This document shows positions 1 to 64,000 of a stretch of DNA of 64,000 nt, piece after piece. Source of the stretch: Acidobacteriota bacterium (lineage in GTDB: Bacteria > Acidobacteriota > Terriglobia > Versatilivoradales > Versatilivoraceae); the NCBI GenBank assembly GCA_028875575.1, contig JAPPDF010000042.1, forward strand, positions 1 to 64,000. Direction: 5' to 3'. The first letter of the stretch is position 1. Every line of letters begins with the position of its first letter. The position numbers and the translations under genes are program-made. The notes beneath the pieces are model-generated. The model was not told the DNA's origin, did no database searches, and saw only the letters and a program-made list of their open reading frames with translations.

Positions 1-2045
1 TGTTCGAGCAAAACAGCGGGGTGTTTCCGTTCGGGGAGGAACGCCAGCAGTTCCTGGGGCGTGTGGACCACACGGTGGGGGATGGACACACGCTGTTCAG
101 CCGGGTCAACTGGACCAGCCAGGACAGCGAGAATACGCAGTTCGGATCGCTGGTCTCCTACAGCCGCGGCCGGAACATCCACATCAACGATTTCGGGGTG
201 GCACTGGGCAATACGCTGCTGATCAGTCCGGAGCTGGCCAGCGAAACCCTGGTGGGAGTCAACTATCACGACTCCGGCGTGTATCCGACCGACCCCTATG
301 GCCCGTCGATCGACATCAACGGATTCGGCCTGTTCGGAAGAGACCTGATCATGCCGACCCGCGTCGTGGAACGGGCCGGCCAGGTGCGGCAGAATTTCAC
401 TCGAACTTCCGGCCCGCATACCTACAAGTTCGGGGTCGACGTCGGGGGCTCGCGTTTCAGCATCAGGTCGGAAACCTTTTTCGGAGGGCGCTTTCAGTTC
501 GGCGAGGCTGTGCCTCTGTCCCTTATAGTCGATAACGCCATCGGCGGAGGGGGGGCGCAGCTCCTGCAGGGCGCTCTGACGGCGTTCGGACAGCCCCAGC
601 TTGCAGCCGCGGTGGACGAACCGATCTCGTCCCTGCAGGCCTATGCCCTGGGGCTGCCGCTCATTTACCAGCAAGGCTTCGGCGAGCCCTACTGGATCGG
701 ATGGAAGAACTATTTCAACTTCTTCGCCGAAGCCTCCTGGCGCCTGAGACCCAATCTGCAACTGACGCTGGGCGGCCGTCACGAGTTCGAGGTTAAGACG
801 CGGTTCCCGACCGACAAGAACAACTTGGCGCCCAGGTTGGGTTTCGCCTGGAGCCCCGATCCAAGGATGGTGGTACGCGGGGGCTTCGGCATTTACTACG
901 CCAGGATCGAAAGCCAGATCACCTACATCCGGGACCTGCTGGGAGAGGCGGGTGATATCTTCCAGATATTCATCCCGCTGACCGGTTTATCCGGTATCAA
1001 CAGCGCGCTGACCGGCGATCTGCTCACCTCGGCAGAGATCTACCAAACCGCCCTGCAGCGGGGCATCCTGGGGACTCGGACCATCACGCCTCAGGACCTG
1101 GCCATCCACGGGATCGATCCGGGACCGGGGCTTCCCCTGCGGGTGCAGTTCGATGTGGCCGACGACACCGTCAATCCCTATTCCCAGCAGGCCAGCCTCG
1201 AGATCCAGCGCGAGGTGGCCGACGGCTACACCGTCTCGCTGGGATACAACTTCAACCGGGGGGTGCACATCATCCGCCCCCTGGACACCAACGTCTACCA
1301 GGCGGGAACCAACGAGCTGGGACGCCCCATCGTGGGCTTTCACAATCCGCTGGTGCTGCAGAACAACATCTACGGCAGTTGGGCCAATTCCTCCTACCAC
1401 GCCTTTATGGCCCAGTTCCGGAAACGCTTCTTCGACGGATTCACCCTCTCGGCCCACTACACCTGGAGCAAGACCATGGACGAGAACACCGACTACAACT
1501 CCTCGTTCCAGCCGCACTTGCAGTGGGACGCCAAGGCCGAGTGGGCCTTGTCTTCCTTCCACCGGAAACACAACTTCGTAGCCTACACCGTGGTGGATCT
1601 CCCCTGGAGATCGGGCTCCGGGGGCGGATTGGGTCACGCCCTCATCCGGGACTTCACGGTCTCGGCCATTGCCAGCGCCCGCTCGGGTGCTCCCTTCAAT
1701 CTCAACTCGGGCTTCGACAACGTGGGCGACCGCCACAACGACACCCACCGTCCCTGGGGCGTAGGCCGCAACGTCGGCATGGGGCCCGACTTCTTCTCTT
1801 TCGATCTCCGGCTGAACCGGGAGATTCCGCTGACCGAGACCTGGACACTGGGGCTGATCGCCGAGGCCTTCAATCTGTTCAACCGCACCAACTTCAAGCA
1901 CATCAACAGCACGGTCGGCGACGTGAGCATCGATGAGCTTCCCTCCCGGCTGGTGGGCCGCCGGGGACCGGTCACCGAGCCCTTCTCCTTCACGGCGGCA
2001 TTCGATCCGAGGCAGTTCCAGTTGTCGCTCAGACTAAATTTCTAG
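1..2045 (+). CDS. TonB-dependent receptor (Oar-like), C-terminal part
   Basis: The gene is cut by the left edge of the window; the reading frame is open from base 3, so the true start lies upstream. About 680 residues remain, rich in alternating aromatic and polar residues typical of outer-membrane beta-strands. The protein ends in LSLRLNF, a terminal phenylalanine as expected for a BAM-assembled barrel. Segments such as NLAPRLGFAWSPDP, GGFGIYYAR and LFNRTNFKH are typical of the large TonB-dependent receptors abundant in Acidobacteriota, which usually carry an N-terminal carboxypeptidase-regulatory-like domain (not visible here). It is likely an outer-membrane importer for an unidentified ligand, energised by TonB-ExbBD. 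The family is clear; the substrate cannot be inferred. Confidence 0.85.
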   Translation, partial: FEQNSGVFPFGEERQQFLGRVDHTVGDGHTLFSRVNWTSQDSENTQFGSLVSYSRGRNIHINDFGVALGNTLLISPELASETLVGVNYHDSGVYPTDPYGPSIDINGFGLFGRDLIMPTRVVERAGQVRQNFTRTSGPHTYKFGVDVGGSRFSIRSETFFGGRFQFGEAVPLSLIVDNAIGGGGAQLLQGALTAFGQPQLAAAVDEPISSLQAYALGLPLIYQQGFGEPYWIGWKNYFNFFAEASWRLRPNLQLTLGGRHEFEVKTRFPTDKNNLAPRLGFAWSPDPRMVVRGGFGIYYARIESQITYIRDLLGEAGDIFQIFIPLTGLSGINSALTGDLLTSAEIYQTALQRGILGTRTITPQDLAIHGIDPGPGLPLRVQFDVADDTVNPYSQQASLEIQREVADGYTVSLGYNFNRGVHIIRPLDTNVYQAGTNELGRPIVGFHNPLVLQNNIYGSWANSSYHAFMAQFRKRFFDGFTLSAHYTWSKTMDENTDYNSSFQPHLQWDAKAEWALSSFHRKHNFVAYTVVDLPWRSGSGGGLGHALIRDFTVSAIASARSGAPFNLNSGFDNVGDRHNDTHRPWGVGRNVGMGPDFFSFDLRLNREIPLTETWTLGLIAEAFNLFNRTNFKHINSTVGDVSIDELPSRLVGRRGPVTEPFSFTAAFDPRQFQLSLRLNF

Positions 2046-2169
2046 CGGCTCGCAGGCTGAGCGGAACCAACACCCGTCGATTCAACGAGATTGGGGATAC
2101 CCCTGGCAACTCAACGAGTCGAATCGTGGCGACCTGTGTCGCGATTTCGTTCTGAGGCCTGCCTTCTCC

Positions 2170-3150
2170 TCAACGCCCCCGCTTCAGGTCTTGCTGCAGC
2201 AGGCGGTCGACCAGACGCTTCAGGAACTCGTCGGTTTGAATCGACATGGCCACTCGGCTGTTGGGGGGACGGCTTTCGTCGATGACCGTGAATCCCTCGG
2301 CGGTGGTGCGGACGTGGGCGGCGCGGGTGCGAAACAGCTCCGGCCACAGAACCATGCCGATGGGAACGGGGTCGAAGAGGATGGGTGTTTCCCGCCCCCA
2401 TAGGCGGTAGAGGGCCTGAAGCGCGTCGGTCAGGGGGGAACGGTGGGACCAGAGGGCGTGACGTTGCTCGGCCTTCAACTCGACGAAAGCGGTGACGTCC
2501 AGGCCGGCGTAGGTGATCGGGGACGTTGAGGACGACAGGCTGCGGGCCGAGGGGATATCGGCCCGCACGTTCCACTCGGCCGAAGGAACGGGGCTGCTGC
2601 CGTATCCCAGGTAGAAGGAACCGAACATGGAGTAGACCTGCTTGGCCAGTTGTAGCACCTCAGGGTCTTTTTGAAGCAGGTCAGCCAGGTTGGATACGGG
2701 ACCGACGGATATCAGGGTGATCTGCCCTGGATGTCGGCGCAGTTGGTCGGCAATGAAGTCGGCAGCCGGTGTATCGATCGGTTCGAGCGCTGAAAAACCC
2801 TCCGCCCAGGAAAACTGCCTGGGATCGGGCCCTGTGATTTCCGGGTGACCCACCACCAGAGAGGTCGATCTGCCTAGGGCAACCGGGATCTCCTCGCGCC
2901 CGGTTTCGTAAAGGAGACGACAAGCCAGCCGGCCTCTCTCTTGGGTTTGGCCGTGTCCCAGAGTGATCCCCAAGATCTCGAATTCCGGACTGGCCAGCAG
3001 CAGCGCCAGGGCAAAGGCGTCGTCGACGTCGGAGCCCAGATCGGAGTCCAGGATGACCTTGATGGGCTCGGCCCGTGCGGTGGGTTGAATGATCATGGCC
3101 AAGAGTGCGAGGCACAGGAGGGCGGGAATTGACAGGGTTCGAATGGTCAA
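2170..3150 (-). CDS. Exported nucleoside hydrolase family protein
   Basis: Inosine/uridine-preferring nucleoside hydrolase fold, which cleaves the N-glycosidic bond of ribonucleosides. The calcium-binding Asp cluster is present near the mature N-terminus (DSDLGSDVDDAFAL), followed by GITLGHGQ and, later, the SVGPVSNLADLL and EWNVRADIPSAR segments that match the family core. A hydrophobic leader (about residues 5-25, ending ARA) predicts export, so it may salvage nucleosides or a nucleoside-like substrate in the periplasm. The TTG at 3150 is chosen because AGGGAG lies 6 nt upstream; a TTG at 3177 is possible but lacks a ribosome site. About 326 aa, usual family length. It stands alone, with the SLC13 gene upstream on the same strand. 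Confidence 0.8.
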   Translation of the reverse strand: MTIRTLSIPALLCLALLAMIIQPTARAEPIKVILDSDLGSDVDDAFALALLLASPEFEILGITLGHGQTQERGRLACRLLYETGREEIPVALGRSTSLVVGHPEITGPDPRQFSWAEGFSALEPIDTPAADFIADQLRRHPGQITLISVGPVSNLADLLQKDPEVLQLAKQVYSMFGSFYLGYGSSPVPSAEWNVRADIPSARSLSSSTSPITYAGLDVTAFVELKAEQRHALWSHRSPLTDALQALYRLWGRETPILFDPVPIGMVLWPELFRTRAAHVRTTAEGFTVIDESRPPNSRVAMSIQTDEFLKRLVDRLLQQDLKRGR

Positions 3151-3210
3151 TGTTGGCTCCCTATCGCTGCCGTGCAATCCGGCGGGGCGGGTCCCTCCAA
3201 TGCAATCGGG

Positions 3211-4989
3211 TTAATTGAAGGGCCAGATGCGGGGGATCAACAGGGTGGCCGCGATCCAGCTGATGAGGCTCAGCCATGCTCCCACCTTGAAGTAATCGGT
3301 GAACCGGTATCCCCCGGGGCCGTACACCATGGTGTTGGTCTGATAGCCGATGGGCGTCAGGAAACTGCAAGAGGCGGCAAAGGCCACGCAAAAGGCAAAG
3401 GGCCGGGGATCCCAACCGCCCTGATGGGCAATGGAGATGGCGATAGGGGTCAACAAAGCCGCGGTGGCGTTGTTGGACATGATCTCGGTCATCCCCATGG
3501 TCAACAGGTAGAGCACGGCGATCAGCGCCACCGGTCCCAGGGCGCCGGACCACCCCACCAGGCTGTCGGCAATGAGGTTGGCCGTCCCGGTTTTTTCCAT
3601 GGCCGTTCCCAGGGCAAGGGTTCCCCCGATCAGGATGACAATGCGCCAGTCCACGGCCAGGTAGGCCTGCCGGAGAGTCAGGCACCGGGTAAAGACCATC
3701 AGCAGGGCGCCCGTGAGGGCCGCCACCACGATGTCCAGTTTCTGGGAGGCCGCGGCGGCAATCACTCCCAGAAAGATCAGGACCGCGAGGGGCAGCTTGC
3801 TGAAGCGGAAATCGGAACCTTGAGATTCCTCCAGGATCAGCATGAAATCGGAGTCCTGCCTCAAGTTGCCCAGAATTGCCTTGTGCACCTGGACCAGCAG
3901 CATGTCTCCCACACGCAAGCGTACCCGCCCCAGCTTGTCCCGGATCTGGCTTCCGTGTCTTCGGATCGCCAGCGCCGTGGCCTGGTAGCGCTGCCGGAAG
4001 TTGGCTTCCTTCAGCGTCCGCCCGATCAGGAAAGAGTCGGGTGAAATGACGGCCTCGGCCAGGGTGATGTCTTCCGATTTCAGGTCGCGGTCGCTCAGCT
4101 TGACCTCAGCCAGGATGTCGACCCCTTCGGTATCGCGAATCTTGAGGATATTCTCCAGGTTCCCTTTCACGATCAGAATGTCGCCTCCGCTGAGCCGGAT
4201 GTCCTGAAGGAACAAGCGGAGCTTCTCCTGGCCGCGCTGGATTTCCAGGACCTCGATGTCCAGCAGTTGGCTGAAATCGGTCTCTCGCAGGGTCTTGTCC
4301 AGCAGCGGGGAATCCGCCCGAATCACCAGCTCCGTCAGGTATTCGCGTAGCCGGTAACCCTCGGTGAGACTGGCTTCGGTGGGCCGGTAGGGGAGATTCC
4401 TCTGTCCGATGGCGAGCATGTAGACGGCTCCCAGGCCCAACAGGACCAGCCCCAGACCGGTGAACTCGAACATCTGGAGCGGAGGACTGGCCCCGGAAGC
4501 GTAGATGGTGCCGACGATGATGTTGGTCGAGGTGCCAATGTAGGTGCAGGCGCCGCCCAGGATGGCCGCGTAGGAGAGCGGAAGCAGCATTTTGGAGGGG
4601 CTCAGCTTCTTTTCCCTGGCAATATTCAGGACCAGGGGGATAAACATGGCCACCGCCGCCGTGTTGCTGATGAAGGCGGAAAGCAGGGCGACCACCGGGA
4701 AGATCACCGCCAATTGGCTGAACTCGGAGGATCCGCCCAGCGCCGAGACTTTCTGTCCCAGTTTCGCCACCGCCCCGGTTCGGAGAAGGCCGGCGCTCAG
4801 GACCATCATGGCCGCCACCGTGACCGGCGCCGGGTGGCTGAAGCCCGAGAATCCCTCGGCGGGGGTCAGCACCCCGGTCAGTATCAGTGACCCCACCACC
4901 AGCAGAGCCGTCAGGTCTATCGGGACCAGCTCGGTTACGAAAAGGACCAGGGCCAACAACAAGATGGCTGAGACAAGCAGTGTCTCCAC
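3211..4989 (-). CDS. SLC13/DASS-type transporter with two TrkA-C (RCK_C) domains
   Basis: Integral membrane protein of about 592 aa. Two halves of hydrophobic helices flank a hydrophilic middle (about residues 200-390) holding two TrkA-C-like domains, each ending in a GDxLLV/I-type strand (GGDILIVKG, VGDMLLVQV). The signature helix-break motifs occur once per half: SNTAAVAMF with IGTSTN, and SNNATAALL with TPIGYQTN. This architecture belongs to sodium-coupled anion transporters (dicarboxylate, sulfate or related); the substrate is unknown. The GTG at 4989 follows GGGGGAG by 8 nt and is preferred to the TTG at 5010, which lacks a clear ribosome site. The gene diverges from the exported protein at 5157. 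Confidence 0.8.
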   Translation of the reverse strand: METLLVSAILLLALVLFVTELVPIDLTALLVVGSLILTGVLTPAEGFSGFSHPAPVTVAAMMVLSAGLLRTGAVAKLGQKVSALGGSSEFSQLAVIFPVVALLSAFISNTAAVAMFIPLVLNIAREKKLSPSKMLLPLSYAAILGGACTYIGTSTNIIVGTIYASGASPPLQMFEFTGLGLVLLGLGAVYMLAIGQRNLPYRPTEASLTEGYRLREYLTELVIRADSPLLDKTLRETDFSQLLDIEVLEIQRGQEKLRLFLQDIRLSGGDILIVKGNLENILKIRDTEGVDILAEVKLSDRDLKSEDITLAEAVISPDSFLIGRTLKEANFRQRYQATALAIRRHGSQIRDKLGRVRLRVGDMLLVQVHKAILGNLRQDSDFMLILEESQGSDFRFSKLPLAVLIFLGVIAAAASQKLDIVVAALTGALLMVFTRCLTLRQAYLAVDWRIVILIGGTLALGTAMEKTGTANLIADSLVGWSGALGPVALIAVLYLLTMGMTEIMSNNATAALLTPIAISIAHQGGWDPRPFAFCVAFAASCSFLTPIGYQTNTMVYGPGGYRFTDYFKVGAWLSLISWIAATLLIPRIWPFN

Positions 4990-5144
4990 GGTCGTTCTCC
5001 CCCGCTTCAAGGACGGGAGCGGTTCTCACCGTTCAAAGCGCTGCCCTCGGCGGGACTTGGGAATTTCCGCCGCCGTCCCGTGTTCTTCCACGGTCCGACG
5101 GCTTCACCGAAGCGGGAATCGGCGAGGCGCCGCGGTTGCGGCGT

Positions 5145-5150
5145 TATAAT
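5145..5150 (+). promoter_or_regulatory. Perfect -10 hexamer, possible leaderless start
   Basis: TATAAT ends 6 nt before the ATG at 5157, so transcription would begin at or next to the start codon. No convincing -35 hexamer or Shine-Dalgarno sequence is visible. This suggests a leaderless mRNA for the gene at 5157. Confidence 0.45.
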
Positions 5151-5156
5151 GCCACC

Positions 5157-6032
5157 ATGGTCCGGAAATTGCTAATTTGGATCCTTCTGGTTCCGGTCTG
5201 CGGAAAGGGGGGCGACGGGAGAGCGGATGAGACCCCGACACCTGCGCGACTGGATGCGATTTTGAAGCAAGTGATCGAGAACCAGATGAAGAACGATCGA
5301 GCCCGCTACCGCTATTTGTACGAGGAAAAGGCAGTCGAGGACCGCTACGACTCCAGCGGAAACATCGAGAAGTCGGTTACCAGAATCTATCACTGGATTC
5401 ACACCGAGTTGGAGTCCTTCTCCAAGCTGATTTCCATCAATGGCGCTCGTTACGACCGGCAGTATCTTCGAGCCCAGGACAACGCCATCCAGCGGTCCAT
5501 CTCCGATGCCGAGCGGCTCTCTCCCCAAAAACGGAAGGCCACAATCGCCAGAACCCAGCGGGAACGTGACAGGCAAATGCAGACCGAAATCTTTCGCAAC
5601 CTGTTGGCGGCTTTTCGTTTTGCTGTGACAGGCAGGGAACACGTGAATGGGTGGGAGACCCTGGTGCTGGACTTTGAGCCGCGAGCGGGCTTCGAGCCAC
5701 CCTCCTTCCGTTCCGCCTTTCTGAGAAGTCTGAGCGGGAAGCTCTGGGTCACGAGGGAGTCCCACCAGCCGATTCGGTTGACGGGGAGGCTCGGCGAGGA
5801 TGTCCGATTCGTGGGAGGCCTGTTCGGCAGTCTCGAGAAAGGCGCCACCATCACCCTGGAGCAGGCCGATATCGGCAACGGCCTCTGGCTCCCTACCTTT
5901 ACCACCGTAACCTACCGGCGGAGCCTTCTCTTCAAAGGCACCCACCGCAGGGAGACCAGTCTGTTTCGCGACTACCGCCTGAATCCCGGAATCGGTCCCA
6001 GCGATCAGGTCGAGGTCGAGAGCCTGGACTGA
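5157..6032 (+). CDS. Exported protein of unknown function
   Basis: About 291 aa with an N-terminal hydrophobic stretch (LLIWILLVPVC) and then a soluble, charged domain. The first part is rich in Arg, Tyr and Asp (DRARYRYLYEEKAVEDRYD); the second is beta-rich with LTGRLGEDVRF and LWLPTFTTVTYRR segments. Its general plan (leader, helical part, then repeated beta-strands ending in a 'YRR...F..YR' pattern) resembles outer-membrane-lipoprotein-sorting-like proteins of Acidobacteriota, but I do not recognise a defined family. The ATG at 5157 is chosen because it precedes the leader peptide and follows a TATAAT box; upstream codons in frame would add an uncharacteristic Pro/Arg-rich extension. It is divergent from the SLC13 gene and followed by the acnA promoter. 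Confidence 0.65.
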   Translation: MVRKLLIWILLVPVCGKGGDGRADETPTPARLDAILKQVIENQMKNDRARYRYLYEEKAVEDRYDSSGNIEKSVTRIYHWIHTELESFSKLISINGARYDRQYLRAQDNAIQRSISDAERLSPQKRKATIARTQRERDRQMQTEIFRNLLAAFRFAVTGREHVNGWETLVLDFEPRAGFEPPSFRSAFLRSLSGKLWVTRESHQPIRLTGRLGEDVRFVGGLFGSLEKGATITLEQADIGNGLWLPTFTTVTYRRSLLFKGTHRRETSLFRDYRLNPGIGPSDQVEVESLD

Positions 6033-6064
6033 GCCGAAGCCCCGATTGGACGCCCCCTGCGCCT

Positions 6065-6094
6065 CTTGACAGGTCGGCGGACCAGCGCATATTC
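6065..6094 (+). promoter_or_regulatory. Sigma-70-type promoter of acnA
   Basis: TTGACA (6065-6070), an 18-nt spacer and TATTCT (6089-6094). It lies 48 nt upstream of the preferred acnA start and after the stop of the preceding gene. Confidence 0.6.
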
Positions 6095-6141
6095 TCGCGG
6101 CTGCAGTTGCGGACCAGGGTAAGCTATTGGGGCGGGGTACC

Positions 6142-8838
6142 GTGAGCCACAATCTCTACAACTCCTTTCAGGAATTCGGCCCGGGAAATGGCCGAACGGG
6201 GCGTTTCTATTCGCTGCCTCAATTGGAACGGCGGGGAATCGGCTCCATCTCCCGGCTGCCGGTCAGTCTCCGAATCGTTCTGGAATCCCTGCTCCGCAAT
6301 TTTGACGGCAACAGGATCACGGAGCAGGATATTCATGCCCTGGCCAACTGGAAGGCCACCGGGACTCGCACGCGGGAAATCCCGTTTGTGGTGGCCCGCA
6401 TCGTGCTCCAGGACTTCACCGGCGTCCCCCTGCTGGTCGATCTTGCCGCCATGAGATCCGCGGTGGCCCGAATGGGCGGACAGCCGAAACGGGTCGAACC
6501 CCTGGTCCCGGTGGACCTGGTGGTGGACCATTCCATACAGGTGGATTACTCGGGAAGCCCCCAGGCGCTGCAACTGAACATGGAGATGGAATTCCGGCGC
6601 AACCGGGCCCGCTATCAGTTCCTGAAGTGGGGAATGCAGGCCTTCGACCAGTTCAGAGTCATACCGCCCGGGGTGGGAATCGTGCATCAGGTCAACCTGG
6701 AATACCTGGCCCAGGGGGTTGTGGAAAAAGAAGGGATCTACTACCCGGATACCCTGGTGGGCACAGATTCCCACACCACCATGATCAATGGATTGGGGAT
6801 CCTGGGCTGGGGGGTCGGGGGCATCGAGGCCGAAGCAGGAATGCTGGGGCAACCCGTTTACATATTGACTCCCGACGTGGTCGGGGTTCACCTGACCGGG
6901 AGTCTCCGCGAGGGGGTGACGGCCACCGACCTGGTTCTGAAGTGCACCGAGATGCTGCGGAAAGCCAAAGTGGTGGGAAAGTTCGTGGAATATTTCGGCG
7001 AGGGAGCGACCTCCCTGCCGGTAACCGACCGGGCCACCATCGCCAACATGGCTCCCGAGTATGGGGCAACCATCGGTTTCTTCCCGGTAGACGAGGAGAC
7101 CTGCAGCTATCTCCTGGCAACCGGGAGGAGTGGCCAACAGGTGGAGGCATTTCGCAACTACTACAAGGCCCAGGGCCTCTTCGGTATTCCGCGCCAGAGA
7201 GACTGTGACTACACCCGGGTCCTGGAAGTGGACCTGGGGGAGATCCGGCCCTCGGTAGCCGGTCCCAGGCGTCCCCAGGACCGGCTTGAGCTCGACCAGC
7301 TCAAACCGAAGTTCCGGGAACTGCTGAGCCGGCCTCTCAGTGAGGGAGGATTTGAGCAGGAACCCTCTGCATTGAAAAAGCGTTACCCGCTGGGAACTCC
7401 ATCCGGCGCCTCGGTTGTGGGCCATGGCGACGTGTTAATCGCGGCCATCACCTCCTGCACGAATACCTCCAATCCGGGAGTGATGCTGGCTGCCGGGCTG
7501 CTGGCCAGGAATGCCGTGGAGAAGGGCCTGAGCATAGGCCCCACCGTCAAGAGATCCCTGGCTCCAGGCTCTCGAGTGGTCTCCAGCTACCTGGAAAACA
7601 CCGGATTGCAGCCCTACCTGGATCGGCTCGGCTTCAACCTGGTCGGCTACGGGTGCACCACCTGCATCGGCAATTCCGGTCCTCTAGATCCGGATATCGA
7701 ACGGGTGGTGACCGGCAACGATCTGGTTGCCGCCAGCGTCCTGAGCGGCAACCGTAACTTCGAAGCCAGGGTCCACCCCAACATCAAGGCCAATTTCCTG
7801 ATGAGTCCCCCCTTGGTGGTTGCCTTTGGGCTGGCCGGGCGCATCGATATCGATCTGTCCTCCGAACCCATCGGACGGGGCAGCGACGGGGAGGAGGTCT
7901 ACCTCAAGGACATCTGGCCCAGCCTTCAGGAGGTGAGCGATCTGATGTCGGCGGCCTTCGACCCCGAGACCTTTCGCCGGATGTACGGGGACTCCACCGG
8001 TTCCAACGGCGGGTGGCAGGAGATCCCCGCCAGCCGGGGAGACCTTTTCGAGTGGGATTCCGATTCGACCTACATCCAGGAACCGCCCTTTTTTGAAGAC
8101 TTCTCCCCCGGAGCCGGGGAGGTGGGGGATATCAAGGGCGCCCGTCCCCTGGCAATACTTGGGGACTCGGTGACTACCGACCATATCAGTCCGGCGGGGG
8201 CCATTGCACAGGCGTCTCCGGCCGGCGCCTACCTGGTGGAGCGTGGGGTTGCCGCCAGGGATTTCAACAGCTATGGCTCGCGCCGGGGCAATGACCGGGT
8301 CATGACTCGCGGCACCTTTGCCAACGTGCGCATCAAGAACCTGATGGTGCCGGGAATCGAGGGAGGTTTTACCCGCTACCAGCCGGACGGAAGCCGAATG
8401 ACCATCTACGAGGCGGCGCTGCGCTACCGGGAGCAGGGCACTCCCCTCATCGTACTGGCCGGTCAGGAGTATGGAACCGGCAGTTCCCGCGACTGGGCGG
8501 CCAAGGGGACCCGGCTGCTGGGGGTCCGGGCCGTGGTCGCCCGGAGCTTCGAGCGCATCCATCGCAGCAACCTGGTGGGGATGGGAGTGCTGCCCTGCCA
8601 ATTCCAGGAGGGAACCGGCGCCGATTCACTCCGCCTGGATGGCAGCGAAGTCTTCGACCTGGTTGGAATCGAGTCCGAGATCCAACCCCGGCAACAGGTC
8701 CATCTGGTGGTGCACCGGCCCGGCGGCCAGACCGAAACGGTCCCGGTTACGGTGCGCATCGATACACCGGTGGAAGTCGAATATTACCGCCACCAGGGCA
8801 TCCTGCCCTACGTGCTGAGCGGATTGTTGACGACCTGA
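6142..8838 (+). CDS. acnA: Aconitate hydratase A
   Basis: Full-length cytosolic-type aconitase of about 898 aa, interconverting citrate and isocitrate through cis-aconitate in the TCA cycle. The [4Fe-4S] ligands are visible: the Cys of [10 protein letters not shown] and the two Cys of [12 protein letters not shown]. Substrate-binding segments [21 protein letters not shown], here split as [11 protein letters not shown] and [18 protein letters not shown], are intact, as is the swivelling C-terminal domain ([29 protein letters not shown]). GTG at 6142 gives the usual N-terminus (SHNLYNSF); TTG at 6127 is a possible alternative five codons longer. The gene has its own promoter and appears to be monocistronic. 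Confidence 0.95.
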
Positions 8839-8948
8839 CCCTGCTGTCAGGATGCAGGCGGCGAACAGCCGGCCGCCCGACTTCTCTCCAATCTCCGCCC
8901 TGCGCTCCTTGCAATTCCTGCCTGAGAACCCCCGCTGTGCAATACAAG

Positions 8949-9683
8949 TCAACGCGATGGGGGCAGTTTCTGTTCCATCCTTTCGAAATCCGGGGGGACC
9001 TTCAGCTTGAAGATCCGGTCCTGAAGGCCGGGATTGATTTCGACGTTGGACAGCAGGATGGTGTGGTAGTCGCCGCTGGCCTCGAAGATTCGTGTCTGGA
9101 TGGGGATCCAATACTTGTGGTCCACCCACAGCTGGATCCGAGGGAACATGCCCTGGGTAGCGGTGGATCTGGGGTTGAGTTCCAGCAGAGAGGCCGCCCG
9201 GCTGTCGACCGGTTCCGTCTTGAGATGGCGGACGTCGTTGTCCCTGCGGATGCTTCGGCCGGAGCGGCCGATCCAGAACAGGGGCAACTTGGCCGTTGCC
9301 GAGCCATTGCCGGTGTCAACTTCCTGGTAGCGTTTGATTCGGGGCTCCAGAATGCTTACTTTCCCTTTTTCCAGAAGTATGATGCTGGGAACCGGCTCCT
9401 GATATTCAATCTTGAAGGCGCTTTTCCGGCGGCTCTTCTTGTAAAAAAGCTTGCCGGCTTTCTCAGCCACGTCCTCAACCACTATGGTCACCTTGGTCTG
9501 TTTCAGATCGGCAGTCAAGCTATTCAAGGTCTTGGCCCTGGCATCCATGCGATCCAGCACTCGCCTGGCCTCGGCCGACAGCTTGCTTTGTGCCAGTCCC
9601 TCTACCGCACCTGCAGACCCGACCGCCATCAGGATTGCAAGCGCCTGTGCCATGCGGGTCCGGTACCGGGTCTTACCTCTCAT
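8949..9683 (-). CDS. lolA: LolA-like periplasmic lipoprotein carrier
   Basis: About 244 aa with an N-terminal signal peptide (MAQALAILMAVGSAGAVEGLAQ) and the LolA pattern: an amphipathic helix (EARRVLDRMDARAKTL), then SLTADLKQTKV, GKLFYKK, FKIEYQEP and PSIILLEKGKVSILEP strands that make the half-barrel lipid cradle. LolA ferries lipoproteins from the LolCDE ABC complex across the periplasm to the outer membrane. The ATG at 9683 has AGGAG 6 nt upstream. It lies downstream, on the same strand, of a LolD/LolC-type ABC pair and a LolB-like lipoprotein gene, which supports a joint role. The family is clear; orthology to LolA rather than to a related lipid carrier is less certain. Confidence 0.75.
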   Translation of the reverse strand: MRGKTRYRTRMAQALAILMAVGSAGAVEGLAQSKLSAEARRVLDRMDARAKTLNSLTADLKQTKVTIVVEDVAEKAGKLFYKKSRRKSAFKIEYQEPVPSIILLEKGKVSILEPRIKRYQEVDTGNGSATAKLPLFWIGRSGRSIRRDNDVRHLKTEPVDSRAASLLELNPRSTATQGMFPRIQLWVDHKYWIPIQTRIFEASGDYHTILLSNVEINPGLQDRIFKLKVPPDFERMEQKLPPSR

Positions 9684-9789
9684 AGCATCTCCTGATCCGG
9701 TGATTCCACCGGGTGAGACCAACCGAGGATATAACACAGTCGTGGGGCATATCGGGGCGGTGGGTCTCAGACTCTTTGGACTGAACCGA

Positions 9790-10197
9790 CTATTCGGGGT
9801 TGGGTTCGGTTGTGCTCACCCAAACGGAATGTCCGACCGTCTCTCCATTGCCGCTCACGACAGGTTTGATGTCGGCGACCACAAACGGTTGATTCAATAT
9901 TTTCTCGATTTGGGTCCGGGCGGTGTGCATCAGACGGGTCTCATTCTGGCCGGCCGGGATCAGGCGAGCGCTGACGAAGAATACCCACTTGCCCTGCTCA
10001 AACCGGGTATAGGAGATGTCCTGCGGTCCCACTGGCGCCGCGGGAGTCGGGGTTGGGGCGGGTTGGTCGTGAAATACACTGCCGGGTGTGAGGAATACGA
10101 AGAGCAGAATTGCGGCGCACATGACGTCGTAAGGGAAGGTGCCGCGGTTGTAGGACCACAATACAACAGAACCCAGTCCTTCGAGGAAGCGTCCCAT
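9790..10197 (-). CDS. Small membrane-anchored protein of unknown function
   Basis: About 135 aa. An N-terminal part with one transmembrane helix (CAAILLFVFLTPGSVF) is followed by a Pro/Ala linker (APTPTPAAPVG) and a small alpha/beta domain carrying FVVADIKPVVSGNG. It sits between the ABC ATPase and LolA genes on the same strand. ATG at 10197 precedes MGRFLEGLG; an upstream in-frame extension would run towards the 245-bp repeat. I do not recognise the family. A role in the neighbouring transport system is only suggested by position. Confidence 0.5.
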   Translation of the reverse strand: MGRFLEGLGSVVLWSYNRGTFPYDVMCAAILLFVFLTPGSVFHDQPAPTPTPAAPVGPQDISYTRFEQGKWVFFVSARLIPAGQNETRLMHTARTQIEKILNQPFVVADIKPVVSGNGETVGHSVWVSTTEPNPE

Positions 10198-10271
10198 TAG
10201 ACCCCGCCCTGACGTATTGCACCGAGCCGGCCGGTCGCCACCGAATCTGGCTGCGAAGATCGCTTGACGCC

Positions 10272-10515
10272 AGCCCGCATTTCTCACCAGGCCGCTGGAG
10301 GCATTACAAGAAGTAGATTATTCAGCACCTTGATTGGCACCATGTCAAGGGCTTGCGCATCACAGACGCCGCTGGGCATGCCCTGGCTTGTCCTTTTCCC
10401 TTCAGCGCGCACATGCTCCCTCGACCGTAGAAACCGCTACGCTCTTCGGTCGCGAGCACGCGCTGAAGGGGAAATTCCTGCGCCATGATCATGCCCCTGG
10501 TGAGAAATGCGGGCT
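10272..10515. repeat. 245-bp inverted-repeat element, copy 1
   Basis: Bounded by AGCCCGCATTTCTCACCAG and its exact reverse complement (19 bp each). Inside lies a nested palindrome around CGACCG...CGGTCG (about 10421-10450), framed by CTTCAGCGCG and CGCGCTGAAG. Copy 3 (48835-49081), in reverse orientation, is about 95% identical; copy 2 (22165-22409) shares the ends and the hairpin core. The right edge supplies two bases of the TAG stop codon of the ABC ATPase gene. No transposase is encoded, so it is MITE-like or an intergenic RNA/terminator element. No target duplication is evident. Confidence 0.85.
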
Positions 10516-11233
10516 AGAGAGACATGCGATCTTCGGCAGCGTTCCATTCGCCTTCCTGCTGCTGAGAAACGATCCTCCCGTCCCTCATCTCGATCAAACG
10601 GTTGGCGATGCCGGCGGCCTCCGGATTATGAGTGATCATGAGGATGGTTTGACTCAGGGCCCGGTTCAGTTCCTGAATCATCTTCAGCACCACCATCGAG
10701 TTCCGGGTGTCCAGGTTCCCGGTCGGTTCATCGGCCAGAAGGATAGCGGGTCTGTTGATGACGGCCCGGGCAATGGCCAATCGTTGCTGCTCCCCGCCCG
10801 AGAGCTCGGAGGGCTTGTGGTGAGTTTTCTTTTCCAGGCCCAGCAGGTTCAGGATCTCATCCACATGTTGCCGGTCTCGACTGCCGTTCCGATGAATCTC
10901 CTGAGCAATTTCCAGGTTTCCCTGGGCGCTCAGGGTGGGAAGCAGATTGAATCGCTGAAATACGAAACCGATCTTGCGACGGCGGATGTCCGTGCGAACG
11001 GCGTCCTTTCCCGAGGAGATTTCCTCTCCGTCCACCAGGACCCTGCCGGAGGTGGGTGTGGCCAACCCGCCCAATAGATGCAGCAATGTGGACTTGCCGC
11101 ATCCTGAAGGACCCATGATGGCGATAAATTCTCCCTCCGGCACCTTGAGTGAGACCTCCCTGACAGCGGTGACCTCAATCCGGCCGGTCTTGAATATCTT
11201 GGTAAGTGCTATTGATTCCAGGATGGTCTTCAT
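10514..11233 (-). CDS. ABC transporter ATP-binding protein (LolD/MacB type)
   Basis: 239-aa nucleotide-binding subunit. Walker A is GPSGCGKST (about residues 40-48), the signature LSGGEQQR, Walker [10 protein letters not shown], and the switch His is in MITHNPE. The sequence is typical of the LolD/FtsE/MacB subfamily, which drives mechanotransmission-type exporters rather than classic solute pumps. The partner permease (11408-12514) is immediately upstream on the same strand, with a LolB-like lipoprotein gene before it, so a function in extracting lipoproteins or lipids from the inner membrane is plausible. The stop codon TAG uses two bases from the end of the adjacent 245-bp repeat; the last residues are MSL. 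Confidence 0.85.
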
Positions 11234-11407
11234 CGGAAAAGGCCTCTAAGTGCAACGGCATTATAGCTTAGGGACTGTCAGTTCTGAAGCCGGCACGGAA
11301 AAATATCGAAGCGGAGATCTCTCTGTACGGGCGGGGCAGGAGGTCTCCCGGGGTTGCGGTTGCGAACCTGAGACTCATCGGATCCGAGGCAGGACCTCAC
11401 TATCCGC

Positions 11408-12514
11408 CTACTCATAGGCCAAGGCCTCGATAGGATCCTGCCTGGCAGCCCTCAGGGCCGGATAGAGGGCTCCCAAACTGGCGCTGAACAGCGCCAGCAC
11501 CCCGGTGTAAAGGAGCCATTCCGGGGGAAGCTGATGTTGGAGGGTCGGCATCAACAACTGGAAAAAGAACCGGCCGCCGAAGGTCAGACCCAGTCCCAGC
11601 ACGAAGCCCAGCCCCCCCAGCACCAGGGCTTCCTTCAGGAAGAGAAGCGAGATGTAGCCCTGGGGGGCTCCCAGTGACTTCAGAATGCCGATCTCGTGGG
11701 TGCGTTCGGTGGTGGCCGTGTACATGGAAAGGAAGATAATGAAAAACCCGATCAGCGTGGCAATGAACACCACCGTGCGGGTGAAAAATTTTATGGGTCC
11801 AAAGTCCCGGTTGGCTTCCTCGAGGTGGGCGGCGAAGCTGCTCATGTCAAATATGGGGTAGGACTTCAAACGGCCTTCCAGCTCGGCCTTGACCCCGGGA
11901 ATATCGGACTTGTCATGACACTTGATCATCATCATGGTGGCTTGTCCGGGTGTGCCCACCAGTCGCTGCATGGTTCCAATGGGAATGAAGACTCGGGATC
12001 CCTTTCCGTGCTCGACAATGCCGGCAATGCGAAAGGAGCGATTCATCAGCGTGATTTCCTCCCCCAGCCGGAGCTCCCTTGCATCGGCGTAAATGTCGTC
12101 GATAATGACGTCGTCGGGTCCCTGAAAGCCCGTGCCTTCCCGATAGATGAACCCCTGTGTGATCCCGTTGAAGCTCTCCTGGTCAATGCCCCAGACGAGC
12201 CCCAGTCCGCCGCTGGTGTTGAGTTGGAGATATACGGGCGCCACAGCCTTCACCCCCTCGATCCCGGAAACCAGGTCGGCAATCTTGACCGACATGGCTC
12301 CGGTGCTGGCAGCCAGTACCAGAGAGGAGTTGGGCGGTTGCAGGACGATGTCGGCTCCCACTCCAGACATGCGTTTGCTGTTTTCCCGGATCATGCCCGT
12401 GGACAAGCCGACGAGCAGCAGAATCAATGCGACCTCCACCCCGACCGCCAGGGCGGTAGCCAGCGAACGCATCGGGCGGGAGACGACGTTGGACAGAATC
12501 AGTTGGGAGCTCAC
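11408..12514 (-). CDS. FtsX/MacB-type ABC permease (LolC/E-like)
   Basis: 368 aa with the four-helix topology of type VII ABC permeases. One helix is near the N-terminus (about 20-42), a large periplasmic domain (about 45-245) follows, and three helices fill the C-terminus. The FtsX-domain hallmark TERTHEIGILKSLGAP (coupling helix region) and the C-terminal RAARQDPIEALAYE are intact. GTG at 12514 has GAGGGA 8 nt upstream and lies 12 nt after the stop of the lipoprotein gene, so the two are co-translated or co-transcribed. With the ATPase downstream it forms one exporter. It is either a single-permease Lol exporter or a DevC/MacB-like relative; sequence alone does not decide. Confidence 0.8.
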   Translation of the reverse strand: MSSQLILSNVVSRPMRSLATALAVGVEVALILLLVGLSTGMIRENSKRMSGVGADIVLQPPNSSLVLAASTGAMSVKIADLVSGIEGVKAVAPVYLQLNTSGGLGLVWGIDQESFNGITQGFIYREGTGFQGPDDVIIDDIYADARELRLGEEITLMNRSFRIAGIVEHGKGSRVFIPIGTMQRLVGTPGQATMMMIKCHDKSDIPGVKAELEGRLKSYPIFDMSSFAAHLEEANRDFGPIKFFTRTVVFIATLIGFFIIFLSMYTATTERTHEIGILKSLGAPQGYISLLFLKEALVLGGLGFVLGLGLTFGGRFFFQLLMPTLQHQLPPEWLLYTGVLALFSASLGALYPALRAARQDPIEALAYE

Positions 12515-12526
12515 TCGGCAGATCCC

Positions 12527-13426
12527 TCAGTTCGCTGTTTCCGGCAGAGGGTCGCGGGTCAAGTCGACGACCTGGCGGACTGGTGATTTCCTGAGCACGA
12601 AGGCGGCAGCGGGCAGGTGGGGGTTGACCTGGATCTCCTGAGCCCGAATCTCCATCCGGTAGTCTTCCTGAGGCCTCTCTAGGCGAACCTGTCCCGGATA
12701 GACATGTCCGTCCACAGTGCGGAAATCGCTGTAGTGGATCTCGGATTCCAACCGGCCTCTCGGGGCGTATGCTTGCAGTCTCACGATGTTGAGGTCGAGC
12801 CGATCGAACCAGATCTTTCTTTTCAAGGCCAGACTTCCGTCGGAGGACCACTGGTGGCAGTACAGAAGGTAGAACTTCCTTCCGTCCTGCTGGTCTTCCT
12901 CCAGGGCAATCAAGGACGGGTCGGCACCCTCGAGCACCTGGACAGCCAGTGCGTCGAAGATGTGTTGGGGCCGAACGTTGACGGGAACGTCCTTGCGTGG
13001 GGGGATGACCTGTCGGTTGAGTCCTCGGATGAAGGTGTTCTTGCGAGGGACGTCGATCGAGAATTCCTTTCCATCCGACACCATGTCGATGGCCGTGACC
13101 TGAAACACCTGAACCCTGACCCGAATGTCGGCAGGCTTTCTCAGGAGAATGAATCCATCGGATTCACGCCACTCCTTGACCTCGCCCGTCTCGGGGTTGC
13201 GGCCGGTTAGCCGGTAGGAAACCTCGAGTTTCAAGGTTTGAATCGATTTCGATGCCTGGAGGGCCCTCTCAATCAACTCCGCCCTGGTGGCCGTCATGGC
13301 CGGCAGGGGAGCCTGAGGGGTAGGAACCCGGGCCGTCTGGCTCCTGCGAACCGGACTGCAACCGGATGAGGAGAAAGAAATGCTGGCGACGGCGAGGACG
13401 ATCAGGGAGAGGCGGGAAAAAGACAA
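12527..13426 (-). CDS. Outer-membrane lipoprotein with LolA/LolB-like fold
   Basis: 299 aa with a lipoprotein signal peptide: a hydrophobic core followed by SSSGC, lipid attachment at Cys23 and Ser at +2, which by the E. coli rule favours the outer membrane. After a Pro-rich linker comes a helix (ELIERALQASKSIQTLKLEV) and a series of beta-strands (DGFILLRKPADIRVRVQVF, FSIDVPRKNTFIRG, KIWFDRLDLNIVRLQAY) that resemble the LolA/LolB cradle. It is first of an ordered minus-strand set with the permease and ATPase, so it could be the outer-membrane acceptor of the system. Start TTG at 13426; no strong ribosome site is visible. Orthology to LolB is an inference. Confidence 0.65.
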   Translation of the reverse strand: MSFSRLSLIVLAVASISFSSSGCSPVRRSQTARVPTPQAPLPAMTATRAELIERALQASKSIQTLKLEVSYRLTGRNPETGEVKEWRESDGFILLRKPADIRVRVQVFQVTAIDMVSDGKEFSIDVPRKNTFIRGLNRQVIPPRKDVPVNVRPQHIFDALAVQVLEGADPSLIALEEDQQDGRKFYLLYCHQWSSDGSLALKRKIWFDRLDLNIVRLQAYAPRGRLESEIHYSDFRTVDGHVYPGQVRLERPQEDYRMEIRAQEIQVNPHLPAAAFVLRKSPVRQVVDLTRDPLPETAN

Positions 13427-13567
13427 TGGGTTACCTAACGTCGAGCCGTTTGCGAAATTCGTTGTGCAGCGCGGGGCTACCCCCCGAAAACTTTCTACCT
13501 GTCGAATTTTACAAAAGGCTCCTAACGTCTTTAATACGATTATGTTACCAAATCAGGTGGAATGAGG

Positions 13568-14179
13568 TCAACTGATTTGAGCGCGTCGAAACCGGCGAGC
13601 CAGCAGAAGAATGAGGCCCCCCGAAACCAACAAGGCCAGGATCACCCAGGCTATGGTGGGATAGTGATGTCTCATGTAGTAGAGAGCCTGCTGCCCGTAT
13701 CTGACGGCCAGGTATCCTTGCAGAAAATAGCGAAATCCCCGACCCAGGGTGATGGCCAGAAGGAACTTGGCGGGGCTGACCTTGAAGATGCTGGCGCTCA
13801 GGACAAAGATCTTGAAGGGCGTGGGCGGAGGCAGGATTGAAGGAACGATCACGGCCAGAATGCCGTAGCGGCGATACCAGCCGCCAATTTGTTCCAGCCG
13901 GCGGGGCGCGAATTTCTTGCGAGCCAGGGCCTCGCCGCCCTTGCGTCCGACAAGATAGAGGATCATGCAGCCCAGAACGGAGCCGATCGTGGTCATGGAA
14001 CAGAAGAAGAACATCTGGTCGGGGGACTGGATCGACCGGGTGATAATCAGGATGTCGTTTACTTCCGGAAGCGAGAGGAACGAGGAGTCGACCAGGGCGA
14101 TCAGAAAAAGCCCCCACCCTCCCAGAGGTTCGGTCAGTGCCAGAAACCAGCCTTGGATCTTGAGCAAAACCTCTTTCAC
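13568..14179 (-). CDS. DedA/VTT-family membrane protein
   Basis: 203 aa with about five hydrophobic segments and the DedA/VTT signature: an acidic residue in the first re-entrant region (DSSFLSLPEVNDIL), the GxxxGxxxLYLVGRKGG pattern around SVLGCMILYLVGRKGG, and the Pro/Arg-rich re-entrant loop (SILPPPTPFKIFV). Members act in membrane phospholipid and undecaprenyl-phosphate flipping and in envelope homeostasis. GTG at 14179 has GAGGG 5 nt upstream. It is divergent from the small exported protein at 14320. Subfamily YqaA-like; substrate unknown. Confidence 0.8.
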   Translation of the reverse strand: MKEVLLKIQGWFLALTEPLGGWGLFLIALVDSSFLSLPEVNDILIITRSIQSPDQMFFFCSMTTIGSVLGCMILYLVGRKGGEALARKKFAPRRLEQIGGWYRRYGILAVIVPSILPPPTPFKIFVLSASIFKVSPAKFLLAITLGRGFRYFLQGYLAVRYGQQALYYMRHHYPTIAWVILALLVSGGLILLLARRFRRAQIS

Positions 14180-14254
14180 GGGACCCTCATCGGAGCATCG
14201 GATTTCGATCGGAATGCGGATTGGGACGACTGCCCGGCAGGAAACAAGTCCGAA

Positions 14255-14283
14255 TTGACAAGACAGTCACGATACAGTTTACT
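14255..14283 (+). promoter_or_regulatory. Promoter for the small exported protein gene
   Basis: TTGACA (14255-14260), a 17-nt spacer and TTTACT (14278-14283), followed 37 nt later by the ATG at 14320. Confidence 0.55.
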
Positions 14284-14319
14284 CCACGGAGTCGTCACCC
14301 GAAGAAAAGGAGCCGGTTC

Positions 14320-14679
14320 ATGAAAGCACAGCTTGGGTTGGCCTTTCTTGGAAGCGTGTTTCTGTTGGTCCTTTGCCATTCTCACCAGGGTCAGACCGTA
14401 CCCACGATCTCCCCGAGTTTTTCCACCGCTACCAACTCCGCGGGCCGATCGGGGCTTTCCGCCGATCAAAGAGCCAAGATGAATTCGCGGAGGGTGCGGG
14501 ATGCCTTTCAGAAGCTGAAAAGCGACTCGGAGAAGCTGGCGGAGGGATCCGCGCAGCTTAAGGAAATGGTTCAGAATTCCAGTCCCCATACCTACTCGAT
14601 AGGAATCTTCAAGAAGGCTGAGGAACTCGAGAAACTGGCCAGAAAAATCAAGAAACGGGTCAAGCGGGGGTTCCCCTGA
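14320..14679 (+). CDS. Small exported helical protein, unknown function
   Basis: 119 aa. The ATG at 14320 has AAGGAG 7 nt upstream and begins a clear signal peptide (LGLAFLGSVFLLVLC) that may instead be a lipoprotein signal with Cys near residue 19. The mature part is Ser-rich and then strongly helical and basic (LKSDSEKLAEGSAQLKEMVQ and EELEKLARKIKKRVKR), probably a short coiled coil. I recognise no family. It is flanked by the divergent DedA gene and the convergent ddl gene, so it is monocistronic. Confidence 0.65.
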   Translation: MKAQLGLAFLGSVFLLVLCHSHQGQTVPTISPSFSTATNSAGRSGLSADQRAKMNSRRVRDAFQKLKSDSEKLAEGSAQLKEMVQNSSPHTYSIGIFKKAEELEKLARKIKKRVKRGFP

Positions 14680-14708
14680 ATTCAGGGCTAGTCCTCGGCG
14701 GCCCAGGC

Positions 14709-15812
14709 TCAATCGCCGTCAATCCGTCTGGACTGCCGTCGACGATGGCGTTCCAGAGCCAACTGGATTAGTCGGTCAATCAGCTCAGAGTAGGGCAGTC
14801 CGCTGGCCTGCCACAGCTTGGGGTACATGCTGATCGATGTGAATCCCGGTATCGTATTGATTTCATTGACATAGATGTCTTCCGTGGATTTTTCCAGGAA
14901 GAAATCGACTCTGGCCATTCCCCGGCACTCGAGCACCTGGAAGGACCTCAGCGCCATTTCCCGGATCTCTTCCACCTGGTCCGGCCGGAGCTTTGCGGGA
15001 ACAACCAGTTCCGCGCTATCGTCCAGATATTTGGCCTGGTAGTCATAGAATCCCGAACGGGGGACGATTTCACCCGGGAGGGATGCTTGCGGATCGCTGT
15101 TCCCCAGCACCGAGCACTCGATCTCGCGTGCGTCCAGAGCCTTTTCCACGATGACCTTCCTGTCATACTCTCCCGCCAGAGCCAGAGCTTTCGAGAGCTC
15201 CTCCGCCCCTCCCGCTTTGCTGATCCCGATGGACGATCCCAGGTTGGCCGGTTTTACGAAGCAGGGATAACCCAGCTTGACAGCCACTTCCTGTTCCAGC
15301 TCCCGCTCCCGATTCATCCAGTGGTCCCATTGGAAGGCCAGGAAGGGAGCCGTAGGCAATCCCCCTTGCTGAAACAGGCGCTTCATCACGTCCTTGTCCA
15401 TGGCCACGGCGGAACCCAGCACACCGGCGCCGACGTAGGGGACATTGGCCAGCTCAAGCAGGCCCTGGATGGTGCCGTCTTCTCCGAAGGGACCGTGTAG
15501 CACCGGAAAAACCACGTCGATCGAAGTCCGCCGGCCTGCCTGGGAGCCGGGAGTATCAACTTGAATCAACTGTCCCGAAGGGGTCGGCTCGGCAGGCAGG
15601 AGAACGGGGGCTCCCTGCTGCAGGATCTTGGTGAACTCCCCCTCCAGAAATCCCGGATCGGCGCGCCAGTACCCCTTTTTGGTGATTCCAATGGGGATGA
15701 CGTCGTACTTGGCCCGATCGATGGCCGACAAAATCGAGGCCGCTGACCGCAACGAGACTTCATGTTCTCCGGACTTGCCGCCGAACAGCAAACCCACGGT
15801 AATCTTTTTCAT
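14709..15812 (-). CDS. ddl: D-alanine--D-alanine ligase
   Basis: 367-aa ATP-grasp enzyme making the D-Ala-D-Ala dipeptide of peptidoglycan. Seen: the N-terminal LLFGGKSGEHEVSLRSA loop, the HGPFGEDGTIQGLLE segment, the PCFVKPANLGSSIGI ATP-binding strand, MARVDFFLE, and the Mg-binding EINTIPGF near the C-terminus. The ATG at 15812 (MKKITVG) gives the canonical N-terminus; upstream in-frame sequence runs into heptad repeats and is not coding. In many bacteria ddl lies inside the dcw cluster between murC and ftsQ; here it is about 20 kb away, alone on the opposite strand. Confidence 0.95.
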   Translation of the reverse strand: MKKITVGLLFGGKSGEHEVSLRSAASILSAIDRAKYDVIPIGITKKGYWRADPGFLEGEFTKILQQGAPVLLPAEPTPSGQLIQVDTPGSQAGRRTSIDVVFPVLHGPFGEDGTIQGLLELANVPYVGAGVLGSAVAMDKDVMKRLFQQGGLPTAPFLAFQWDHWMNRERELEQEVAVKLGYPCFVKPANLGSSIGISKAGGAEELSKALALAGEYDRKVIVEKALDAREIECSVLGNSDPQASLPGEIVPRSGFYDYQAKYLDDSAELVVPAKLRPDQVEEIREMALRSFQVLECRGMARVDFFLEKSTEDIYVNEINTIPGFTSISMYPKLWQASGLPYSELIDRLIQLALERHRRRQSRRIDGD

Positions 15813-15883
15813 TAGCTCGTCCCAACGACCCCTGTTTTGCTCTGTATCAACCGCCCAATCGAATGGGATGGCGGCGCGGCTAG

Positions 15884-16077
15884 GTGAAAAGTGAATAGTG
15901 GAGAGTGAAGAGCTATGTGATCGATACGCAAAGCATCTTGTCGGTCTCGGCGCAGTCCTTCGAGTAAGCGCAGTCAGGTCATCAGGCGCTTTCCCGTTCC
16001 CGACACCCTCGGCTGGCTCCATTCCACTCTCCACTTTTCAAACTTCAAACTTCACACTTCCCACTTCACACTTCACT
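15884..16077. repeat. Heptad-tract intergenic element, copy 1
   Basis: 15884-15911 holds four GTGAAGA-like 7-mers in perfect 7-bp register. 15911-15951 is a conserved block that recurs, inverted, at 46391-46430. 16022-16077 holds eight heptads of the complementary type (CTTCACA, CTTCAAA), so the two heptad tracts face each other across 110 bp of non-repetitive sequence. The right tract runs up to the asnS stop codon. The region has no gene. Confidence 0.75.
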
Positions 16078-17386
16078 ACGGCGTAAGCCGATAAATGGTC
16101 CGGGGGAAGGGAATCGCCTCGCGGACGTGTTCCAGCCCGCAGATCCAGGCCACCACCCGTTCGATACCCATGCCGAAGCCCGAGTGAGGGAAGTTGCCGT
16201 ATCGGCGCAGGTCCAGGTACCACTCGAAGGCCTCGGCCGGCAGGCGATGCTCCCGGATGCGCTGGCAGAGAAAATCCAGGTTGGTGGCCCTCTGTCCTCC
16301 ACCGATGATCTCACCGTAGCCTTCCGGAGCCAGGACATCAGCCGAAAGCGCCACTTCCGGACGATTGGGGTCAGGCTCCATGTAAAAAGCCTTGGCCTCG
16401 GAAGGGTAGCGGTGAACCATCACCGGGCGGTCAAACTGCCGCGCCAAAAGGGTTTCGTCGGCTCCGCCCAGATCGCTGCCCCACTCGATGTTCGAGCCCT
16501 TGGATTTCAGGATGGACACGGCTTCATCGTAGGTGAGGCGGGGGAAGGGAGGGGCAATTCTCCGGAGCGGCTCCAATTCCCGGTTCAGGGTGGCCAGTTG
16601 GGAGTCGCAGTTGCCCAGCACCCGGCTGAGGATCTCCGATATGAGGTTTTCAGCCAGAGCCAGGATATCCTCCAGCGTGGCATGGCTGACTTCGGGCTCC
16701 ACCATCCAGAATTCGGTGAGATGGCGGCGGGTCTTCGATTTCTCGGCCCGGAAGGTGGGACCGAAGGAGTAGACTTTACCGAAAGCCGCTGCCGCCGCCT
16801 CGTTGTAGAGCTGCCCCGATTGGGTCAGGTAAGCCTTCTCATCGAAATAGGGGACCTCGAACAGGGTCGTGGTGCCTTCACAGGCGGCCGGGGTAAAGAT
16901 CGGGGTGTCGACCAGAGTAAACCCGCGCTGATCGAAGAAATTGCGGGTGGCTGCAATCACTTCGTGCCGGACCTTGAGGATGGCGTGCTGTCGGGATGAC
17001 CGGAGCCACAGGTGGCGCTGGTCCAGCAAGAACTCGATGCCATGTTCCTTGGGGCTGATGGGAAAGGGCCGCTCCGCCGGAACCCGCTGGATGGTCTTCA
17101 AATCCGTGACCTCCATCTCGACTCCCCCGGGAGCCGTCTTGCCTTCAGGGACTCTTCGGACGATTCCGGTGACCTCCAGGGAAGACTCCTGGGTCAGATC
17201 CTTGGCCTGTTGGAATACATCGGGTGAAACCGCGTTCCTGAGGATGATCGCCTGCATCAGCCCGGTTCCGTCTCGCAGAACCAGGAAGATGATCCTTCCG
17301 CTCGATCGATGGTGGTACAGCCATCCTCGGATGGTCGCCGAATTTCCCTCGTGATGGGCTGCGTCCCGAATCGCGATTTCAGCCAT
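16076..17386 (-). CDS. asnS: Asparagine--tRNA ligase
   Basis: 436-aa class IIb aminoacyl-tRNA synthetase. An N-terminal OB-fold anticodon-binding domain ([20 protein letters not shown]) is followed by the catalytic core with motif 2 ([21 protein letters not shown]) read as [15 protein letters not shown], and motif 3 ([13 protein letters not shown]). The insert-free core distinguishes it from AspRS. ATG at 17386 has GGAGGAG upstream, and the start overlaps the stop of the preceding TIM-barrel gene (TGATG), suggesting translational coupling. Its stop codon touches a heptad repeat tract. Confidence 0.92.
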
Positions 17387-18240
17387 CACTCCTCCTTCTC
17401 TACCGTTTTCCGCGCCGCCTCCCAACAGGCTTCCAGGCGGTCGCGGGCCTTTCGAGCCGACCTCAATGCAGTTGGGAAGTCCCTTTCACCCCCGCGAAAC
17501 TCCAACAAGAAACAGCCGTCGTAGCCGGAGTCTGCCAAGCCCCGCAGAATTTCCGGCCAGGGAGCTGTTCCGGCAAACGGGGGCAGGTGTTCATCCCGGT
17601 GTCCATGGTTATCGTGGAGATGGGTGGTGAGGATCCACTTCCCGGCAGCCGTGATCTGGCTTGCCGGCGTGGATTCCAAGTGCGCGTGTCCGGCGTCGAA
17701 GCAGATCCCGACGCCTGTCAGGTCCGCTTCCTGCAGGAACCGGCCCATCCTCTCCAGAGAAAGTCTGTTGGGAATGTTCTCCAGTGTCAAGCGAACCCCG
17801 CGGTCTCCGGCAAACGGAACCAGGATCTCCAGACTCTGGTAGATGGCGTCCAGGTGCCGGGGGCGATATCGATCCTCTAATGCCCCCGCGTGTATCACAC
17901 CCAGCGGACAGGGAACTCTCTCGGCGAATTCCAGCGCTCTACGGGCCTCGTCCACCGCCTGGGTCCTTCGGTGAGGTTCGGTGGCTGCAATGGAAAGCGG
18001 GGTTTGAATTCTGCCAGGCCGGTATTCCAGACAATGGGGCAGGTGCAGAGAGTGAAGAAAAGACTCCTGGTCCTGCAGCCAGTCGGCCACCTCGCGCCCG
18101 AGTTGGTTGTCTCGATAGTCGAAGTGAGGCCTCAAGGCCAGGATTTCCAACCGTTGAAAGCCTTGGCGACGCAGAGTCCTCAGCTTGTCCAGATCCAGTC
18201 GATCTTCGATGAACAGATAAGTGGAAATACCTGGCTGCAT
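17386..18240 (-). CDS. Sugar-phosphate isomerase/epimerase-like TIM-barrel protein
   Basis: 284 aa, xylose-isomerase-like TIM barrel (AP endonuclease 2 superfamily). Candidate metal ligands are in order: Glu in LTLENIPNR, Asp/His in CFDAGHAHL, His in TTHLHDNHG and Glu in FLLEFRGG, the usual pattern for this superfamily. It begins [10 protein letters not shown]. The substrate cannot be predicted. Its stop overlaps the asnS start by one base, an unusual pairing in which an unassigned enzyme is translated just before a tRNA synthetase. Confidence 0.75.
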
Positions 18241-18316
18241 GGCGGTTCAAGGGCCGGAGGCGGAATGGGCGGACGTAGGCTGGAGGCGGGATCGAGAGAA
18301 GAGGACCTGGCCGCGC

Positions 18317-18345
18317 TTGCTCTGATCGACCAGGGATACTATCAT
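18317..18345 (+). promoter_or_regulatory. Promoter for hfq
   Basis: TTGCTC (18317-18322), 17-nt spacer, TATCAT (18340-18345). It predicts a leader of about 45 nt before the TTG at 18397. Confidence 0.5.
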
Positions 18346-18396
18346 CATTCAAGCTGGTCCGAGTCCGGATTGGGGCTCGGTGCCAGGGAGCATGCC

Positions 18397-18687
18397 TTGA
18401 ACTTGAACAAGAAGAGCCGTCGCAAGAATGCCCCCGGTAGGTCCCGAGACGGGATCTCGGAGGCGATTCTTCGATCCCACCAGGTGGAAGACCAGACCCA
18501 CGCCGAAACCCTCTACCTGAACAATCTGGTTCGCGACAAGAGGCGTGTCGTGGTGAAGCTGCTCAATAACGAAGAAATTGAGGGGTGGATTGAGTACTAC
18601 GACAAGCGCTTTATCCGGGTGACCCGCAATCGCGAAGCCAACATGTTCATCTACAAGCACCAGATCAAGTATATCCGGGAACGCTGA
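18397..18687 (+). CDS. hfq: Divergent Hfq RNA chaperone
   Basis: 96 aa with this start. The C-terminal two-thirds fit the Hfq Sm fold: LYLNNLVRDKRRV corresponds to the FLNALR helix, VVVKLLNNEEIEGWIEYYDK to Sm1, and NMFIYKHQIKYI to Sm2, keeping the diagnostic Tyr86-Lys87-His88 triad. Hfq hexamers pair small RNAs with mRNAs. Unusual points are a ~35-residue basic N-terminal extension (KKSRRKNAPGRSR), Asn-Asn in place of the common Asn-Gly in Sm1, and no acidic C-terminal tail. TTG at 18397 follows AGGGAG by 6 nt and lies below a promoter; an ATG at 18264 is in frame but would add sequence reading through the promoter. It converges with the receiver gene. Confidence 0.8.
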   Translation: MNLNKKSRRKNAPGRSRDGISEAILRSHQVEDQTHAETLYLNNLVRDKRRVVVKLLNNEEIEGWIEYYDKRFIRVTRNREANMFIYKHQIKYIRER

Positions 18688-18691
18688 CCCA

Positions 18692-19054
18692 TCATTGCAG
18701 GTCCGTCAAAATCCCGGGCAGACGGGCGGAGAATGCGGAACGGGGCAGGACCCAGCTGGCTCCGGCCTTGCGGGCTTCCTCGGCAAGCTCGGTCTGAACG
18801 TGGGAAAAGTAAGCCAGAATGGGAATAGCGTCCGGTCCGGGCGAGCCCCTGAGTTCCTGAATGGCGCGAACCGGCTCGGTCGTCCGACCATTGAGGTCGA
18901 TGATGATGAGCTTGACATTCTCCGGGTCGGCGTTCCGGAGAAGTTCCCGGGGGGTCTTCAGGAGCCGGGCGGGGACGGAGCACATCCGGGCCGTGGAGGC
19001 GATTTTGCTCGAAAAGAAAAGATCGTCCACCAGTACCAGAACTTCATCAGGCAT
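18692..19054 (-). CDS. Degenerate receiver-domain (CheY-like) protein
   Basis: 120 aa with the alternating alpha/beta plan of response-regulator receivers. VLVLVDDLFF matches the beta1 acidic pair, LIIIDLNGR places the phospho-acceptor Asp, and ILAYFSHVQ supplies the hydroxyl residue of beta4. The conserved Lys of beta5 is missing: the loop reads VLPRSAF rather than a KP motif. It may be a non-phosphorylated or atypically phosphorylated adaptor. No output domain and no histidine kinase are nearby. ATG at 19054 begins MPDEVLVLVDD. Its stop lies 4 bp from that of hfq. Confidence 0.65.
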   Translation of the reverse strand: MPDEVLVLVDDLFFSSKIASTARMCSVPARLLKTPRELLRNADPENVKLIIIDLNGRTTEPVRAIQELRGSPGPDAIPILAYFSHVQTELAEEARKAGASWVLPRSAFSARLPGILTDLQ

Positions 19055-19792
19055 GACAGGTTCTCCGGTTATTGTTGCCCCCGCCCTGGTGGGCGGATCA
19101 TACGAGAGTGAAACATCGAACATTCATGGCAAGTCCGCAACAAGGACCCTGTCCCCTTGATCCGGTTTTCCATATCTATTGATTGAACATGGATACGCAG
19201 GATCGACAGGATAGTCAGAACGGGACGCTGCGCATGGGCCGCAGTCTCTCAAATATAAACCACTAATTACAATGTACTTACTGCGGATCATCCCGTTGAA
19301 TTTCCTTCATTGAATCCCTCTTTTCGAAAAGGAACCGGCTGTACGTTCCGGGACGTTGGCGGACCGTTAGCCAAGTATCGACCCTGAGTCCGAGGCCGTC
19401 AAGTGAAGTGGCAAGCTGCGCATACGGCGAAGCGGAACTCTCGGGTTATGTGCACCGCCGAGGCGTGCTGGTCGTGGCCAGCCGGTCACCTGCGGCCCGC
19501 CGTTTCCAGCGCCGGCCTCCTGGCAGGCTCGATGGCCATCCCGCTGGGGTCGCTGTGGAGGCAGCGAATCTGAATCAGGGACGAAAAGGGCGGAATTCGG
19601 TGTGCAATTGTCATTCCGAGATCGTGCCGAACGAGAGGAGGAGGTGCGTGGGACATCACGCCGCCGTTTCAGGTCGTGAGGACGCCGGAAACCCCCTGTC
19701 CCATTGGGGTTTTCAGGCAGCGCCTGAACCACAACGGCGAACACTCAGCCCTCTGAGAGGGCAGGCATTCAAGGCTGATCTGCTCACGATCG
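19055..19792. other. 738-bp stretch without a recognisable gene
   Basis: Open frames here are short, overlap on both strands and give Arg/Pro/Ser-rich translations without family features. A 'GGATACGCAGGATCGACAGG' degenerate 9-bp period repeat lies at about 19185-19213. An AT-rich patch (about 19250-19330) may hold a promoter. The rest may be decayed coding sequence; I cannot identify it. Confidence 0.5.
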
Positions 19793-20188
19793 TCACGGTT
19801 GAGGCTTCTCCTCTACGATCTGGATCAAGTTGCCGCACGAATCGTCGAATACCGCGGCAATGACAGTCCCGAGGTCCGTTGGCGGCTGTACGAATCGAAC
19901 CCCTCTTCCCAGGAGACGCTCGTGTTCGGCTTCGACGTCGTCGACCGCGAAGGAGGTCCAGGGGATACCGTCCTCCACGAGCGCTCTCTTGAACGGACGC
20001 ACCGCGGGATGGACATCGGGCTCGAGCACCAACTGCGTCCCCTCTGGAGCTTCCTCGGATACCACCGTGATCCAGGCATGCTCTCCCAGGGGGATGTTGT
20101 GCTTCAGCTGGAAGCCAAGTGTTTCCGTGTAGAAGCGAAGTGCCTTCTGTTGGTCGTCTACCAGCACGCTGGCCAGGTGAATTCTCAT
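19793..20188 (-). CDS. VOC-superfamily (glyoxalase/bleomycin-resistance-like) protein
   Basis: 131 aa with two beta-alpha-beta-beta-beta modules. The first begins IHLASVLVDDQQKALRFYTE, the second at SFAVDDVEAEHERLLGRGV, and the end FDDSCGNLIQIVEE supplies the terminal Glu metal ligand. The first-module ligand position (His in IHLAS) is also present. Members bind divalent metals and catalyse isomerisation, ring cleavage or thiol transfer; the substrate is not inferable. Its start overlaps the stop of the ArsR-type regulator gene (ATGA), so the two form an operon in which the regulator is upstream. Confidence 0.85.
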   Translation of the reverse strand: MRIHLASVLVDDQQKALRFYTETLGFQLKHNIPLGEHAWITVVSEEAPEGTQLVLEPDVHPAVRPFKRALVEDGIPWTSFAVDDVEAEHERLLGRGVRFVQPPTDLGTVIAAVFDDSCGNLIQIVEEKPQP

Positions 20189-20493
20189 CTCTCAAATGTC
20201 CTTTCATCCATCGAGATCGGCCAACGCTGCGCGATGGCCTTCAGCGGGCCGCCCTCGAACCAATGGAGCTTTGACCTCCCCTCCCGCCTCGTGCGAATCA
20301 GCCCGGCGGCCTCCAAGACGTCCAGGTGTTGCGTGATCGCCTGCCGCGAGGAGTTGATGCCGTGCTTCATGGTCAGGCGTGCGCAGAGTTCGAAGAGCGA
20401 CTGACCTGATCGATCGACGAGTTCATCCAGGATGGCTCGCCGGGTTGAGTCAGCGATGGCGCGATACACGTCCACGAGACCAGTCCAAGGCAA
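20185..20493 (-). CDS. ArsR-family winged-helix transcriptional regulator
   Basis: 102 aa. YRAIADSTRRAILDELVD is the typical first helices of ArsR-type repressors; the recognition helix is in SSRQAITQHLDVLEAAGLI and the wing in RTRREGRSKLHWF. No Cys-pair metal site is seen, so it belongs with the non-metal SdpR/PadR-like ArsR group often linked to VOC or SRPBCC genes. TTG at 20493 is used; GTG at 20475 is an alternative. It overlaps the VOC gene by 4 nt. A symmetrical sequence just upstream (20500-20547) is a candidate operator for autoregulation. Confidence 0.8.
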   Translation of the reverse strand: MPWTGLVDVYRAIADSTRRAILDELVDRSGQSLFELCARLTMKHGINSSRQAITQHLDVLEAAGLIRTRREGRSKLHWFEGGPLKAIAQRWPISMDERTFER

Positions 20494-20499
20494 TGGTTC

Positions 20500-20547
20500 G
20501 CTTGCATGTCAGGGGCCTATGGTATGCAAGTGCGTGCTTGCATGTCA
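20500..20547. promoter_or_regulatory. Candidate operator of the ArsR-type regulator
   Basis: GCTTGCATGTCA occurs twice (20500-20511 and 20536-20547), and ATGCAAG (20524-20530) faces CTTGCAT (20537-20543) across 6 bp as a perfect inverted repeat. The sites begin 7 bp upstream of the regulator's start codon. Confidence 0.5.
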
Positions 20548-20565
20548 ACTGTTCAACTTTACACC

Positions 20566-20800
20566 TGTCGGTAGCATGCGAAGTGACCGGTGTCGATAGC
20601 AGGTGAAGTGTCCACTTTGGGAGAAGCGGCACAGGATAGGCGTTTTGCCCAACCAGAACGGGGGGAGGGTGGCGCTATATCCGAGCCGCGCGGTAGAGCT
20701 GGCAATGAAGGTACAGGAAGCGGCCCTCGCCGAAGCGGGTTCCTTTGGCGACGGTGGAGAGGGTGTTGGGCGTGTATCGGGACAAGTACTGGGGTGGAAC
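20566..20800 (+). mobile_element. Possible decayed transposase/IS end
   Basis: A tandem pair of 25-bp units (20566-20590 and 20591-20615, 19 of 25 identical) is of the type seen beside IS ends. Beyond it, AMKVQEAALAEAG in one frame and RVLGVYRDKYW in another recall the N-terminal region of a DDE transposase family, now frameshifted. The resemblance is from memory and weak; there is no intact gene and no terminal repeat pair. Confidence 0.25.
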
Positions 20801-20809
20801 AGCAGGGAC

Positions 20810-20980
20810 GCTTCTGCACGGGAAGCCGACTCCGGCAATGGTCGCGTGCGGATTAGCGGATGTCCAGGGCGGCAAGCCGGCCGTCTCCAGAAAAAAATCT
20901 TGTGCATCCTGTGCATCGATGTGAATCAATTATCTGCCCATCCTCGACTGTGAACCGGTTTCCAGCCACCAGGCGCCGGC
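20810..20980 (-). repeat. 170-bp dispersed repeat, copy 1
   Basis: Read on the minus strand this matches 45984-46071 and then 46148-46257. Shared blocks include GTGGCTGGAAACC, TTGATTCACATCGATGCAC, a 9-bp period GATGCACAG tract followed by a run of T, and GGAGACGG, then a GGAGTC block. Non-coding. Confidence 0.75.
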
Positions 20981-21024
20981 GTTTGTTTCAGTCAAGGGGT
21001 GCATCGACTGCTTTCGCCCCCCGG

Positions 21025-22110
21025 TCAAGCGCTGTGCCGAAAATAAATCGTCTCGCCGTCCTGAACCGGATACTCCTTGCCCTCCAGTCGGAGTAGTCCT
21101 CGTTGTCGGGCGGCGGAAAGGGATTCGACCTCCAGCAGCACATCCCAGGGAATCACTTCAGCCCGGATAAAGCACCTTTCCATGTCGGAGTGGACAGCGC
21201 CGGCCGCCTTGAGAGCCGGTGTTCCCCCGGGGATAGTCCAGGCACGGCATTCCTCCTCCGACACGGTGAAAAAGGAAATCAGTCCAAGCAGTCGATAGGT
21301 GGTCCGAATCAACCGTACCAGACCCGGCTCGGCGAGCCCGTAGTCGGCCAGAAAGACCTCCACCTCCTCGTCGGCCAACTCCGCCAACTCCGCCTCCAGT
21401 TTGCCGCAGACGGCTGTCATGTCGACATTCGCCTGGCCCGCCAGGGTCTTGAGCCGGTAGAACTCGGCCAGGTGCGGGATTTGGGCGGCGGCACTGTCCG
21501 GGAGGTTGAGAACGTGAAGCACCGGTTTCTCCGACAGGAAGGAGAACCCCCGAAGGCGCTTTTTCTCCTCCCCACTCAGCCTGAGAGACCGAAGGGGCTT
21601 TTCCTGTTCCAGCCACTGCCGGCATTTTCGAAGCAGCGCATCTTCCCCGATCAAATCCGGATTCTTCATTTTCTTGAGATCCTTTTGCAGGCGTTCCAGC
21701 CGCCTTTCAATCACGGTCAGGTCGCCCAGGATGAGTTCCAGATCCAGTTCGGTGATGTTCCCTTCCGGAAGACCAGGGACCTCGCCCTGAGGCAACGGGT
21801 CCTGGTCGAAGGCTCGAACCACGTGCACCAGTACATCCAGGTTGCGGAAGTCTCCCAACCGGATCTCCGGAGCGGCAGCGCCTCTGTTAAAGGAAGGGAC
21901 GTCCAGGAATTCAATCACCGCCGGGGTGGTTTTTCTTGGCCGGAAAAGAGCCGACAGCCGGTCGAGGCGTGAATCGGGGACGGTAGCCACGCCAACCGCC
22001 GAGCCTCCGCGCTTGCGGGATTGAGCCGCGGGACCGATGTCTGCCTTGGTCAGGATCTTGAAGAGGGTGGACTTGCCCGCCGAAGGGAACCCGATAATTC
22101 CGGCTTTCAC
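21025..22110 (-). CDS. ychF: YchF/OLA1-family nucleotide-binding protein
   Basis: 361 aa. The P-loop is GIIGFPSAGKSTLF, with EFLDVPSF as switch region and a C-terminal TGS domain (ECRAWTIPGGTPALKAAG ... IYFRHSA). YchF proteins bind ATP in preference to GTP because of a changed G4 motif and are linked to ribosome-associated and oxidative-stress functions. A coiled-coil segment (about residues 120-190) interrupts the G domain as is usual. The GTG at 22110 has AGGGAG 7 nt upstream; longer in-frame reading would start inside the 245-bp repeat element and is rejected. Sequence is more divergent than typical YchF (GFPSAGKS rather than GLPNVGKS). Confidence 0.85.
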   Translation of the reverse strand: MKAGIIGFPSAGKSTLFKILTKADIGPAAQSRKRGGSAVGVATVPDSRLDRLSALFRPRKTTPAVIEFLDVPSFNRGAAAPEIRLGDFRNLDVLVHVVRAFDQDPLPQGEVPGLPEGNITELDLELILGDLTVIERRLERLQKDLKKMKNPDLIGEDALLRKCRQWLEQEKPLRSLRLSGEEKKRLRGFSFLSEKPVLHVLNLPDSAAAQIPHLAEFYRLKTLAGQANVDMTAVCGKLEAELAELADEEVEVFLADYGLAEPGLVRLIRTTYRLLGLISFFTVSEEECRAWTIPGGTPALKAAGAVHSDMERCFIRAEVIPWDVLLEVESLSAARQRGLLRLEGKEYPVQDGETIYFRHSA

Positions 22111-22164
22111 CAAGAGACTCCCTGGCCCGCCGTGCTGTGGCGGGGGCGCACTGATTCGACCGAC

Positions 22165-22409
22165 AGCCCGCATTTCTCACCAGGCCGCTGAGCATGCGGT
22201 AGAAAAGTGTTCGTCTTTAACGTCTTGCAGCGCTTCTTTTGGAGTCTTCAGTGTACTCACTGTGCTGGGCGTGCCCTGGCTTGTCCTTTTCCCCTCAGCG
22301 CATCCATGCTCGCTCGACCGTAGTGACCGCTACGCTCTTCGCTCCCGAGCACGCGCTGAGGGAAAAATGCCTGCGCCATGATCACGCCCCCTGGTGAGAA
22401 ATGCGGGCT
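22165..22409. repeat. 245-bp inverted-repeat element, copy 2
   Basis: The ends AGCCCGCATTTCTCACCAG and its complement are identical to copy 1. The right half with the CGACCG-type hairpin (about 22315-22350) is conserved, but the ~75 bp after the left end (22190-22260) is unrelated to copies 1 and 3. It lies between the ychF start and the 3' end of the FecR-like gene, 7 bp before the latter's stop codon. Confidence 0.85.
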
Positions 22410-22416
22410 TGCCCGC

Positions 22417-23190
22417 TCACACCAGGCCCAGGGTCAATACCTTGACCAAAACTCTCAGGAAGGACTTCCAAGGCGACCTTCCGGCGGGACGGGAGGAGCC
22501 GTAAGCTGATGCTCCCGGACCATTCCGCTCTCGGAAAGGCAGCGAACCGACACACTGGCAATCCCGGAAATATTCCGGGGACAGGATTCGGCCGGGCGTC
22601 ACTCTCATCCCTGGCCCCGGGGGCACGGTGAGAGCCTGGGAGCTGTCCTGGCCGGTGATTTCCAAAAGGCCCCGGTCGGACTGCACACAGATGGTCCCAT
22701 CGGGCTCCAGCGTGATCTCGCCCCGGCAGGTGTCCGACTCAAGTTGTGGGTCCGGACCCACTCTGATCAGGAAGTCGGGTGTCAGGAACAGGTCACCCTG
22801 GGAATCCGGAAAATCATAGGCCACGCTCCCGCCGTGCAGGGTGAGGAGGAAGGGAGACCGCGGCTGCTGAATCGTCAAGTCCGTGTCCCGACAGAGATCG
22901 ATTCGCCCTCCCGCCAGAAGTTCCAGATTGGCTTTGCCGCTCTTGCTACGGATCCTGGTTCCGTCGTAAATCATGGGGAAAGGGGACCGTCCACCCCGCC
23001 CCCAGTCGACCCGGCCGGTCAGTTGCAGAGTGCCCTTGGAAGTCAAGAAGCCCACCGGGAATTTGCCCGCCTGGTTTGACCGGGTCAAGGGATGGCCCGA
23101 GGAGATCATGGTTGCCGCGCAGAGCAGAACCAGGCATGCCCCGGCAATCCACCAGGAACCGGCCCAGTTGGTAATCAAACGGGAAATCAT
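22417..23190 (-). CDS. Membrane-anchored FecR-like domain protein
   Basis: 257 aa. The N-terminal signal-anchor (WWIAGACLVLLCAATMI) is followed by a beta-rich domain with the FecR-type pattern of short strands and turns (GTRIRSKSGKANLELLAGG, RIDLCRDTDLTIQQP, FLLTLHGGSVAYDFP). The C-terminus is Ser/Gly/Pro-rich and ends in a hydrophobic stretch (FLRVLVKVLTLGLV). There is no sigma factor gene alongside, so it is not a classic FecIR pair. It lies just upstream of, and divergent from, mraZ. ATG at 23190 precedes the anchor. Family assignment is tentative. Confidence 0.6.
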   Translation of the reverse strand: MISRLITNWAGSWWIAGACLVLLCAATMISSGHPLTRSNQAGKFPVGFLTSKGTLQLTGRVDWGRGGRSPFPMIYDGTRIRSKSGKANLELLAGGRIDLCRDTDLTIQQPRSPFLLTLHGGSVAYDFPDSQGDLFLTPDFLIRVGPDPQLESDTCRGEITLEPDGTICVQSDRGLLEITGQDSSQALTVPPGPGMRVTPGRILSPEYFRDCQCVGSLPFRERNGPGASAYGSSRPAGRSPWKSFLRVLVKVLTLGLV

Positions 23191-23328
23191 GTCGGAATCT
23201 GCCTTGCCCCGATCACTCCTCCGAGGCAAAACCGGGATTGCAGGCAGGCGGTTTCCTCCACGGAACAGTCACGCCCAAGCCTGCCATCAGACTAGCAGAA
23301 AAAAGTTCAACCCCAACAAATAAACTGC

Positions 23329-23356
23329 TTGACTCCGCCGTCGGAACCCGTAGACT
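23329..23356 (+). promoter_or_regulatory. dcw cluster promoter
   Basis: TTGACT (23329-23334), 16-nt spacer, TAGACT (23351-23356), immediately followed by the MraZ-type repeats. The leader before mraZ would be about 105 nt. Confidence 0.6.
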
Positions 23357-23359
23357 TGT

Positions 23360-23404
23360 GTGGAGTAAAGTGGACTAGAAAAGACTTTTGTGGTCTTATG
23401 TGGA
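23360..23404 (+). promoter_or_regulatory. MraZ-type operator (10-bp-phased GTGG repeats)
   Basis: GTGG begins at 23360, 23370, 23390 and 23400, exactly in 10-bp phase with one missing step at 23380. MraZ is known to bind TGGGN-type repeats spaced by about one helical turn upstream of its own gene, so this is a good candidate for autoregulation. The core differs (GTGG rather than TGGG). Confidence 0.7.
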
Positions 23405-23468
23405 TCTCAGGTCCGCATGGAGTGACTTTCTCGTTTCCCGATTATGGGCCGTTTCGGAGTTATGTCTC

Positions 23469-23921
23469 ATGTTGCAACTCAGGGGAAGCCAAACCACCAA
23501 GCTGGATGGGAAGGGCCGCATCAAGCTACCCATGGGTTTTCGCTCCGAGATCGAGCGGGAACATGGAAACGAGTTCTATGTCACCAGCCTCAAGGGAGAC
23601 TGCATCCGGCTCTATCCCTTTGACGTATGGGACGAACTGGAAAAGCACATTGCAAATCTCGGCGCGAAGAAGCCGGTTGTCAAGAAATTCTTGCGCGCGA
23701 CCAGCTACTACGGCCAAAAGGCCGTGATGGACAGCCAGGGTCGATTGCTGCTTCCTCTGGGACTGCGGGAGTCGGCCCGGTTGGAAAATGAAGTCAGGGT
23801 CGTGGGCTCCATGGATTATCTGGAAATCTGGCGAGACGACACCCTGAAGAGTGCTGTCGAGAGCAATCCGTGGAACGACAGCGACGACGAGGAACTCTCT
23901 GAATTGGGGATCGCGGGATGA
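23469..23921 (+). CDS. mraZ: MraZ transcriptional regulator
   Basis: 150 aa. Two SpoVT/AbrB-like repeats are visible, each with the family's D-x-K/Q-GR core: KLDGKGRIKLPMGFR near the start and AVMDSQGRLLLPLGLRE in the second half. MraZ forms a ring-shaped oligomer that represses the dcw operon. ATG at 23469 is chosen because it places the first repeat at the usual position; the in-frame upstream codons would lie in the leader. It is first gene of the cluster, and the next start (rsmH) overlaps its stop by 4 nt. Confidence 0.93.
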   Translation: MLQLRGSQTTKLDGKGRIKLPMGFRSEIEREHGNEFYVTSLKGDCIRLYPFDVWDELEKHIANLGAKKPVVKKFLRATSYYGQKAVMDSQGRLLLPLGLRESARLENEVRVVGSMDYLEIWRDDTLKSAVESNPWNDSDDEELSELGIAG

Positions 23922-24916
23922 GCTTGACCGGTCTCGCGGCCACAGGCGCTCCAATGGTTTCGACGTCACGAGTCAAGACTGGCGCCGGAGAGGTGGGTGA
24001 CACTCACAAGCCGGTAATGCTCTCCCAAGTCATCGAGCATCTGCGGCCTCAATCGAGAGGCGTCTATATCGACGCCACTCTTGGGCTGGGGGGACATGCC
24101 CGGGCCATTCTGGAGGAGTCCTCGCCCGAAGGGAAACTCCTTGGGATCGATCGCGACCGGCAGAGCCTGGACAAGGCTGCCCGGAGGCTGACTGGATACG
24201 CGGGACGTGTTGAGTTCCACCACGGGAATTTTGCCGAGGTGGAGGACATCGCCCGCCACAGGCGATTCGGAACCTGTGACGGAATCCTGGCCGACCTGGG
24301 CCTTTCGTCCTTCCAATTGGAAACGGCGGAACGTGGCTTCAGCTTTCAAAGATCCGGACCACTGGACATGAGAATGGACACCACCTCCTCACTGACGGCT
24401 GCCGAGGTGGTCAACCGCTTTCCGGAACCCAAGCTGGCAGGGCTGATTTACAGCTACGGGGAGGAGCCGGGTTCTCGCCGAATCGCCCGGGCTATCGTGC
24501 GAGCCAGACCCCTGCACGACACCCAGAGTCTGGCGGAGGTGGTTTCGCGGGCGGTGCGATCCAGACGCCGGGCGAAAATTCATCCGGCCACGCGAACCTT
24601 CCAGGCACTCAGAATTTTTGTCAATGACGAATTGGAGGCGCTACGGCAATTCGTCGCCAGTGCGATCGGGTTGCTGAAGGAAGGGGGGCGGCTGGCAATC
24701 ATCAGCTTCCATTCTCTGGAGGACCGGATCGTGAAAGGCTCCCTGGGCTCCATGGCTCGGGGGTGTATCTGTCCTCCCGAGGTGCCGGTTTGTGTCTGTA
24801 GTCGGAAAAAGTTGCTGAAGCTGGTTTGCCGCAAGCCCGTTTCTCCAACCGAGGGGGAAAAAATCAGAAATCCCCGGTCACGAAGCGCCAAGCTGAGGGT
24901 GGCCGAACGGTTGTGA
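23918..24916 (+). CDS. rsmH: 16S rRNA (cytosine1402-N4)-methyltransferase
   Basis: 332 aa, class I SAM methyltransferase modifying C1402 of 16S rRNA. Seen: HKPVMLSQVIEHL, the SAM-binding DATLGLGGHARAILE, the LGIDRDRQSL acidic loop, DGILADLGLSSFQ, and the C-terminal ISFHSLEDRIVK motif. The N-terminus carries about 25 extra residues rich in Ser/Thr/Gly before the conserved core, so translation might start later, but the ATGA overlap with mraZ supports the present start. Confidence 0.93.
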   Translation: MSLTGLAATGAPMVSTSRVKTGAGEVGDTHKPVMLSQVIEHLRPQSRGVYIDATLGLGGHARAILEESSPEGKLLGIDRDRQSLDKAARRLTGYAGRVEFHHGNFAEVEDIARHRRFGTCDGILADLGLSSFQLETAERGFSFQRSGPLDMRMDTTSSLTAAEVVNRFPEPKLAGLIYSYGEEPGSRRIARAIVRARPLHDTQSLAEVVSRAVRSRRRAKIHPATRTFQALRIFVNDELEALRQFVASAIGLLKEGGRLAIISFHSLEDRIVKGSLGSMARGCICPPEVPVCVCSRKKLLKLVCRKPVSPTEGEKIRNPRSRSAKLRVAERL

Positions 24917-24975
24917 AGCCGCAGCAGTTCCGATGCCGTCGAGCTTCGAAGTATCGGTTGAGGTGAGGAGGTCCG

Positions 24976-25401
24976 ATGACTGAGATTCACATGGTGAAAC
25001 AGATTGACAACTCCAGGCTGGTCAAGGAGTTGGATTCTCAAAAGACCAAGGAATGCCTGGTGCTCATGGTCCTGGCCATGTTGTGTCTGCTGGTGCTCCT
25101 CTGTCTGGCCTGGCAGCAGTTCGAGGTCATTCGCCGGGGCTATGAGCGTGAAGAACTGCGGAAGGACATCAAGCATCTGACTGAAATCAACCGCCAGCTC
25201 AAGCTGGAGAGGGCCACCTTGCGCAGTCCTCAGCGCATCGATCTGATCGCCAGGAAACAGCTTGGACTCACCAGTCCCTCCTTCGACCAGATTGTGATAC
25301 AGCCCGCCCCTGAGGCGCCGCAACCGACCGAAATTCTGGTTGCAGCCCGGGAAGGTCGCGGAATAGCGACTCTCCCGGCTCGATTCGGAGCGCTTCCCTG
25401 A
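24976..25401 (+). CDS. ftsL: FtsL-like division protein
   Basis: 141 aa bitopic protein: a short cytoplasmic N-terminus, one transmembrane helix (LVLMVLAMLCLLVLLCLAW, about residues 28-46) and a periplasmic leucine-zipper-like coiled coil (RKDIKHLTEINRQLKLERA), ending in the IARKQLGL motif common to FtsL. FtsL links FtsQ/B to FtsW/FtsI in the divisome. ATG at 24976 has GAGGAGG 5 nt upstream. The C-terminal tail is Pro/Ala-rich. Assigned by topology and position between rsmH and ftsI. Confidence 0.8.
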   Translation: MTEIHMVKQIDNSRLVKELDSQKTKECLVLMVLAMLCLLVLLCLAWQQFEVIRRGYEREELRKDIKHLTEINRQLKLERATLRSPQRIDLIARKQLGLTSPSFDQIVIQPAPEAPQPTEILVAAREGRGIATLPARFGALP

Positions 25402-25513
25402 GCCGAATTGCGGGCTCCTGATTCACAACGGTGGACGAGGGTGGCGGACAGGATTCCAGGGCGGCAAGCCCTTCTCACGGCGATAGCCTTTTGATTCATC
25501 AGTGGGACTTTCC

Positions 25514-27577
25514 ATGTCGGCCAAACGTCCAAAGCCATTCCGGACCCGCCTCAGCCTTCTGGTGCTCTTCTTCGTTGCCTGGTCCTGCCTGATCGTCTTC
25601 CGCCTTGTCGACCTGCAGATCGTCCGCTACCCGGAAATGCGGGAACGTGCGCGGCGCCAGCAGACCCGCGTGTTCGAGATCAGTCCCAAGCGCGGGACGA
25701 TCTACGACCGCCGAAACAGGGAGCTGGCAGTCAGTATCAAGGTGGAGTCGGTATTTGCAGTTGCCCACAAGATAGCCGACAAGTCCCGAACGGCTACCCT
25801 GCTGGCCCATGCCCTGGATCTCGACCCGGACAGGGTACGGCGAAGATTGGAGGGGGCCCGGTCCTTCTGCTGGATCAAGCGGAAAGTGGACTTTCCTCAA
25901 GTCCAGAAAGTCCGGGAGCTGGACTTGCCCGGCATCTACTTCGAGACGGAAAGCAAGCGCTTCTATCCCAAGCGGGAGCTGGCTGCTCATGTCCTCGGCT
26001 ATGTGGGCATGGACAACGACGGGCTGGCCGGATTGGAGCACCTGTACGAGCGGGACGTACGTGGTACGGCCGGCCGGATCCTTCTGCATACCGATGCCAG
26101 AAAACGTTACTACAGCAGTGTGGAGAGACCTCCGACGGCAGGCTCAGACCTGGTGCTGACAATGGATGAGTCGATCCAGTACCTGGTGGAGCAGGAACTG
26201 CGGGCCCAGGTCGAGAAAAGCAGGGCTTTAGGTGGCACCGCCATCGTGATGAACCCGGCCACCGGCGCCATCCTGGCGATGGCCAACCTCCCCACTTTCA
26301 ATCCAAATCACTATGGCCGCTATTCCGAATCCTCCTGGAGGAATCAGGCTGTCCTGAACATCTACGAGCCCGGATCCACCTTCAAGATCTTTACGGCCGC
26401 CGCGGCTTTGGAGGAAGGGTTAACCACCCCCGAAGAGCAGATTCACTGCATGAATGGCGGCATCGTGATTGGGAAACACCGGATCCGGGATCACAAGCCC
26501 TTTGGTTGGTTGTCGGTCCGGGATGTGATCGCCCGTTCCAGCAATGTAGGCGTCATCCAACTGGGCTTTCGGATCGGCAAGCAGCGGCTGGAGCGCTATC
26601 TCCGGCACTATGGATTTGGCCGGCCCACCCAGGTGGATCTGCCGGGAGAAGCCAGGGGGTTGCTGCGTCCGGCCTCGGACTGGCACACGGTCGACCTGGG
26701 GACCATTTCCATGGGACAAGGGATTGGAGTGACGCCCCTGCAGATGATCGCTGGCGCGGGGGTCATTGCCAGCGGGGGCTTTTGGGTTCCCCCTCGAGTG
26801 GTTGAGCGAGTTCGCTCGGGTGGGGATTCCTGGAGTCCTTCCGATTCCCGAGGCGGCCCCAGGAGGGTCCTGCGGAAAGAGACGGCCGAAACCATCAAGG
26901 AGATGATGGGCGTGGTGGTCTCCGCCGGGACGGGCAGGGCGGCGCGGCTCAGAGGCTTTTCGGCGGCGGGCAAGACCGGTACGGCCCAGAAAGTGGATGA
27001 GCGCGGCGGCTACTCCCACACCCGTTTTGTGGCGTCATTCGTCGGCTTCGCTCCCGTCGACAACCCGGCTGTCTCGGTGGTGGTGTTGATCGACGAGCCT
27101 CGCGGTCTCTATTACGGCGGTCAGGTTGCCGCACCGGTTTTCAAGAAAATCGCGGAGAAGACACTGAATTATCTTTCCGTGCCTCCCGATCAGCCCCAAC
27201 AGGATTGGAGGGACGACTCCCGGGTTGCGGAGCGTTCCGGGGAGGATCCATTGGACGAACCTGCAATGGATGCGGTTTCGTGGACTCCGGCCTCCCTGAA
27301 CGGCCAGCAGGCATTGGGGCTTAGCGCGGCAACGGTGGGTGGGCGACAGGAGCAGGATCTGGCCAGCTACGAGGATGCGGATATCGATGGTTTGGCCGTT
27401 GTGGCCGTACCTGACTTTAAGGGGAAGTCCCTTCGCACGGTGATGGCGGAGGGGACCCGAGCCCGATTGCAGGTGGAGGCGGAGGGGGCCGGGTTGGTGG
27501 TCCGACAGTCGCCAGCGCCCGATTCCAAGGTGGCGCCGGGCTCGACGGTGAGGGTCCAACTCAATCGACAACTATGA
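25514..27577 (+). CDS. ftsI: Division transpeptidase (PBP3/FtsI) with C-terminal PASTA domain
   Basis: About 687 aa, class B penicillin-binding protein cross-linking septal peptidoglycan. An N-terminal membrane anchor (LLVLFFVAWSCLIVF) precedes the dimerisation domain (KRGTIYDRRNRELAVS) and the transpeptidase domain with Ser288 in PGSTFK, SSN in ARSSNVG and KTG in AAGKTGTAQ. A PASTA domain occupies about the last 65 residues (AVPDFKGKSLRTVMAEG). PASTA is usual in SpoVD/PBP2x-type proteins of Gram-positives and in some Acidobacteriota and deltaproteobacteria. A low-complexity linker (about 560-610) separates the two. ATG at 25514 used; GTG at 25502 possible. Confidence 0.92.
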   Translation: MSAKRPKPFRTRLSLLVLFFVAWSCLIVFRLVDLQIVRYPEMRERARRQQTRVFEISPKRGTIYDRRNRELAVSIKVESVFAVAHKIADKSRTATLLAHALDLDPDRVRRRLEGARSFCWIKRKVDFPQVQKVRELDLPGIYFETESKRFYPKRELAAHVLGYVGMDNDGLAGLEHLYERDVRGTAGRILLHTDARKRYYSSVERPPTAGSDLVLTMDESIQYLVEQELRAQVEKSRALGGTAIVMNPATGAILAMANLPTFNPNHYGRYSESSWRNQAVLNIYEPGSTFKIFTAAAALEEGLTTPEEQIHCMNGGIVIGKHRIRDHKPFGWLSVRDVIARSSNVGVIQLGFRIGKQRLERYLRHYGFGRPTQVDLPGEARGLLRPASDWHTVDLGTISMGQGIGVTPLQMIAGAGVIASGGFWVPPRVVERVRSGGDSWSPSDSRGGPRRVLRKETAETIKEMMGVVVSAGTGRAARLRGFSAAGKTGTAQKVDERGGYSHTRFVASFVGFAPVDNPAVSVVVLIDEPRGLYYGGQVAAPVFKKIAEKTLNYLSVPPDQPQQDWRDDSRVAERSGEDPLDEPAMDAVSWTPASLNGQQALGLSAATVGGRQEQDLASYEDADIDGLAVVAVPDFKGKSLRTVMAEGTRARLQVEAEGAGLVVRQSPAPDSKVAPGSTVRVQLNRQL

Positions 27578-27637
27578 CCCGCATGACTCGCCACCTTCCC
27601 CGGCGAGAGGAGCGGGGGTATTTCAGCCGGTGGAACC

Positions 27638-29119
27638 ATGCAGCTCCTGGACTTGATCAGGAATGTCGACGTTATTGCCGCGGCCGAGTCCCCCGAGACG
27701 AATATTTCAGGAATCGCCTACGATTCTCGACAGGTCGAGAAGGGGTACCTATTCACAGCCATCCGTGGGACCAGAACCGACGGCAATCGTTTTGTCGATC
27801 AGGCGGTCCAGCGTGGGGCCGGCGCAATCCTGTCGGAAAATTCCAAACCGAGGGCCTTTCCGCTGCCTTGGATTCGCGTCGAGCATGGCCGCCGGGCCTT
27901 GGCCCAAACCGCCGCGAACTTTTACCATCATCCCAGTCGAAAGCTGCACCTGATCGGAATCACCGGGACCAATGGCAAGACTTCTACCGCCTATCTTCTC
28001 GAGTCCATCCTGCATACCGGCGGCTCACGGGTGGGGTTGATCAGCACCATCGCCTATCGAACCCCCGAATGGTCAGCCTCTGCGGGGCTCACCACCCCCG
28101 AAAGCCTCGATCTGCAGGAGTTGTTCCATCGCTTTCGGCAGAACGGCTGCCAACACGTTGTGATGGAGGTCTCCTCTCACGCGTTGGACCTGGACCGTGT
28201 CTACGCCAGCCAATTCCGCGTGGCCGTCTTCACCAATCTGTCGCCGGAACACCTGGACTATCATCAGTCCATGGACTGCTATTACCAGGCCAAGAAACGG
28301 TTGTTTATGGCCATGGGCCATGGGCCGCCCGGGGTATCCGTTGTGAACGTGGATGACGCTTGGGGACAAAAGCTGGCTCGGAGCACTCCGGGCCGATGTC
28401 TCACTTTTTCCGTGCGCCGTCCGGCAGATATTGGAGTTATGGAGTGTCGGTCGGGGTGGAGGGGCATGCGAGTCCGCTTGCGGTTTCAGGAGGATGAGCT
28501 GGAGGTTCGCAGCCCACTGCTGGGGAGCTTCAATCTCTCCAATCTTCTGGCCGCGGCAGCAACCGCCTGCAGTTTGGGCGTCGACCGGGATGCCCTGAGA
28601 CATGGAATCGAGGCCTGTCCGCCCGTTCCGGGCCGGTTCGAACAAATCGATTGCGGGCAGTCCTTTCATGTGATCGTGGATTACGCCCATACCCCTGACG
28701 CCTTGCGGAACGTCCTGGCCACGGCCAGGCAACTGGGACCCAAGAGGGTCTTGGTGCTGTTCGGCTGCGGCGGCGAGCGGGACCGGTCAAAACGCCCGGT
28801 AATGGGTTCGATCGCCGAACAGCACAGCGACTGGGTCATGCTTACCTCCGACAATGCCCGCGGCGAGGACCCGCTGGCGATTCTCGGAGAAATCCAGGCA
28901 GGTTTTCGGTCCGATCGGAATGAGGCCGAGCCGGATCGGCGGGAGGCGATTCGGCGGCTCTTTTCGCGGGCCGAATCGGGAGATCTGGTCATTCTGGCAG
29001 GCAAGGGTCACGAGGTTGGCCAGCAGGAAGCCGGCCGGGTCCGCCCCTTTGACGATCGCCAGGTGGCCAGGGCTGTCCTTCGGGAGATGGGCTATGGTGA
29101 ATCAGCTTCCTGCCGGTGA
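27638..29119 (+). CDS. murE: UDP-MurNAc-tripeptide synthetase
   Basis: 493-aa Mur ligase adding the third stem residue. Seen: substrate domain with IAYDSRQVEKGYLF, ATP loop GITGTNGKTSTA, the MEVSSHALDLDRV carbamoyl-lysine region, and C-terminal VDYAHTPDAL. The specificity loop reads TSDNARGEDP; the standard meso-diaminopimelate signature is DNPR, so Pro is replaced by Ala, but the flanking Asp-Asn and Arg favour DAP over lysine. It overlaps murF by 26 nt. Confidence 0.93.
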   Translation: MQLLDLIRNVDVIAAAESPETNISGIAYDSRQVEKGYLFTAIRGTRTDGNRFVDQAVQRGAGAILSENSKPRAFPLPWIRVEHGRRALAQTAANFYHHPSRKLHLIGITGTNGKTSTAYLLESILHTGGSRVGLISTIAYRTPEWSASAGLTTPESLDLQELFHRFRQNGCQHVVMEVSSHALDLDRVYASQFRVAVFTNLSPEHLDYHQSMDCYYQAKKRLFMAMGHGPPGVSVVNVDDAWGQKLARSTPGRCLTFSVRRPADIGVMECRSGWRGMRVRLRFQEDELEVRSPLLGSFNLSNLLAAAATACSLGVDRDALRHGIEACPPVPGRFEQIDCGQSFHVIVDYAHTPDALRNVLATARQLGPKRVLVLFGCGGERDRSKRPVMGSIAEQHSDWVMLTSDNARGEDPLAILGEIQAGFRSDRNEAEPDRREAIRRLFSRAESGDLVILAGKGHEVGQQEAGRVRPFDDRQVARAVLREMGYGESASCR

Positions 29120-30497
29120 AATCGCTCGAGCGGTGGGATCCTCAATCGATTCGGCCTACCGGCAGACGGTCCCTTCGGGCTATTCCATCGATTCTCGGAC
29201 CCTGCAGGTCGGGGACTGCTTTGTCGCTATTCAAGGGCCTCGATTCGATGGTCACCAATTTATTTCCGAGGCGGTGCGCAAAGGGGCCTCCCTCTTGATT
29301 GTCAGCCGGGAGGAGGCCTGCAGGTCGGTGCCGGGAACACCCTGGATTCGGGTGGAAGACACATTGACGGCGCTTCAGCAACTGGCCGGCTGGGTGCGCC
29401 GCCGTTGGGGGAAGCCCCTGGTGGGAATTACCGGAAGCGTCGGCAAGACGACCGCCAAGGAGATTGCCGCCCACCTGCTGGCCGGCCCCTTCAAGGTTTT
29501 CAGGAACCATCGAAACTTCAACAACGACTACGGGCTGCCTCTCTCCCTGCTTCAGTTGGAGTCGGATCACCAGATCGCCGTAATGGAGCTCGGGATGTCG
29601 GCCCCCGGAGAAATCGCCAGGTTGAGTCGTATCGCCCGGCCCGATCTGGGCGTGGTGACCAACGTCAAACCGGTTCACCTGGAGTTTTTCCCCTCGGTCG
29701 GCGGCATTGCCAAGGCAAAACGGGAACTCATCGAGAACCTGCCCCCCAGCGGAGTTGCCCTCCTGAACAATGACGATGCCCGCGTGCGGAAGTTCAGCCG
29801 GAGTTTTTCGGGCGAGGTCGTCACCTTCGGCATTGAAAGGCCGGCTGCCTTCCACGTCGACCGCATTTGGGACAGGGGGCTGGGTGGATGTGAGTTCACG
29901 GTGCGGCATCGCGGTCGAAGCCACCGGTTGACCTCACCCTTGCTGGGTGCCCACAATGTCTCGAACTGCTTGCCCGGAATCGCTCTGGCCCACCGCATGG
30001 AGATGAGCTTCCCGGACATCGCCGCACGACTGCTCAGCCTGAAGCCGGGGCAGGGCAGGGGCCAACCCCTGTTTTTCGAACAGGGGATCTGCGTGGTGGA
30101 TGACAGCTACAACTCCAATCCCGCCGCCCTCATGACCATGATGCGACTCCTCAAGGGGATCCCCGGCTATGGAAGGAAAATCCTGGTCGCAGGAGAAATG
30201 ATGGAGCTGGGAGCCGACGCTCCCCGGTTCCACCAGGTGTGCGGCAAGGCGGCAGCCGGCTGGGATTTCGATCTGATTCTTGGAGTGCGGGGACTTGCCG
30301 ATCGAGTGGTGGCCTCGGCTCGAGCCCTGGGGTACGACCCCAGCCGATCGGTCTTTTTCGAAGACGCAGCCGAAGCCGGCGAATGGCTGGCCCCTCGCAT
30401 CCTGCCCGGCGACCTGATACTGGTGAAGGGCTCACGCGGAGTGAGAACCGAGGGAGTCATACAGAGGTTGAAGGAGGACTTCGCTCTTTCCGCCTGA
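29094..30497 (+). CDS. murF: UDP-MurNAc-tripeptide--D-Ala-D-Ala ligase
   Basis: 467-aa Mur ligase joining D-Ala-D-Ala to the tripeptide. Seen: YSIDSRTLQVGDCFVAI in the N-terminal domain, GITGSVGKTTAKE (ATP loop; Ser-Val in place of the usual Thr-Asn), the FRNHRNFNNDYGLPLSLL stretch characteristic of MurF, MELGMSAPGEIARL, and VVDDSYNSNPAALM. ATG at 29094 lies inside the end of murE and gives a canonical N-terminus; longer in-frame reading would overlap murE fully. It depends on the dipeptide made by Ddl (14709-15812). Confidence 0.94.
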   Translation: MVNQLPAGEIARAVGSSIDSAYRQTVPSGYSIDSRTLQVGDCFVAIQGPRFDGHQFISEAVRKGASLLIVSREEACRSVPGTPWIRVEDTLTALQQLAGWVRRRWGKPLVGITGSVGKTTAKEIAAHLLAGPFKVFRNHRNFNNDYGLPLSLLQLESDHQIAVMELGMSAPGEIARLSRIARPDLGVVTNVKPVHLEFFPSVGGIAKAKRELIENLPPSGVALLNNDDARVRKFSRSFSGEVVTFGIERPAAFHVDRIWDRGLGGCEFTVRHRGRSHRLTSPLLGAHNVSNCLPGIALAHRMEMSFPDIAARLLSLKPGQGRGQPLFFEQGICVVDDSYNSNPAALMTMMRLLKGIPGYGRKILVAGEMMELGADAPRFHQVCGKAAAGWDFDLILGVRGLADRVVASARALGYDPSRSVFFEDAAEAGEWLAPRILPGDLILVKGSRGVRTEGVIQRLKEDFALSA

Positions 30498-30601
30498 GGT
30501 CGGGAACTACCCGTCGGGTCTCGGCCGCGGACCCGACGGCTGATCCGGCGCGGGCTGGCGAGAACATCGGGCTTTCCGGTGCGGAGGTCGGCTCAAATCC
30601 A

Positions 30602-31741
30602 ATGCTCTACCACCTTCTCTATGAGTGGCTGTTTGACGTTTTCCCCGACGCATCGGTACTGAACGTCTTTCGCTATATCACCTTCAGGACGGCTTCTGCC
30701 AGCATCACGGCCCTGGTGCTGGCTCTGATCCTGGGTCCCTGGCTCATTCGCCGCCTACGCCAGTTCCAGGTGGAGCAACACATCCGGGAGGAGGGTCCGA
30801 GTCACCATCAGGTCAAGGCCGGCACGCCCACCATGGGCGGTGTTCTGATCGTGGCCAGCACGGTGCTGCCCACCTTCCTGTGGACGGATCTGGGCAATCC
30901 GCTGGTGTGGGTCGGCCTGGGTTCGATGATCGGGTTCGGCGCCATCGGTTTTGCCGACGACATCATCAAGATCAAGCGGCGGAGAAACCTGGGGTTGACG
31001 GCTCGGATCAAGCTGGGACTGCAACTTGCCCTGAGCGGCGCCATTGCAGCCGGCCTGCTGCTTCTCAAGTCTCGGGGAGCCTATCAGACCGATCTGGCCG
31101 TCCCCTTCTTCAAGGATCTGCAGCCCAATCTGGTGTTGGATACCTTTGCCGGCTCCGCACTTCATTTCCTGGATTTCCTTCCATTCCTGCTTTTCGTGTG
31201 GGTGGTTCTGGTTGGATCTTCCAACGCCGTCAACCTCACCGACGGGTTGGACGGCCTCGCCATTGGCTGCGTGGTCGTCGCCGGCGGGGCGCTGACCGTG
31301 CTGACCTATGTCACCAGCCACGCCTCCTTTGCCGGATACCTGGATATTCCCCATCAGGCCGGTGTCGGGGAGTTGACCATTTTTTGCGGGGCCATGGTGG
31401 GCGCTTCGCTGGGTTTTCTCTGGTACAACTGCCATCCGGCCGAGCTCTTTATGGGCGACGTGGGCTCGCTGTCCCTCGGCGGGGCCATCGGGACCGTGGC
31501 CGTGATCATCAAGCACGAAATTCTGTTGGTGGCCATTGGCGGCATTTTCGTCCTGGAGTGTCTGTCGGTGATGATTCAAGTCTCTTTCTTCAAGATGCGG
31601 AAGAAACGGGTCTTTCGCATGGCGCCGCTTCACCACCACTTCGAGCTTCTCGGGTGGAGCGAATCGAAGGTGGTGGTGCGCTTTTGGATCGCCGCTCTGA
31701 TCTTTGCGTTGTTCAGCCTGACCACGCTCAAGCTGCGCTGA
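30602..31741 (+). CDS. mraY: Phospho-MurNAc-pentapeptide transferase
   Basis: 379-aa polytopic membrane enzyme making lipid I from undecaprenyl phosphate. About ten helices. Catalytic segments: VKAGTPTMGGVLI, FADDIIKIKRRRNLGL (Asp-Asp pair), NAVNLTDGLDGLAIG, NCHPAELFMGDVGSL and RMAPLHHHFELLGW. ATG at 30602 begins MLYHLLYEWL, the usual MraY N-terminus. A GGAGG sits 12 nt upstream. Confidence 0.95.
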   Translation: MLYHLLYEWLFDVFPDASVLNVFRYITFRTASASITALVLALILGPWLIRRLRQFQVEQHIREEGPSHHQVKAGTPTMGGVLIVASTVLPTFLWTDLGNPLVWVGLGSMIGFGAIGFADDIIKIKRRRNLGLTARIKLGLQLALSGAIAAGLLLLKSRGAYQTDLAVPFFKDLQPNLVLDTFAGSALHFLDFLPFLLFVWVVLVGSSNAVNLTDGLDGLAIGCVVVAGGALTVLTYVTSHASFAGYLDIPHQAGVGELTIFCGAMVGASLGFLWYNCHPAELFMGDVGSLSLGGAIGTVAVIIKHEILLVAIGGIFVLECLSVMIQVSFFKMRKKRVFRMAPLHHHFELLGWSESKVVVRFWIAALIFALFSLTTLKLR

Positions 31742-31806
31742 TCTTCTGAAATGGCGGTTCCGTGGCACGGTCTGCGTGGCTTGCCACACGACATGATCCA
31801 CACGGA

Positions 31807-33171
31807 ATGACATTGGAAGCAGAGTCGTTTGCAGGGAAAAGGGTCCTGGTGGTGGGGATGGCCCGCAGTGGAATGGCCGCCGCAAGGTTCCTGCGGACCA
31901 GGGGAGCATGGGTGACGGTCTCGGACGCCCGGGGTCAAAGCCAGTTGGAGCCCGAAATCCGAACGCTGCAGGCGCTTGGGATCGGTTGGGAGGTCGGCGG
32001 GCATCGGCCGGAAACGTTCCTGAAGGCGGAGTGCATTGTGGTGAGCCCCGGCGTTCCCCTGGAGCAGCCGGTTCTGAGAGAGGCAGCGGGTCGGGGAACG
32101 GAGATCTTGAGCGAGATCGAACTGGCCTCCCGCTTTCTTGGAGGGAGAATCGTCGGAATCACCGGCTCCAACGGCAAGACCACCACGACCACGTTGGTCG
32201 GCGAAATCCTTGAAGCTGCCGGCTTTCGGGTTCAGGTAGGAGGCAATATCGGAGTAGCCCTGACCTCCCTGGTTGAAAGCTCCGCTTCCGACTCGATCAA
32301 CGTGGTGGAGTTGAGCAGCTTTCAGTTGGAGGCGATCACTTCCTTTCGGGCTCACATGGGCGTGATTCTTAATATCACCCCCGACCACATGGATCGATAC
32401 CCCAACCTGGCGGCCTACGCGAGCGCGAAGCTGAACCTGTTGAACAATCAGGAAGCCTCGGACGTGGCGGTGCTGAATCGCGACGATCGGCTGCTGCGTG
32501 ATCTGGCCGGACCTACCGCTGCCGAGAGGTTCTGGTTCAGCACCAGGATCCCCGTGGAGCAGGGGACCTGCCTGCAAGACGGCGCACTGGTCTTCAGTAA
32601 TCCGGGCAGACGGGAGCAGGTGGTCCGGGTGGAGGACGTCCGGATCAAGGGGCGGCACAACCTGGAAAATGTGGCCGCCGCGGTCACCGTGGCCCGCCTG
32701 CTGGGTGCGTCGGTCGAGTCCATCCGGGAAACCGTGGCGCGTTTCCGCGGCGTTTCTCACCGGCTGGAGTGGGTACGCGAGATTCGAGGCGTCGATTTCT
32801 ACAACGACTCCAAGGCAACCAATCCGACCTCGGCACAGAGAGCCCTGGAAGCCTTCGAGCAACGGCTGGTCTTAATCCTGGGTGGGCGCGACAAGGCCAG
32901 CGACTTTACCGTGCTGAGTCCTCAGGTAAGCCGCCGGGTGAAGGGCCTGGTCCTCTTGGGTGAAGCCAGCCGCAAGATCGAATCCCAACTGGCCGGGACG
33001 GCTCCCGTGACTCGTGCCGCCAGCATGGAGGAGGCGGTTCGCCTGGCCTTTGGTCAAGCGGATCGGGGAGAGGTAGTGCTTCTGGCCCCTGCCTGCTCCA
33101 GCTTCGACATGTTTCGGGATTACGAGGATAGGGGAGACGTTTTCAAGGAGGCGGTAAATCGCCTCCAGTAG
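31807..33171 (+). CDS. murD: UDP-MurNAc-L-alanine--D-glutamate ligase
   Basis: 454-aa Mur ligase adding D-Glu. Seen: KRVLVVGMARSGMAAARFL (Rossmann-like UDP-binding), VVSPGVPLEQP, GITGSNGKTTTTTLVGE (ATP loop), VVELSSFQLE, LNITPDHMDRYP, and VDFYNDSKATNPTSAQRALE in the C-terminal part. ATG at 31807 is preferred; GTG at 31762 would add 15 residues not found in the family. A 70-bp gap separates it from ftsW. Confidence 0.94.
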   Translation: MTLEAESFAGKRVLVVGMARSGMAAARFLRTRGAWVTVSDARGQSQLEPEIRTLQALGIGWEVGGHRPETFLKAECIVVSPGVPLEQPVLREAAGRGTEILSEIELASRFLGGRIVGITGSNGKTTTTTLVGEILEAAGFRVQVGGNIGVALTSLVESSASDSINVVELSSFQLEAITSFRAHMGVILNITPDHMDRYPNLAAYASAKLNLLNNQEASDVAVLNRDDRLLRDLAGPTAAERFWFSTRIPVEQGTCLQDGALVFSNPGRREQVVRVEDVRIKGRHNLENVAAAVTVARLLGASVESIRETVARFRGVSHRLEWVREIRGVDFYNDSKATNPTSAQRALEAFEQRLVLILGGRDKASDFTVLSPQVSRRVKGLVLLGEASRKIESQLAGTAPVTRAASMEEAVRLAFGQADRGEVVLLAPACSSFDMFRDYEDRGDVFKEAVNRLQ

Positions 33172-33241
33172 ATTTCAGTGACCGCCGGGAGTTCGAGAAA
33201 CCTCCTCCCCGGCCGCAAGTCGCATCCCTGGATCGTTCCAA

Positions 33242-34333
33242 ATGGCGCGAAAGCTGTCACCGGACAAGCTGCTGTTCACCACCACCCTGGCCTTGGTGCT
33301 CGTGGGAGTGGTCATGGTCTTCAGCGCCTCTGCCGTGATGGCGGAGGAGAAGTTCGGCAGCCCCTACTACTTTCTGATTCGTCAGGGCGTGTGGGCGCTC
33401 TTGGGATTGATCGGCATGTGGTGGGCCATGCACGTCGACTATCGCTCCTATCGTCACCCGCTCTGTGTCTATGGCGGACTGTTCATCTGTATTCTGCTGC
33501 TGGTTGGCGTATTCTTCATGGACCCCAACCACAACACCCACCGCTGGATTCGGTTGGGATCCCTGTCATTTCAGCCATCCGAGCTCAGCAAACCGGCCCT
33601 GGTGATCTTCATGGCCTCCCTGCTGGAGAAGGAGGCCAAGCGGGTGAACGACTGGCGTCATACGCTCCTGCCCTGTCTGGCGGTGCTGTTTGTGGTGCTG
33701 GGATTGATCGTCGCGGAACCGGACCTGGGCACCTCCATCACCATCGGGGCGGTGGCATTTGTGCTGCTGTTTTGCGCCGGCCTGCGACTCACCTATGTGC
33801 TGGGCGCCGCCCTTCTAGCCATACCGCCCCTGTTTTGCCTGATCTATTTCTATGAGTACCGAATGCAACGTGTGCTGGCCTTCCTTGATCCCTTGAGCGA
33901 TCCCCTGGGATCGGGCTTTCAGATCCTGCAATCCTGGACCGCCGTGGGGAGTGGGGGGTTGACGGGTCTGGGCCTGATGGCGGGCAAGCAGAAGCTCTTC
34001 TACCTGCCGGAACCCCATACCGACTTCATTTATGCCGTCATCGGGGAAGAGTGGGGCCTGGTCGGCTCCCTGGCGGTGCTGGGACTGTTCGGGGTGTTTC
34101 TGTGGCGGGGCGTCCGCCTGTCCTTGCGGGCCGGGGACGGCTTTGGACGTTATCTGGGGCTCGGCCTCACCGCCATGGTCATGTGCCAGGCGTTCGTCAA
34201 CATCAGCGTTGTATTGAGTTTGCTGCCCACCAAGGGGATTCCGCTTCCCTTTGTCAGCTCGGGCGGCTCCTCGTTGCTGGTCAGCCTGGTAAGTGTCGGC
34301 GTTCTGCTCAATATCTCCCAGCACTCCGATTGA
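33242..34333 (+). CDS. ftsW: FtsW-type SEDS peptidoglycan polymerase
   Basis: 363 aa with ten predicted helices. SEDS hallmarks: VFSASAVMAEEKFGSPYYFL, HRWIRLGSLSFQPSELSKPALVIF, AEPDLGTSITIGAVAF, and PFVSSGGSSLLVSLVSVGVLLNIS near the end (each matches the FtsW/RodA pattern). It works as glycosyltransferase partner of the FtsI encoded in the same cluster. ATG at 33242 used. Position between murD and murG indicates FtsW rather than RodA. Confidence 0.94.
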   Translation: MARKLSPDKLLFTTTLALVLVGVVMVFSASAVMAEEKFGSPYYFLIRQGVWALLGLIGMWWAMHVDYRSYRHPLCVYGGLFICILLLVGVFFMDPNHNTHRWIRLGSLSFQPSELSKPALVIFMASLLEKEAKRVNDWRHTLLPCLAVLFVVLGLIVAEPDLGTSITIGAVAFVLLFCAGLRLTYVLGAALLAIPPLFCLIYFYEYRMQRVLAFLDPLSDPLGSGFQILQSWTAVGSGGLTGLGLMAGKQKLFYLPEPHTDFIYAVIGEEWGLVGSLAVLGLFGVFLWRGVRLSLRAGDGFGRYLGLGLTAMVMCQAFVNISVVLSLLPTKGIPLPFVSSGGSSLLVSLVSVGVLLNISQHSD

Positions 34334-34414
34334 GGGGGCAGCCTCAGGCGGCGGCAGGACCGGACAGGTCTAATCGGAAGTCCATGCAGGAGCCATCAGG
34401 TCTGGGCGAAAAAG

Positions 34415-35545
34415 ATGCCGAAAACGGAATCTTCTTCATGGCGCACCCGGCAACCTGCAGAGGACGGAGAACTCAGGCTCCTGATTGCCGGTGGCGGCAC
34501 GGGAGGGCACCTTTACCCGGGAATCGCAGTCGCCCGGGCGCTCGCCAGGCGCTTTCCGGAGGCGGAGGTTCAATTCGTCGGAAGCGGGCGTCCACTGGAG
34601 GCACGTATTTTGAAAGAGGCGGGATATCGTTTGAACCGACTGCCCGTATCGGGATTGAAGGGGGTCGGGCGGATCGATCTGATCCGGGGCATCCTCAAGC
34701 TTCCGCGGAGTCTGTGGGCTGCCTGGGGAATCGTTCGCCGATTCCGCCCGACCGTTGTCCTGGGAGTCGGGGGCTATTCCTCCGGTCCGCCGGTGCTGGT
34801 CGCTTCGCTGGCAGGAGTTCCCACTCTGCTTCACGAGTCCAATGCCCAGCCGGGTATCACCAATCGCTTGTTATCGCCTTTCTGCCGCAAGGTGACCGTG
34901 GCCTTTCCGGAGTGCGAGACCTTTTTCCGCGGGAAAGCCGTGCTGACGGGGACTCCGGTGCGCCCGGAGTTTTTGGCCCGTCCGACCAGACCTCCCGAGC
35001 GTCCCTTCGTTCTGTTGATTTTCGGAGGCAGCCAGGGCGCCCGGGCAATCAACCGCGCCATGGTGGATGCATTGGAGGGGTTGCGCCCGCACTTGGGCCA
35101 AATGCATTTCATTCACCAGACCGGCGAGCATGATTTCGTCCGGGTGGAGCAGGCCTATCGGGAGGCGGAGGCCAGGGCCCTGGTAAGACCCTTCTTCACC
35201 GACATGCCGAGCCAGTTCCCAAAAGCCCACCTGGTGGTATGCCGGGCCGGCGCCGCCACCCTGGGTGAGCTGGCGGCAGCGCGCAAGGCCTCCCTGCTGG
35301 TTCCTTTTCCAGGCGCCACCGACAACCATCAACTGCGCAACGCCGAATCGCTGGCGGCTGCAGGAGCTGCCGAAGTCATCCCACAGGACGAATTGAGTGG
35401 CAGGCTCCTGGCCAGACGGGTCGAACACTATCTTGGCCACCCGGAGGAGTTGGAGCGGATGGAGGCTCGGAGCGGCCGGTTGGCCCGGCCCGATTCAGCC
35501 CGAAAAATCGTGGAATTGATTGGTCATTTGGCGGGTTCGGATTGA
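34415..35545 (+). CDS. murG: Lipid II synthase (GlcNAc transferase)
   Basis: 376-aa peripheral GT-B enzyme adding GlcNAc to lipid I. Seen: LIAGGGTGGHLYPGIAVA (glycine-rich loop), GVGGYSSGPPVLVA, HESNAQPGITNR, FGGSQGARAINRA, and CRAGAATLGELAAARKASLLVP for UDP-GlcNAc binding. About 18 polar residues precede the conserved core. ATG at 34415 has only a weak ribosome site (GCGAAAAAG). Confidence 0.94.
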   Translation: MPKTESSSWRTRQPAEDGELRLLIAGGGTGGHLYPGIAVARALARRFPEAEVQFVGSGRPLEARILKEAGYRLNRLPVSGLKGVGRIDLIRGILKLPRSLWAAWGIVRRFRPTVVLGVGGYSSGPPVLVASLAGVPTLLHESNAQPGITNRLLSPFCRKVTVAFPECETFFRGKAVLTGTPVRPEFLARPTRPPERPFVLLIFGGSQGARAINRAMVDALEGLRPHLGQMHFIHQTGEHDFVRVEQAYREAEARALVRPFFTDMPSQFPKAHLVVCRAGAATLGELAAARKASLLVPFPGATDNHQLRNAESLAAAGAAEVIPQDELSGRLLARRVEHYLGHPEELERMEARSGRLARPDSARKIVELIGHLAGSD

Positions 35546-35617
35546 TGGCGCGGAGGCCGCCGCCGGATCGGCGCATTTCCCGGTGAGAGAAGCGGGCTGG
35601 GCCCGCGAGAGGCGTGC

Positions 35618-37003
35618 ATGTTCAAGAGGATTCAGCGGATTCACCTCATTGGGGTGGGCGGATCCGGAATGAGCGGGATCGCTGAAGTGCTTCTGAACCG
35701 AGGCTACCGGGTCAGCGGCTCGGACCTCAAGCTGACGTCAGTGACCCAACGACTGATTGAACGGGGCGCCCGTATCCATGGAGGCCATGCTCCGGCGCAC
35801 CTGGATGCTGCAGACGTGGTGGTGGTGTCCTCGGCGGTGAAGCCTGACAACCCGGAGATCGAGGAGGCCCGGCGCCGTCAGATCCCCATCATTCCCAGAG
35901 CGGAGATGTTGGCCGAACTGATGAGAGGGAAGTATGGCATCGCGGTCGCGGGAACTCATGGAAAGACCACAACCACCTCCCTGGTGGCCGGTCTGACCGG
36001 GCATGGAGGCCTCGACCCCACTGTGGTGCTGGGGGGGCGCCTCAATGCCTTGGGAAGCAACGCCAAGCTGGGCACGGGTGAGTTCATGGTCGTGGAAGCC
36101 GACGAAAGCGACCGCTCCTTTCTGCTCCTGTCTCCGACGCTGGCGGTAGTGACCAACATCGACCAGGACCACATGGAGAGCTATGCCGGGATGGACGATC
36201 TCAAGAGCACCTTCGTGCAGTTTGTGAACAAGGTGCCCTTCTACGGAGCGGTGGTTCTTTGCCGGGACGATGCAGCCGTCGCCTCGATCCTTCCCCGGAT
36301 CAAGCGGCGGGTCATTACCTACGGTTTCGGCAGGGAGTCCGATCTGAGAGTCTCCGCGGCCCAATACTCCGGATACGGGTCCGGGTTCGAGCTCGAATAC
36401 CGCGGTCGGAGCCTCGGCACCTTCCGCCTCAACCTTCCCGGACGACACAACGCCCTCAATGCGGCGGCAGCCGTTGCGGTCGGGTTGGATCTCGGTCTGG
36501 ATTCGTCGGTGATGCGTTCCGCCTTGGCCGAATTCGAAGGACCTGACCGGCGCTTTCAGCTCAAGGGCCAGGTCGGGGGGATTACTCTCATCGATGACTA
36601 TGGGCACCATCCGACCGAAATCGCGGCAACCCTGCATGCGGCAGGGCATCTCCGGGCCAATCGCCTGGTAGTGGTCTTTCAGCCGCACCGCTACAGCCGG
36701 ACTCAGTACTGCTTTAAAGAGTTTACCGGGGCTTTCGACAAGGCCGACCTGGTTCTTCTGGCGGACATCTACGCCGCTGGCGAAGAACCGATCGACGGGT
36801 TGACTTCGGCCAGGCTGGCTCGGGAGATACGACAGCGCGGGCACCCGGAGGCCCGGTACCTGGGTGCTGTCGAAGATATGGCGCCGCGGGTGGCACCGCT
36901 GCTCGAAGACGGAGATTTGGTGCTTACCATGGGCGCCGGGAGCATCGCCAGACTGGCGGATGCGTTGTTGAAGCAGCTTGCAGAGGGAGCGTCCGGCAAA
37001 TAG
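35618..37003 (+). CDS. murC: UDP-MurNAc--L-alanine ligase
   Basis: 461-aa Mur ligase adding the first stem residue. Seen: IHLIGVGGSGMSGIAEVLL, VVVSSAVKPDNPE, GTHGKTTTTSLVAG (ATP loop with the MurC His), VEADESDRSFLLL, NIDQDHMESY, LIDDYGHHPTEI and VVFQPHRYSRTQ. ATG at 35618 has GAGAGG 7 nt upstream. In many genomes murB and ddl follow here; in this genome ftsQ follows after 40 bp. Confidence 0.95.
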   Translation: MFKRIQRIHLIGVGGSGMSGIAEVLLNRGYRVSGSDLKLTSVTQRLIERGARIHGGHAPAHLDAADVVVVSSAVKPDNPEIEEARRRQIPIIPRAEMLAELMRGKYGIAVAGTHGKTTTTSLVAGLTGHGGLDPTVVLGGRLNALGSNAKLGTGEFMVVEADESDRSFLLLSPTLAVVTNIDQDHMESYAGMDDLKSTFVQFVNKVPFYGAVVLCRDDAAVASILPRIKRRVITYGFGRESDLRVSAAQYSGYGSGFELEYRGRSLGTFRLNLPGRHNALNAAAAVAVGLDLGLDSSVMRSALAEFEGPDRRFQLKGQVGGITLIDDYGHHPTEIAATLHAAGHLRANRLVVVFQPHRYSRTQYCFKEFTGAFDKADLVLLADIYAAGEEPIDGLTSARLAREIRQRGHPEARYLGAVEDMAPRVAPLLEDGDLVLTMGAGSIARLADALLKQLAEGASGK

Positions 37004-37043
37004 CCAATATTGCACGCGGACGCAAAGAGGGGAGGAACCCTGG

Positions 37044-37946
37044 ATGAAGAGGGGCAAGACAAAGACGATGGGTTATCTGGAAAGACAGCCAAGCGCCATT
37101 CTGGAAGGGCAAAGGGCAGCAGGCAAGACCAAGGGCAGGACTGTAAGGGAGGTTCTGCGCTGGTCGCTAAAGCTCTCCTTCGGGTTGTTGCTGGCTTCCA
37201 TGCTGTCGTTCGGCCTCTACTGGGTGCGAGACAGGCTTTACCACTCTCCCAGGTTCGATATCGCCATTACTGAAATCAACGGACTGCAACAGATTTCGCA
37301 GAACCAGGTCTTGCTTAAAATCAGTGAGTTGGCTCACCCCGACCGTAACCTGGTGAGATTCGATCTGGACCGGCTGCGACGAAACCTGGAACTGATTCCA
37401 TGGGTGAAAACGGTGGTTGTGCGCCGGGTGCTGCCTGACAAGCTGATTGTCGACATCGAGGAGCGGCAGCCGGTTGCCTTCGCCCGTGTGGGGCAGGAAA
37501 CCCTGCTGATCGATGAGGAGGGCACGCTGCTGGAAAATAATCCGGAACAGCTGTCGCAGGCCGATTTTCCCGTCATTCTGGGAATGGAATCCGGTTTCAC
37601 CCCGGAAATTTTGCGGCGCAACCGGGAGCGGATTGAACTCTATCTGCAGCTGATTGGAGCCCTGAATCGTGGCGGTGCCGGGTTGAGCCGGGATCTGTCC
37701 GAGGTGCACCTTCAAGACCCTGGTAACGTCTCGGTCATTCTCGATGGAGATACGGTTCTGGTTTACCTCGGCAGGGGCGGTTTTCAGACCAAGTTTCGTC
37801 GTTATCTGGCGGCGAGCCGGGAACTCAAGAAAAAGTACCGGAACCTGGATTCCGTGGACATGCGCTACCGGGATCAGGTGGTGATCAGAACCCTGGACCC
37901 CAAGCTGGCCCGGGGCGTCTCCCGGAAAGATTCTTCAGACAGTTGA
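37044..37946 (+). CDS. ftsQ: FtsQ/DivIB division protein
   Basis: 300 aa. A basic cytoplasmic N-terminus of about 45 residues, one transmembrane helix (LSFGLLLASMLSFGLYWV), then the POTRA domain (ITEINGLQQISQNQVLLKI ... VRFDLDRLRRNLELIPWVKTV) and the beta domain (RQPVAFARVGQETLLIDEEG). It anchors the FtsQLB subcomplex. ATG at 37044 has GGGGAGG 9 nt upstream; the in-frame stretch before it lies mostly in the murC end. Confidence 0.9.
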   Translation: MKRGKTKTMGYLERQPSAILEGQRAAGKTKGRTVREVLRWSLKLSFGLLLASMLSFGLYWVRDRLYHSPRFDIAITEINGLQQISQNQVLLKISELAHPDRNLVRFDLDRLRRNLELIPWVKTVVVRRVLPDKLIVDIEERQPVAFARVGQETLLIDEEGTLLENNPEQLSQADFPVILGMESGFTPEILRRNRERIELYLQLIGALNRGGAGLSRDLSEVHLQDPGNVSVILDGDTVLVYLGRGGFQTKFRRYLAASRELKKKYRNLDSVDMRYRDQVVIRTLDPKLARGVSRKDSSDS

Positions 37947-38001
37947 GTTAAGCGGCAACGATTTCACCCATCGGTCCCATTTCGGAAGTCTGGAGGTCTG
38001 C

Positions 38002-39240
38002 TTGGCCCGCAAAATCAGATATGTGGTTGGCTTGGACGTCGGCACCACCAAGACGTGCACCATCATCTGCGAGGTCAACGATGAGGGAGCCCTGGAAGTA
38101 GTCGGGGTCGGTTCGGCCGAATCCAAGGGCATGCGCAGGGGGGTGGTCGTCAATCTGGACGGAGCCGTCTCCGCCATCAAGAAATCGGTGGAGGAGGCGG
38201 AGAGCAGCGCGGGTACTTCCGTGGAGTCGGTGTTCGTGGGATTGTCCGGGGGGCACATCCAGAGCTTCAACAGCCAGGGAGCGGTCGCGGTCACGGCTGA
38301 GAGCCGGGAGATCGGCCGAGCCGATATTCGGCGTGTTCTGGAGACGGCCAAGGCGGTGTCGCTGCCCTCCGACCGCGAAATCGTCCACGTGCTTCCCCAG
38401 GAATTCGTGGTCGACGGCCAGGACGGTATCGGCGATCCTCTGGGTCTGTTGGGTACCCGACTGGAAGTGAATTGCCATATCGTCACCGGCTCGACTACAG
38501 CGGCGCAGAATATCGTCACGGCGATCAACCGGAGTGGGCTCATCGTGGCGGACACCATCCTGCAACAACTGGCTTCCGCCGAGAGCACCTTGAGCGATGA
38601 TGACAAGGAGCTGGGAGTCGGCCTGGTCGACGTGGGCGGGGGTACCACCAATCTTGCCGTCTACACCTACGGAGGCATCCGACACAGCTCCGTTCTACCC
38701 CTGGGCGGGGACCAGATCACCAACGACATCGCCGTCGGTCTCAGAACCTCGATTCTGGAGGCCGAGAAGATCAAGCGTGAACATGGATGCGCCTTGTCGA
38801 CCCTGGTTGAAGAGGATATCGAGTTCGAGGTTTCGACCGTCGCAGGCCGGCAGACCAAGTCCATCAGCAAACGGATTCTCTGCGAGATCATCCAGCCGAG
38901 GATGGAAGAAATCCTCACGCTGGTTCAAGAGGACATCAGACAGGCGGGTTTCGAGAGGCTGTTGGGAGCGGGACTGGTCATTACCGGGGGAACTGCCCTG
39001 CTCAAGGGCGTGGTTGAATTGGCCGAGCAGACCTTCGACCTCCCGGTTCGACCGGGTAGTCCCCGGGGGGTGGCAAAAATGGAGGACGCCCTGATCGCTC
39101 CAGCCTATTCAACCGCCGTGGGTCTGGTCCTCTACGGTTACCGCGCCCATGCCCACCGGTGGATTGGACATCCGGACCGCGACAACTTCCTGAAGAGATG
39201 GGGCTCGAGGTTGTTTTCCCGCAAGAGAGGCAAATTGTAG
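38002..39240 (+). CDS. ftsA: FtsA actin-like division protein
   Basis: 412 aa, tethers FtsZ to the membrane. Actin-fold motifs: VVGLDVGTTKTCTIICEV (phosphate 1), the SHS2/1C subdomain (VFVGLSGGHIQSFNSQGAV), LVDVGGGTTNLAVYTYGG (phosphate 2), and VITGGTALLKGVVELAE (adenosine). The C-terminus ends in a short basic amphipathic segment (FLKRWGSRLFSRKRGKL), the expected membrane-targeting helix. TTG at 38002 has GGAGG 6 nt upstream. Confidence 0.95.
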   Translation: MARKIRYVVGLDVGTTKTCTIICEVNDEGALEVVGVGSAESKGMRRGVVVNLDGAVSAIKKSVEEAESSAGTSVESVFVGLSGGHIQSFNSQGAVAVTAESREIGRADIRRVLETAKAVSLPSDREIVHVLPQEFVVDGQDGIGDPLGLLGTRLEVNCHIVTGSTTAAQNIVTAINRSGLIVADTILQQLASAESTLSDDDKELGVGLVDVGGGTTNLAVYTYGGIRHSSVLPLGGDQITNDIAVGLRTSILEAEKIKREHGCALSTLVEEDIEFEVSTVAGRQTKSISKRILCEIIQPRMEEILTLVQEDIRQAGFERLLGAGLVITGGTALLKGVVELAEQTFDLPVRPGSPRGVAKMEDALIAPAYSTAVGLVLYGYRAHAHRWIGHPDRDNFLKRWGSRLFSRKRGKL

Positions 39241-39359
39241 CCCGTACCTCCCTGAACCGGACCCGGAATCGGCGGAATTTTCTGGCTGACTAGCGAGGGA
39301 TGACGACTACCAAACCTTGATGCTTGTAGCACCAACCAACACAATATAGGGTATTTTTC

Positions 39360-39388
39360 TTGATTTTCTCGACTCAAGCGCTTATGTT
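39360..39388 (+). promoter_or_regulatory. Candidate internal promoter for ftsZ
   Basis: TTGATT (39360-39365), 17-nt spacer, TATGTT (39383-39388). It lies in the 298-bp ftsA-ftsZ gap, the longest gap in the cluster. Confidence 0.4.
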
Positions 39389-39400
39389 TTGAAGCTGTTT

Positions 39401-39513
39401 CGGTTCGGCTTCACGCGGGACCGAACCGGAGTCGAAGATCCGGTGTCACGATCCGGCGACCAACGACCCGGTCAGGCACTCACCGCAGTCGCCCCGAGAG
39501 ATGACGTCTCGGG
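39401..39513 (+). promoter_or_regulatory. ftsZ leader with two perfect hairpins
   Basis: Hairpin 1: CGGTTCGG (39401-39408) pairs with CCGAACCG (39421-39428) over a 12-nt loop. Hairpin 2: CCCGAGA (39493-39499) pairs with TCTCGGG (39507-39513) over 7 nt. The ribosome site AAGGAG follows 12 bp after hairpin 2, and the ATG is at 39539. The leader may tune ftsZ translation or stability. Confidence 0.45.
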
Positions 39514-39538
39514 CGCTACCATGCCAAGGAGTGGAACC

Positions 39539-40726
39539 ATGGAATTGACCAAGCCCGATCGTTCCGTCAAGTTTCTGTTGGACGAGCCCCGTTCCAACGG
39601 TGCTGTCATCAAGGTCATCGGCGTTGGAGGAGGGGGCACCAACGCCGTTAACCGAATGATCGACGCCGGCGTCGAGGCCGTCGAATTCATCGTGGCCAAT
39701 ACCGACACGCAGGCCCTCCAGGTGTCTCGGGCACCGACCAAGCTGCAGATCGGCGCCAAGCTCACCAACGGTCTTGGAGCCGGGGCCGATCCCCACGTCG
39801 GCCGGAGTGCGGCCCTGGAGGATACGGACAGGATCATCGAGGTTCTGGAAGGGGCCGACATGATTTTCGTTGCGGCAGGTCTGGGCGGAGGTACGGGTAC
39901 GGGCGCGGCACCCATCATTGCCAACCTGGCGGCCGAACTGGGTGCGCTGACGGTGGCTATCGTGACCGAGCCATTCCTGTTTGAAGGGAAAAAGCGGAGG
40001 GTTCAGGCCGAACGCGGGCTGCAGGACATCAGGGCCTGTGTGGATACGGTCATTGCCATCTCCAACGAGCGATTGCTCCAGACCGTGGAAAGAGGCACCA
40101 GTTTTTCCCGGGCGTTCCAGGTAGCCGATGACATTCTGCGCCAGGGAGTTCAGGGGATTTCCGACATCATTCAGGTACCCGGCATCATCAACGTGGATTT
40201 TGCCGACGTGAAGGCGGTCATGCAGGGCATGGGCAGAGCCTTGATGGGAACCGGAACCGCCAATGGCGAAGAGCGTGCCGCGGAAGCCGCCAAACGAGCG
40301 ATCGCCTCGCCTCTTCTGGAGGATGTCTCCATTCAGGGAGCGAAGGGAATTCTCATAAACATTACGGGATCGGAGGAGCTACTTCTGCACGAGGTCAGTG
40401 AATCAGCTTCCATAATCCACGAAGCCGCCGACGAGGATGCCAATATCATTTTCGGCGCCGTGATCGACGAAAAAATGACGGACGATATGAAAATCACGGT
40501 TATTGCCACTGGATTCGACAACAACGGCGCCGAATCGACGATCCAGCCACCGGTCGGAGATTCCGTGGATCTGGAAGACTCCGCCAGCCAGTCTACAAGC
40601 CCCGACGCCCCGGAGCCCGAGGCGGTGACCGTTCCGGAATCCGGGATCCCGCCAGGCCAGGGTCGTCCCTATGACCCGCGCGACCTCGAGGTTCCCGCCT
40701 ACCTCCGCCGCAAATTCGACGATTAG
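39539..40726 (+). CDS. ftsZ: FtsZ tubulin-like division GTPase
   Basis: 395 aa. Tubulin signature [14 protein letters not shown] binds GTP; N-terminal [20 protein letters not shown]7 loop [11 protein letters not shown] with catalytic Asp, and the C-terminal conserved peptide [11 protein letters not shown] for FtsA/other partners are intact. A Ser/Pro/Glu-rich linker precedes that peptide. ATG at 39539 has AAGGAG 8 nt upstream. The in-frame upstream extension covers the leader hairpins and is rejected. Confidence 0.97.
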
Positions 40727-40738
40727 AGAAGCCGGTCG

Positions 40739-40768
40739 GCGCCGGACCGGGATTTCCCGGTCCGGCGC
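40739..40768 (+). terminator. GC-rich perfect hairpin after ftsZ
   Basis: GCGCCGGACCGGGA and its reverse complement flank TT (14-bp stem). It starts 12 bp after the ftsZ stop and ends 13 bp before the next start. No T-tract follows, so it may be a Rho-dependent pause site, an mRNA end-stabiliser or an attenuator instead of an intrinsic terminator. Confidence 0.55.
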
Positions 40769-40781
40769 AGGTAAAGACCTC

Positions 40782-41183
40782 ATGGGGGTCCAGATCGAAG
40801 CCGCCATCATCGACTCGATGGTGGAACATGCCCGATTGGAAGCCCCACTGGAGTGCTGCGGCCTGTTGATGGGGCAGGCCGGACGGATCACTTACCTTCG
40901 CAGGATGCGGAATCTGGCCCAAAGTCCCGTCCGCTACGAGATGGTTCCCGGGGAACTGTTTCAGTTTTTCAAGGATCTCCGAGGCTCGGGTCTGCGCCAT
41001 CTCGGAATCTACCATAGCCATCCCTCCTCCGAGGCTTATCCATCGGCGACCGATATCGCCCAGGCCTTCTATCCCGACTGCATCTACTTCATTCTTTCCC
41101 TGCTGGCGCCGGGCGTCCCTTCCGTGAGGGCTTTTTCCATCACGGAGGCTGGTGTCACCGAGCGGGCGATCCAGCGGATCTGA
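40782..41183 (+). CDS. JAMM/MPN+ (M67) metallopeptidase
   Basis: 133 aa, single Mov34/MPN domain. Zinc-site residues are complete: Glu24 in PLECCGLL, His78 and His80 in IYHSHPSSEAYPS, and Asp91 in ATDIAQAF, matching ExnHxHP...S..D. Bacterial members release ubiquitin-like sulfur carriers or cysteine in ThiS/MoaD-type pathways, or act in tail processing. No sulfur-carrier gene is adjacent. ATG at 40782 is used. It may read through from ftsZ past the hairpin. Confidence 0.85.
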   Translation: MGVQIEAAIIDSMVEHARLEAPLECCGLLMGQAGRITYLRRMRNLAQSPVRYEMVPGELFQFFKDLRGSGLRHLGIYHSHPSSEAYPSATDIAQAFYPDCIYFILSLLAPGVPSVRAFSITEAGVTERAIQRI

Positions 41184-41230
41184 GAGTAGCGACGTCGCGC
41201 CTCAGGTCGACAGCCAGGAAAAGAGCTATC

Positions 41231-41270
41231 CACGAAGTTGCACGAAGGACGGCGAAGGGCCACCAAGAGC
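41231..41270 (+). repeat. 10-bp-period CACGAAG tract, copy 1
   Basis: Four exact 10-bp steps (CACGAAGTTG, CACGAAGGAC, GGCGAAGGGC, CACCAAGAGC), preceded by AAGAGCTATC. The same motif recurs at 48110-48149, 63154-63197 and, inverted, 63758-63790. Confidence 0.75.
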
Positions 41271-41408
41271 TAACCGATTCTGCCTTTTTCAATCGGAATT
41301 CTTGGGTTAGCATTTTGGTTAGGGCTTGAATCCGGGTTTCGACCGTTCCGGTGGAACGGAAAGTGTTGAAACACTCGGAGTTTTCCTGTCCTGCAGAGGC
41401 ATCCGGGC

Positions 41409-41993
41409 ATGAGAATCGCGATGAGAGCTTGGAGAGGGTTGGGGACAACCCTGTTGCTGGCTGGGGTCGGTATTCCGGTTTTGGTTTCCGGGTTGGAAGC
41501 TACAACGGTGAAGCGGCTAAGCCTGGAGCAGATGGTTCGCGGGTCGCATCGCATCATGCTGGGCCGCTGCATTTCTCAGGACACCTACTGGAACAAGAGC
41601 CGAACGAGGATCTACACCGCCACCCGGTTTGCGGTGACGGAGGACCTGAAGGGAGAATCCCGGGGGACGGCCACGGTGGTGACGGTGGGCGGCACCATCG
41701 ACGGTATGACCCTGTTGGTTTCGGGAACGCCCAGTTTCAGGGTGCACGAGGAAGTGCTGCTTTTCCTGGAAGCCGGCAAGAGCGGTAACTGGATCCTCAT
41801 GGGACTCTCCCAGGGCATGTTCCGCATCACTGCCGATCGCCGGGGAGTCAGGACGGCCCATCATGCATCCTCCGGGCTTCGCTTGGTCGCCGGTTCGCCC
41901 GAATCGTCCTCACAAACACCGATTCCCAATCGGGTCGAGCTGGATCGGCTGTTGAGCAGGATCCGGCAACTCGTCGGCGACTCCGGCAAGTGA
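41409..41993 (+). CDS. Exported protein of unknown function
   Basis: 194 aa with a signal peptide (GLGTTLLLAGVGIPVLVSG). The mature part begins LSLEQMVRGSHRIMLGRCIS and continues as beta-strands (TRFAVTEDLKGES, ATVVTVGGTIDG, EEVLLFLEAGKSGNWIL); the pattern suggests a small beta-sandwich. I do not recognise a family. It lies 32 bp before the large matrixin-like gene on the same strand, and proteins of this pattern beside a secreted protease may be its partner, but that is an inference. Confidence 0.6.
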   Translation: MRIAMRAWRGLGTTLLLAGVGIPVLVSGLEATTVKRLSLEQMVRGSHRIMLGRCISQDTYWNKSRTRIYTATRFAVTEDLKGESRGTATVVTVGGTIDGMTLLVSGTPSFRVHEEVLLFLEAGKSGNWILMGLSQGMFRITADRRGVRTAHHASSGLRLVAGSPESSSQTPIPNRVELDRLLSRIRQLVGDSGK

Positions 41994-42025
41994 CTGTCGG
42001 GATGCATCCTTGAGGAGCCGTTTCC

Positions 42026-45000
42026 GTGTCATCCAATTCAGGCAGGAACAAGTCCGGCCGAGGCCCTTTGAGCGGTTGTGCCTCATCTGAGAATGCTTGC
42101 CCGCCCGGCAAGGCTCGCTACCAGCCGCTCCTCTGTCTGCTGGCAGCGGTTTTTGTCTGGTGGAATTCCCATTCGCCAGCCCTGGCCTTCGTTCCCTTCC
42201 TCAGCGGCGCCAAATGGAAAACCTTTCCGGTCGTCTACAAGATCCATCAGGGCGGCCTGCCTGCTACCGGCAACCGCAGCGAGTTCGTGGCTGTTCACGC
42301 CGGCTTTGAAGCCTGGGAAACCTTAGAGGATTCGGCGATTACCTTCTCTTACGGTGGCACAACCGAGACCCGGGCTGCCGCCCTGGACTACACCAACGTG
42401 ATCTCCTTCCAGGACGACAGTTTTGACTTCAGCTCGGGCGTGGTTGCGGTGACTCTCACCTTTTATTTTCGCAATGTCGAAGACCCTCCAATTGTGGATG
42501 CCGACATCCTCTTCAATCCCAACCAGATCTTCTCGAGCGACGGCGCACGCGGCACCTTCGATCTTCAGTCGATTGCCACCCATGAAATTGGACACCTCCT
42601 GGGGTTGGACCACACGGCCATCGTGTCGGCCACCATGAATCCAACGGCCGGTCTGGGAGTGACCTTCTTCCGGGTACTGCAGACGGATGACCGCATCGGA
42701 TGTTCGGTCCTATATCCTGAGCCCGCATTCAGTCGTTCTACCGGAGGGATTGAGGGAAGCGTTCTGCTCGACGGCGAAGGGGTCTTTGGCGCCCACGTGG
42801 TGGCCCTGGACGAGGAGGGGAGGGCGGTCACCTCGGCGCTTTCCGGCGAAGACGGCAACTACCGGATTTCAGGGCTACCCGCCGGTTCCTATACCGTTTA
42901 CGCCGAGCCCCTGGATGGGCCGGTGATGGAGCGCAACATTATCAAGCCCCGTGGTTCTGCGGACTTCAACACCCGATTCGCCACCACCTTCCTGGGGAGC
43001 GGTCCGGACAGCCAGGTCGGGGACCCGGTCGCGGTGAGCGCCGGCTCCACCCTTACGGGCCAGGATATCCCGGTCTCGCCTCCGGCTTTACCTCACCTGA
43101 ATCTCGACGATCCATTTCTGGGTACTCGCCTCCATAGGGGCGAGAAACGATCGATTCGAGTCTTTGGGGACGGACTTGGGTTTGGGAGCAGGTACTTCCT
43201 GCTGGGCGAGGGAATAGTCTTGGAATCGCCCAGGTCAATCGGTGGCAGTGGAGCGGAGATTCAGGTGAACGTGGAAGGCAGCGCACTCTTGGGTTCGAGG
43301 AGTCTGTTCGTGGAGAAAGGGGATGTCCTGGCGGCCTTGAGCGGGGGCCTGGAGGTAACCGAGCCGGGCCCGGAGGTTTCCGGAATCACTCCCCGTTCGG
43401 GCCCGCGCGCGGGGGGCACTTCGGTAACCGTCACAGGTTCGAACTTTGATCGCGACGCCATCGTGAGCCTGGACGGCATTCCTCTGAACGACCAGAAATG
43501 GCTGAACTCGGGGATGATTCAGGGGACTACCGGGCCCAACGGCTGCGGTTCTTACAACCTGCTGGTGATCAATCCCGACGGTAGCAGCGACAGCCTGCAG
43601 TCGGCATTCGATTCCGTATCGCCGGCGCCGACCATCGATTCCGTGACCCCCGGTTCGGCCGAGGTGACCTCGACGGTCACAATCTCCGGGCGCAACTTCG
43701 ATCCGGTGGCCGAGTACAACCGGGTTCGCTTCAACAACCATCCGGCGGAAGTGATCTCGGCAACGGTAAGCCGGATCGTCACGCTGGTTCCCTTCGGTGC
43801 CACCAGCGGTCCGGTTACAGTAGAGGTCTGCGGCAAGGTTGCCACCAGCAGCGAGTTCACGGTGCTGCCCTTGCAGCCCAGCCGGAACCGTCCCCAGCCG
43901 AGTTTCTCCTACCTGGATCTGAGCCGGGACCCGGAAGCCTCCCGGTTGGAGTTCCGGCTGGACGAGGAAGAGGACCGAACCCCCGACGACTCCTTCGCCA
44001 GCGTCGCCTTGCCCTTCAAGTTCGTCCTGTTCACCAGGGCGTTTCCGGAAGGGAGTCCGGTCAACATTTCCACCAACGGCTGGGTCTCGCTGACCCCTGC
44101 GGTTGGGGGGACGGCCGAATGGGAAAACGGCCGAATTCCCGGACACCAGGTGCCTCGTCCCGACCGTTCTGTCGGCCAGATGCCGGCCAACCTGATCGCC
44201 CCCTTCTTTCACGACCTGGTGGTTGGAGAGACCGACAGCGCCGTTTACACCCGCGTGCTGGGTGAGGCTCCCGACCGCCGTCTGATCATTGAATGGAAGA
44301 ACTTCAGCGCCTACGACGATGAGGACGACCCTGAACCGGACTACGCGACCCGGTTGACCTTTCAAGCGGTGCTCTATGAGGGGAGCAACGACATCGCCTT
44401 CCTCTATCGGCGCTTGCAAGGGCCCTTGACCCAAGGCGAAAGCGCCACCATCGGCCTTCAGAATGACCGACGCGACCGGGCCATCCAGTTCGGTTTCAAC
44501 CGGCCGCGGCTGTCCGAAGGCAGAAGTCTGTTTTTTCGTTTCAATCCCGAGGACGGCAGCTATGCCTTCGAGCAGTTTCTACCGCTGGTCACCGACACCG
44601 AAGAATTCCGCACCAACCTGGGCCTGACGGCCGACATCCTCTCCGGGGCCACTGTCGAGCTGACGCTGTTCGACCCCACCGGACAGCCGCTGGGTTCCCG
44701 GACCGAGAGCGTTTCCCGAGGTGGGCTGATCCAGCTCAACCACCTGGTTCGCCGCCTGCTGGGCAGCGGGTCCAGTAAGCTCTCCAATGTCTCCGGTTCG
44801 GTGCTGGTTTCCTCCGACCAGATGGTGTTTCCCTACGTCACCCAGATCGACAACCGGTCCAGCGACCCCAGCCTGGATTTGGGGGCCATGTCGGGCGGCA
44901 CCCGGCTGGGGATCCTCTCGACCACATCGGTAAACCAGTTTCGTTCCTCCCTGGTTGTTCTGAATGTTGGAGACACGACAGCCGACGTTTCCCTGATCCA

Positions 45001-45877
45001 GCGGGATGGAGGAGGCAGGCTGCTCCACCGCCAGCAGGTGGCCATCCCCGCACGCGGCCAGTTCCAGAGCCCGGACCTGCATGCCGACCTCGGAATCTCC
45101 AAGGTCTCCGGTCCCCTGGAGATCCAGTCCACCAACGGGGTGCCGCTGATTGCCACCTCACGGGTGTATGCGCTCGATTCCGGCACCAGCGGCTTCTTCC
45201 GCGGACTGGATCTGGAGGCAGCCTCCGGCCATGCGGTGATTCCCATCAGCCGGGAGAGCGGGGAGTTTCGCAGCAACCTGGGGATCACCAACCTCTCCGG
45301 GCAGCCGGCCAGGGTGCAGGTCCAACTGTTCGATTCCGCGGGGACCCGTCTCGGAATGACCAGCCAGCAGGTGCCGCCGTTCGGTCTGGTCCAGTTGAAC
45401 CGGGTAAACCGGCGGCTTTCCGGTTCAGGCGGGGGGGGTGACACTCTCGGTTGGATCCAGTTGGACGCCGACCGCCCCGTGGCTGGATTCGTGTCACAGA
45501 TCAACAACCAGACCAGCGATCCGGGATTTGCCCGGTCGGACGTGCTATCTTCCACCAAACTGCTGATACCCTCGGCCACCAATGTCAACCAGTTCCGATC
45601 CACGATCACCATCGTCAATGCGGGAAACGGGGGAGAGGCTCGTGTTCGGGTTCGTGTCCGAAACCGCCAGGGGCAAATCATTGGCGAGAGCCGGAGCCGA
45701 AACTTGCCCCCCAACGGGATTTTCCATCTGGACGATCTTCTGGGGAGCCTCGAGGTGCCGAGCAATTTCGGCCCGGTGGAAATCGAGTCCCTGAATGGTG
45801 TGCCCCTGCTGGCCGTGTCGCGTGTCTACAGCATCAATGACGATACCGGCGGCTTCTTCCTGGCACAGCCGTTTTAG
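42026..45877 (+). CDS. Large secreted matrixin-like metalloprotease with TIG and tandem beta modules
   Basis: 1283 aa. After a signal segment (LLCLLAAVFVWW, about residues 35-46) comes a zinc protease domain: HEIGHLLGLDH gives His186, Glu187, His190 and His196, with a Met-turn in SATMNPTAG, the metzincin/matrixin pattern. A carboxypeptidase-regulatory-like (CarboxypepD_reg) domain follows (about 237-300), then two IPT/TIG domains (about 450-617), a region with INISTNGWVSL-type beta sequence (about 625-840), and a C-terminal tandem duplication (about 850-1068 and 1070-1283). GTG at 42026 has GAGGAG 10 nt upstream. It probably degrades or binds extracellular protein. Confidence 0.75.
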   Translation: MSSNSGRNKSGRGPLSGCASSENACPPGKARYQPLLCLLAAVFVWWNSHSPALAFVPFLSGAKWKTFPVVYKIHQGGLPATGNRSEFVAVHAGFEAWETLEDSAITFSYGGTTETRAAALDYTNVISFQDDSFDFSSGVVAVTLTFYFRNVEDPPIVDADILFNPNQIFSSDGARGTFDLQSIATHEIGHLLGLDHTAIVSATMNPTAGLGVTFFRVLQTDDRIGCSVLYPEPAFSRSTGGIEGSVLLDGEGVFGAHVVALDEEGRAVTSALSGEDGNYRISGLPAGSYTVYAEPLDGPVMERNIIKPRGSADFNTRFATTFLGSGPDSQVGDPVAVSAGSTLTGQDIPVSPPALPHLNLDDPFLGTRLHRGEKRSIRVFGDGLGFGSRYFLLGEGIVLESPRSIGGSGAEIQVNVEGSALLGSRSLFVEKGDVLAALSGGLEVTEPGPEVSGITPRSGPRAGGTSVTVTGSNFDRDAIVSLDGIPLNDQKWLNSGMIQGTTGPNGCGSYNLLVINPDGSSDSLQSAFDSVSPAPTIDSVTPGSAEVTSTVTISGRNFDPVAEYNRVRFNNHPAEVISATVSRIVTLVPFGATSGPVTVEVCGKVATSSEFTVLPLQPSRNRPQPSFSYLDLSRDPEASRLEFRLDEEEDRTPDDSFASVALPFKFVLFTRAFPEGSPVNISTNGWVSLTPAVGGTAEWENGRIPGHQVPRPDRSVGQMPANLIAPFFHDLVVGETDSAVYTRVLGEAPDRRLIIEWKNFSAYDDEDDPEPDYATRLTFQAVLYEGSNDIAFLYRRLQGPLTQGESATIGLQNDRRDRAIQFGFNRPRLSEGRSLFFRFNPEDGSYAFEQFLPLVTDTEEFRTNLGLTADILSGATVELTLFDPTGQPLGSRTESVSRGGLIQLNHLVRRLLGSGSSKLSNVSGSVLVSSDQMVFPYVTQIDNRSSDPSLDLGAMSGGTRLGILSTTSVNQFRSSLVVLNVGDTTADVSLIQRDGGGRLLHRQQVAIPARGQFQSPDLHADLGISKVSGPLEIQSTNGVPLIATSRVYALDSGTSGFFRGLDLEAASGHAVIPISRESGEFRSNLGITNLSGQPARVQVQLFDSAGTRLGMTSQQVPPFGLVQLNRVNRRLSGSGGGGDTLGWIQLDADRPVAGFVSQINNQTSDPGFARSDVLSSTKLLIPSATNVNQFRSTITIVNAGNGGEARVRVRVRNRQGQIIGESRSRNLPPNGIFHLDDLLGSLEVPSNFGPVEIESLNGVPLLAVSRVYSINDDTGGFFLAQPF

Positions 45878-45880
45878 GGA

Positions 45881-45922
45881 AGTGTGAAGTGAGAAGTGAG
45901 AAGTGAGAAGCGTGGAGTGTGG
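45881..45922 (+). repeat. Heptad tract
   Basis: Six 7-mers of AGTGAGA type in register directly after the matrixin-like gene. A complementary tract lies at 46431-46458. Confidence 0.7.
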
Positions 45923-45983
45923 TTAGCGAAGAGTTTCGGGAACATTCAAGTGACTGATGACATGTCACTTGCCAGAAAAAAAT

Positions 45984-46257
45984 GCCGGCGCTTAGTGGCT
46001 GGAAACCTGTTCAAAGTCAAACATGGGCAGAAATTTGATTCACATCGATGCACAGGATGCACAGGATTTTTCGTACCTGAAACATACGCCTGCGGATGGT
46101 GGTTGGATACTGCTTGATAGTCAAGCATGAGTAGAGGGTTTATTAACATGGATGAACAGGATACACAGGATTTTTCTTGGAGACGGCGGCGTTGCAGTCC
46201 TGGACTTGCGCAAATCCTCACACGATCATCGCTGGAGTCAGCCCCTCGTGCAGCAGC
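45984..46257 (+). repeat. 170-bp dispersed repeat, copy 2 (interrupted)
   Basis: 45984-46071 and 46148-46257 together match 20980-20810 read backwards; the 76 bp in between (46072-46147) are absent from copy 1 and end in a second GGATGAACAGGATACACAGG unit, so copy 2 looks duplicated or interrupted. A further 9-bp-period tract faces the other way at 46269-46300. Confidence 0.7.
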
Positions 46258-46390
46258 CTTCCATACTGATTATCCTGTGCATCCTGTTGCATCCATGTTT
46301 AAAAATTAGGCCATGAAGATTTGTTGTTTCACCCTCTTGTGATCCGCCCAGTCGTGGGGGGGCGGGGGCGGAGCTTGTTTTATGGACTAC

Positions 46391-46458
46391 GACGGGGCCG
46401 ACAAGATGCTTATCCCATCGATCAAATAGCTATCCACTAATCACTCTTCACTCGTTTT
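46391..46458 (-). repeat. Heptad-tract element, copy 2
   Basis: On the minus strand this reads heptads (GTGAAGA, GTGATTA, GTGGATA) and then a ~40-nt block matching 15911-15951, including TGATCGAT and AAGCATCTTGTCGG. It ends about 30 bp before the SDR gene. The 613-bp gap 45878-46490 is entirely repeat or non-coding. Confidence 0.7.
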
Positions 46459-46490
46459 TCAACGGAGTGTACCGTACAAGAGGGACCGAT

Positions 46491-47255
46491 ATGACTGATC
46501 CGAACTTTTATTCTCTGGCTGACAAGGTGGCCATCGTCACCGGCGCCGCTCACGGCATTGGCGCCGCTATCGCCGAGAGGTTTCTCAAGGCGGGAGCCCG
46601 AGTCGTCTTCGCCGATATTGACGCCGATGGCGCCAGGGAAAGAGCCGGCCAGCTGGACGGCTCCGGGGAGCGCAGCCTGGTGGCGCCGGTGGACCTGACT
46701 CAGGCCGACGAGGTGGCCGGCCTGGTCGAGCGCGTTCTCGACCGGTTCGGCACGGTGGATATCCTGGTGAACAACGCCGGCATCGCCGGCCCCACCAAGC
46801 CCCTGGTGGAGGTAACGGATGAAGAGTGGGATCAGGTGATGGCCGTTAACCTCACGGGGGTCTTTCTCTGCTGCAGGGGGGTGCTGCCCACCATGCTGAA
46901 GAATCAGTCCGGCCGGATCGTCAACGTGGCCTCCATTGCCGGCAAGGAGGGGAATCCCACCTTGGCGCCCTACTCGGCCACCAAGGCCGGAGTGATCTGC
47001 CTCACCAAGGCCCTGGCCAAGGAAGTCTGCCAGCAGGGCGTTTACGTAAACTGCGTGACGCCCGCGGTGATCGATACGCCGATTCTGCGCCAGGTGGGGC
47101 AGGAAACCATCGACTACATGATCAGCAAGATTCCCATGGGACGGGTGGGGAGGCCCCAGGAGGTGGCGGCCCTCATCCACTTCCTGGCCAGCGACGATTG
47201 CAGCTTTACCAACGGCGCCTGCGTGGACATCAGCGGTGCGCGAGCCACCTATTGA
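46491..47255 (+). CDS. Short-chain dehydrogenase/reductase
   Basis: 254-aa classical SDR. Cofactor loop VTGAAHGIGAAIAERF, NNAGIAGP, active-site Ser in ASIAGKEG, and YSATKAG (Tyr-x-x-x-Lys). Acidic FADIDADG after beta2 favours NAD(H). It oxidises or reduces an alcohol or ketone; the substrate is unknown. ATG at 46491 has GAGGGA 6 nt upstream. A PhyH-type gene follows after 37 bp, so the two likely act on one pathway. Confidence 0.88.
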   Translation: MTDPNFYSLADKVAIVTGAAHGIGAAIAERFLKAGARVVFADIDADGARERAGQLDGSGERSLVAPVDLTQADEVAGLVERVLDRFGTVDILVNNAGIAGPTKPLVEVTDEEWDQVMAVNLTGVFLCCRGVLPTMLKNQSGRIVNVASIAGKEGNPTLAPYSATKAGVICLTKALAKEVCQQGVYVNCVTPAVIDTPILRQVGQETIDYMISKIPMGRVGRPQEVAALIHFLASDDCSFTNGACVDISGARATY

Positions 47256-47292
47256 ACTTGGGTCCGGCATCGTAGCCGGGAGGGGGAAGCTC

Positions 47293-48072
47293 ATGAACCA
47301 GGCACCCTTCATTTTCAGGAGCCTGAGCGATTCCGAGTTGAGGCGGTTTGCCGCCGAGGGTTACCTGGTGTGCGGCGCTACCCTGTCCCCGCGCGGACTG
47401 GAGCAGATCCGGGAGGAGTGCATGGCCACCTGGAACAGGGAGAAGAGCGCGTTCGACCCCGGTAAGACCTGGTTGGAGAACGCCCTCTTGCCCAATATCC
47501 ACCATCGGTCGGCCATGGTGCGCCAATTCTACTTTGCCGGACCCCTGGTGGACGCGGCCGAGCAGATCATCGGGCCCAATCTCAAGGCGGCGACCAGCCA
47601 GCTAACCTTCAAGACCAGGGGCAACCGCATGGTGTTCCCCTGGCACCAGGACAACGGATACGGGGAGCTGGAGCCCTACAACGCCCTTTCCTGTCTGACC
47701 GCCCTGGACGACACCAGCCTGGAGAACGGCTGCCTCTGGGTCATCCCCGGAAGCAACCGGACCGGACAGCAGGCCCACGCCCAGGGCAAGGCTGCGGCCG
47801 ATGTCAAGCATGGGGCCGAACTGATGGCCCGTGCAGACGAGTCCAAAGCCGTGCCGGTCCCCATGAAGGCTGGAGAGTCGCTGGTGATGAGCTGCTGGAC
47901 ACTGCACAAATCGGGGCCCAACCGCTCGGGCCGAGACCGGCGCATTTTGTTCTTTCGCTACGCCGACGCCGATGCGGTGGAGGTATACAACCAGCGCCGG
48001 CCCCGATTGGGACGATTGCTGAGAGGCCGGACCCGATTCGAGGAGGTGCGCCGGTTCGAGGCGGACCTTTAG
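47293..48072 (+). CDS. Phytanoyl-CoA dioxygenase (PhyH) family protein
   Basis: 259 aa, Fe(II)/2-oxoglutarate-dependent oxygenase. Metal site: HxD in FPWHQDNGYG and a distal His in CWTLHKSGPNRSG, with an Arg shortly after as 2-oxoglutarate anchor. The second segment NGCLWVIPGSNRTG is typical of PhyH. ATG at 47293 has a GGGAGGGGGAAG site. The family hydroxylates diverse small molecules; genes of this kind are expanded in Acidobacteriota and sponge-associated bacteria. Linked to the upstream SDR. Confidence 0.85.
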   Translation: MNQAPFIFRSLSDSELRRFAAEGYLVCGATLSPRGLEQIREECMATWNREKSAFDPGKTWLENALLPNIHHRSAMVRQFYFAGPLVDAAEQIIGPNLKAATSQLTFKTRGNRMVFPWHQDNGYGELEPYNALSCLTALDDTSLENGCLWVIPGSNRTGQQAHAQGKAAADVKHGAELMARADESKAVPVPMKAGESLVMSCWTLHKSGPNRSGRDRRILFFRYADADAVEVYNQRRPRLGRLLRGRTRFEEVRRFEADL

Positions 48073-48109
48073 CTTCATACCGTTAAGAATTGAAAAAAAA
48101 AGAGTTACC

Positions 48110-48149
48110 CACGAAGGGACACGAAGGATTACGAAGGACCACTAAGGCG
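48110..48149 (+). repeat. 10-bp-period CACGAAG tract, copy 2
   Basis: ACGAAGGGAC, ACGAAGGATT, ACGAAGGACC and ACTAAGG in exact 10-bp steps, preceded by AAAAAGAGTTACC as in the other copies. Confidence 0.75.
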
Positions 48150-48208
48150 TTGGAGAAGGCTCAAGAGGGGTCCGCCTAAGGTCGGGGAGCCCCAAAGGAG
48201 GTCATGGC

Positions 48209-48826
48209 TTGACGGAATCTCGATTCAACAAACCCAGGGTGGCCATCAATCGCGTCTATACCCGGAAGGGCGACTCCGGGCAGACCAAGCTGGTCGGGGG
48301 CCAAAGAGTGTCCAAGGGATCCTTGCGCCTGGAGGCTTATGGCACAGTGGACGAGCTCAATGGATTCGTTGGTATGGCCTGCCAGACGGCTCGAGAGCAT
48401 GTGGATCCCAACCCGGAGTTGCAGACCATGGTGACCTGCCTGGTCCGGGTTCAGCACGAGCTGTTCAACCTGGGGGCAACGCTCGCTACCTTGCCCGAGG
48501 ACATTCATCCCCGCCAGCCACAGGTGACAGAGAAGGACATCCAGCGGCTGGAGCAGGAGATGGACCGAGCCAACCAGGATCTGGAGCCCCTGCGATCCTT
48601 TGTCCTGCCCGGAGGCAATCGACTCAACCTGGAGCTTCACCTCTGCCGCACCATCTGCCGGCGCGCCGAGCGGTGCTGTGTCCGGCTGGGTGAGGAGGGG
48701 GACGTCCCCGCGGCGGCCGTTCAATACCTCAACCGGCTGGGAGACGCGCTCTTCGTCTGGAGCCGATGGGCCAGTCACCTGACGGGGACTCCGGAAACCC
48801 TGTGGGATCCCAATATTGCCGGCTGA
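48209..48826 (+). CDS. PduO-type cob(I)alamin adenosyltransferase
   Basis: 205 aa. VYTRKGDSGQTKLVGG near the N-terminus is the ATP-binding loop of PduO-type enzymes; YGTVDELNGFVGMA and CRRAERCCVRL match the family helices. It adenosylates cob(I)alamin to make coenzyme B12. TTG at 48209 has AAAGGAGG 7 nt upstream, deciding the start against an out-of-frame ATG at 48204. A 245-bp repeat follows the stop by 8 bp, before the convergent dehydrogenase gene. Confidence 0.9.
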   Translation: MTESRFNKPRVAINRVYTRKGDSGQTKLVGGQRVSKGSLRLEAYGTVDELNGFVGMACQTAREHVDPNPELQTMVTCLVRVQHELFNLGATLATLPEDIHPRQPQVTEKDIQRLEQEMDRANQDLEPLRSFVLPGGNRLNLELHLCRTICRRAERCCVRLGEEGDVPAAAVQYLNRLGDALFVWSRWASHLTGTPETLWDPNIAG

Positions 48827-48834
48827 GTGTCTCT

Positions 48835-49081
48835 AGCCCGCATATCTCACCAGGGGGCATGATCATGGCGCAGGACATTCCCCTTCAGCGCGTGCTCGCG
48901 ACCGAAGAGCGTAGCGGTTTCTACGGTCGAGGGAGCATGTGTGCGCTGAAAGGGAAAGGACAAGCCAGGGCATGCCCAGGGCCGTCTGTGATGCGCAAGC
49001 CCTTGACATGGAGCCAATCAAGGTGCTGAAGATAATCTACTTCTTGTAATGCCTCCAGCGGCTTGGTGAGAGATGCGGGCT
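48835..49081. repeat. 245-bp inverted-repeat element, copy 3
   Basis: Reverse orientation relative to copy 1 and about 95% identical to it. Ends AGCCCGCATATCTCACCAG and TTGGTGAGAGATGCGGGCT. It separates two convergent genes; its right edge gives two bases of the TAG stop of the dehydrogenase gene, as in copy 1. Confidence 0.85.
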
Positions 49082-50183
49082 AGTCTCCCGGCTGGTTCCC
49101 CGCTTCGCGGGACAGCAAACGGGCGGCGGCTTCCGTCACCAGGCTGCCCATCTCAGCCGTCTTCAATCGCCCGCCCAGATCGGCGGTTCTGTTCCGTGGC
49201 GCGACCAGCACCTCGGTCACCGCCTTTCTGACAGCCCCGGCGGCCCGCCGGGTTTCGGGATGTCCCAGCCAGTCCAGCATCATGGCCGTGGAAAGAAGGG
49301 TGGCCAGCGGGTTGGCCAATTCTCTGCCCGCGATGTCGGGGGCTGAGCCATGGGCGGGTTGGAACACGGCAAAGTCGTCTCCAATGTCGGCGGAGGGAGC
49401 CATGCCCATTCCTCCCACCAGCCCCGCCGCCAGGTCGGAAAGGATGTCTCCGAACATGTTTTCGGTGACCAGCACGTCGAAGTCTGCCGGCCGCTCGATC
49501 AGATGGAGGCTGGCGGCGTCCACATAGAGTGCTTCCGTTTCAACCTCCGGAAACTCCCGGCTGATCTCTTGAAAAACACCCCGGAAGTAAGCCATGGACG
49601 GAAGGATATTGGCCTTGTCGACCAGCGTGAGTCGTCTCCTGCGCCCCATGGCCTGCCGGAAGGCGGATCGAAACAGGCGTTCCGACCCGGAGCGGGAAAT
49701 GACCATTTGATCGCGGACCTCGGAGGCGGTCAATTCCATCGGCCTGAGACGGCCCGAGAACAGACCTTCAGTACTCTCCCGAACGATGAGGAAGTCGATC
49801 CTGCCGTCCTCCATGCCCCTGAGTGGGGAGAGGTCGGCTTGATAGAGATAGTAGGGGCGCAGGCCGCAGTAGAGGTCCAGTTGCTCGCGCAAGTCCACCT
49901 GAGGAGCCATCTCCAGGCCGTTGGGCCAGCGAACGCTGGGCAGCCCCATGGCTCCCAGCAGGATGGCATCCTGCTGTCGACAGGCTTCCAGGGTTTCCGG
50001 AGGCAGGGGATTTCCATACTCCAGGAAGGTCCCGGCCCCGACGGAAAACTCCTGCAGTTCGAAGGAGACCCCTTCCAGTTCCTGCTCGACGGTTCTCAAT
50101 GTCCTGACCGCCTCGGCGATAACCTCCGGCCCAATGCCGTCTCCCGGCAGCACGGCAATTCGAAAGACTGTCTCCTGGTTCAC
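49080..50183 (-). CDS. Isocitrate/isopropylmalate/tartrate dehydrogenase family protein
   Basis: 367 aa. N-terminal LPGDGIGPEVIAEAVRTL, DFLIVRESTEGLFSG (substrate phosphate/malate-moiety loop), DKANILPSMAYFRGVF and the metal-binding FGDILSDLAAGLVGGMGMAPS are all visible, followed by FQPAHGSAPDIAGRELANP for NAD. The VREsTEG loop and FSG are closer to tartrate/other beta-decarboxylating dehydrogenases than to LeuB, which has a different loop. No leuA/leuCD gene is nearby. GTG at 50183 has AGGGAGGGA upstream. Confidence 0.82.
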   Translation of the reverse strand: MNQETVFRIAVLPGDGIGPEVIAEAVRTLRTVEQELEGVSFELQEFSVGAGTFLEYGNPLPPETLEACRQQDAILLGAMGLPSVRWPNGLEMAPQVDLREQLDLYCGLRPYYLYQADLSPLRGMEDGRIDFLIVRESTEGLFSGRLRPMELTASEVRDQMVISRSGSERLFRSAFRQAMGRRRRLTLVDKANILPSMAYFRGVFQEISREFPEVETEALYVDAASLHLIERPADFDVLVTENMFGDILSDLAAGLVGGMGMAPSADIGDDFAVFQPAHGSAPDIAGRELANPLATLLSTAMMLDWLGHPETRRAAGAVRKAVTEVLVAPRNRTADLGGRLKTAEMGSLVTEAAARLLSREAGNQPGD

Positions 50184-50269
50184 GGTCCCTCCCTGCACGA
50201 TGTGATTCCCCGCCGGCCACGCCAACTCGGTTCAGCGCCGTTCCGATCTAGTGAAATCTTTCCAGAGCA

Positions 50270-50300
50270 ATGACCACGCTTCCCGGTGAGAAATGCAGTC
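50270..50300. repeat. End fragment of the 245-bp element
   Basis: ATGACCACGC followed by CGGTGAGAAATGCAGTC matches the right end of copy 2 with a few substitutions. It is a solo end, upstream of the dehydrogenase start, and may be all that is left of a fourth copy. Confidence 0.45.
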
Positions 50301-50374
50301 CAAGCATCCGATATCGTATCATTCGTGCTGCGGCGTGTATGCGGCACGGATTTATTATTGACTTCGATCTGACC

Positions 50375-52768
50375 ATGAAGTGGTTTCTGCTCCTGATTGT
50401 GCTGTCGGTCTGGTCCTCGGAGAAGGGGTGGTCTCAAGAGATCGACATCCCGCTGACCGTGCGGGAGACTGCCGGACTGGCTCGCAATCAGCATCCCATC
50501 ACCTCGGGCGTTCCGCTACCTCGGGGGCTTCTCGAATCAGGCCGCCTGCTCCAGTTGATGGACGGGCAGGGCCGCTTTGTTCCCGCCGTCATTAAGGAAA
50601 TAGCTCGGTGGCCGGATGACGGGAGCCTGCAGTGGGTCCAGGTTCACTTTGCCGCCAGCCTGCCGGCCAACGGGCAAGTGGTGTACTTCCTGCGTCGGGT
50701 CGGCGGCCTGCCGAGATTTCCCTCGCCCATCGGCCTGTCCCGCCGCAGCGAGGGAGTGGAAGTGGTTACCGGGCCCCTGCGGTTGTTCATGGGAGGCCCT
50801 TCCCAGCAACTGCTGGACCAGGTCTGGGTGGACGAGAATTGGGGCTACGATTTCTCCGCGCGCACCCGGATCCTGGATAGCGGCCGTTTCCGGATGATCC
50901 TGAAAAGTGGGGGCAACACTTATGGGATGGGTCCCTGGAGCGAGAATCGGGTAGAGGTGGAAGAGGCCAATGCGTTTCGCGCGGTGATCAAGGTGTCGGG
51001 TACATTCGTCTCCGAGGATGCGGGAGTCGCCCCCGTGGAATACGTGGCCAGGGTTACCGTGTATGGGGGAAAGACGTTTTTCAAGCTGGGCTTGACGCTG
51101 ATTCGGCCCTGTGGCTCGGGGACCGGGGAGTTTCCGGTGGAGGGCTTCAGCCTTGAGGCTCAACTGAACCTGGATCCGCTTTCGCGGCGGTTCGCCCTGG
51201 GCGGGGGGGATCGGGATCATCAGGGCCACTTGGATCGAACTTCAACCGTTTCCCTCTACCTGGACAGCCCCGATTCCTATCGCCTCTCGGTGGTAGAGGC
51301 GGATCAGTCAGCCCCTGACGGCGGCGCTGGCCGTGAACCGGTTTCCTCAACGCTGCGGCGCCGGGTGGAGAAGGAATTCCGATCCAACCTGGGCTGGGCG
51401 GACCTGGCCGACGGGCGGCATGGTCTGGCTCTGGGTGTGAAGCGGTTCCGGCGGTTCTATCCCAAGGCCTTTGAAATCAATAAGTCGGGCAGCCTGATCG
51501 CGCGGCTGTTTCCGGAGGAGGCCGAACCTTGGGACCTCCCGCCCGGTGGGTCCAGGACCCACCAAATGCTCTTCTACTTTCACGGCGACCGCAGCCTTGC
51601 CCAGGGTCGGGTCAAGAACGAACTCGTGGGTCTGCAGAAACCGGTGTATGCGTTCGCGGCTCCCTCCTGGTATTGCCGCGCCGGCCAGGCCCTGGGACCG
51701 CTCTCGGAATCTTCCCCCGAGGTCTACCGGGAGGGTTACTGGCCGCTGGTCAGAGAGGTTGACGGCTGGATGGAGAGACAGCGGGAATTGCCGGCAGGTT
51801 TGCCCCGCGACAGTCGGGAAGCGGGCGACAACGACGGTTACGGCGGGCTCGGTTCAGGCGAAGAGCGGCCCCGCCCCGAGAGTGCCGAAACCCCCTCGAA
51901 TGGCATCGACTGGACCGTCGACCGCAGCGACGCTCTTGCCCATGGTCTTTTCCTCCACTTCTTTCGGACCGGAGACCCCGGATCGCTGGAGGCTGCCGAG
52001 GAGTTGGTTGACCACTGGGTGGATCTGGGAGTTTCCGGGCGGACCCACCCCGCCTCCGGCGGATGTGCGCCGAGCGGTTGGGACGGGCGCGGGCGGGAAC
52101 ATCTGCTTTTCTCATATCTGCTGACCGGGAATCGCCGAGCCCTGGACGCCGCCCGTTCGTGGCTGGAGCAGGTGGCGGTTGCAGACGAAGTGAATCCCGC
52201 TCGGGCGCCCCGCCATGCGGCCGCGGTCCTGATCGGACTGGTCAGGGGTTACCAGGTGCTTGGGGACGAGCGCTATCTGGAGAAGGCCCGGTGGATGGTG
52301 GATGTCATCCGGGCCTGGCAAGAGGGGGATTGGGGGCGCTTGAAGGAACTGTCCCCGCTGAACGCCCTGCGGTGGCAGGCGGAACGCGGGCGGATCGGCA
52401 AGACTGAAGCCTGGGACAGGGCGCAACTCTGGTCAGCGATCCACAGGAGTCGGGACTGGTTGGGGCAAGACCGGGTCGAAGCTTGCCTGGAACGGGAGGC
52501 CGAGTCAATCCGGGGCAGGTCGGGAGAGTTGCTGACCGGCTTGAGGGCTTCCGGGAACTTCCCGCAAGCCGGAATGAGTCTGGCGTCAGGATTGACTGCT
52601 CTCTACGAGACCGGGCGCGATCCGAAACTCTGGGAACTGGCGCTGAGGGTGTTTACCGAAGCAACGCAGGATCGGGGAGTCTCCCGGTCGGTCCCGGCGG
52701 GTGCGTTTTCGGGCGAAGCACAGCACTTTCTGTGGTATCTGTCGCGGGCATTCGATCCGCCCCAGTGA
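50375..52768 (+). CDS. Exported RIFT-barrel protein (PcRGLX/YetA-like)
   Basis: 797 aa. Signal peptide (MKWFLLLIVLSVWSSEKGWSQ, cut before EID). The N-terminal part (PITSGVPLPRGLL, VPAVIKEIARWPDDGSLQW) matches the RIFT barrel of exo-rhamnogalacturonan-lyase-like proteins as I recall them; the middle is beta-rich, and the C-terminal half (from about residue 560) is helical with Trp/His-rich alpha-toroid-like segments (LVDHWVDLG, WLEQVAVADE). It probably acts on extracellular polysaccharide. ATG at 50375. No ribosome site is obvious. The 191 bp before it contain only a repeat fragment. Confidence 0.65.
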   Translation: MKWFLLLIVLSVWSSEKGWSQEIDIPLTVRETAGLARNQHPITSGVPLPRGLLESGRLLQLMDGQGRFVPAVIKEIARWPDDGSLQWVQVHFAASLPANGQVVYFLRRVGGLPRFPSPIGLSRRSEGVEVVTGPLRLFMGGPSQQLLDQVWVDENWGYDFSARTRILDSGRFRMILKSGGNTYGMGPWSENRVEVEEANAFRAVIKVSGTFVSEDAGVAPVEYVARVTVYGGKTFFKLGLTLIRPCGSGTGEFPVEGFSLEAQLNLDPLSRRFALGGGDRDHQGHLDRTSTVSLYLDSPDSYRLSVVEADQSAPDGGAGREPVSSTLRRRVEKEFRSNLGWADLADGRHGLALGVKRFRRFYPKAFEINKSGSLIARLFPEEAEPWDLPPGGSRTHQMLFYFHGDRSLAQGRVKNELVGLQKPVYAFAAPSWYCRAGQALGPLSESSPEVYREGYWPLVREVDGWMERQRELPAGLPRDSREAGDNDGYGGLGSGEERPRPESAETPSNGIDWTVDRSDALAHGLFLHFFRTGDPGSLEAAEELVDHWVDLGVSGRTHPASGGCAPSGWDGRGREHLLFSYLLTGNRRALDAARSWLEQVAVADEVNPARAPRHAAAVLIGLVRGYQVLGDERYLEKARWMVDVIRAWQEGDWGRLKELSPLNALRWQAERGRIGKTEAWDRAQLWSAIHRSRDWLGQDRVEACLEREAESIRGRSGELLTGLRASGNFPQAGMSLASGLTALYETGRDPKLWELALRVFTEATQDRGVSRSVPAGAFSGEAQHFLWYLSRAFDPPQ

Positions 52769-52772
52769 GGGA

Positions 52773-53363
52773 TCAGAGAAGAGGGGCGACGGCCTTGTGA
52801 AAGACCTCATAGTTCTGTCCACCAACCAGGCTCCGATCCAGTCGGCCCTTCCGATCGATGACGAAGGTGGTGGGCAACCCTCCGATCCAGTCCGGCGCAA
52901 GGAAGCCGATCAGCGCCTCGTAGCTATCCTCGGCATTGATATAGGTGGGGAAGGTCACGCCGTTTTCCTTGAGGAAGTCCTCCACCTGTCTTCGCTGCTC
53001 GGCAAAGTCGACCGAAATCAGGATCAAGTCCAGACCCTGGTCCCGATATTTCCCGTAGAGCTTGATCAGCTCGGGAAACTCCTCGCGGCAGGGAACGCAC
53101 CAGGTGGCCCAGAGGTTGATCAATACGACCTTTCCCTGCTTCTTCTTGAGAATTGTCTTTAGCGTGGCGGCCTCTACCGTTTTCAGAACAGGGTCGGCGC
53201 CGGGGGGCGACTTCCGGGGATGGGCTAGGGAGGCCGGAGAGCCTGCCGGGCTGGCAGCCTGCAGGCAGATACAGAGCGCTGCCAGCAGCGTCAGAAGCCG
53301 GCGAAATCGCCTTCGCTTCCCCACGTCCGTCTTTTCCCGCGGGTACCTGGCTGGAATCGTCAT
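52773..53363 (-). CDS. TlpA/ResA-like thioredoxin
   Basis: 196 aa. A basic N-terminus and membrane anchor (LLTLLAALCICLQAASPA), then a thioredoxin fold with NLWATWCVPCREEFPEL (Cys89, Cys92), LILISVDF and the cis-Pro strand GGLPTTFVID. These proteins reduce periplasmic disulfides, for example in cytochrome c maturation. ATG at 53363 has AGGAG 10 nt upstream. It converges with the RIFT-barrel gene, stops 4 bp apart. Confidence 0.85.
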   Translation of the reverse strand: MTIPARYPREKTDVGKRRRFRRLLTLLAALCICLQAASPAGSPASLAHPRKSPPGADPVLKTVEAATLKTILKKKQGKVVLINLWATWCVPCREEFPELIKLYGKYRDQGLDLILISVDFAEQRRQVEDFLKENGVTFPTYINAEDSYEALIGFLAPDWIGGLPTTFVIDRKGRLDRSLVGGQNYEVFHKAVAPLL

Positions 53364-53533
53364 ACCCGGACTTCTCCTGCTGTCAGGTTGGCCTGTCCTA
53401 TGGGCTCGAAATTGACACGAAAACGACAAAGATGCTATAAAATTTGTCGCCTGCTGTCATTGGCATTCGTCGCAGTGCCCAGCCTTACTGATCCGGGCAG
53501 CTTCGGGCAACCGGGCTCGGAGATGCACACCAA

Positions 53534-53618
53534 GCGAAAGTGGCGGAATTGGCAGACGCGCTGGACTTAGGATCCAGTCCCGAAAGGGGTAGGGGTTCAA
53601 GTCCCCTCTTTCGCACCA
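53534..53618 (+). tRNA. tRNA-Leu(UAG)
   Basis: 85 nt with encoded CCA. Acceptor GCGAAAG pairs with CTTTCGC; the anticodon stem-loop CTGGA-CTTAGGA-TCCAG gives anticodon UAG; a long variable arm (about CCCGAAAGGGG) and the GGTTCAA T-loop identify a class II tRNA. It lies 90 bp before tig and may share its promoter. Confidence 0.95.
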
Positions 53619-53708
53619 GATTCCGACCCTTTTTGATCGTTTCCTACCCTTTCGATCCAACCAGAACAAGCTAGGCAGCGGGGTTGCGTCCCTGCCAAGG
53701 TGGATGTC

Positions 53709-55010
53709 TTGAAGGTTGAAGTGAACCTCTTGAGTTCTTGCAGGACCGAGTTGGGCATAGAAGTGGAAGCCGAACGGTGGAAGCCCGACTACCAGGCGGT
53801 CTGCCAAAAGTACCTGCGGCAGGCACGGGTTCCGGGTTTTCGCCCCGGCAGAGCGCCGCTGCCGATCGTCCAACAGCGATTCGGGGATTCCATCAGGGCC
53901 GATTTTCTGGAAGCGGCCGTTCGCAAATACTTCAAGGAGGCGGTGGAATCGGAATCCCTGACACCTTTGTCGTTGCCCAAGATCGCAGAGGTCGACTTCG
54001 CTCCGGGGCAATCCTTTACCTTCAAGGCCACCTTCGAAGTCCCGCCCACTCTCGAGCTTCCCAATTACAAGGGGCTGGAGATCGAACAGGTCCCGACCGA
54101 GGTCAAGGACGAGGAAGTGGAAGTCGTCCTTGGACAGTTGCGGGAGCAGTCGGCGGAGTATTTGCCGGTGGAGGACCGGCCGGCAAGCTCCGGTGACCAT
54201 GCCGTTATCTCGCTGGAGGGGAAGTACTCTACAGCCGGGCGCAAGGATATCCGCGACGAGGACGTCACCTGTGAGCTGGGTGGAGAGGGGACGCCGCAGG
54301 AATTCACCGACAACCTGAGCGGGGCCCAGTGCGGAGAGACCAGGACCTTTGCAGTCACCTATGAAGACGATCACCCCAACAGGCAACTGGCCGGCCAGCA
54401 GGTGAACTATCGCGTGGAGCTCAAGGCCATCAAGCAGAAGCGCCTGCCCGAACTCAACGACGAATTTGCCAGAGATGCCGGGGACTACTCCTCACTCGAA
54501 GATTTGCGGTCCAAGGTACGGGCTGACTGTGTGGGGCGAAAGGAGAGAGCCGCCCGCTCCGAAATGCAATCCAGCCTGGTCGATCGGATGGTAGAAGACA
54601 CCTCCTTTGAGGTGCCCGAAGTGCTGGTCGAGGAACAGCTCGAAACACGGCTGAAGGAAACCATGCAGGCTCTGATGATGCAGGGCGTTCACCCCAGCAC
54701 GCTCAAGCTGGATTGGAACCAGTTTCGGGAACAGCAGCGAGAGAAGGCGGTGCTGGATGTGAAACGCGCCGTCCTGCTGGAGCACATTGCCGAAGAGGAG
54801 CAGCTGACCGTTTCCGATGAAGAGCTGGAAGAAGAAATCTCGCGCATCGCTCAGGGGGCGGACCAGCCGATCGAGGCCGTCAGATCGCGCTTGACAAGGG
54901 ACGGGGGCGCCGCTAGAATCAAAAACACGATCCGAAACAGGAAGTGCCTGGATTTAATCCTTCGTCTGGCGTCCGTCAAGACTCCCCCGGGACTTATCGT
55001 TCAACCCTAA
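53709..55010 (+). CDS. tig: Trigger factor
   Basis: 433 aa. Ribosome-bound chaperone and peptidyl-prolyl isomerase. The N-terminal ribosome-binding signature is [16 protein letters not shown]; a PPIase region ([14 protein letters not shown] ... [14 protein letters not shown]) and a helical C-terminal domain follow. TTG at 53709 gives MKVEVNLL as in the family and has AAGGTGG 5 nt upstream; GTG at 53700 would add three codons. It begins the tig-clpP-clpX-lon set. Confidence 0.93.
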
Positions 55011-55047
55011 ATCAGTCACAGCCAAGACTTCAGGGGATCCCAACCAC

Positions 55048-55632
55048 ATGTTAGTTCCCATGGTAGTGGAACAGACGAGTAGGGGCGAACGCGCCTACGA
55101 CATCTACTCCCGCCTCCTGAAGGACAACATCATATTCATCGGAACCCCGATTGATGACAACATCGCCAACCTGGTGACGGCTCAATTGCTTTTCCTGGAG
55201 GCTGAGGACCCGGAGAAGGACATATCCCTCTACATCAACAGCCCTGGCGGTTCCATCACGGCCGGCCTGGCGATTTACGACACCATTCAGTTCATACGGC
55301 CGGATGTAACCACCATCTGCGTGGGGCAGGCGGCCAGCATGGCGGCCTTGCTGCTCAGCTCCGGGACACGGGGCAAGCGCTTTGCTTTGCCCAACTCGCG
55401 GATCCTGATTCACCAGCCTTCCATGGGCGGATTGTCCGGCCAGGCTTCCGATATTGACATTCACGCCAAAGAGATTCTCCGATTGAGAGATACCACCAGC
55501 CAAATCCTCTCCTCCCATACAGGACAGCCTTTGGACAGGATCGAGCGGGACGTGGAGAGGGATTTCATCATGACGGCCGAAGAAGCCCACGACTATGGGC
55601 TGGTCGATCAAGTCATCGTGCGTCATGAGTAA
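55048..55632 (+). CDS. clpP: ATP-dependent Clp protease proteolytic subunit
   Basis: 194 aa. Serine-protease triad: Ser97 in [10 protein letters not shown], His122 in LIHQPSMGG and Asp172 in [24 protein letters not shown] forms the substrate groove. The short N-terminus ([10 protein letters not shown]) makes the axial loops. It pairs with ClpX two genes on. ATG at 55048. Confidence 0.97.
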
Positions 55633-55732
55633 GGGCAAACCGAGGTTTCCTTCATCCGGTCCGCTCCGGAAAGGGGCCGGCGGGTTTCCACGTGGTGAGG
55701 CGCGCTGTCTAAAGGCGACGGCGTGACCGAAA

Positions 55733-56614
55733 ATGCGTCAGGCCAGTGGAAGGGCATCGGGTCCCACCGATGGTTCGGCAGGGTCCTCACGCGCAAGGCG
55801 AATCGGTTCGGCGGCGGCGGGGTTCGCCGCGCTCTGGTTGGCGCTGGCGGAGATGGCCTCCTTGGGGCTGGCGGCGACCGGGATGAGCCAGGAGGAGTCG
55901 GCCGCGGTCATTGCCCGGACCCGCCAATGGGTGCAGGGATACATGGACTCCCTGCCCAATTTCACCTGCCGGAAGACCATACGGGTCTTTGTGGTTCCGG
56001 CAATTCGAAGGCCGGAGTTGCGCGATTGGGCAGTCGAGATACCCAAATGGGTGCGTTCGAGCAGGGGAGGGAAGCCGCGGATCGATGAGTCGGAGTGGCT
56101 GGTGCGGATGGTGAAGGGAGGCCGGGAGAGTTATGAATGGATCGGCGGCAATCAGCGCGGCCATGGATGGGGGTTTTTCGGTCATTGGTTGAAGGCTCTT
56201 TTCGGCCAGAAGTATCCCACCGAGTTCGAGTGGATTAAAGATGCCCGGCTGCGAGGGTACGGAGTGCATGTGTTCCGTACGGTGACGCCGAGGAATTTTT
56301 GCCAGTATGGGGGGCGCGCCGGCGACAACACCGTGCTGGTCGGGTACCGCGGAAAGATTTATATTGACCGGGACAGCGGGCGTGTTTTGAGATATGTGGC
56401 CGAGGAACCGATCGGATTGCCCAAGCGACACCGGGTCAGGTCGGGCAGAATGCTTTTCGACTATGATTTTCAGGAGATTGGTGACGAGGTTGCGCTGCTT
56501 CCGCTAAAATCGCTGGCTTATACCCGGTATCGTGGCAGGTCGACCCTGGCGGAGAGTACCTTTCACCAGTACCAGGAGTATCAGGCAGAGACCAGGCTCG
56601 ATTTCGGGGAGTAG
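55733..56614 (+). CDS. Exported protein of unknown function between clpP and clpX
   Basis: 293 aa. A long basic and Ser/Gly-rich N-terminus leads to a signal/anchor helix (AAAGFAALWLALAEMASLGL). The mature part has SLPNFTCRKTIRVFVV, a type of motif I associate with exported Acidobacteriota proteins, then an Arg/Trp/Tyr-rich beta domain (IYIDRDSGRVLRYV). No catalytic motif stands out. Its place inside the otherwise conserved clpP-clpX pair is odd; a link to ClpXP is not implied by its predicted export. Start uncertain. Confidence 0.65.
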   Translation: MRQASGRASGPTDGSAGSSRARRIGSAAAGFAALWLALAEMASLGLAATGMSQEESAAVIARTRQWVQGYMDSLPNFTCRKTIRVFVVPAIRRPELRDWAVEIPKWVRSSRGGKPRIDESEWLVRMVKGGRESYEWIGGNQRGHGWGFFGHWLKALFGQKYPTEFEWIKDARLRGYGVHVFRTVTPRNFCQYGGRAGDNTVLVGYRGKIYIDRDSGRVLRYVAEEPIGLPKRHRVRSGRMLFDYDFQEIGDEVALLPLKSLAYTRYRGRSTLAESTFHQYQEYQAETRLDFGE

Positions 56615-56748
56615 TCATCCAATGAGGGGAATGTCGGAGAATCCAGAGTGGAGCCGTTCCTTGACGCCTGGGCGGCATCGGGGAATGGAGGTCGCTGGGT
56701 CGGCGCGAGTCCCGGAGAGGGTTCGGCACGCCGACCGGAGGAGCTGAC

Positions 56749-57984
56749 TTGAAAAGAAACAGCACCGAGGAATCATTGAGATGTTCCTTCTGCAACAAGA
56801 GTCAGAATGACGTTCGCAAGCTGATCGCCGGTCCCACCGTCTTTATCTGTGACGAATGTGTCCGGGTCTGCAACGACATCATCGATGACGACCAGGGTGT
56901 TGACTCCGACGCCAAACCCCATCCGCTGCCGAAGCCGCACGAGGTCAAGGCGTATCTGGACGAATACGTCATCGGCCAGGAGAAGACCAAGAAAAAGCTG
57001 GCCGTGGCGGTCTACAACCACTACAAGCGAATCGAGCTTGCCCGCCGGCGTAGCGAAGTGGAGCTGACCAAGAGCAATATCCTGTTGATCGGCCCCACCG
57101 GGACGGGAAAGACGCTGCTGGCCCAGACCCTGGCCAAGAGGCTCAGCGTGCCCTTTGCCATCGTGGACGCCACCACCCTCACCGAAGCCGGATACGTGGG
57201 CGAGGATGTCGAAAACATCATTTTGAAATTGCTTCAAAGCGCCGGCGGGGATGTGGAGAAATGCCAGCATGGCATGATCTACATTGACGAGGTGGACAAG
57301 ATTTGCCGAAAAGACGAGAATCCCTCCATCACTCGGGACGTGTCCGGGGAGGGGGTGCAGCAGGCGCTGCTGAAAATCCTGGAGGGAACGGTCGCCAACG
57401 TGCCGCCTCAGGGTGGAAGGAAACATCCTCACCAGGAGTTCACCCAGGTGGATACGACCGATATTCTCTTCATCTGCGGTGGAGCCTTTGTCGGCCTGGA
57501 AAAAGTGGTCGAGCGCCGCATCGGCAAGAGAACCCTCGGTTTTCGCAGTGACGTCAAGACGGTGCAGCAGAGGCGAAACCTGGCCATGCTGGAGAGAGTG
57601 GAGCCGCAGGATCTGATCCGGTACGGCTTGATCCCCGAGTTTGTGGGCCGCATGCCCGTGGTGGGAACCCTGGGAGATCTGGATATCGCTGCCCTGGTGC
57701 AGATCCTCACCAAGCCGAAGAATGCACTTGTGAAGCAGTACCAGAAGTTGTTCGAATACGAAGGAGTCAAGTTACACTTTAATCAGGACGCCCTGGAGGG
57801 TATTGCAGAGTTGGCCCAGGAACGGAAGGTCGGGGCCCGGGGGCTGCGCATCATCATCGAGGAACTAATGCTCGATCTCATGTACCTGCTGCCTGCCCAG
57901 CGAAAGATCAAGGAGTTTGTGCTTACCAAGGAAATGGTGACTGCCAACTCCATAGATCTCTCGCTCCTGGAAAAGGCAGGTTAA
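56749..57984 (+). CDS. clpX: ATP-dependent Clp protease ATP-binding subunit
   Basis: 411 aa AAA+ unfoldase. N-terminal C4 zinc finger (CSFCNKS ... CDECVRVC), Walker [13 protein letters not shown], Walker [10 protein letters not shown], sensor and arginine-finger regions ([24 protein letters not shown]). The IGF-type loop contacting ClpP is in [12 protein letters not shown] at 56749 has GGAGGAG upstream. lon follows after 37 bp. Confidence 0.97.
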
Positions 57985-58021
57985 ACCACGGCACGGAACC
58001 TGTTTTTCTCGAGAAAGCGGA

Positions 58022-60448
58022 ATGGCGATGTTCGGTAAGCCCAAAGAAAAATCGGAATACACCCTCTTGCCCATGGTTCCCATTCGGGACGTGGTGCTTT
58101 TCCCCTACATGATGATTCCCTTCGTGATTGGGCGCCAGGCCTCGGTGAAGGCCCTGGAAGTCGCCTTCAACGGGGACAAGCGGATCTTCCTGGCGACCCA
58201 GCACGATGCCGCGGTCGACGATCCACAGCCCTCCGAGATCTATTCCACCGGGACCATTGCCAATATCGTCCAGAGCCTGCGCCTGCCGGACGGCAACATC
58301 AAAGTGCTGGTGGAAGGTGTGGAGCGTGCCAAGGCGCTTCAGATCCTGGAAGAGGATGAGTACATGAAGGCCGTCTTGCGGCCGACGTCCCCCGCCCGTT
58401 CGGCGCAAGGCGATACCGAGGCACTGGTCAACAAGGTCACCTCGCTGTTCGAGCAGTATGTGAAACTGAGCCAGAACCTGAATTACGACACCATGGTAGC
58501 CGCCGTGCGCGTCGAGGACATCGACCGGCTGGCCGATACCGTGGCTGCCAATTTGGCCGTCACCATCGAGGAAAAGCAGGAGTTACTGGAAATCTTCGAT
58601 TCGGTGGACCGCCTCCACCGGCTGAGAGACATTCTGGATGTGGAGATCGAGAAACTGAACGTGGATCGTTCCATCAACTCGCGGGTCAAGCGTCAGATGG
58701 AAAAGGCCCAGAAGGAGTACTACCTGAATGAGAAGATGAAGGCCATTCAGAAGGAATTGGGGCGTAACGAGAAATCGGAGGTGGATGAGCTCAAGAAGAA
58801 GATCGAAGCAGCCGGCATGCCCAAGGAGGCCCTTGAAAAGGCCATGCAGGAGGTGAAGCGGCTGGAAATGATGCCTCCCATGTCGGCCGAGTCCACCGTC
58901 TCCCGCAACTACATCGACTGGCTGCTGGCGGTTCCCTGGAAGAAGCGATCCAAGGAAATTCAGAAAATCGAACGGGCGGAAAAGGTTCTTGAAGAGGACC
59001 ACTACGGACTGGAGAAGGTCAAGGAGCGCATCCTGGAGTTCCTGGCCGTGCGCCAGTTGGTGAAAAACCCCAAGGGTTCGATTCTCTGCCTGGTAGGACC
59101 TCCGGGAGTGGGGAAGTCGTCGCTGGCGGGTTCCATAGCCAGAGCTACCGGACGCAAGTTCGTCCGGCTTTCCCTGGGGGGAGTCCGGGATGAGGCCGAG
59201 GTCCGGGGGCATCGCCGAACCTATATCGGGGCTTTGCCGGGGCAGATCATCCAGATGATGAAGAAAGCCGGAACCAAGAACCCGGTCTTTCTGCTGGACG
59301 AAGTGGACAAGATGAGCATGGATTTCCGCGGAGACCCCTCGGCGGCCCTGCTGGAAGTATTGGATCCGGAGCAGAACCACTGCTTTGTGGACCACTATCT
59401 GGATGTGGAATACGACCTGTCGCAGGTCATGTTCATTGCCACCGCCAACGTCATTCATACCATTCCGCAGCCCCTGCAGGATCGAATGGAAGTCATTCGT
59501 ATTTCGGGGTACACCGAGGCCGAGAAGCTGGAGATTGCCAAACGCTACCTGGTCAAGAAGCAGATTCCCCGGAACGGCTTGAAGGAGAAGAACCTGGTTC
59601 TGTCCGACGAGTCCATTCTGGGGATCATCCAGAACTACACCCGGGAGTCGGGGGTGCGCAACCTGGAACGGGAGATCGCCTCGATCTGTCGCAAAGTTGC
59701 CCGCAAGGTGGTCAAGGAGGGCGCTGGAATCTCGCGTCAGGTCGACAGGAAGAATTTGAACGACTATCTGGGAGTCATCAAGTTCCGCAACACGCGCTCG
59801 GCAGAGAAGAGCGAGGTCGGTCTGGCCACCGGTCTGGCCTGGACCGAGGTCGGGGGAGAAGTGTTGAACACCGAAGCCACCTTGATGGAAGGCAAGGGTC
59901 GCCTGACCTTGACCGGAAAGCTGGGAGAAGTCATGCAGGAGTCGGCGCAAGCCGCCATGAGCTACGTGCGTTCCCGCTCCCACCGGCTGGGAGTTCCTCG
60001 GGAGTTTCATCGGAACTTCGACATGCATATCCACGTACCCGAAGGAGCCATTCCCAAGGACGGACCCTCGGCCGGAATCACCATGGCCACGGCCATGATT
60101 TCCTCCTTGACCAAAATTCCGGTAAGGCCGGACGTAGCCATGACGGGGGAAATCACTCTGCGGGGCAAGGTGCTGCCCATTGGCGGCATGAAGGAGAAGC
60201 TGCTGGCTGCACACCGGGCCGGGATCAAGGTGGCCGTTCTGCCTAAAGGGAATGAGAAGGATCTTTCCGAGGTGCCCCAGAACATCCAGGAACATTTTTC
60301 GATGCACTTCGTCGAGACCATGGACGAGGTGCTGAAGATCGCCCTCGAGGATGAGATCCCGGTCGCCAAGGAGAAAGCGGAGGACAAGATCGAGGAGTAC
60401 AAGCCTTCAATGGAGAAGGATTTTTCTCAAGATTCCATAACCCATTGA
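58022..60448 (+). CDS. lon: ATP-dependent Lon protease
   Basis: 808-aa LonA. N-terminal substrate domain ([16 protein letters not shown]), a coiled-coil region ([18 protein letters not shown]), AAA+ domain with [12 protein letters not shown] and FLLDEVDKM, and the Ser683-Lys726 catalytic dyad ([18 protein letters not shown]). It degrades damaged and regulatory proteins. Start ATG 58022. Its stop overlaps the engB start (TTGA). Confidence 0.96.
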
Positions 60449-61035
60449 AGATCTATTCCGCCGAGTTGGTATGCAGCGCTCCTGATCCGTCCCGGTTTCC
60501 ACGGGATGACCTTCCTGAAATCGCATTCATCGGCCGCTCCAATGTCGGCAAATCCAGCTTGATAAACAGTCTGTTAGGGCGACGCGGACTCGCCCGCACC
60601 AGTTCCACCCCGGGACGCACCCGGCTGATCCATTTTTTCAGAATCAATGGACGTTTCTATTTTGTCGACTGCCCGGGTTATGGCTACGCCAAGGTTTCCA
60701 AGGAAATGAGGCTTGGGTGGGCTCGTTTGTTCGACAGCTATATTCAACAACAGGAGAGGCTGGCAGTTTGCGTTTCGATCATTGATTCGCGGATCGGTCC
60801 AACCCGGCACGATCTGCAAACCCTCGAGAGGTTGCGACAGTTTTCCCTACCCTTTTTTATGGTTTCTACCAAGGCCGACAGGCTATCCGGGAGCGAGCTG
60901 CAGAAATCGCTCAAACACACCCGGACACTCGCACCAGCAGCCACGGTGGTGGCGTATTCCGCCACCAGGAAGACCGGCCGTGACAAGGTGTGGGCACTTC
61001 TGAGTCGTCATATCCAGGGGACAGCACAGCCGTAG
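60445..61035 (+). CDS. engB: Ribosome-biogenesis GTPase EngB
   Basis: 196 aa. G1 [17 protein letters not shown]2 region [11 protein letters not shown]3 [12 protein letters not shown]4 STKADRLS and G5 YSATRKTG. EngB (YihA/YsxC) assists assembly of the large ribosomal subunit. The TTG start overlaps the lon stop by 4 nt, so translation is coupled. Confidence 0.94.
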
Positions 61036-61123
61036 ACCCATCGCCAAAATCCAGATGAGCGCCGCCCGACCGGGCCGGTTGCCCATACCCGACTTTGAAA
61101 TCCCGAAACTCCAAGGAGTCTTT

Positions 61124-62377
61124 ATGGACATTGCCGAGCTGAAAGAAATGAACATCGCCTCCCTGACTCAGATCGCCAAGGATCTGAATGTGGCCGGCGC
61201 AACCGGAATGCGGAAACAGGAGTTGATTTTCAAGATCCTGCAGGCCCAGACGGAGAAAAACGGCCTGATATTCTCGGAGGGTGTGTTGGAGACCCTTCCG
61301 GACGGCTTTGGGTTCTTGCGAGCGCCTGACTACAACTACCTGCCGGGACCGGACGATATCTACGTGTCTCCCTCCCAAATCCGCAAATTCGATCTGCATA
61401 CGGGGGACACCGTATCGGGCCAGATTCGACCCCCCAAGGACGGGGAACGCTACTTTGCCTTGATCAAGGTCGAAGCCATCAACTTCGAGCATCCCGACGT
61501 TGCCCGCAACAAGATCTTCTTCGACAATCTCACGCCGCTCTACCCCGAGGACCGGATCCGGCTGGAGACCCAGCCCGACAACCTGTCGGCCCGGGTCATG
61601 GATCTGATGGTTCCCATCGGAAAGGGCCAGCGCGGACTTATCGTTTCGCCGCCGCGGACCGGGAAGACCATGCTGCTGCAGACCATCGCCAACTCCGTCA
61701 CCGAGAACCATCCTGAAATCATCCTGATCGTGCTGCTGATCGATGAAAGGCCCGAAGAGGTCACCGACATGCAGCGGTCCGTCAACGGTGAGGTCATCAG
61801 CTCGACCTTCGACGAGCCGGCCACTCGCCACGTACAGGTTGCCGAGATGGTGATCGAGAAGGCCAAACGGCTGGTGGAGCACCAGCGGGACGTGGTGATC
61901 CTGCTGGACTCGATTACCCGTCTGGCTCGCGCCTACAACACCATCGTGCCCCCGTCCGGCAAGGTGCTTTCGGGTGGGGTGGACTCCAATGCGCTGCAGA
62001 GACCCAAGCGGTTCTTTGGCGCCGCTCGCAACATCGAGGAGGGCGGCAGTCTGACCATCATCGCTACGGCACTGATCGACACGGGAAGCCGCATGGACGA
62101 TGTCATCTTCGAGGAGTTCAAGGGAACCGGCAACATGGAGGTTCACCTGGAGCGGAAGCTGGTGGAAAAACGGGTCTTTCCGGCCATCGACATCAACCGC
62201 TCCGGTACCCGCAAGGAAGAGTTGCTGATGCCCAAGGATGAACTCAATCGGGTGTGGGTGTTACGAAAGGTGCTCAATCCGCTTTCGGCGGTCGAGACCA
62301 TGGAGCTGATGCTGGAACGGCTATCCAAGAGGAGATCGAACAGGGAATTCCTGGCCTCCATGAGCAACGGCGGCTGA
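61124..62377 (+). CDS. rho: Transcription termination factor Rho
   Basis: 417 aa hexameric RNA helicase. N-terminal helices ([14 protein letters not shown]), RNA-binding cold-shock-like domain ([21 protein letters not shown]), Walker [25 protein letters not shown], and the Q-loop/R-loop region [12 protein letters not shown] ... [23 protein letters not shown] at 61124 has AAGGAG 5 nt upstream; the in-frame upstream codons are rejected. Rho fits the scarcity of T-tailed terminators in this window. Confidence 0.96.
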
Positions 62378-62425
62378 GTCCATCGGCTGGATCCGCAACC
62401 CCTCTTCCGCTGTTTCTCCCGACAC

Positions 62426-63112
62426 TCAATCGCTGCCGGACTTCCCCTCCACGACCTGGACCATCTTGAGGATTTTCTCAACCACCTCGTCGACCGTCTG
62501 GTTGGAAGTATCCAGATAGAGCGCGTCGCGGGCTTGTACCAGAGGTGAGTCGGCACGCTCCCGGTCGCGCCGGTCCCGCTGCCGTATTTCCTCGAGAATG
62601 CCTTCCAGGTTCAAGGCGCCGGTCTTGTCTCTATTCTGGGCGAATCGCCGCCGGGCACGGGTAGGTTCGGACGCGTCCAGGAATATCTTCAGTTCGGCCT
62701 CGGGAAACACCTTGGTTCCGATGTCTCTGCCTTCCATGACCACCCCGCCGCGCCTGCCCAGGTCCTGCTGCGCTCGAACCAGGATCCTGCGCACCCCGGG
62801 AATGCTGGACACCCGGGAGGCCGCCTGGCCGACGGCTTCCGTACGAATGGCCTCGGACACGTCCGCCCCGTCCAGAATGACGCGAAGACCATGCGGGCCG
62901 GCCCTTAGCTCGATCCGGGCGCGGCTGGCGGCCTCAATGACGGCATCCGGCTGATCCCACGGCAGTCGTTCCCGGGTGACCTTGAGTCCGACGGCGCGGT
63001 ACATGGCCCCGGTGTCGATATACAGGTAACCCAGCCGCTGGGCGACCTTCCGGGCAACCGTACTCTTTCCGGCCCCCGAGGGTCCATCGATGGCAATGCG
63101 AAAGCGAGTCAT
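62426..63112 (-). CDS. cmk: Cytidylate kinase
   Basis: 228 aa. P-loop AIDGPSGAGKSTVARKVA, DTGAMYRAVGL, the MEGRDIGTKVFPEAELKIFL nucleotide-binding stretch (read as GRDIGTKVFP), and RQRDRRDRERADSPLVQA. It phosphorylates CMP and dCMP. ATG at 63112 is internal to a longer frame that starts in repeat sequence. In many bacteria rpsA follows cmk; here the gene converges with rho. Confidence 0.93.
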   Translation of the reverse strand: MTRFRIAIDGPSGAGKSTVARKVAQRLGYLYIDTGAMYRAVGLKVTRERLPWDQPDAVIEAASRARIELRAGPHGLRVILDGADVSEAIRTEAVGQAASRVSSIPGVRRILVRAQQDLGRRGGVVMEGRDIGTKVFPEAELKIFLDASEPTRARRRFAQNRDKTGALNLEGILEEIRQRDRRDRERADSPLVQARDALYLDTSNQTVDEVVEKILKMVQVVEGKSGSD

Positions 63113-63153
63113 ATGGGAAGGCGTCGTCTCAGAACGACAAGCAGGAAAAAGAG

Positions 63154-63197
63154 ATATCCACGAAGGGACGCGAAGAACCACGAAAGGGCACGAAGAG
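63154..63197 (+). repeat. 10-bp-period CACGAAG tract, copy 3
   Basis: CCACGAAGGGACGCGAAGA and two further steps in 10-bp phase, preceded by AAAAAGAGATAT. It faces copy 4 across the palindrome. Confidence 0.7.
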
Positions 63198-63346
63198 ACT
63201 GATTCATGTCAAGGTTCAGGCCCGTTCGACAGGATGGTAAACACTACCGGCGATTCAAGCAAGACCGGCACCCGTCCAGCTTACGCCTACGGGTGCCTGT
63301 TGTCACCGTTTCGCGGCTCCGTCCCTTACAGCTCATAGTCAATCGC

Positions 63347-63440
63347 GGGGCGCCGCGTATGCCCCCTCCGGCTCGGCTGCGGGCTTCGCTTTCGGGGCGC
63401 CGCGTTGGCCCCCCTCCGGCTCGGCTGCATGCTGCGGCCT
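63347..63440 (+). repeat. 47-bp tandem repeat
   Basis: Two units of 47 bp (63347-63393, 63394-63440) begin GGGGCGCCGCGT and contain CTCCGGCTCGGCTGC. A partial third unit (ACGCCGCGTTTGCC) follows. Inverted versions with AAGCCGAGCCGCAGGCGAAG lie right of the palindrome (63550-63650). Confidence 0.65.
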
Positions 63441-63468
63441 GGTCGAAGGGACGCCGCGTTTGCCTCGC

Positions 63469-63547
63469 CGACTCCCCCTCAAGGGGGGAGTGATACCAGA
63501 GCGTTGTTGCAGGCCTCAAGAATCACTCCCCCCTTGAGGGGGAGTCG
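63469..63547. repeat. 26-bp-arm nested palindrome
   Basis: 63469-63494 and 63522-63547 are perfect reverse complements separated by 27 bp. Each arm is itself nearly palindromic (CTCCCCCTCAAGGGGGGAG). Strong cruciform or RNA hairpin potential. The interval 63113-63986 contains no credible gene. Confidence 0.8.
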
Positions 63548-63757
63548 CAGAAGCCGAGCCGCAGGCGAAGGCTGATGCGGAGGGGGGCATACGCGACGCC
63601 GCAAAGCAGCGCCGAATGGCGAAGGCTGATGGGGTGGGGGGGAAGCGGCCCGGCACCGGGGATCGATGTCAATAGTGTCCCCGAGTTTGGAGATCCGTTT
63701 CCCCCTGTAACTCCCTGCCGCGCTCCCAGACTCTCCTCGCTCCCCTTTTTGGCCCCT

Positions 63758-63790
63758 GGTGGTCCTTCGTGTCACTTCGTGGACAACTCT
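63758..63790 (-). repeat. 10-bp-period CACGAAG tract, copy 4
   Basis: On the minus strand AGAGTTGTCCACGAAGTGAC and ACGAAGGACC, the same motif in reverse orientation. Confidence 0.65.
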
Positions 63791-63986
63791 GTTCCGTCTT
63801 TCATCGGCCGCCTCCGCCCGCCGCGACTTCGCCTCCTGGAAAGAGCCGTGACGATTCCTCGGGTTTGTGTTGTATGATAGGCGGGGTTCGGGCGCAGCCG
63901 GATGGCGGGACCGTTTCCGGGTGGCGCTGAGCCCCCCTTTTGCCAGGTCCTATCGGTTATCCCTTCAGCCAAACCCAGGGGCATTC

Positions 63987-64000
63987 ATGGCCAAGCTCAA
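63987..64000 (+). CDS. Start of an unidentified gene (truncated)
   Basis: ATGGCCAAGCTCAA at the right edge with AGGGGC about 7 nt before it and a possible -10 TATGAT at about 63874. Only four residues (MAKL) are visible, so no function can be assigned. Confidence 0.3.

Follow-up and report, generated by a model that had tools for sequence, protein, structure and literature searches.

The window, a 64,000-nucleotide stretch of Acidobacteriota DNA, encodes a large secreted protease that ends in four beta modules and, immediately upstream, a small secreted protein of a family designated here as T (Table 1). The locus raises two questions: what the C-terminal modules are and do, and what the small upstream protein does for a protease that lacks a zymogen propeptide.

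The protease gene carries a Shine-Dalgarno-like GAGGAG directly 5' of its ORF. Its product scores 47.1 bits with the Pfam matrixin profile (cut-off 24), and a Met-turn candidate, SATMNP (residues 201-206), lies downstream of the zinc motif. Two stretches match TIG domains (67.2 bits), and the original prediction of a matrixin-like protease with TIG domains is borne out by both Pfam results. Judged from its sequence, the product is a secreted matrixin that is probably active and that carries accessory Ig-like domains of the TIG, CarboxypepD_reg and nidogen-like types. The nidogen-like stretch, which lies between the TIG domains and the C-terminal modules, had been overlooked earlier; the matching region of one relative (L142) is similar to the C-terminal part of S8 peptidases from Streptomyces. 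The nearest NCBIfam model is NF041905 (MXAN_2677_2678 myxosortase-dependent metalloproteases), but the window protease reaches only 71.9 bits, far under the cut-off of 250, and no myxosortase tail is seen in its sequence. The catalytic domain starts approximately 10 residues past a signal-type hydrophobic stretch and therefore leaves no room for a propeptide. A cysteine-switch propeptide of the MMP zymogen type is absent from the window matrixin, in which the catalytic domain begins at residue 64.

Table 1. Features of the protease locus, with positions in the window
Feature	Position	Strand	Basis
Family T gene, small secreted partner protein, 194 aa	41409..41993	+	ORF call; relatives adjoin or fuse to matrixins
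Matrixin ORF, 1283 aa, GTG start	42026..45877	+	ORF call
Peptidase_M10 (matrixin) domain, residues 64-230	42215..42715	+	Pfam PF00413
Zinc-binding motif HEIGHLLGLDH, residues 186-196	42581..42613	+	Sequence; fits HExxHxxGxxH
CarboxypepD_reg-like domain, residues 242-294	42749..42907	+	Pfam PF13620, 38.7 bits
First TIG domain, residues 449-525, followed by second TIG	43370..43600	+	Pfam PF01833
Weak nidogen-like stretch, residues 748-827	44267..44506	+	Pfam, under cut-off
Module A1, residues 847-957, ASRT-like beta-sandwich	44564..44896	+	Self-alignment, profile comparison
Module B1, residues 958-1066, ASRT-like beta-sandwich	44897..45223	+	Self-alignment, profile comparison
Module A2, residues 1067-1175	45224..45550	+	AF2 model matches 2ii8 (ASRT)
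Module B2, residues 1176-1283	45551..45874	+	AF2 model matches 1nc7 (TM1070)

Family T is unnamed, and relative to Pfam, NCBIfam and the literature outside subscription journals it is undescribed. That literature yielded nothing on point for matrixins in Acidobacteriota, matrixin inhibitors or propeptides, or bacterial TIMP/NTR homologues, and nothing on Versatilivorator. The mature part of the window protein probably begins at A31/T32 (position 41499). An A-T-T start directly behind the signal segment is conserved among 30 members (A31 in 24, T32 in 26, and T33 in 24), and each of these members has no cysteine or a single one in its mature part. The window protein has no Pfam match up to E 1, and a Pfam scan of the 30 members found no TIMP, NTR, or Inh domain, with four members weakly matching DUF4131 (best E 0.025). 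A profile search of PDB sequences returned an unrelated best match at E 1.3. The AlphaFold2 model, built with four near-identical sequences, is poor (pLDDT 50.2); in this low-confidence model, a helix (9-15) and five strands (18-31, 37-49, 60-66, 86-92, and 97-103) are predicted, and its fold search gave no Foldseek match below E 0.09. No T relatives were found in plasmids.

Among 41 related genomes, 31 carry T relatives, as do 84 of 199 genomes sampled from the phylum; the phylum-wide set comprises approximately 150 T places. Within the related genomes, 35 of 40 T places have a Peptidase_M10 match on the same strand at most 2.5 kb downstream (five have no matrixin), and T accompanies 34 of the 49 M10 matches of at least 24 bits. 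The best 20 phylum contexts by score include 16 with a separate matrixin and three with a fused one. Elsewhere in the phylum, 34 ORFs carry the T domain fused N-terminal to a matrixin, the position of a propeptide; because 20 further phylum contexts (L197-L216) were picked for long open frames, the fusion count is not a frequency. Locus L186 has a T gene without an adjoining matrixin, and at L137, where the contig ends inside the gene, and L136 a matrixin is either not judgeable or absent within approximately 2 kb. All 29 T-paired matrixins that were inspected lack a PRCG-type cysteine switch. The distance from signal segment to HExxH is 123-203 residues in the 19 of these 29 for which a segment was found, by a crude estimate that failed or picked an internal stretch in the other 10. 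Three strong matrixins without T bear a long extension at their own N-terminus. This distribution suggests that family T is dedicated to matrixins throughout the phylum, as neighbor or N-terminal fusion, and serves as a built-in inhibitor or folding helper, and it brings to light an unnamed protein family that is linked to these proteases across the phylum.

T would most likely act as a prodomain in trans that is made just ahead of the protease; other lineages make it as the N-terminal part of the enzyme. As a small, exported, predicted all-beta protein, it would bind in the periplasm to the matrixin domain and either keep the enzyme inactive or aid its folding until release. In its working, such a trans or cis prodomain or inhibitor may resemble AprI or TIMP, although it matches neither by sequence. 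If T is an inhibitor or prodomain, it would explain the latency of bacterial matrixins without a cysteine switch and reveal a propeptide that has switched between cis and trans inside one phylum.

TIMP and NTR proteins (PF00965 and PF01759) are OB-fold inhibitors of matrixins, and the predicted order of elements in T presumably resembles that of the TIMP N-domain. Unlike these proteins, T matches the TIMP and NTR profiles at none of its places and is nearly or wholly free of cysteine in its mature part. The TIMP profile gave 16 weak matches in 199 genomes, none over the cut-off and none at the window T gene, while the NTR profile matched no T place in 25 genomes. Likewise, the Inh profile (PF02974) gave 13 weak matches in 25 genomes including T carriers, none of them at a T place. 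TIMP/NTR homology was supported neither by these profiles nor by the PDB-sequence search nor by the 30-member scan, and the likeness therefore stays an analogy.

AprI/Inh (PF02974) offers a second comparison. Like it, T is small, exported, predicted to be all-beta, and encoded beside an M10 protease; unlike it, T is also found fused N-terminal to the protease. In AprI, signal cleavage exposes an N-terminal residue that coordinates the zinc of the protease, as stated in the accessible text of PMC4070987, and the conserved A-T-T start of T directly behind its signal segment is a further likeness. On a bolder proposal, T would be an undescribed class of matrixin prodomain, in trans and in cis, that in Acidobacteriota takes the place of the cysteine-switch propeptide and inhibits through its signal-peptidase-made N-terminus at the zinc, as AprI does. 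T would then be a bacterial equivalent of TIMP and would record an interconversion between propeptide and inhibitor; this proposal is tentative and rather doubtful.

The leading alternative, possible but not probable, is that T helps the matrixin as a secretion chaperone or foldase, or forms a structural N-terminal domain, and that the protease is active with T bound. Propeptides of many proteases are foldases, and fused T remains in one polypeptide with its matrixin. At locus L177, T is kept next to a matrixin whose zinc motif is degraded (HNVGHFIGLGE), where a pure inhibitor would be needless. However, a foldase role alone leaves both the missing cysteine switch and the absent propeptide unexplained, and the foldase and inhibitor roles are compatible.

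The C-terminal region is composed of four modules of approximately 110 residues (220 per A-B pair), whose strands FRTNLGL, FRSSLVV, FRSNLGI, and FRSTITI begin at residues 861, 972, 1081, and 1190. In Smith-Waterman comparisons against 300 shuffles, same-type copies reach z = 25.7 (A1-A2) and 29.7 (B1-B2), so a two-fold duplication is certain. Cross-type scores are lower: 7.2 for A2-B2, 4.3 for A1-B2, 3.0 for B1-A2, and 0.0 for A1-B1. Between single window copies the A-B relation is thus weak, yet sequence profiles make it certain (HHalign E 4.5e-18, probability 99). Both tests agree with the earlier description of residues 850-1283 as four related beta modules in two A-B pairs, here placed at 847-1283.

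The modules belong to the ASRAH superfamily (ASRT/TM1070; Pfam PF07100), described by De Souza, Iyer and Aravind in 2009 (PMC2739507), and have a known, though seldom recognized, fold and not a new one; this assignment, drawn from a model and from sequence, is made because the fold match, the ASRT profile comparison, and a conserved strand-2 Asn agree. The A2-B2 structure is an AlphaFold2 model of medium confidence (mean pLDDT 69.5) that is consistent with the eight-stranded beta-sandwich of TM1070/ASRT. Modeled A2 matches the Anabaena sensory rhodopsin transducer (2ii8; Z 9.9, rmsd 2.2, 85 residues) and modeled B2 independently matches Thermotoga TM1070 (1nc7; Z 11.8, rmsd 2.3, 102 residues), members of one small family, while the best unrelated structure reaches Z 6.3. 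The A profile aligns with eight ASRT sequences at probability 87 and E 3.6e-6, scoring 34.5 where 100 column shuffles reach no more than 15.2, and the B profile scores 27.2 against a shuffle maximum of 18.5. In the module alignments, strand 2 ends with Asn in 90% of the rows for A (126 in all) and 98% of those for B (90 in all); three of the four window copies also have it, A1 having Ala.

Several hallmarks of ASRAH or of the ASRT family are missing. In the alignment columns near strand 1 of A, the diagnostic strand-1 Trp makes up 0-3% of residues, and no window copy has it; the accessible text of PMC2739507 calls it well conserved and does not call it invariant. According to the same text, the ASRT signature is SHEshChhN, in place of which the window modules have FRSNLGITN, with the ligand residues H and C replaced by R and G. 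PF07100 is absent from the Pfam matches of the window ORF, and searched up to E 1 it matches nothing in the genome from which the window comes. The shared features are the fold, the in-register profile similarity, the strand-2 Asn, and occurrence in twos or fours, since secreted ASRAH forms are dyads or tetrads in that account. Attachment to a matrixin and to propellers, both seen in the window's family, is not among the pairings mentioned there.

In this family, the modules form a general C-terminal tail on diverse, unrelated secreted proteins. Among 31 ORFs with a strong pair match, 30 contain two or four modules and 26 end at most 20 residues past the pair, whereas approximately 126 residues follow it in three (L066-L068). 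No module relatives were found in plasmids or viral contigs. The most likely binding partner of the tetrad is a carbohydrate or some other surface ligand; sugar-like ligand binding by ASRAH is also a prediction in PMC2739507, in its accessible text. At the cell surface, or on the sponge or biofilm matrix, the tetrad would retain the matrixin, just as it would many unrelated proteins that these bacteria secrete. A moderately likely account of the locus combines a secreted matrixin, a ligand-binding or retaining ASRAH tetrad, and T as a trans prodomain.

A somewhat unlikely alternative casts the tetrad as a signal for sorting or anchoring, with a function like that of the C-terminal domain of type IX secretion, instead of a ligand-binding module. 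The terminal position in 26 of 31 ORFs and the unrelated hosts are what a sorting tail would have. However, such tails are normally single, whereas these modules come in twos or fours as the ASRAH rule holds (PMC2739507, accessible text), and L066-L068 extend well beyond the pair. The ASRAH assignment brings an unannotated, expanded tail of sponge-associated Acidobacteriota into an established superfamily of small-molecule-binding domains, so that a testable function can be proposed for many proteins together.

It is highly improbable that the modules are generic Ig-like spacers resembling ASRT by fold-level convergence of beta-sandwiches, as the weak, mixed Foldseek matches of the module model (best E 2.5e-4, TM 0.24) and the missing Trp might suggest, given that A2 and B2 pick the same small family well above any other, that the ASRT profile score exceeds shuffles in the same register with the Asn kept, and that a related protein passes the cut-off of the Pfam family DUF5719 (PF18986).

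DUF5719 covers the ASRAH superfamily in part. It misses the window copies (17.1 bits, cut-off 26.2), and to that extent the original prediction of an architecture not met as a named family stands; the fold itself had been published in 2009, and L042, a same-family protein with four modules, scores 36.2 bits with DUF5719. The modules differ from DUF5719 in forming a C-terminal tail and not a stand-alone protein. Nor do they represent a familiar domain that matrixins often carry: the domain itself was known, but most of its carriers in the genomes searched are other secreted proteins. An iterated model seeded from the window recovers one of eight fetched DUF5719-profile loci at iteration 0 and all eight from iteration 1.

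The matrixin of the window is a secreted protein of 1283 residues that begins at a GTG codon, with the Shine-Dalgarno-like sequence GAGGAG immediately 5' of it. Its genome (4.49 Mb) belongs to the Acidobacteriota, and near-identical genes occur in MAGs labelled Candidatus Versatilivorator vitaminiformans and in further Acidobacteria bins. Pfam places Matrixin, CarboxypepD_reg, and two TIG domains above cut-off, and NIDO and DUF5719 (PF18986) below it. The C-terminal repeat of this protein is real, and its modules belong to an established superfamily that is met here in an unusual context. The repeat alone is of modest interest; the pairing of the matrixin with T, a small secreted protein family encoded just upstream and found via the neighbourhood, adds to it.

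Features of the T-matrixin pair in the window
Feature	Coordinates	Strand	Basis
T gene, 194-aa exported protein	41409-41993		ORF call
Matrixin ORF	42026-45877	+	ORF call

Matrixin residues 847-1283 comprise four beta modules, A1, B1, A2, and B2, of 108-111 residues each. Over 300 shuffles, A1-A2 stands out by 25.7 standard deviations and B1-B2 by 29.7, while A-B comparisons range from 0 to 7.2; the A and B module profiles match at E 4.5e-18. By these shuffle scores and the profile match, all four modules are homologous, with the A-B pair duplicated as one unit, which bears out the original observation of two A-B pairs of related modules.

That the architecture lacked a family name had also been proposed; the uncommon setting stands, but the modules match a known superfamily in fold and profile. 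This is ASRAH, which holds the Anabaena sensory rhodopsin transducer (ASRT, PF07100) and TM1070. An AlphaFold2 model of the A2-B2 pair, built from 12 alignment rows, is all-beta with pLDDT 69.5, and Foldseek returns only weak beta-sandwich matches to it. In VIA-align, B2 matches TM1070 (1nc7; Z 11.8, rmsd 2.3, 102 residues) and A2 matches ASRT (2ii8/2ii9/2ii7; Z 9.8-9.9, rmsd 2.2-2.4, 85-86 residues); the row following the ASRT/TM1070 structures has Z 6.3. Against a profile of eight ASRT proteins from plasmids and genomes, with 100 column shuffles as control, HHalign scores the A profile at 34.5 (E 3.6e-6, probability 87; shuffle maximum 15.2) and the B profile at 27.2 (E 2e-4, probability 47; shuffle maximum 18.5). 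Three ASRT rows alone give E 1.6e-4 and 2.5e-4.

According to the 2009 ASRAH description (PMC2739507), strand 2 ends in a nearly invariant Asn, strand 1 carries a Trp, the fold has a ligand cleft, and secreted forms come as dyads or tetrads. As in that account, the Asn is kept in 90% of A and 98% of B modules and the dyad/tetrad rule holds in the window family; the strand-1 Trp described there is not conserved in the modules. By predicted fold and profile, the modules are filed as divergent ASRAH members rather than ASRT proper, and the window copy is not filed as Pfam DUF5719. Sugar binding is inferred, both in PMC2739507 and here.

With the window C-terminal region as query, matches occur in 16 of 41 related genomes (maximum 25 in one), nearly all within the window's own family. 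A module HMM built from both copies in the window and refined by iteration across 940 ORFs of fetched loci finds 171 domains in 86 ORFs; it recovers one of eight loci fetched by the DUF5719 profile at iteration 0 and all eight from iteration 1. A strong pair match is seen in 31 ORFs, with redundant orthologues and shorter versions of a locus already counted removed. Two modules occur in 19 of these, four in 11, and three in one, and in 26 the C-terminus lies within 20 residues of the module pair. The hosts among 10 representatives include lactonase/YNCE, NHL or kelch propellers, glucose/sorbosone dehydrogenase, CHRD, metallophosphatase, purple-acid-phosphatase-N/fn3, and TIG proteins; TIG (9), fn3 (6), Lactonase (5), and DUF5719 (5) are the commonest Pfam families among 41 scanned members. 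Therefore, the tail is not protease-specific. Weak PF07100 matches are also concentrated in ORFs of great length (500-3000 aa) from genomes G160 (L160, G160:C1), G161, and G092, which suggests that ASRAH-like modules may be widespread in giant secreted proteins of Acidobacteriota.

A Pfam scan of the window T protein gives no match at E 1 or better, and an NCBIfam scan gives one meaningless match. T is present in 30 of 41 related genomes by single-sequence search, and a 30-row profile finds it in 31 of these and in 84 of 199 genomes sampled from the phylum. An HExxHxxGxxH ORF lies directly downstream on the same strand in 29 of 31 contexts fetched around related-genome matches, the exceptions being L136 and L137, the latter on a contig that stops inside the gene. 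By coordinate tables, a Peptidase_M10 (PF00413) match follows 114-866 bases downstream at 35 of 40 T places, and T lies upstream of 34 of 49 M10 matches scoring at least 24 bits. This adjacency cannot be chance, because each genome has only one to a few matrixins.

T also occurs fused to matrixins. Of the 20 best-scoring phylum contexts (L177-L196, taken outside G015 and the window's genome, G000), a separate matrixin lies downstream in 16, three are fused, and one (L186) has no matrixin; two of the 16 matrixins, those of L177 and L189, are found by Pfam only, since their zinc motif does not fit the pattern. A further 20 contexts, picked for long open frames, comprise 19 loci with fusions (L197-L215) and one, L216, with the matrixin as a neighbour. 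The ORFs with T on the N-terminal side of the zinc motif total 34, and Pfam confirms Peptidase_M10 in the seven of them scanned, six above cut-off and L185 at 23.7 against 24. At one locus, L197 (G204:C38:112000-131500), the fused form has multiplied locally, with five fusion ORFs in 19.5 kb.

T is proposed to act as a prodomain or inhibitor of its partner, and several features point that way. No cysteine-switch motif was found in the 29 T-partnered matrixins (29/29), and where the signal segment is placeable (19 proteins), 123-203 residues separate it from HExxH, roughly the length that the catalytic domain takes up by itself. T is produced immediately ahead of the protease and, in fusions, stands in the position expected of a propeptide. 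A conserved A-T-T (24, 26, and 24 of 30) starts T right after its signal segment and is less conserved in fused forms. In AprI, which inhibits the M10 protease aprA, a residue that signal cleavage frees coordinates the zinc (PMC4070987); the likeness of T to AprI would be functional only, by analogy, as the Inh profile does not match T. TIMP and NTR profiles likewise give no match to T, and its predicted structure is too poor for naming a fold. Three strong T-less matrixins (L258, L259, L260; 130-141 bits) have, ahead of the catalytic domain, a long and conserved N-terminal extension of their own that may be a prodomain of another type; the remaining T-less M10 matches are mostly short, different proteins.

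A chaperone role for T is a real rival, because at L177 T adjoins a matrixin with a degraded zinc motif, which argues against inhibition. This matrixin-family protein with TIG domains (L177:5108-8950, +) has the motif HNVGHFIGLGE and is probably inactive, and the T gene is still upstream.

In the window, an FtsZ-like ORF, recognized from its translation by eye, and a JAB-domain protein (Pfam Prok-JAB) occupy 39389-41183, ahead of the T-matrixin pair, and the pair appears to sit close to where a cell-division cluster ends.
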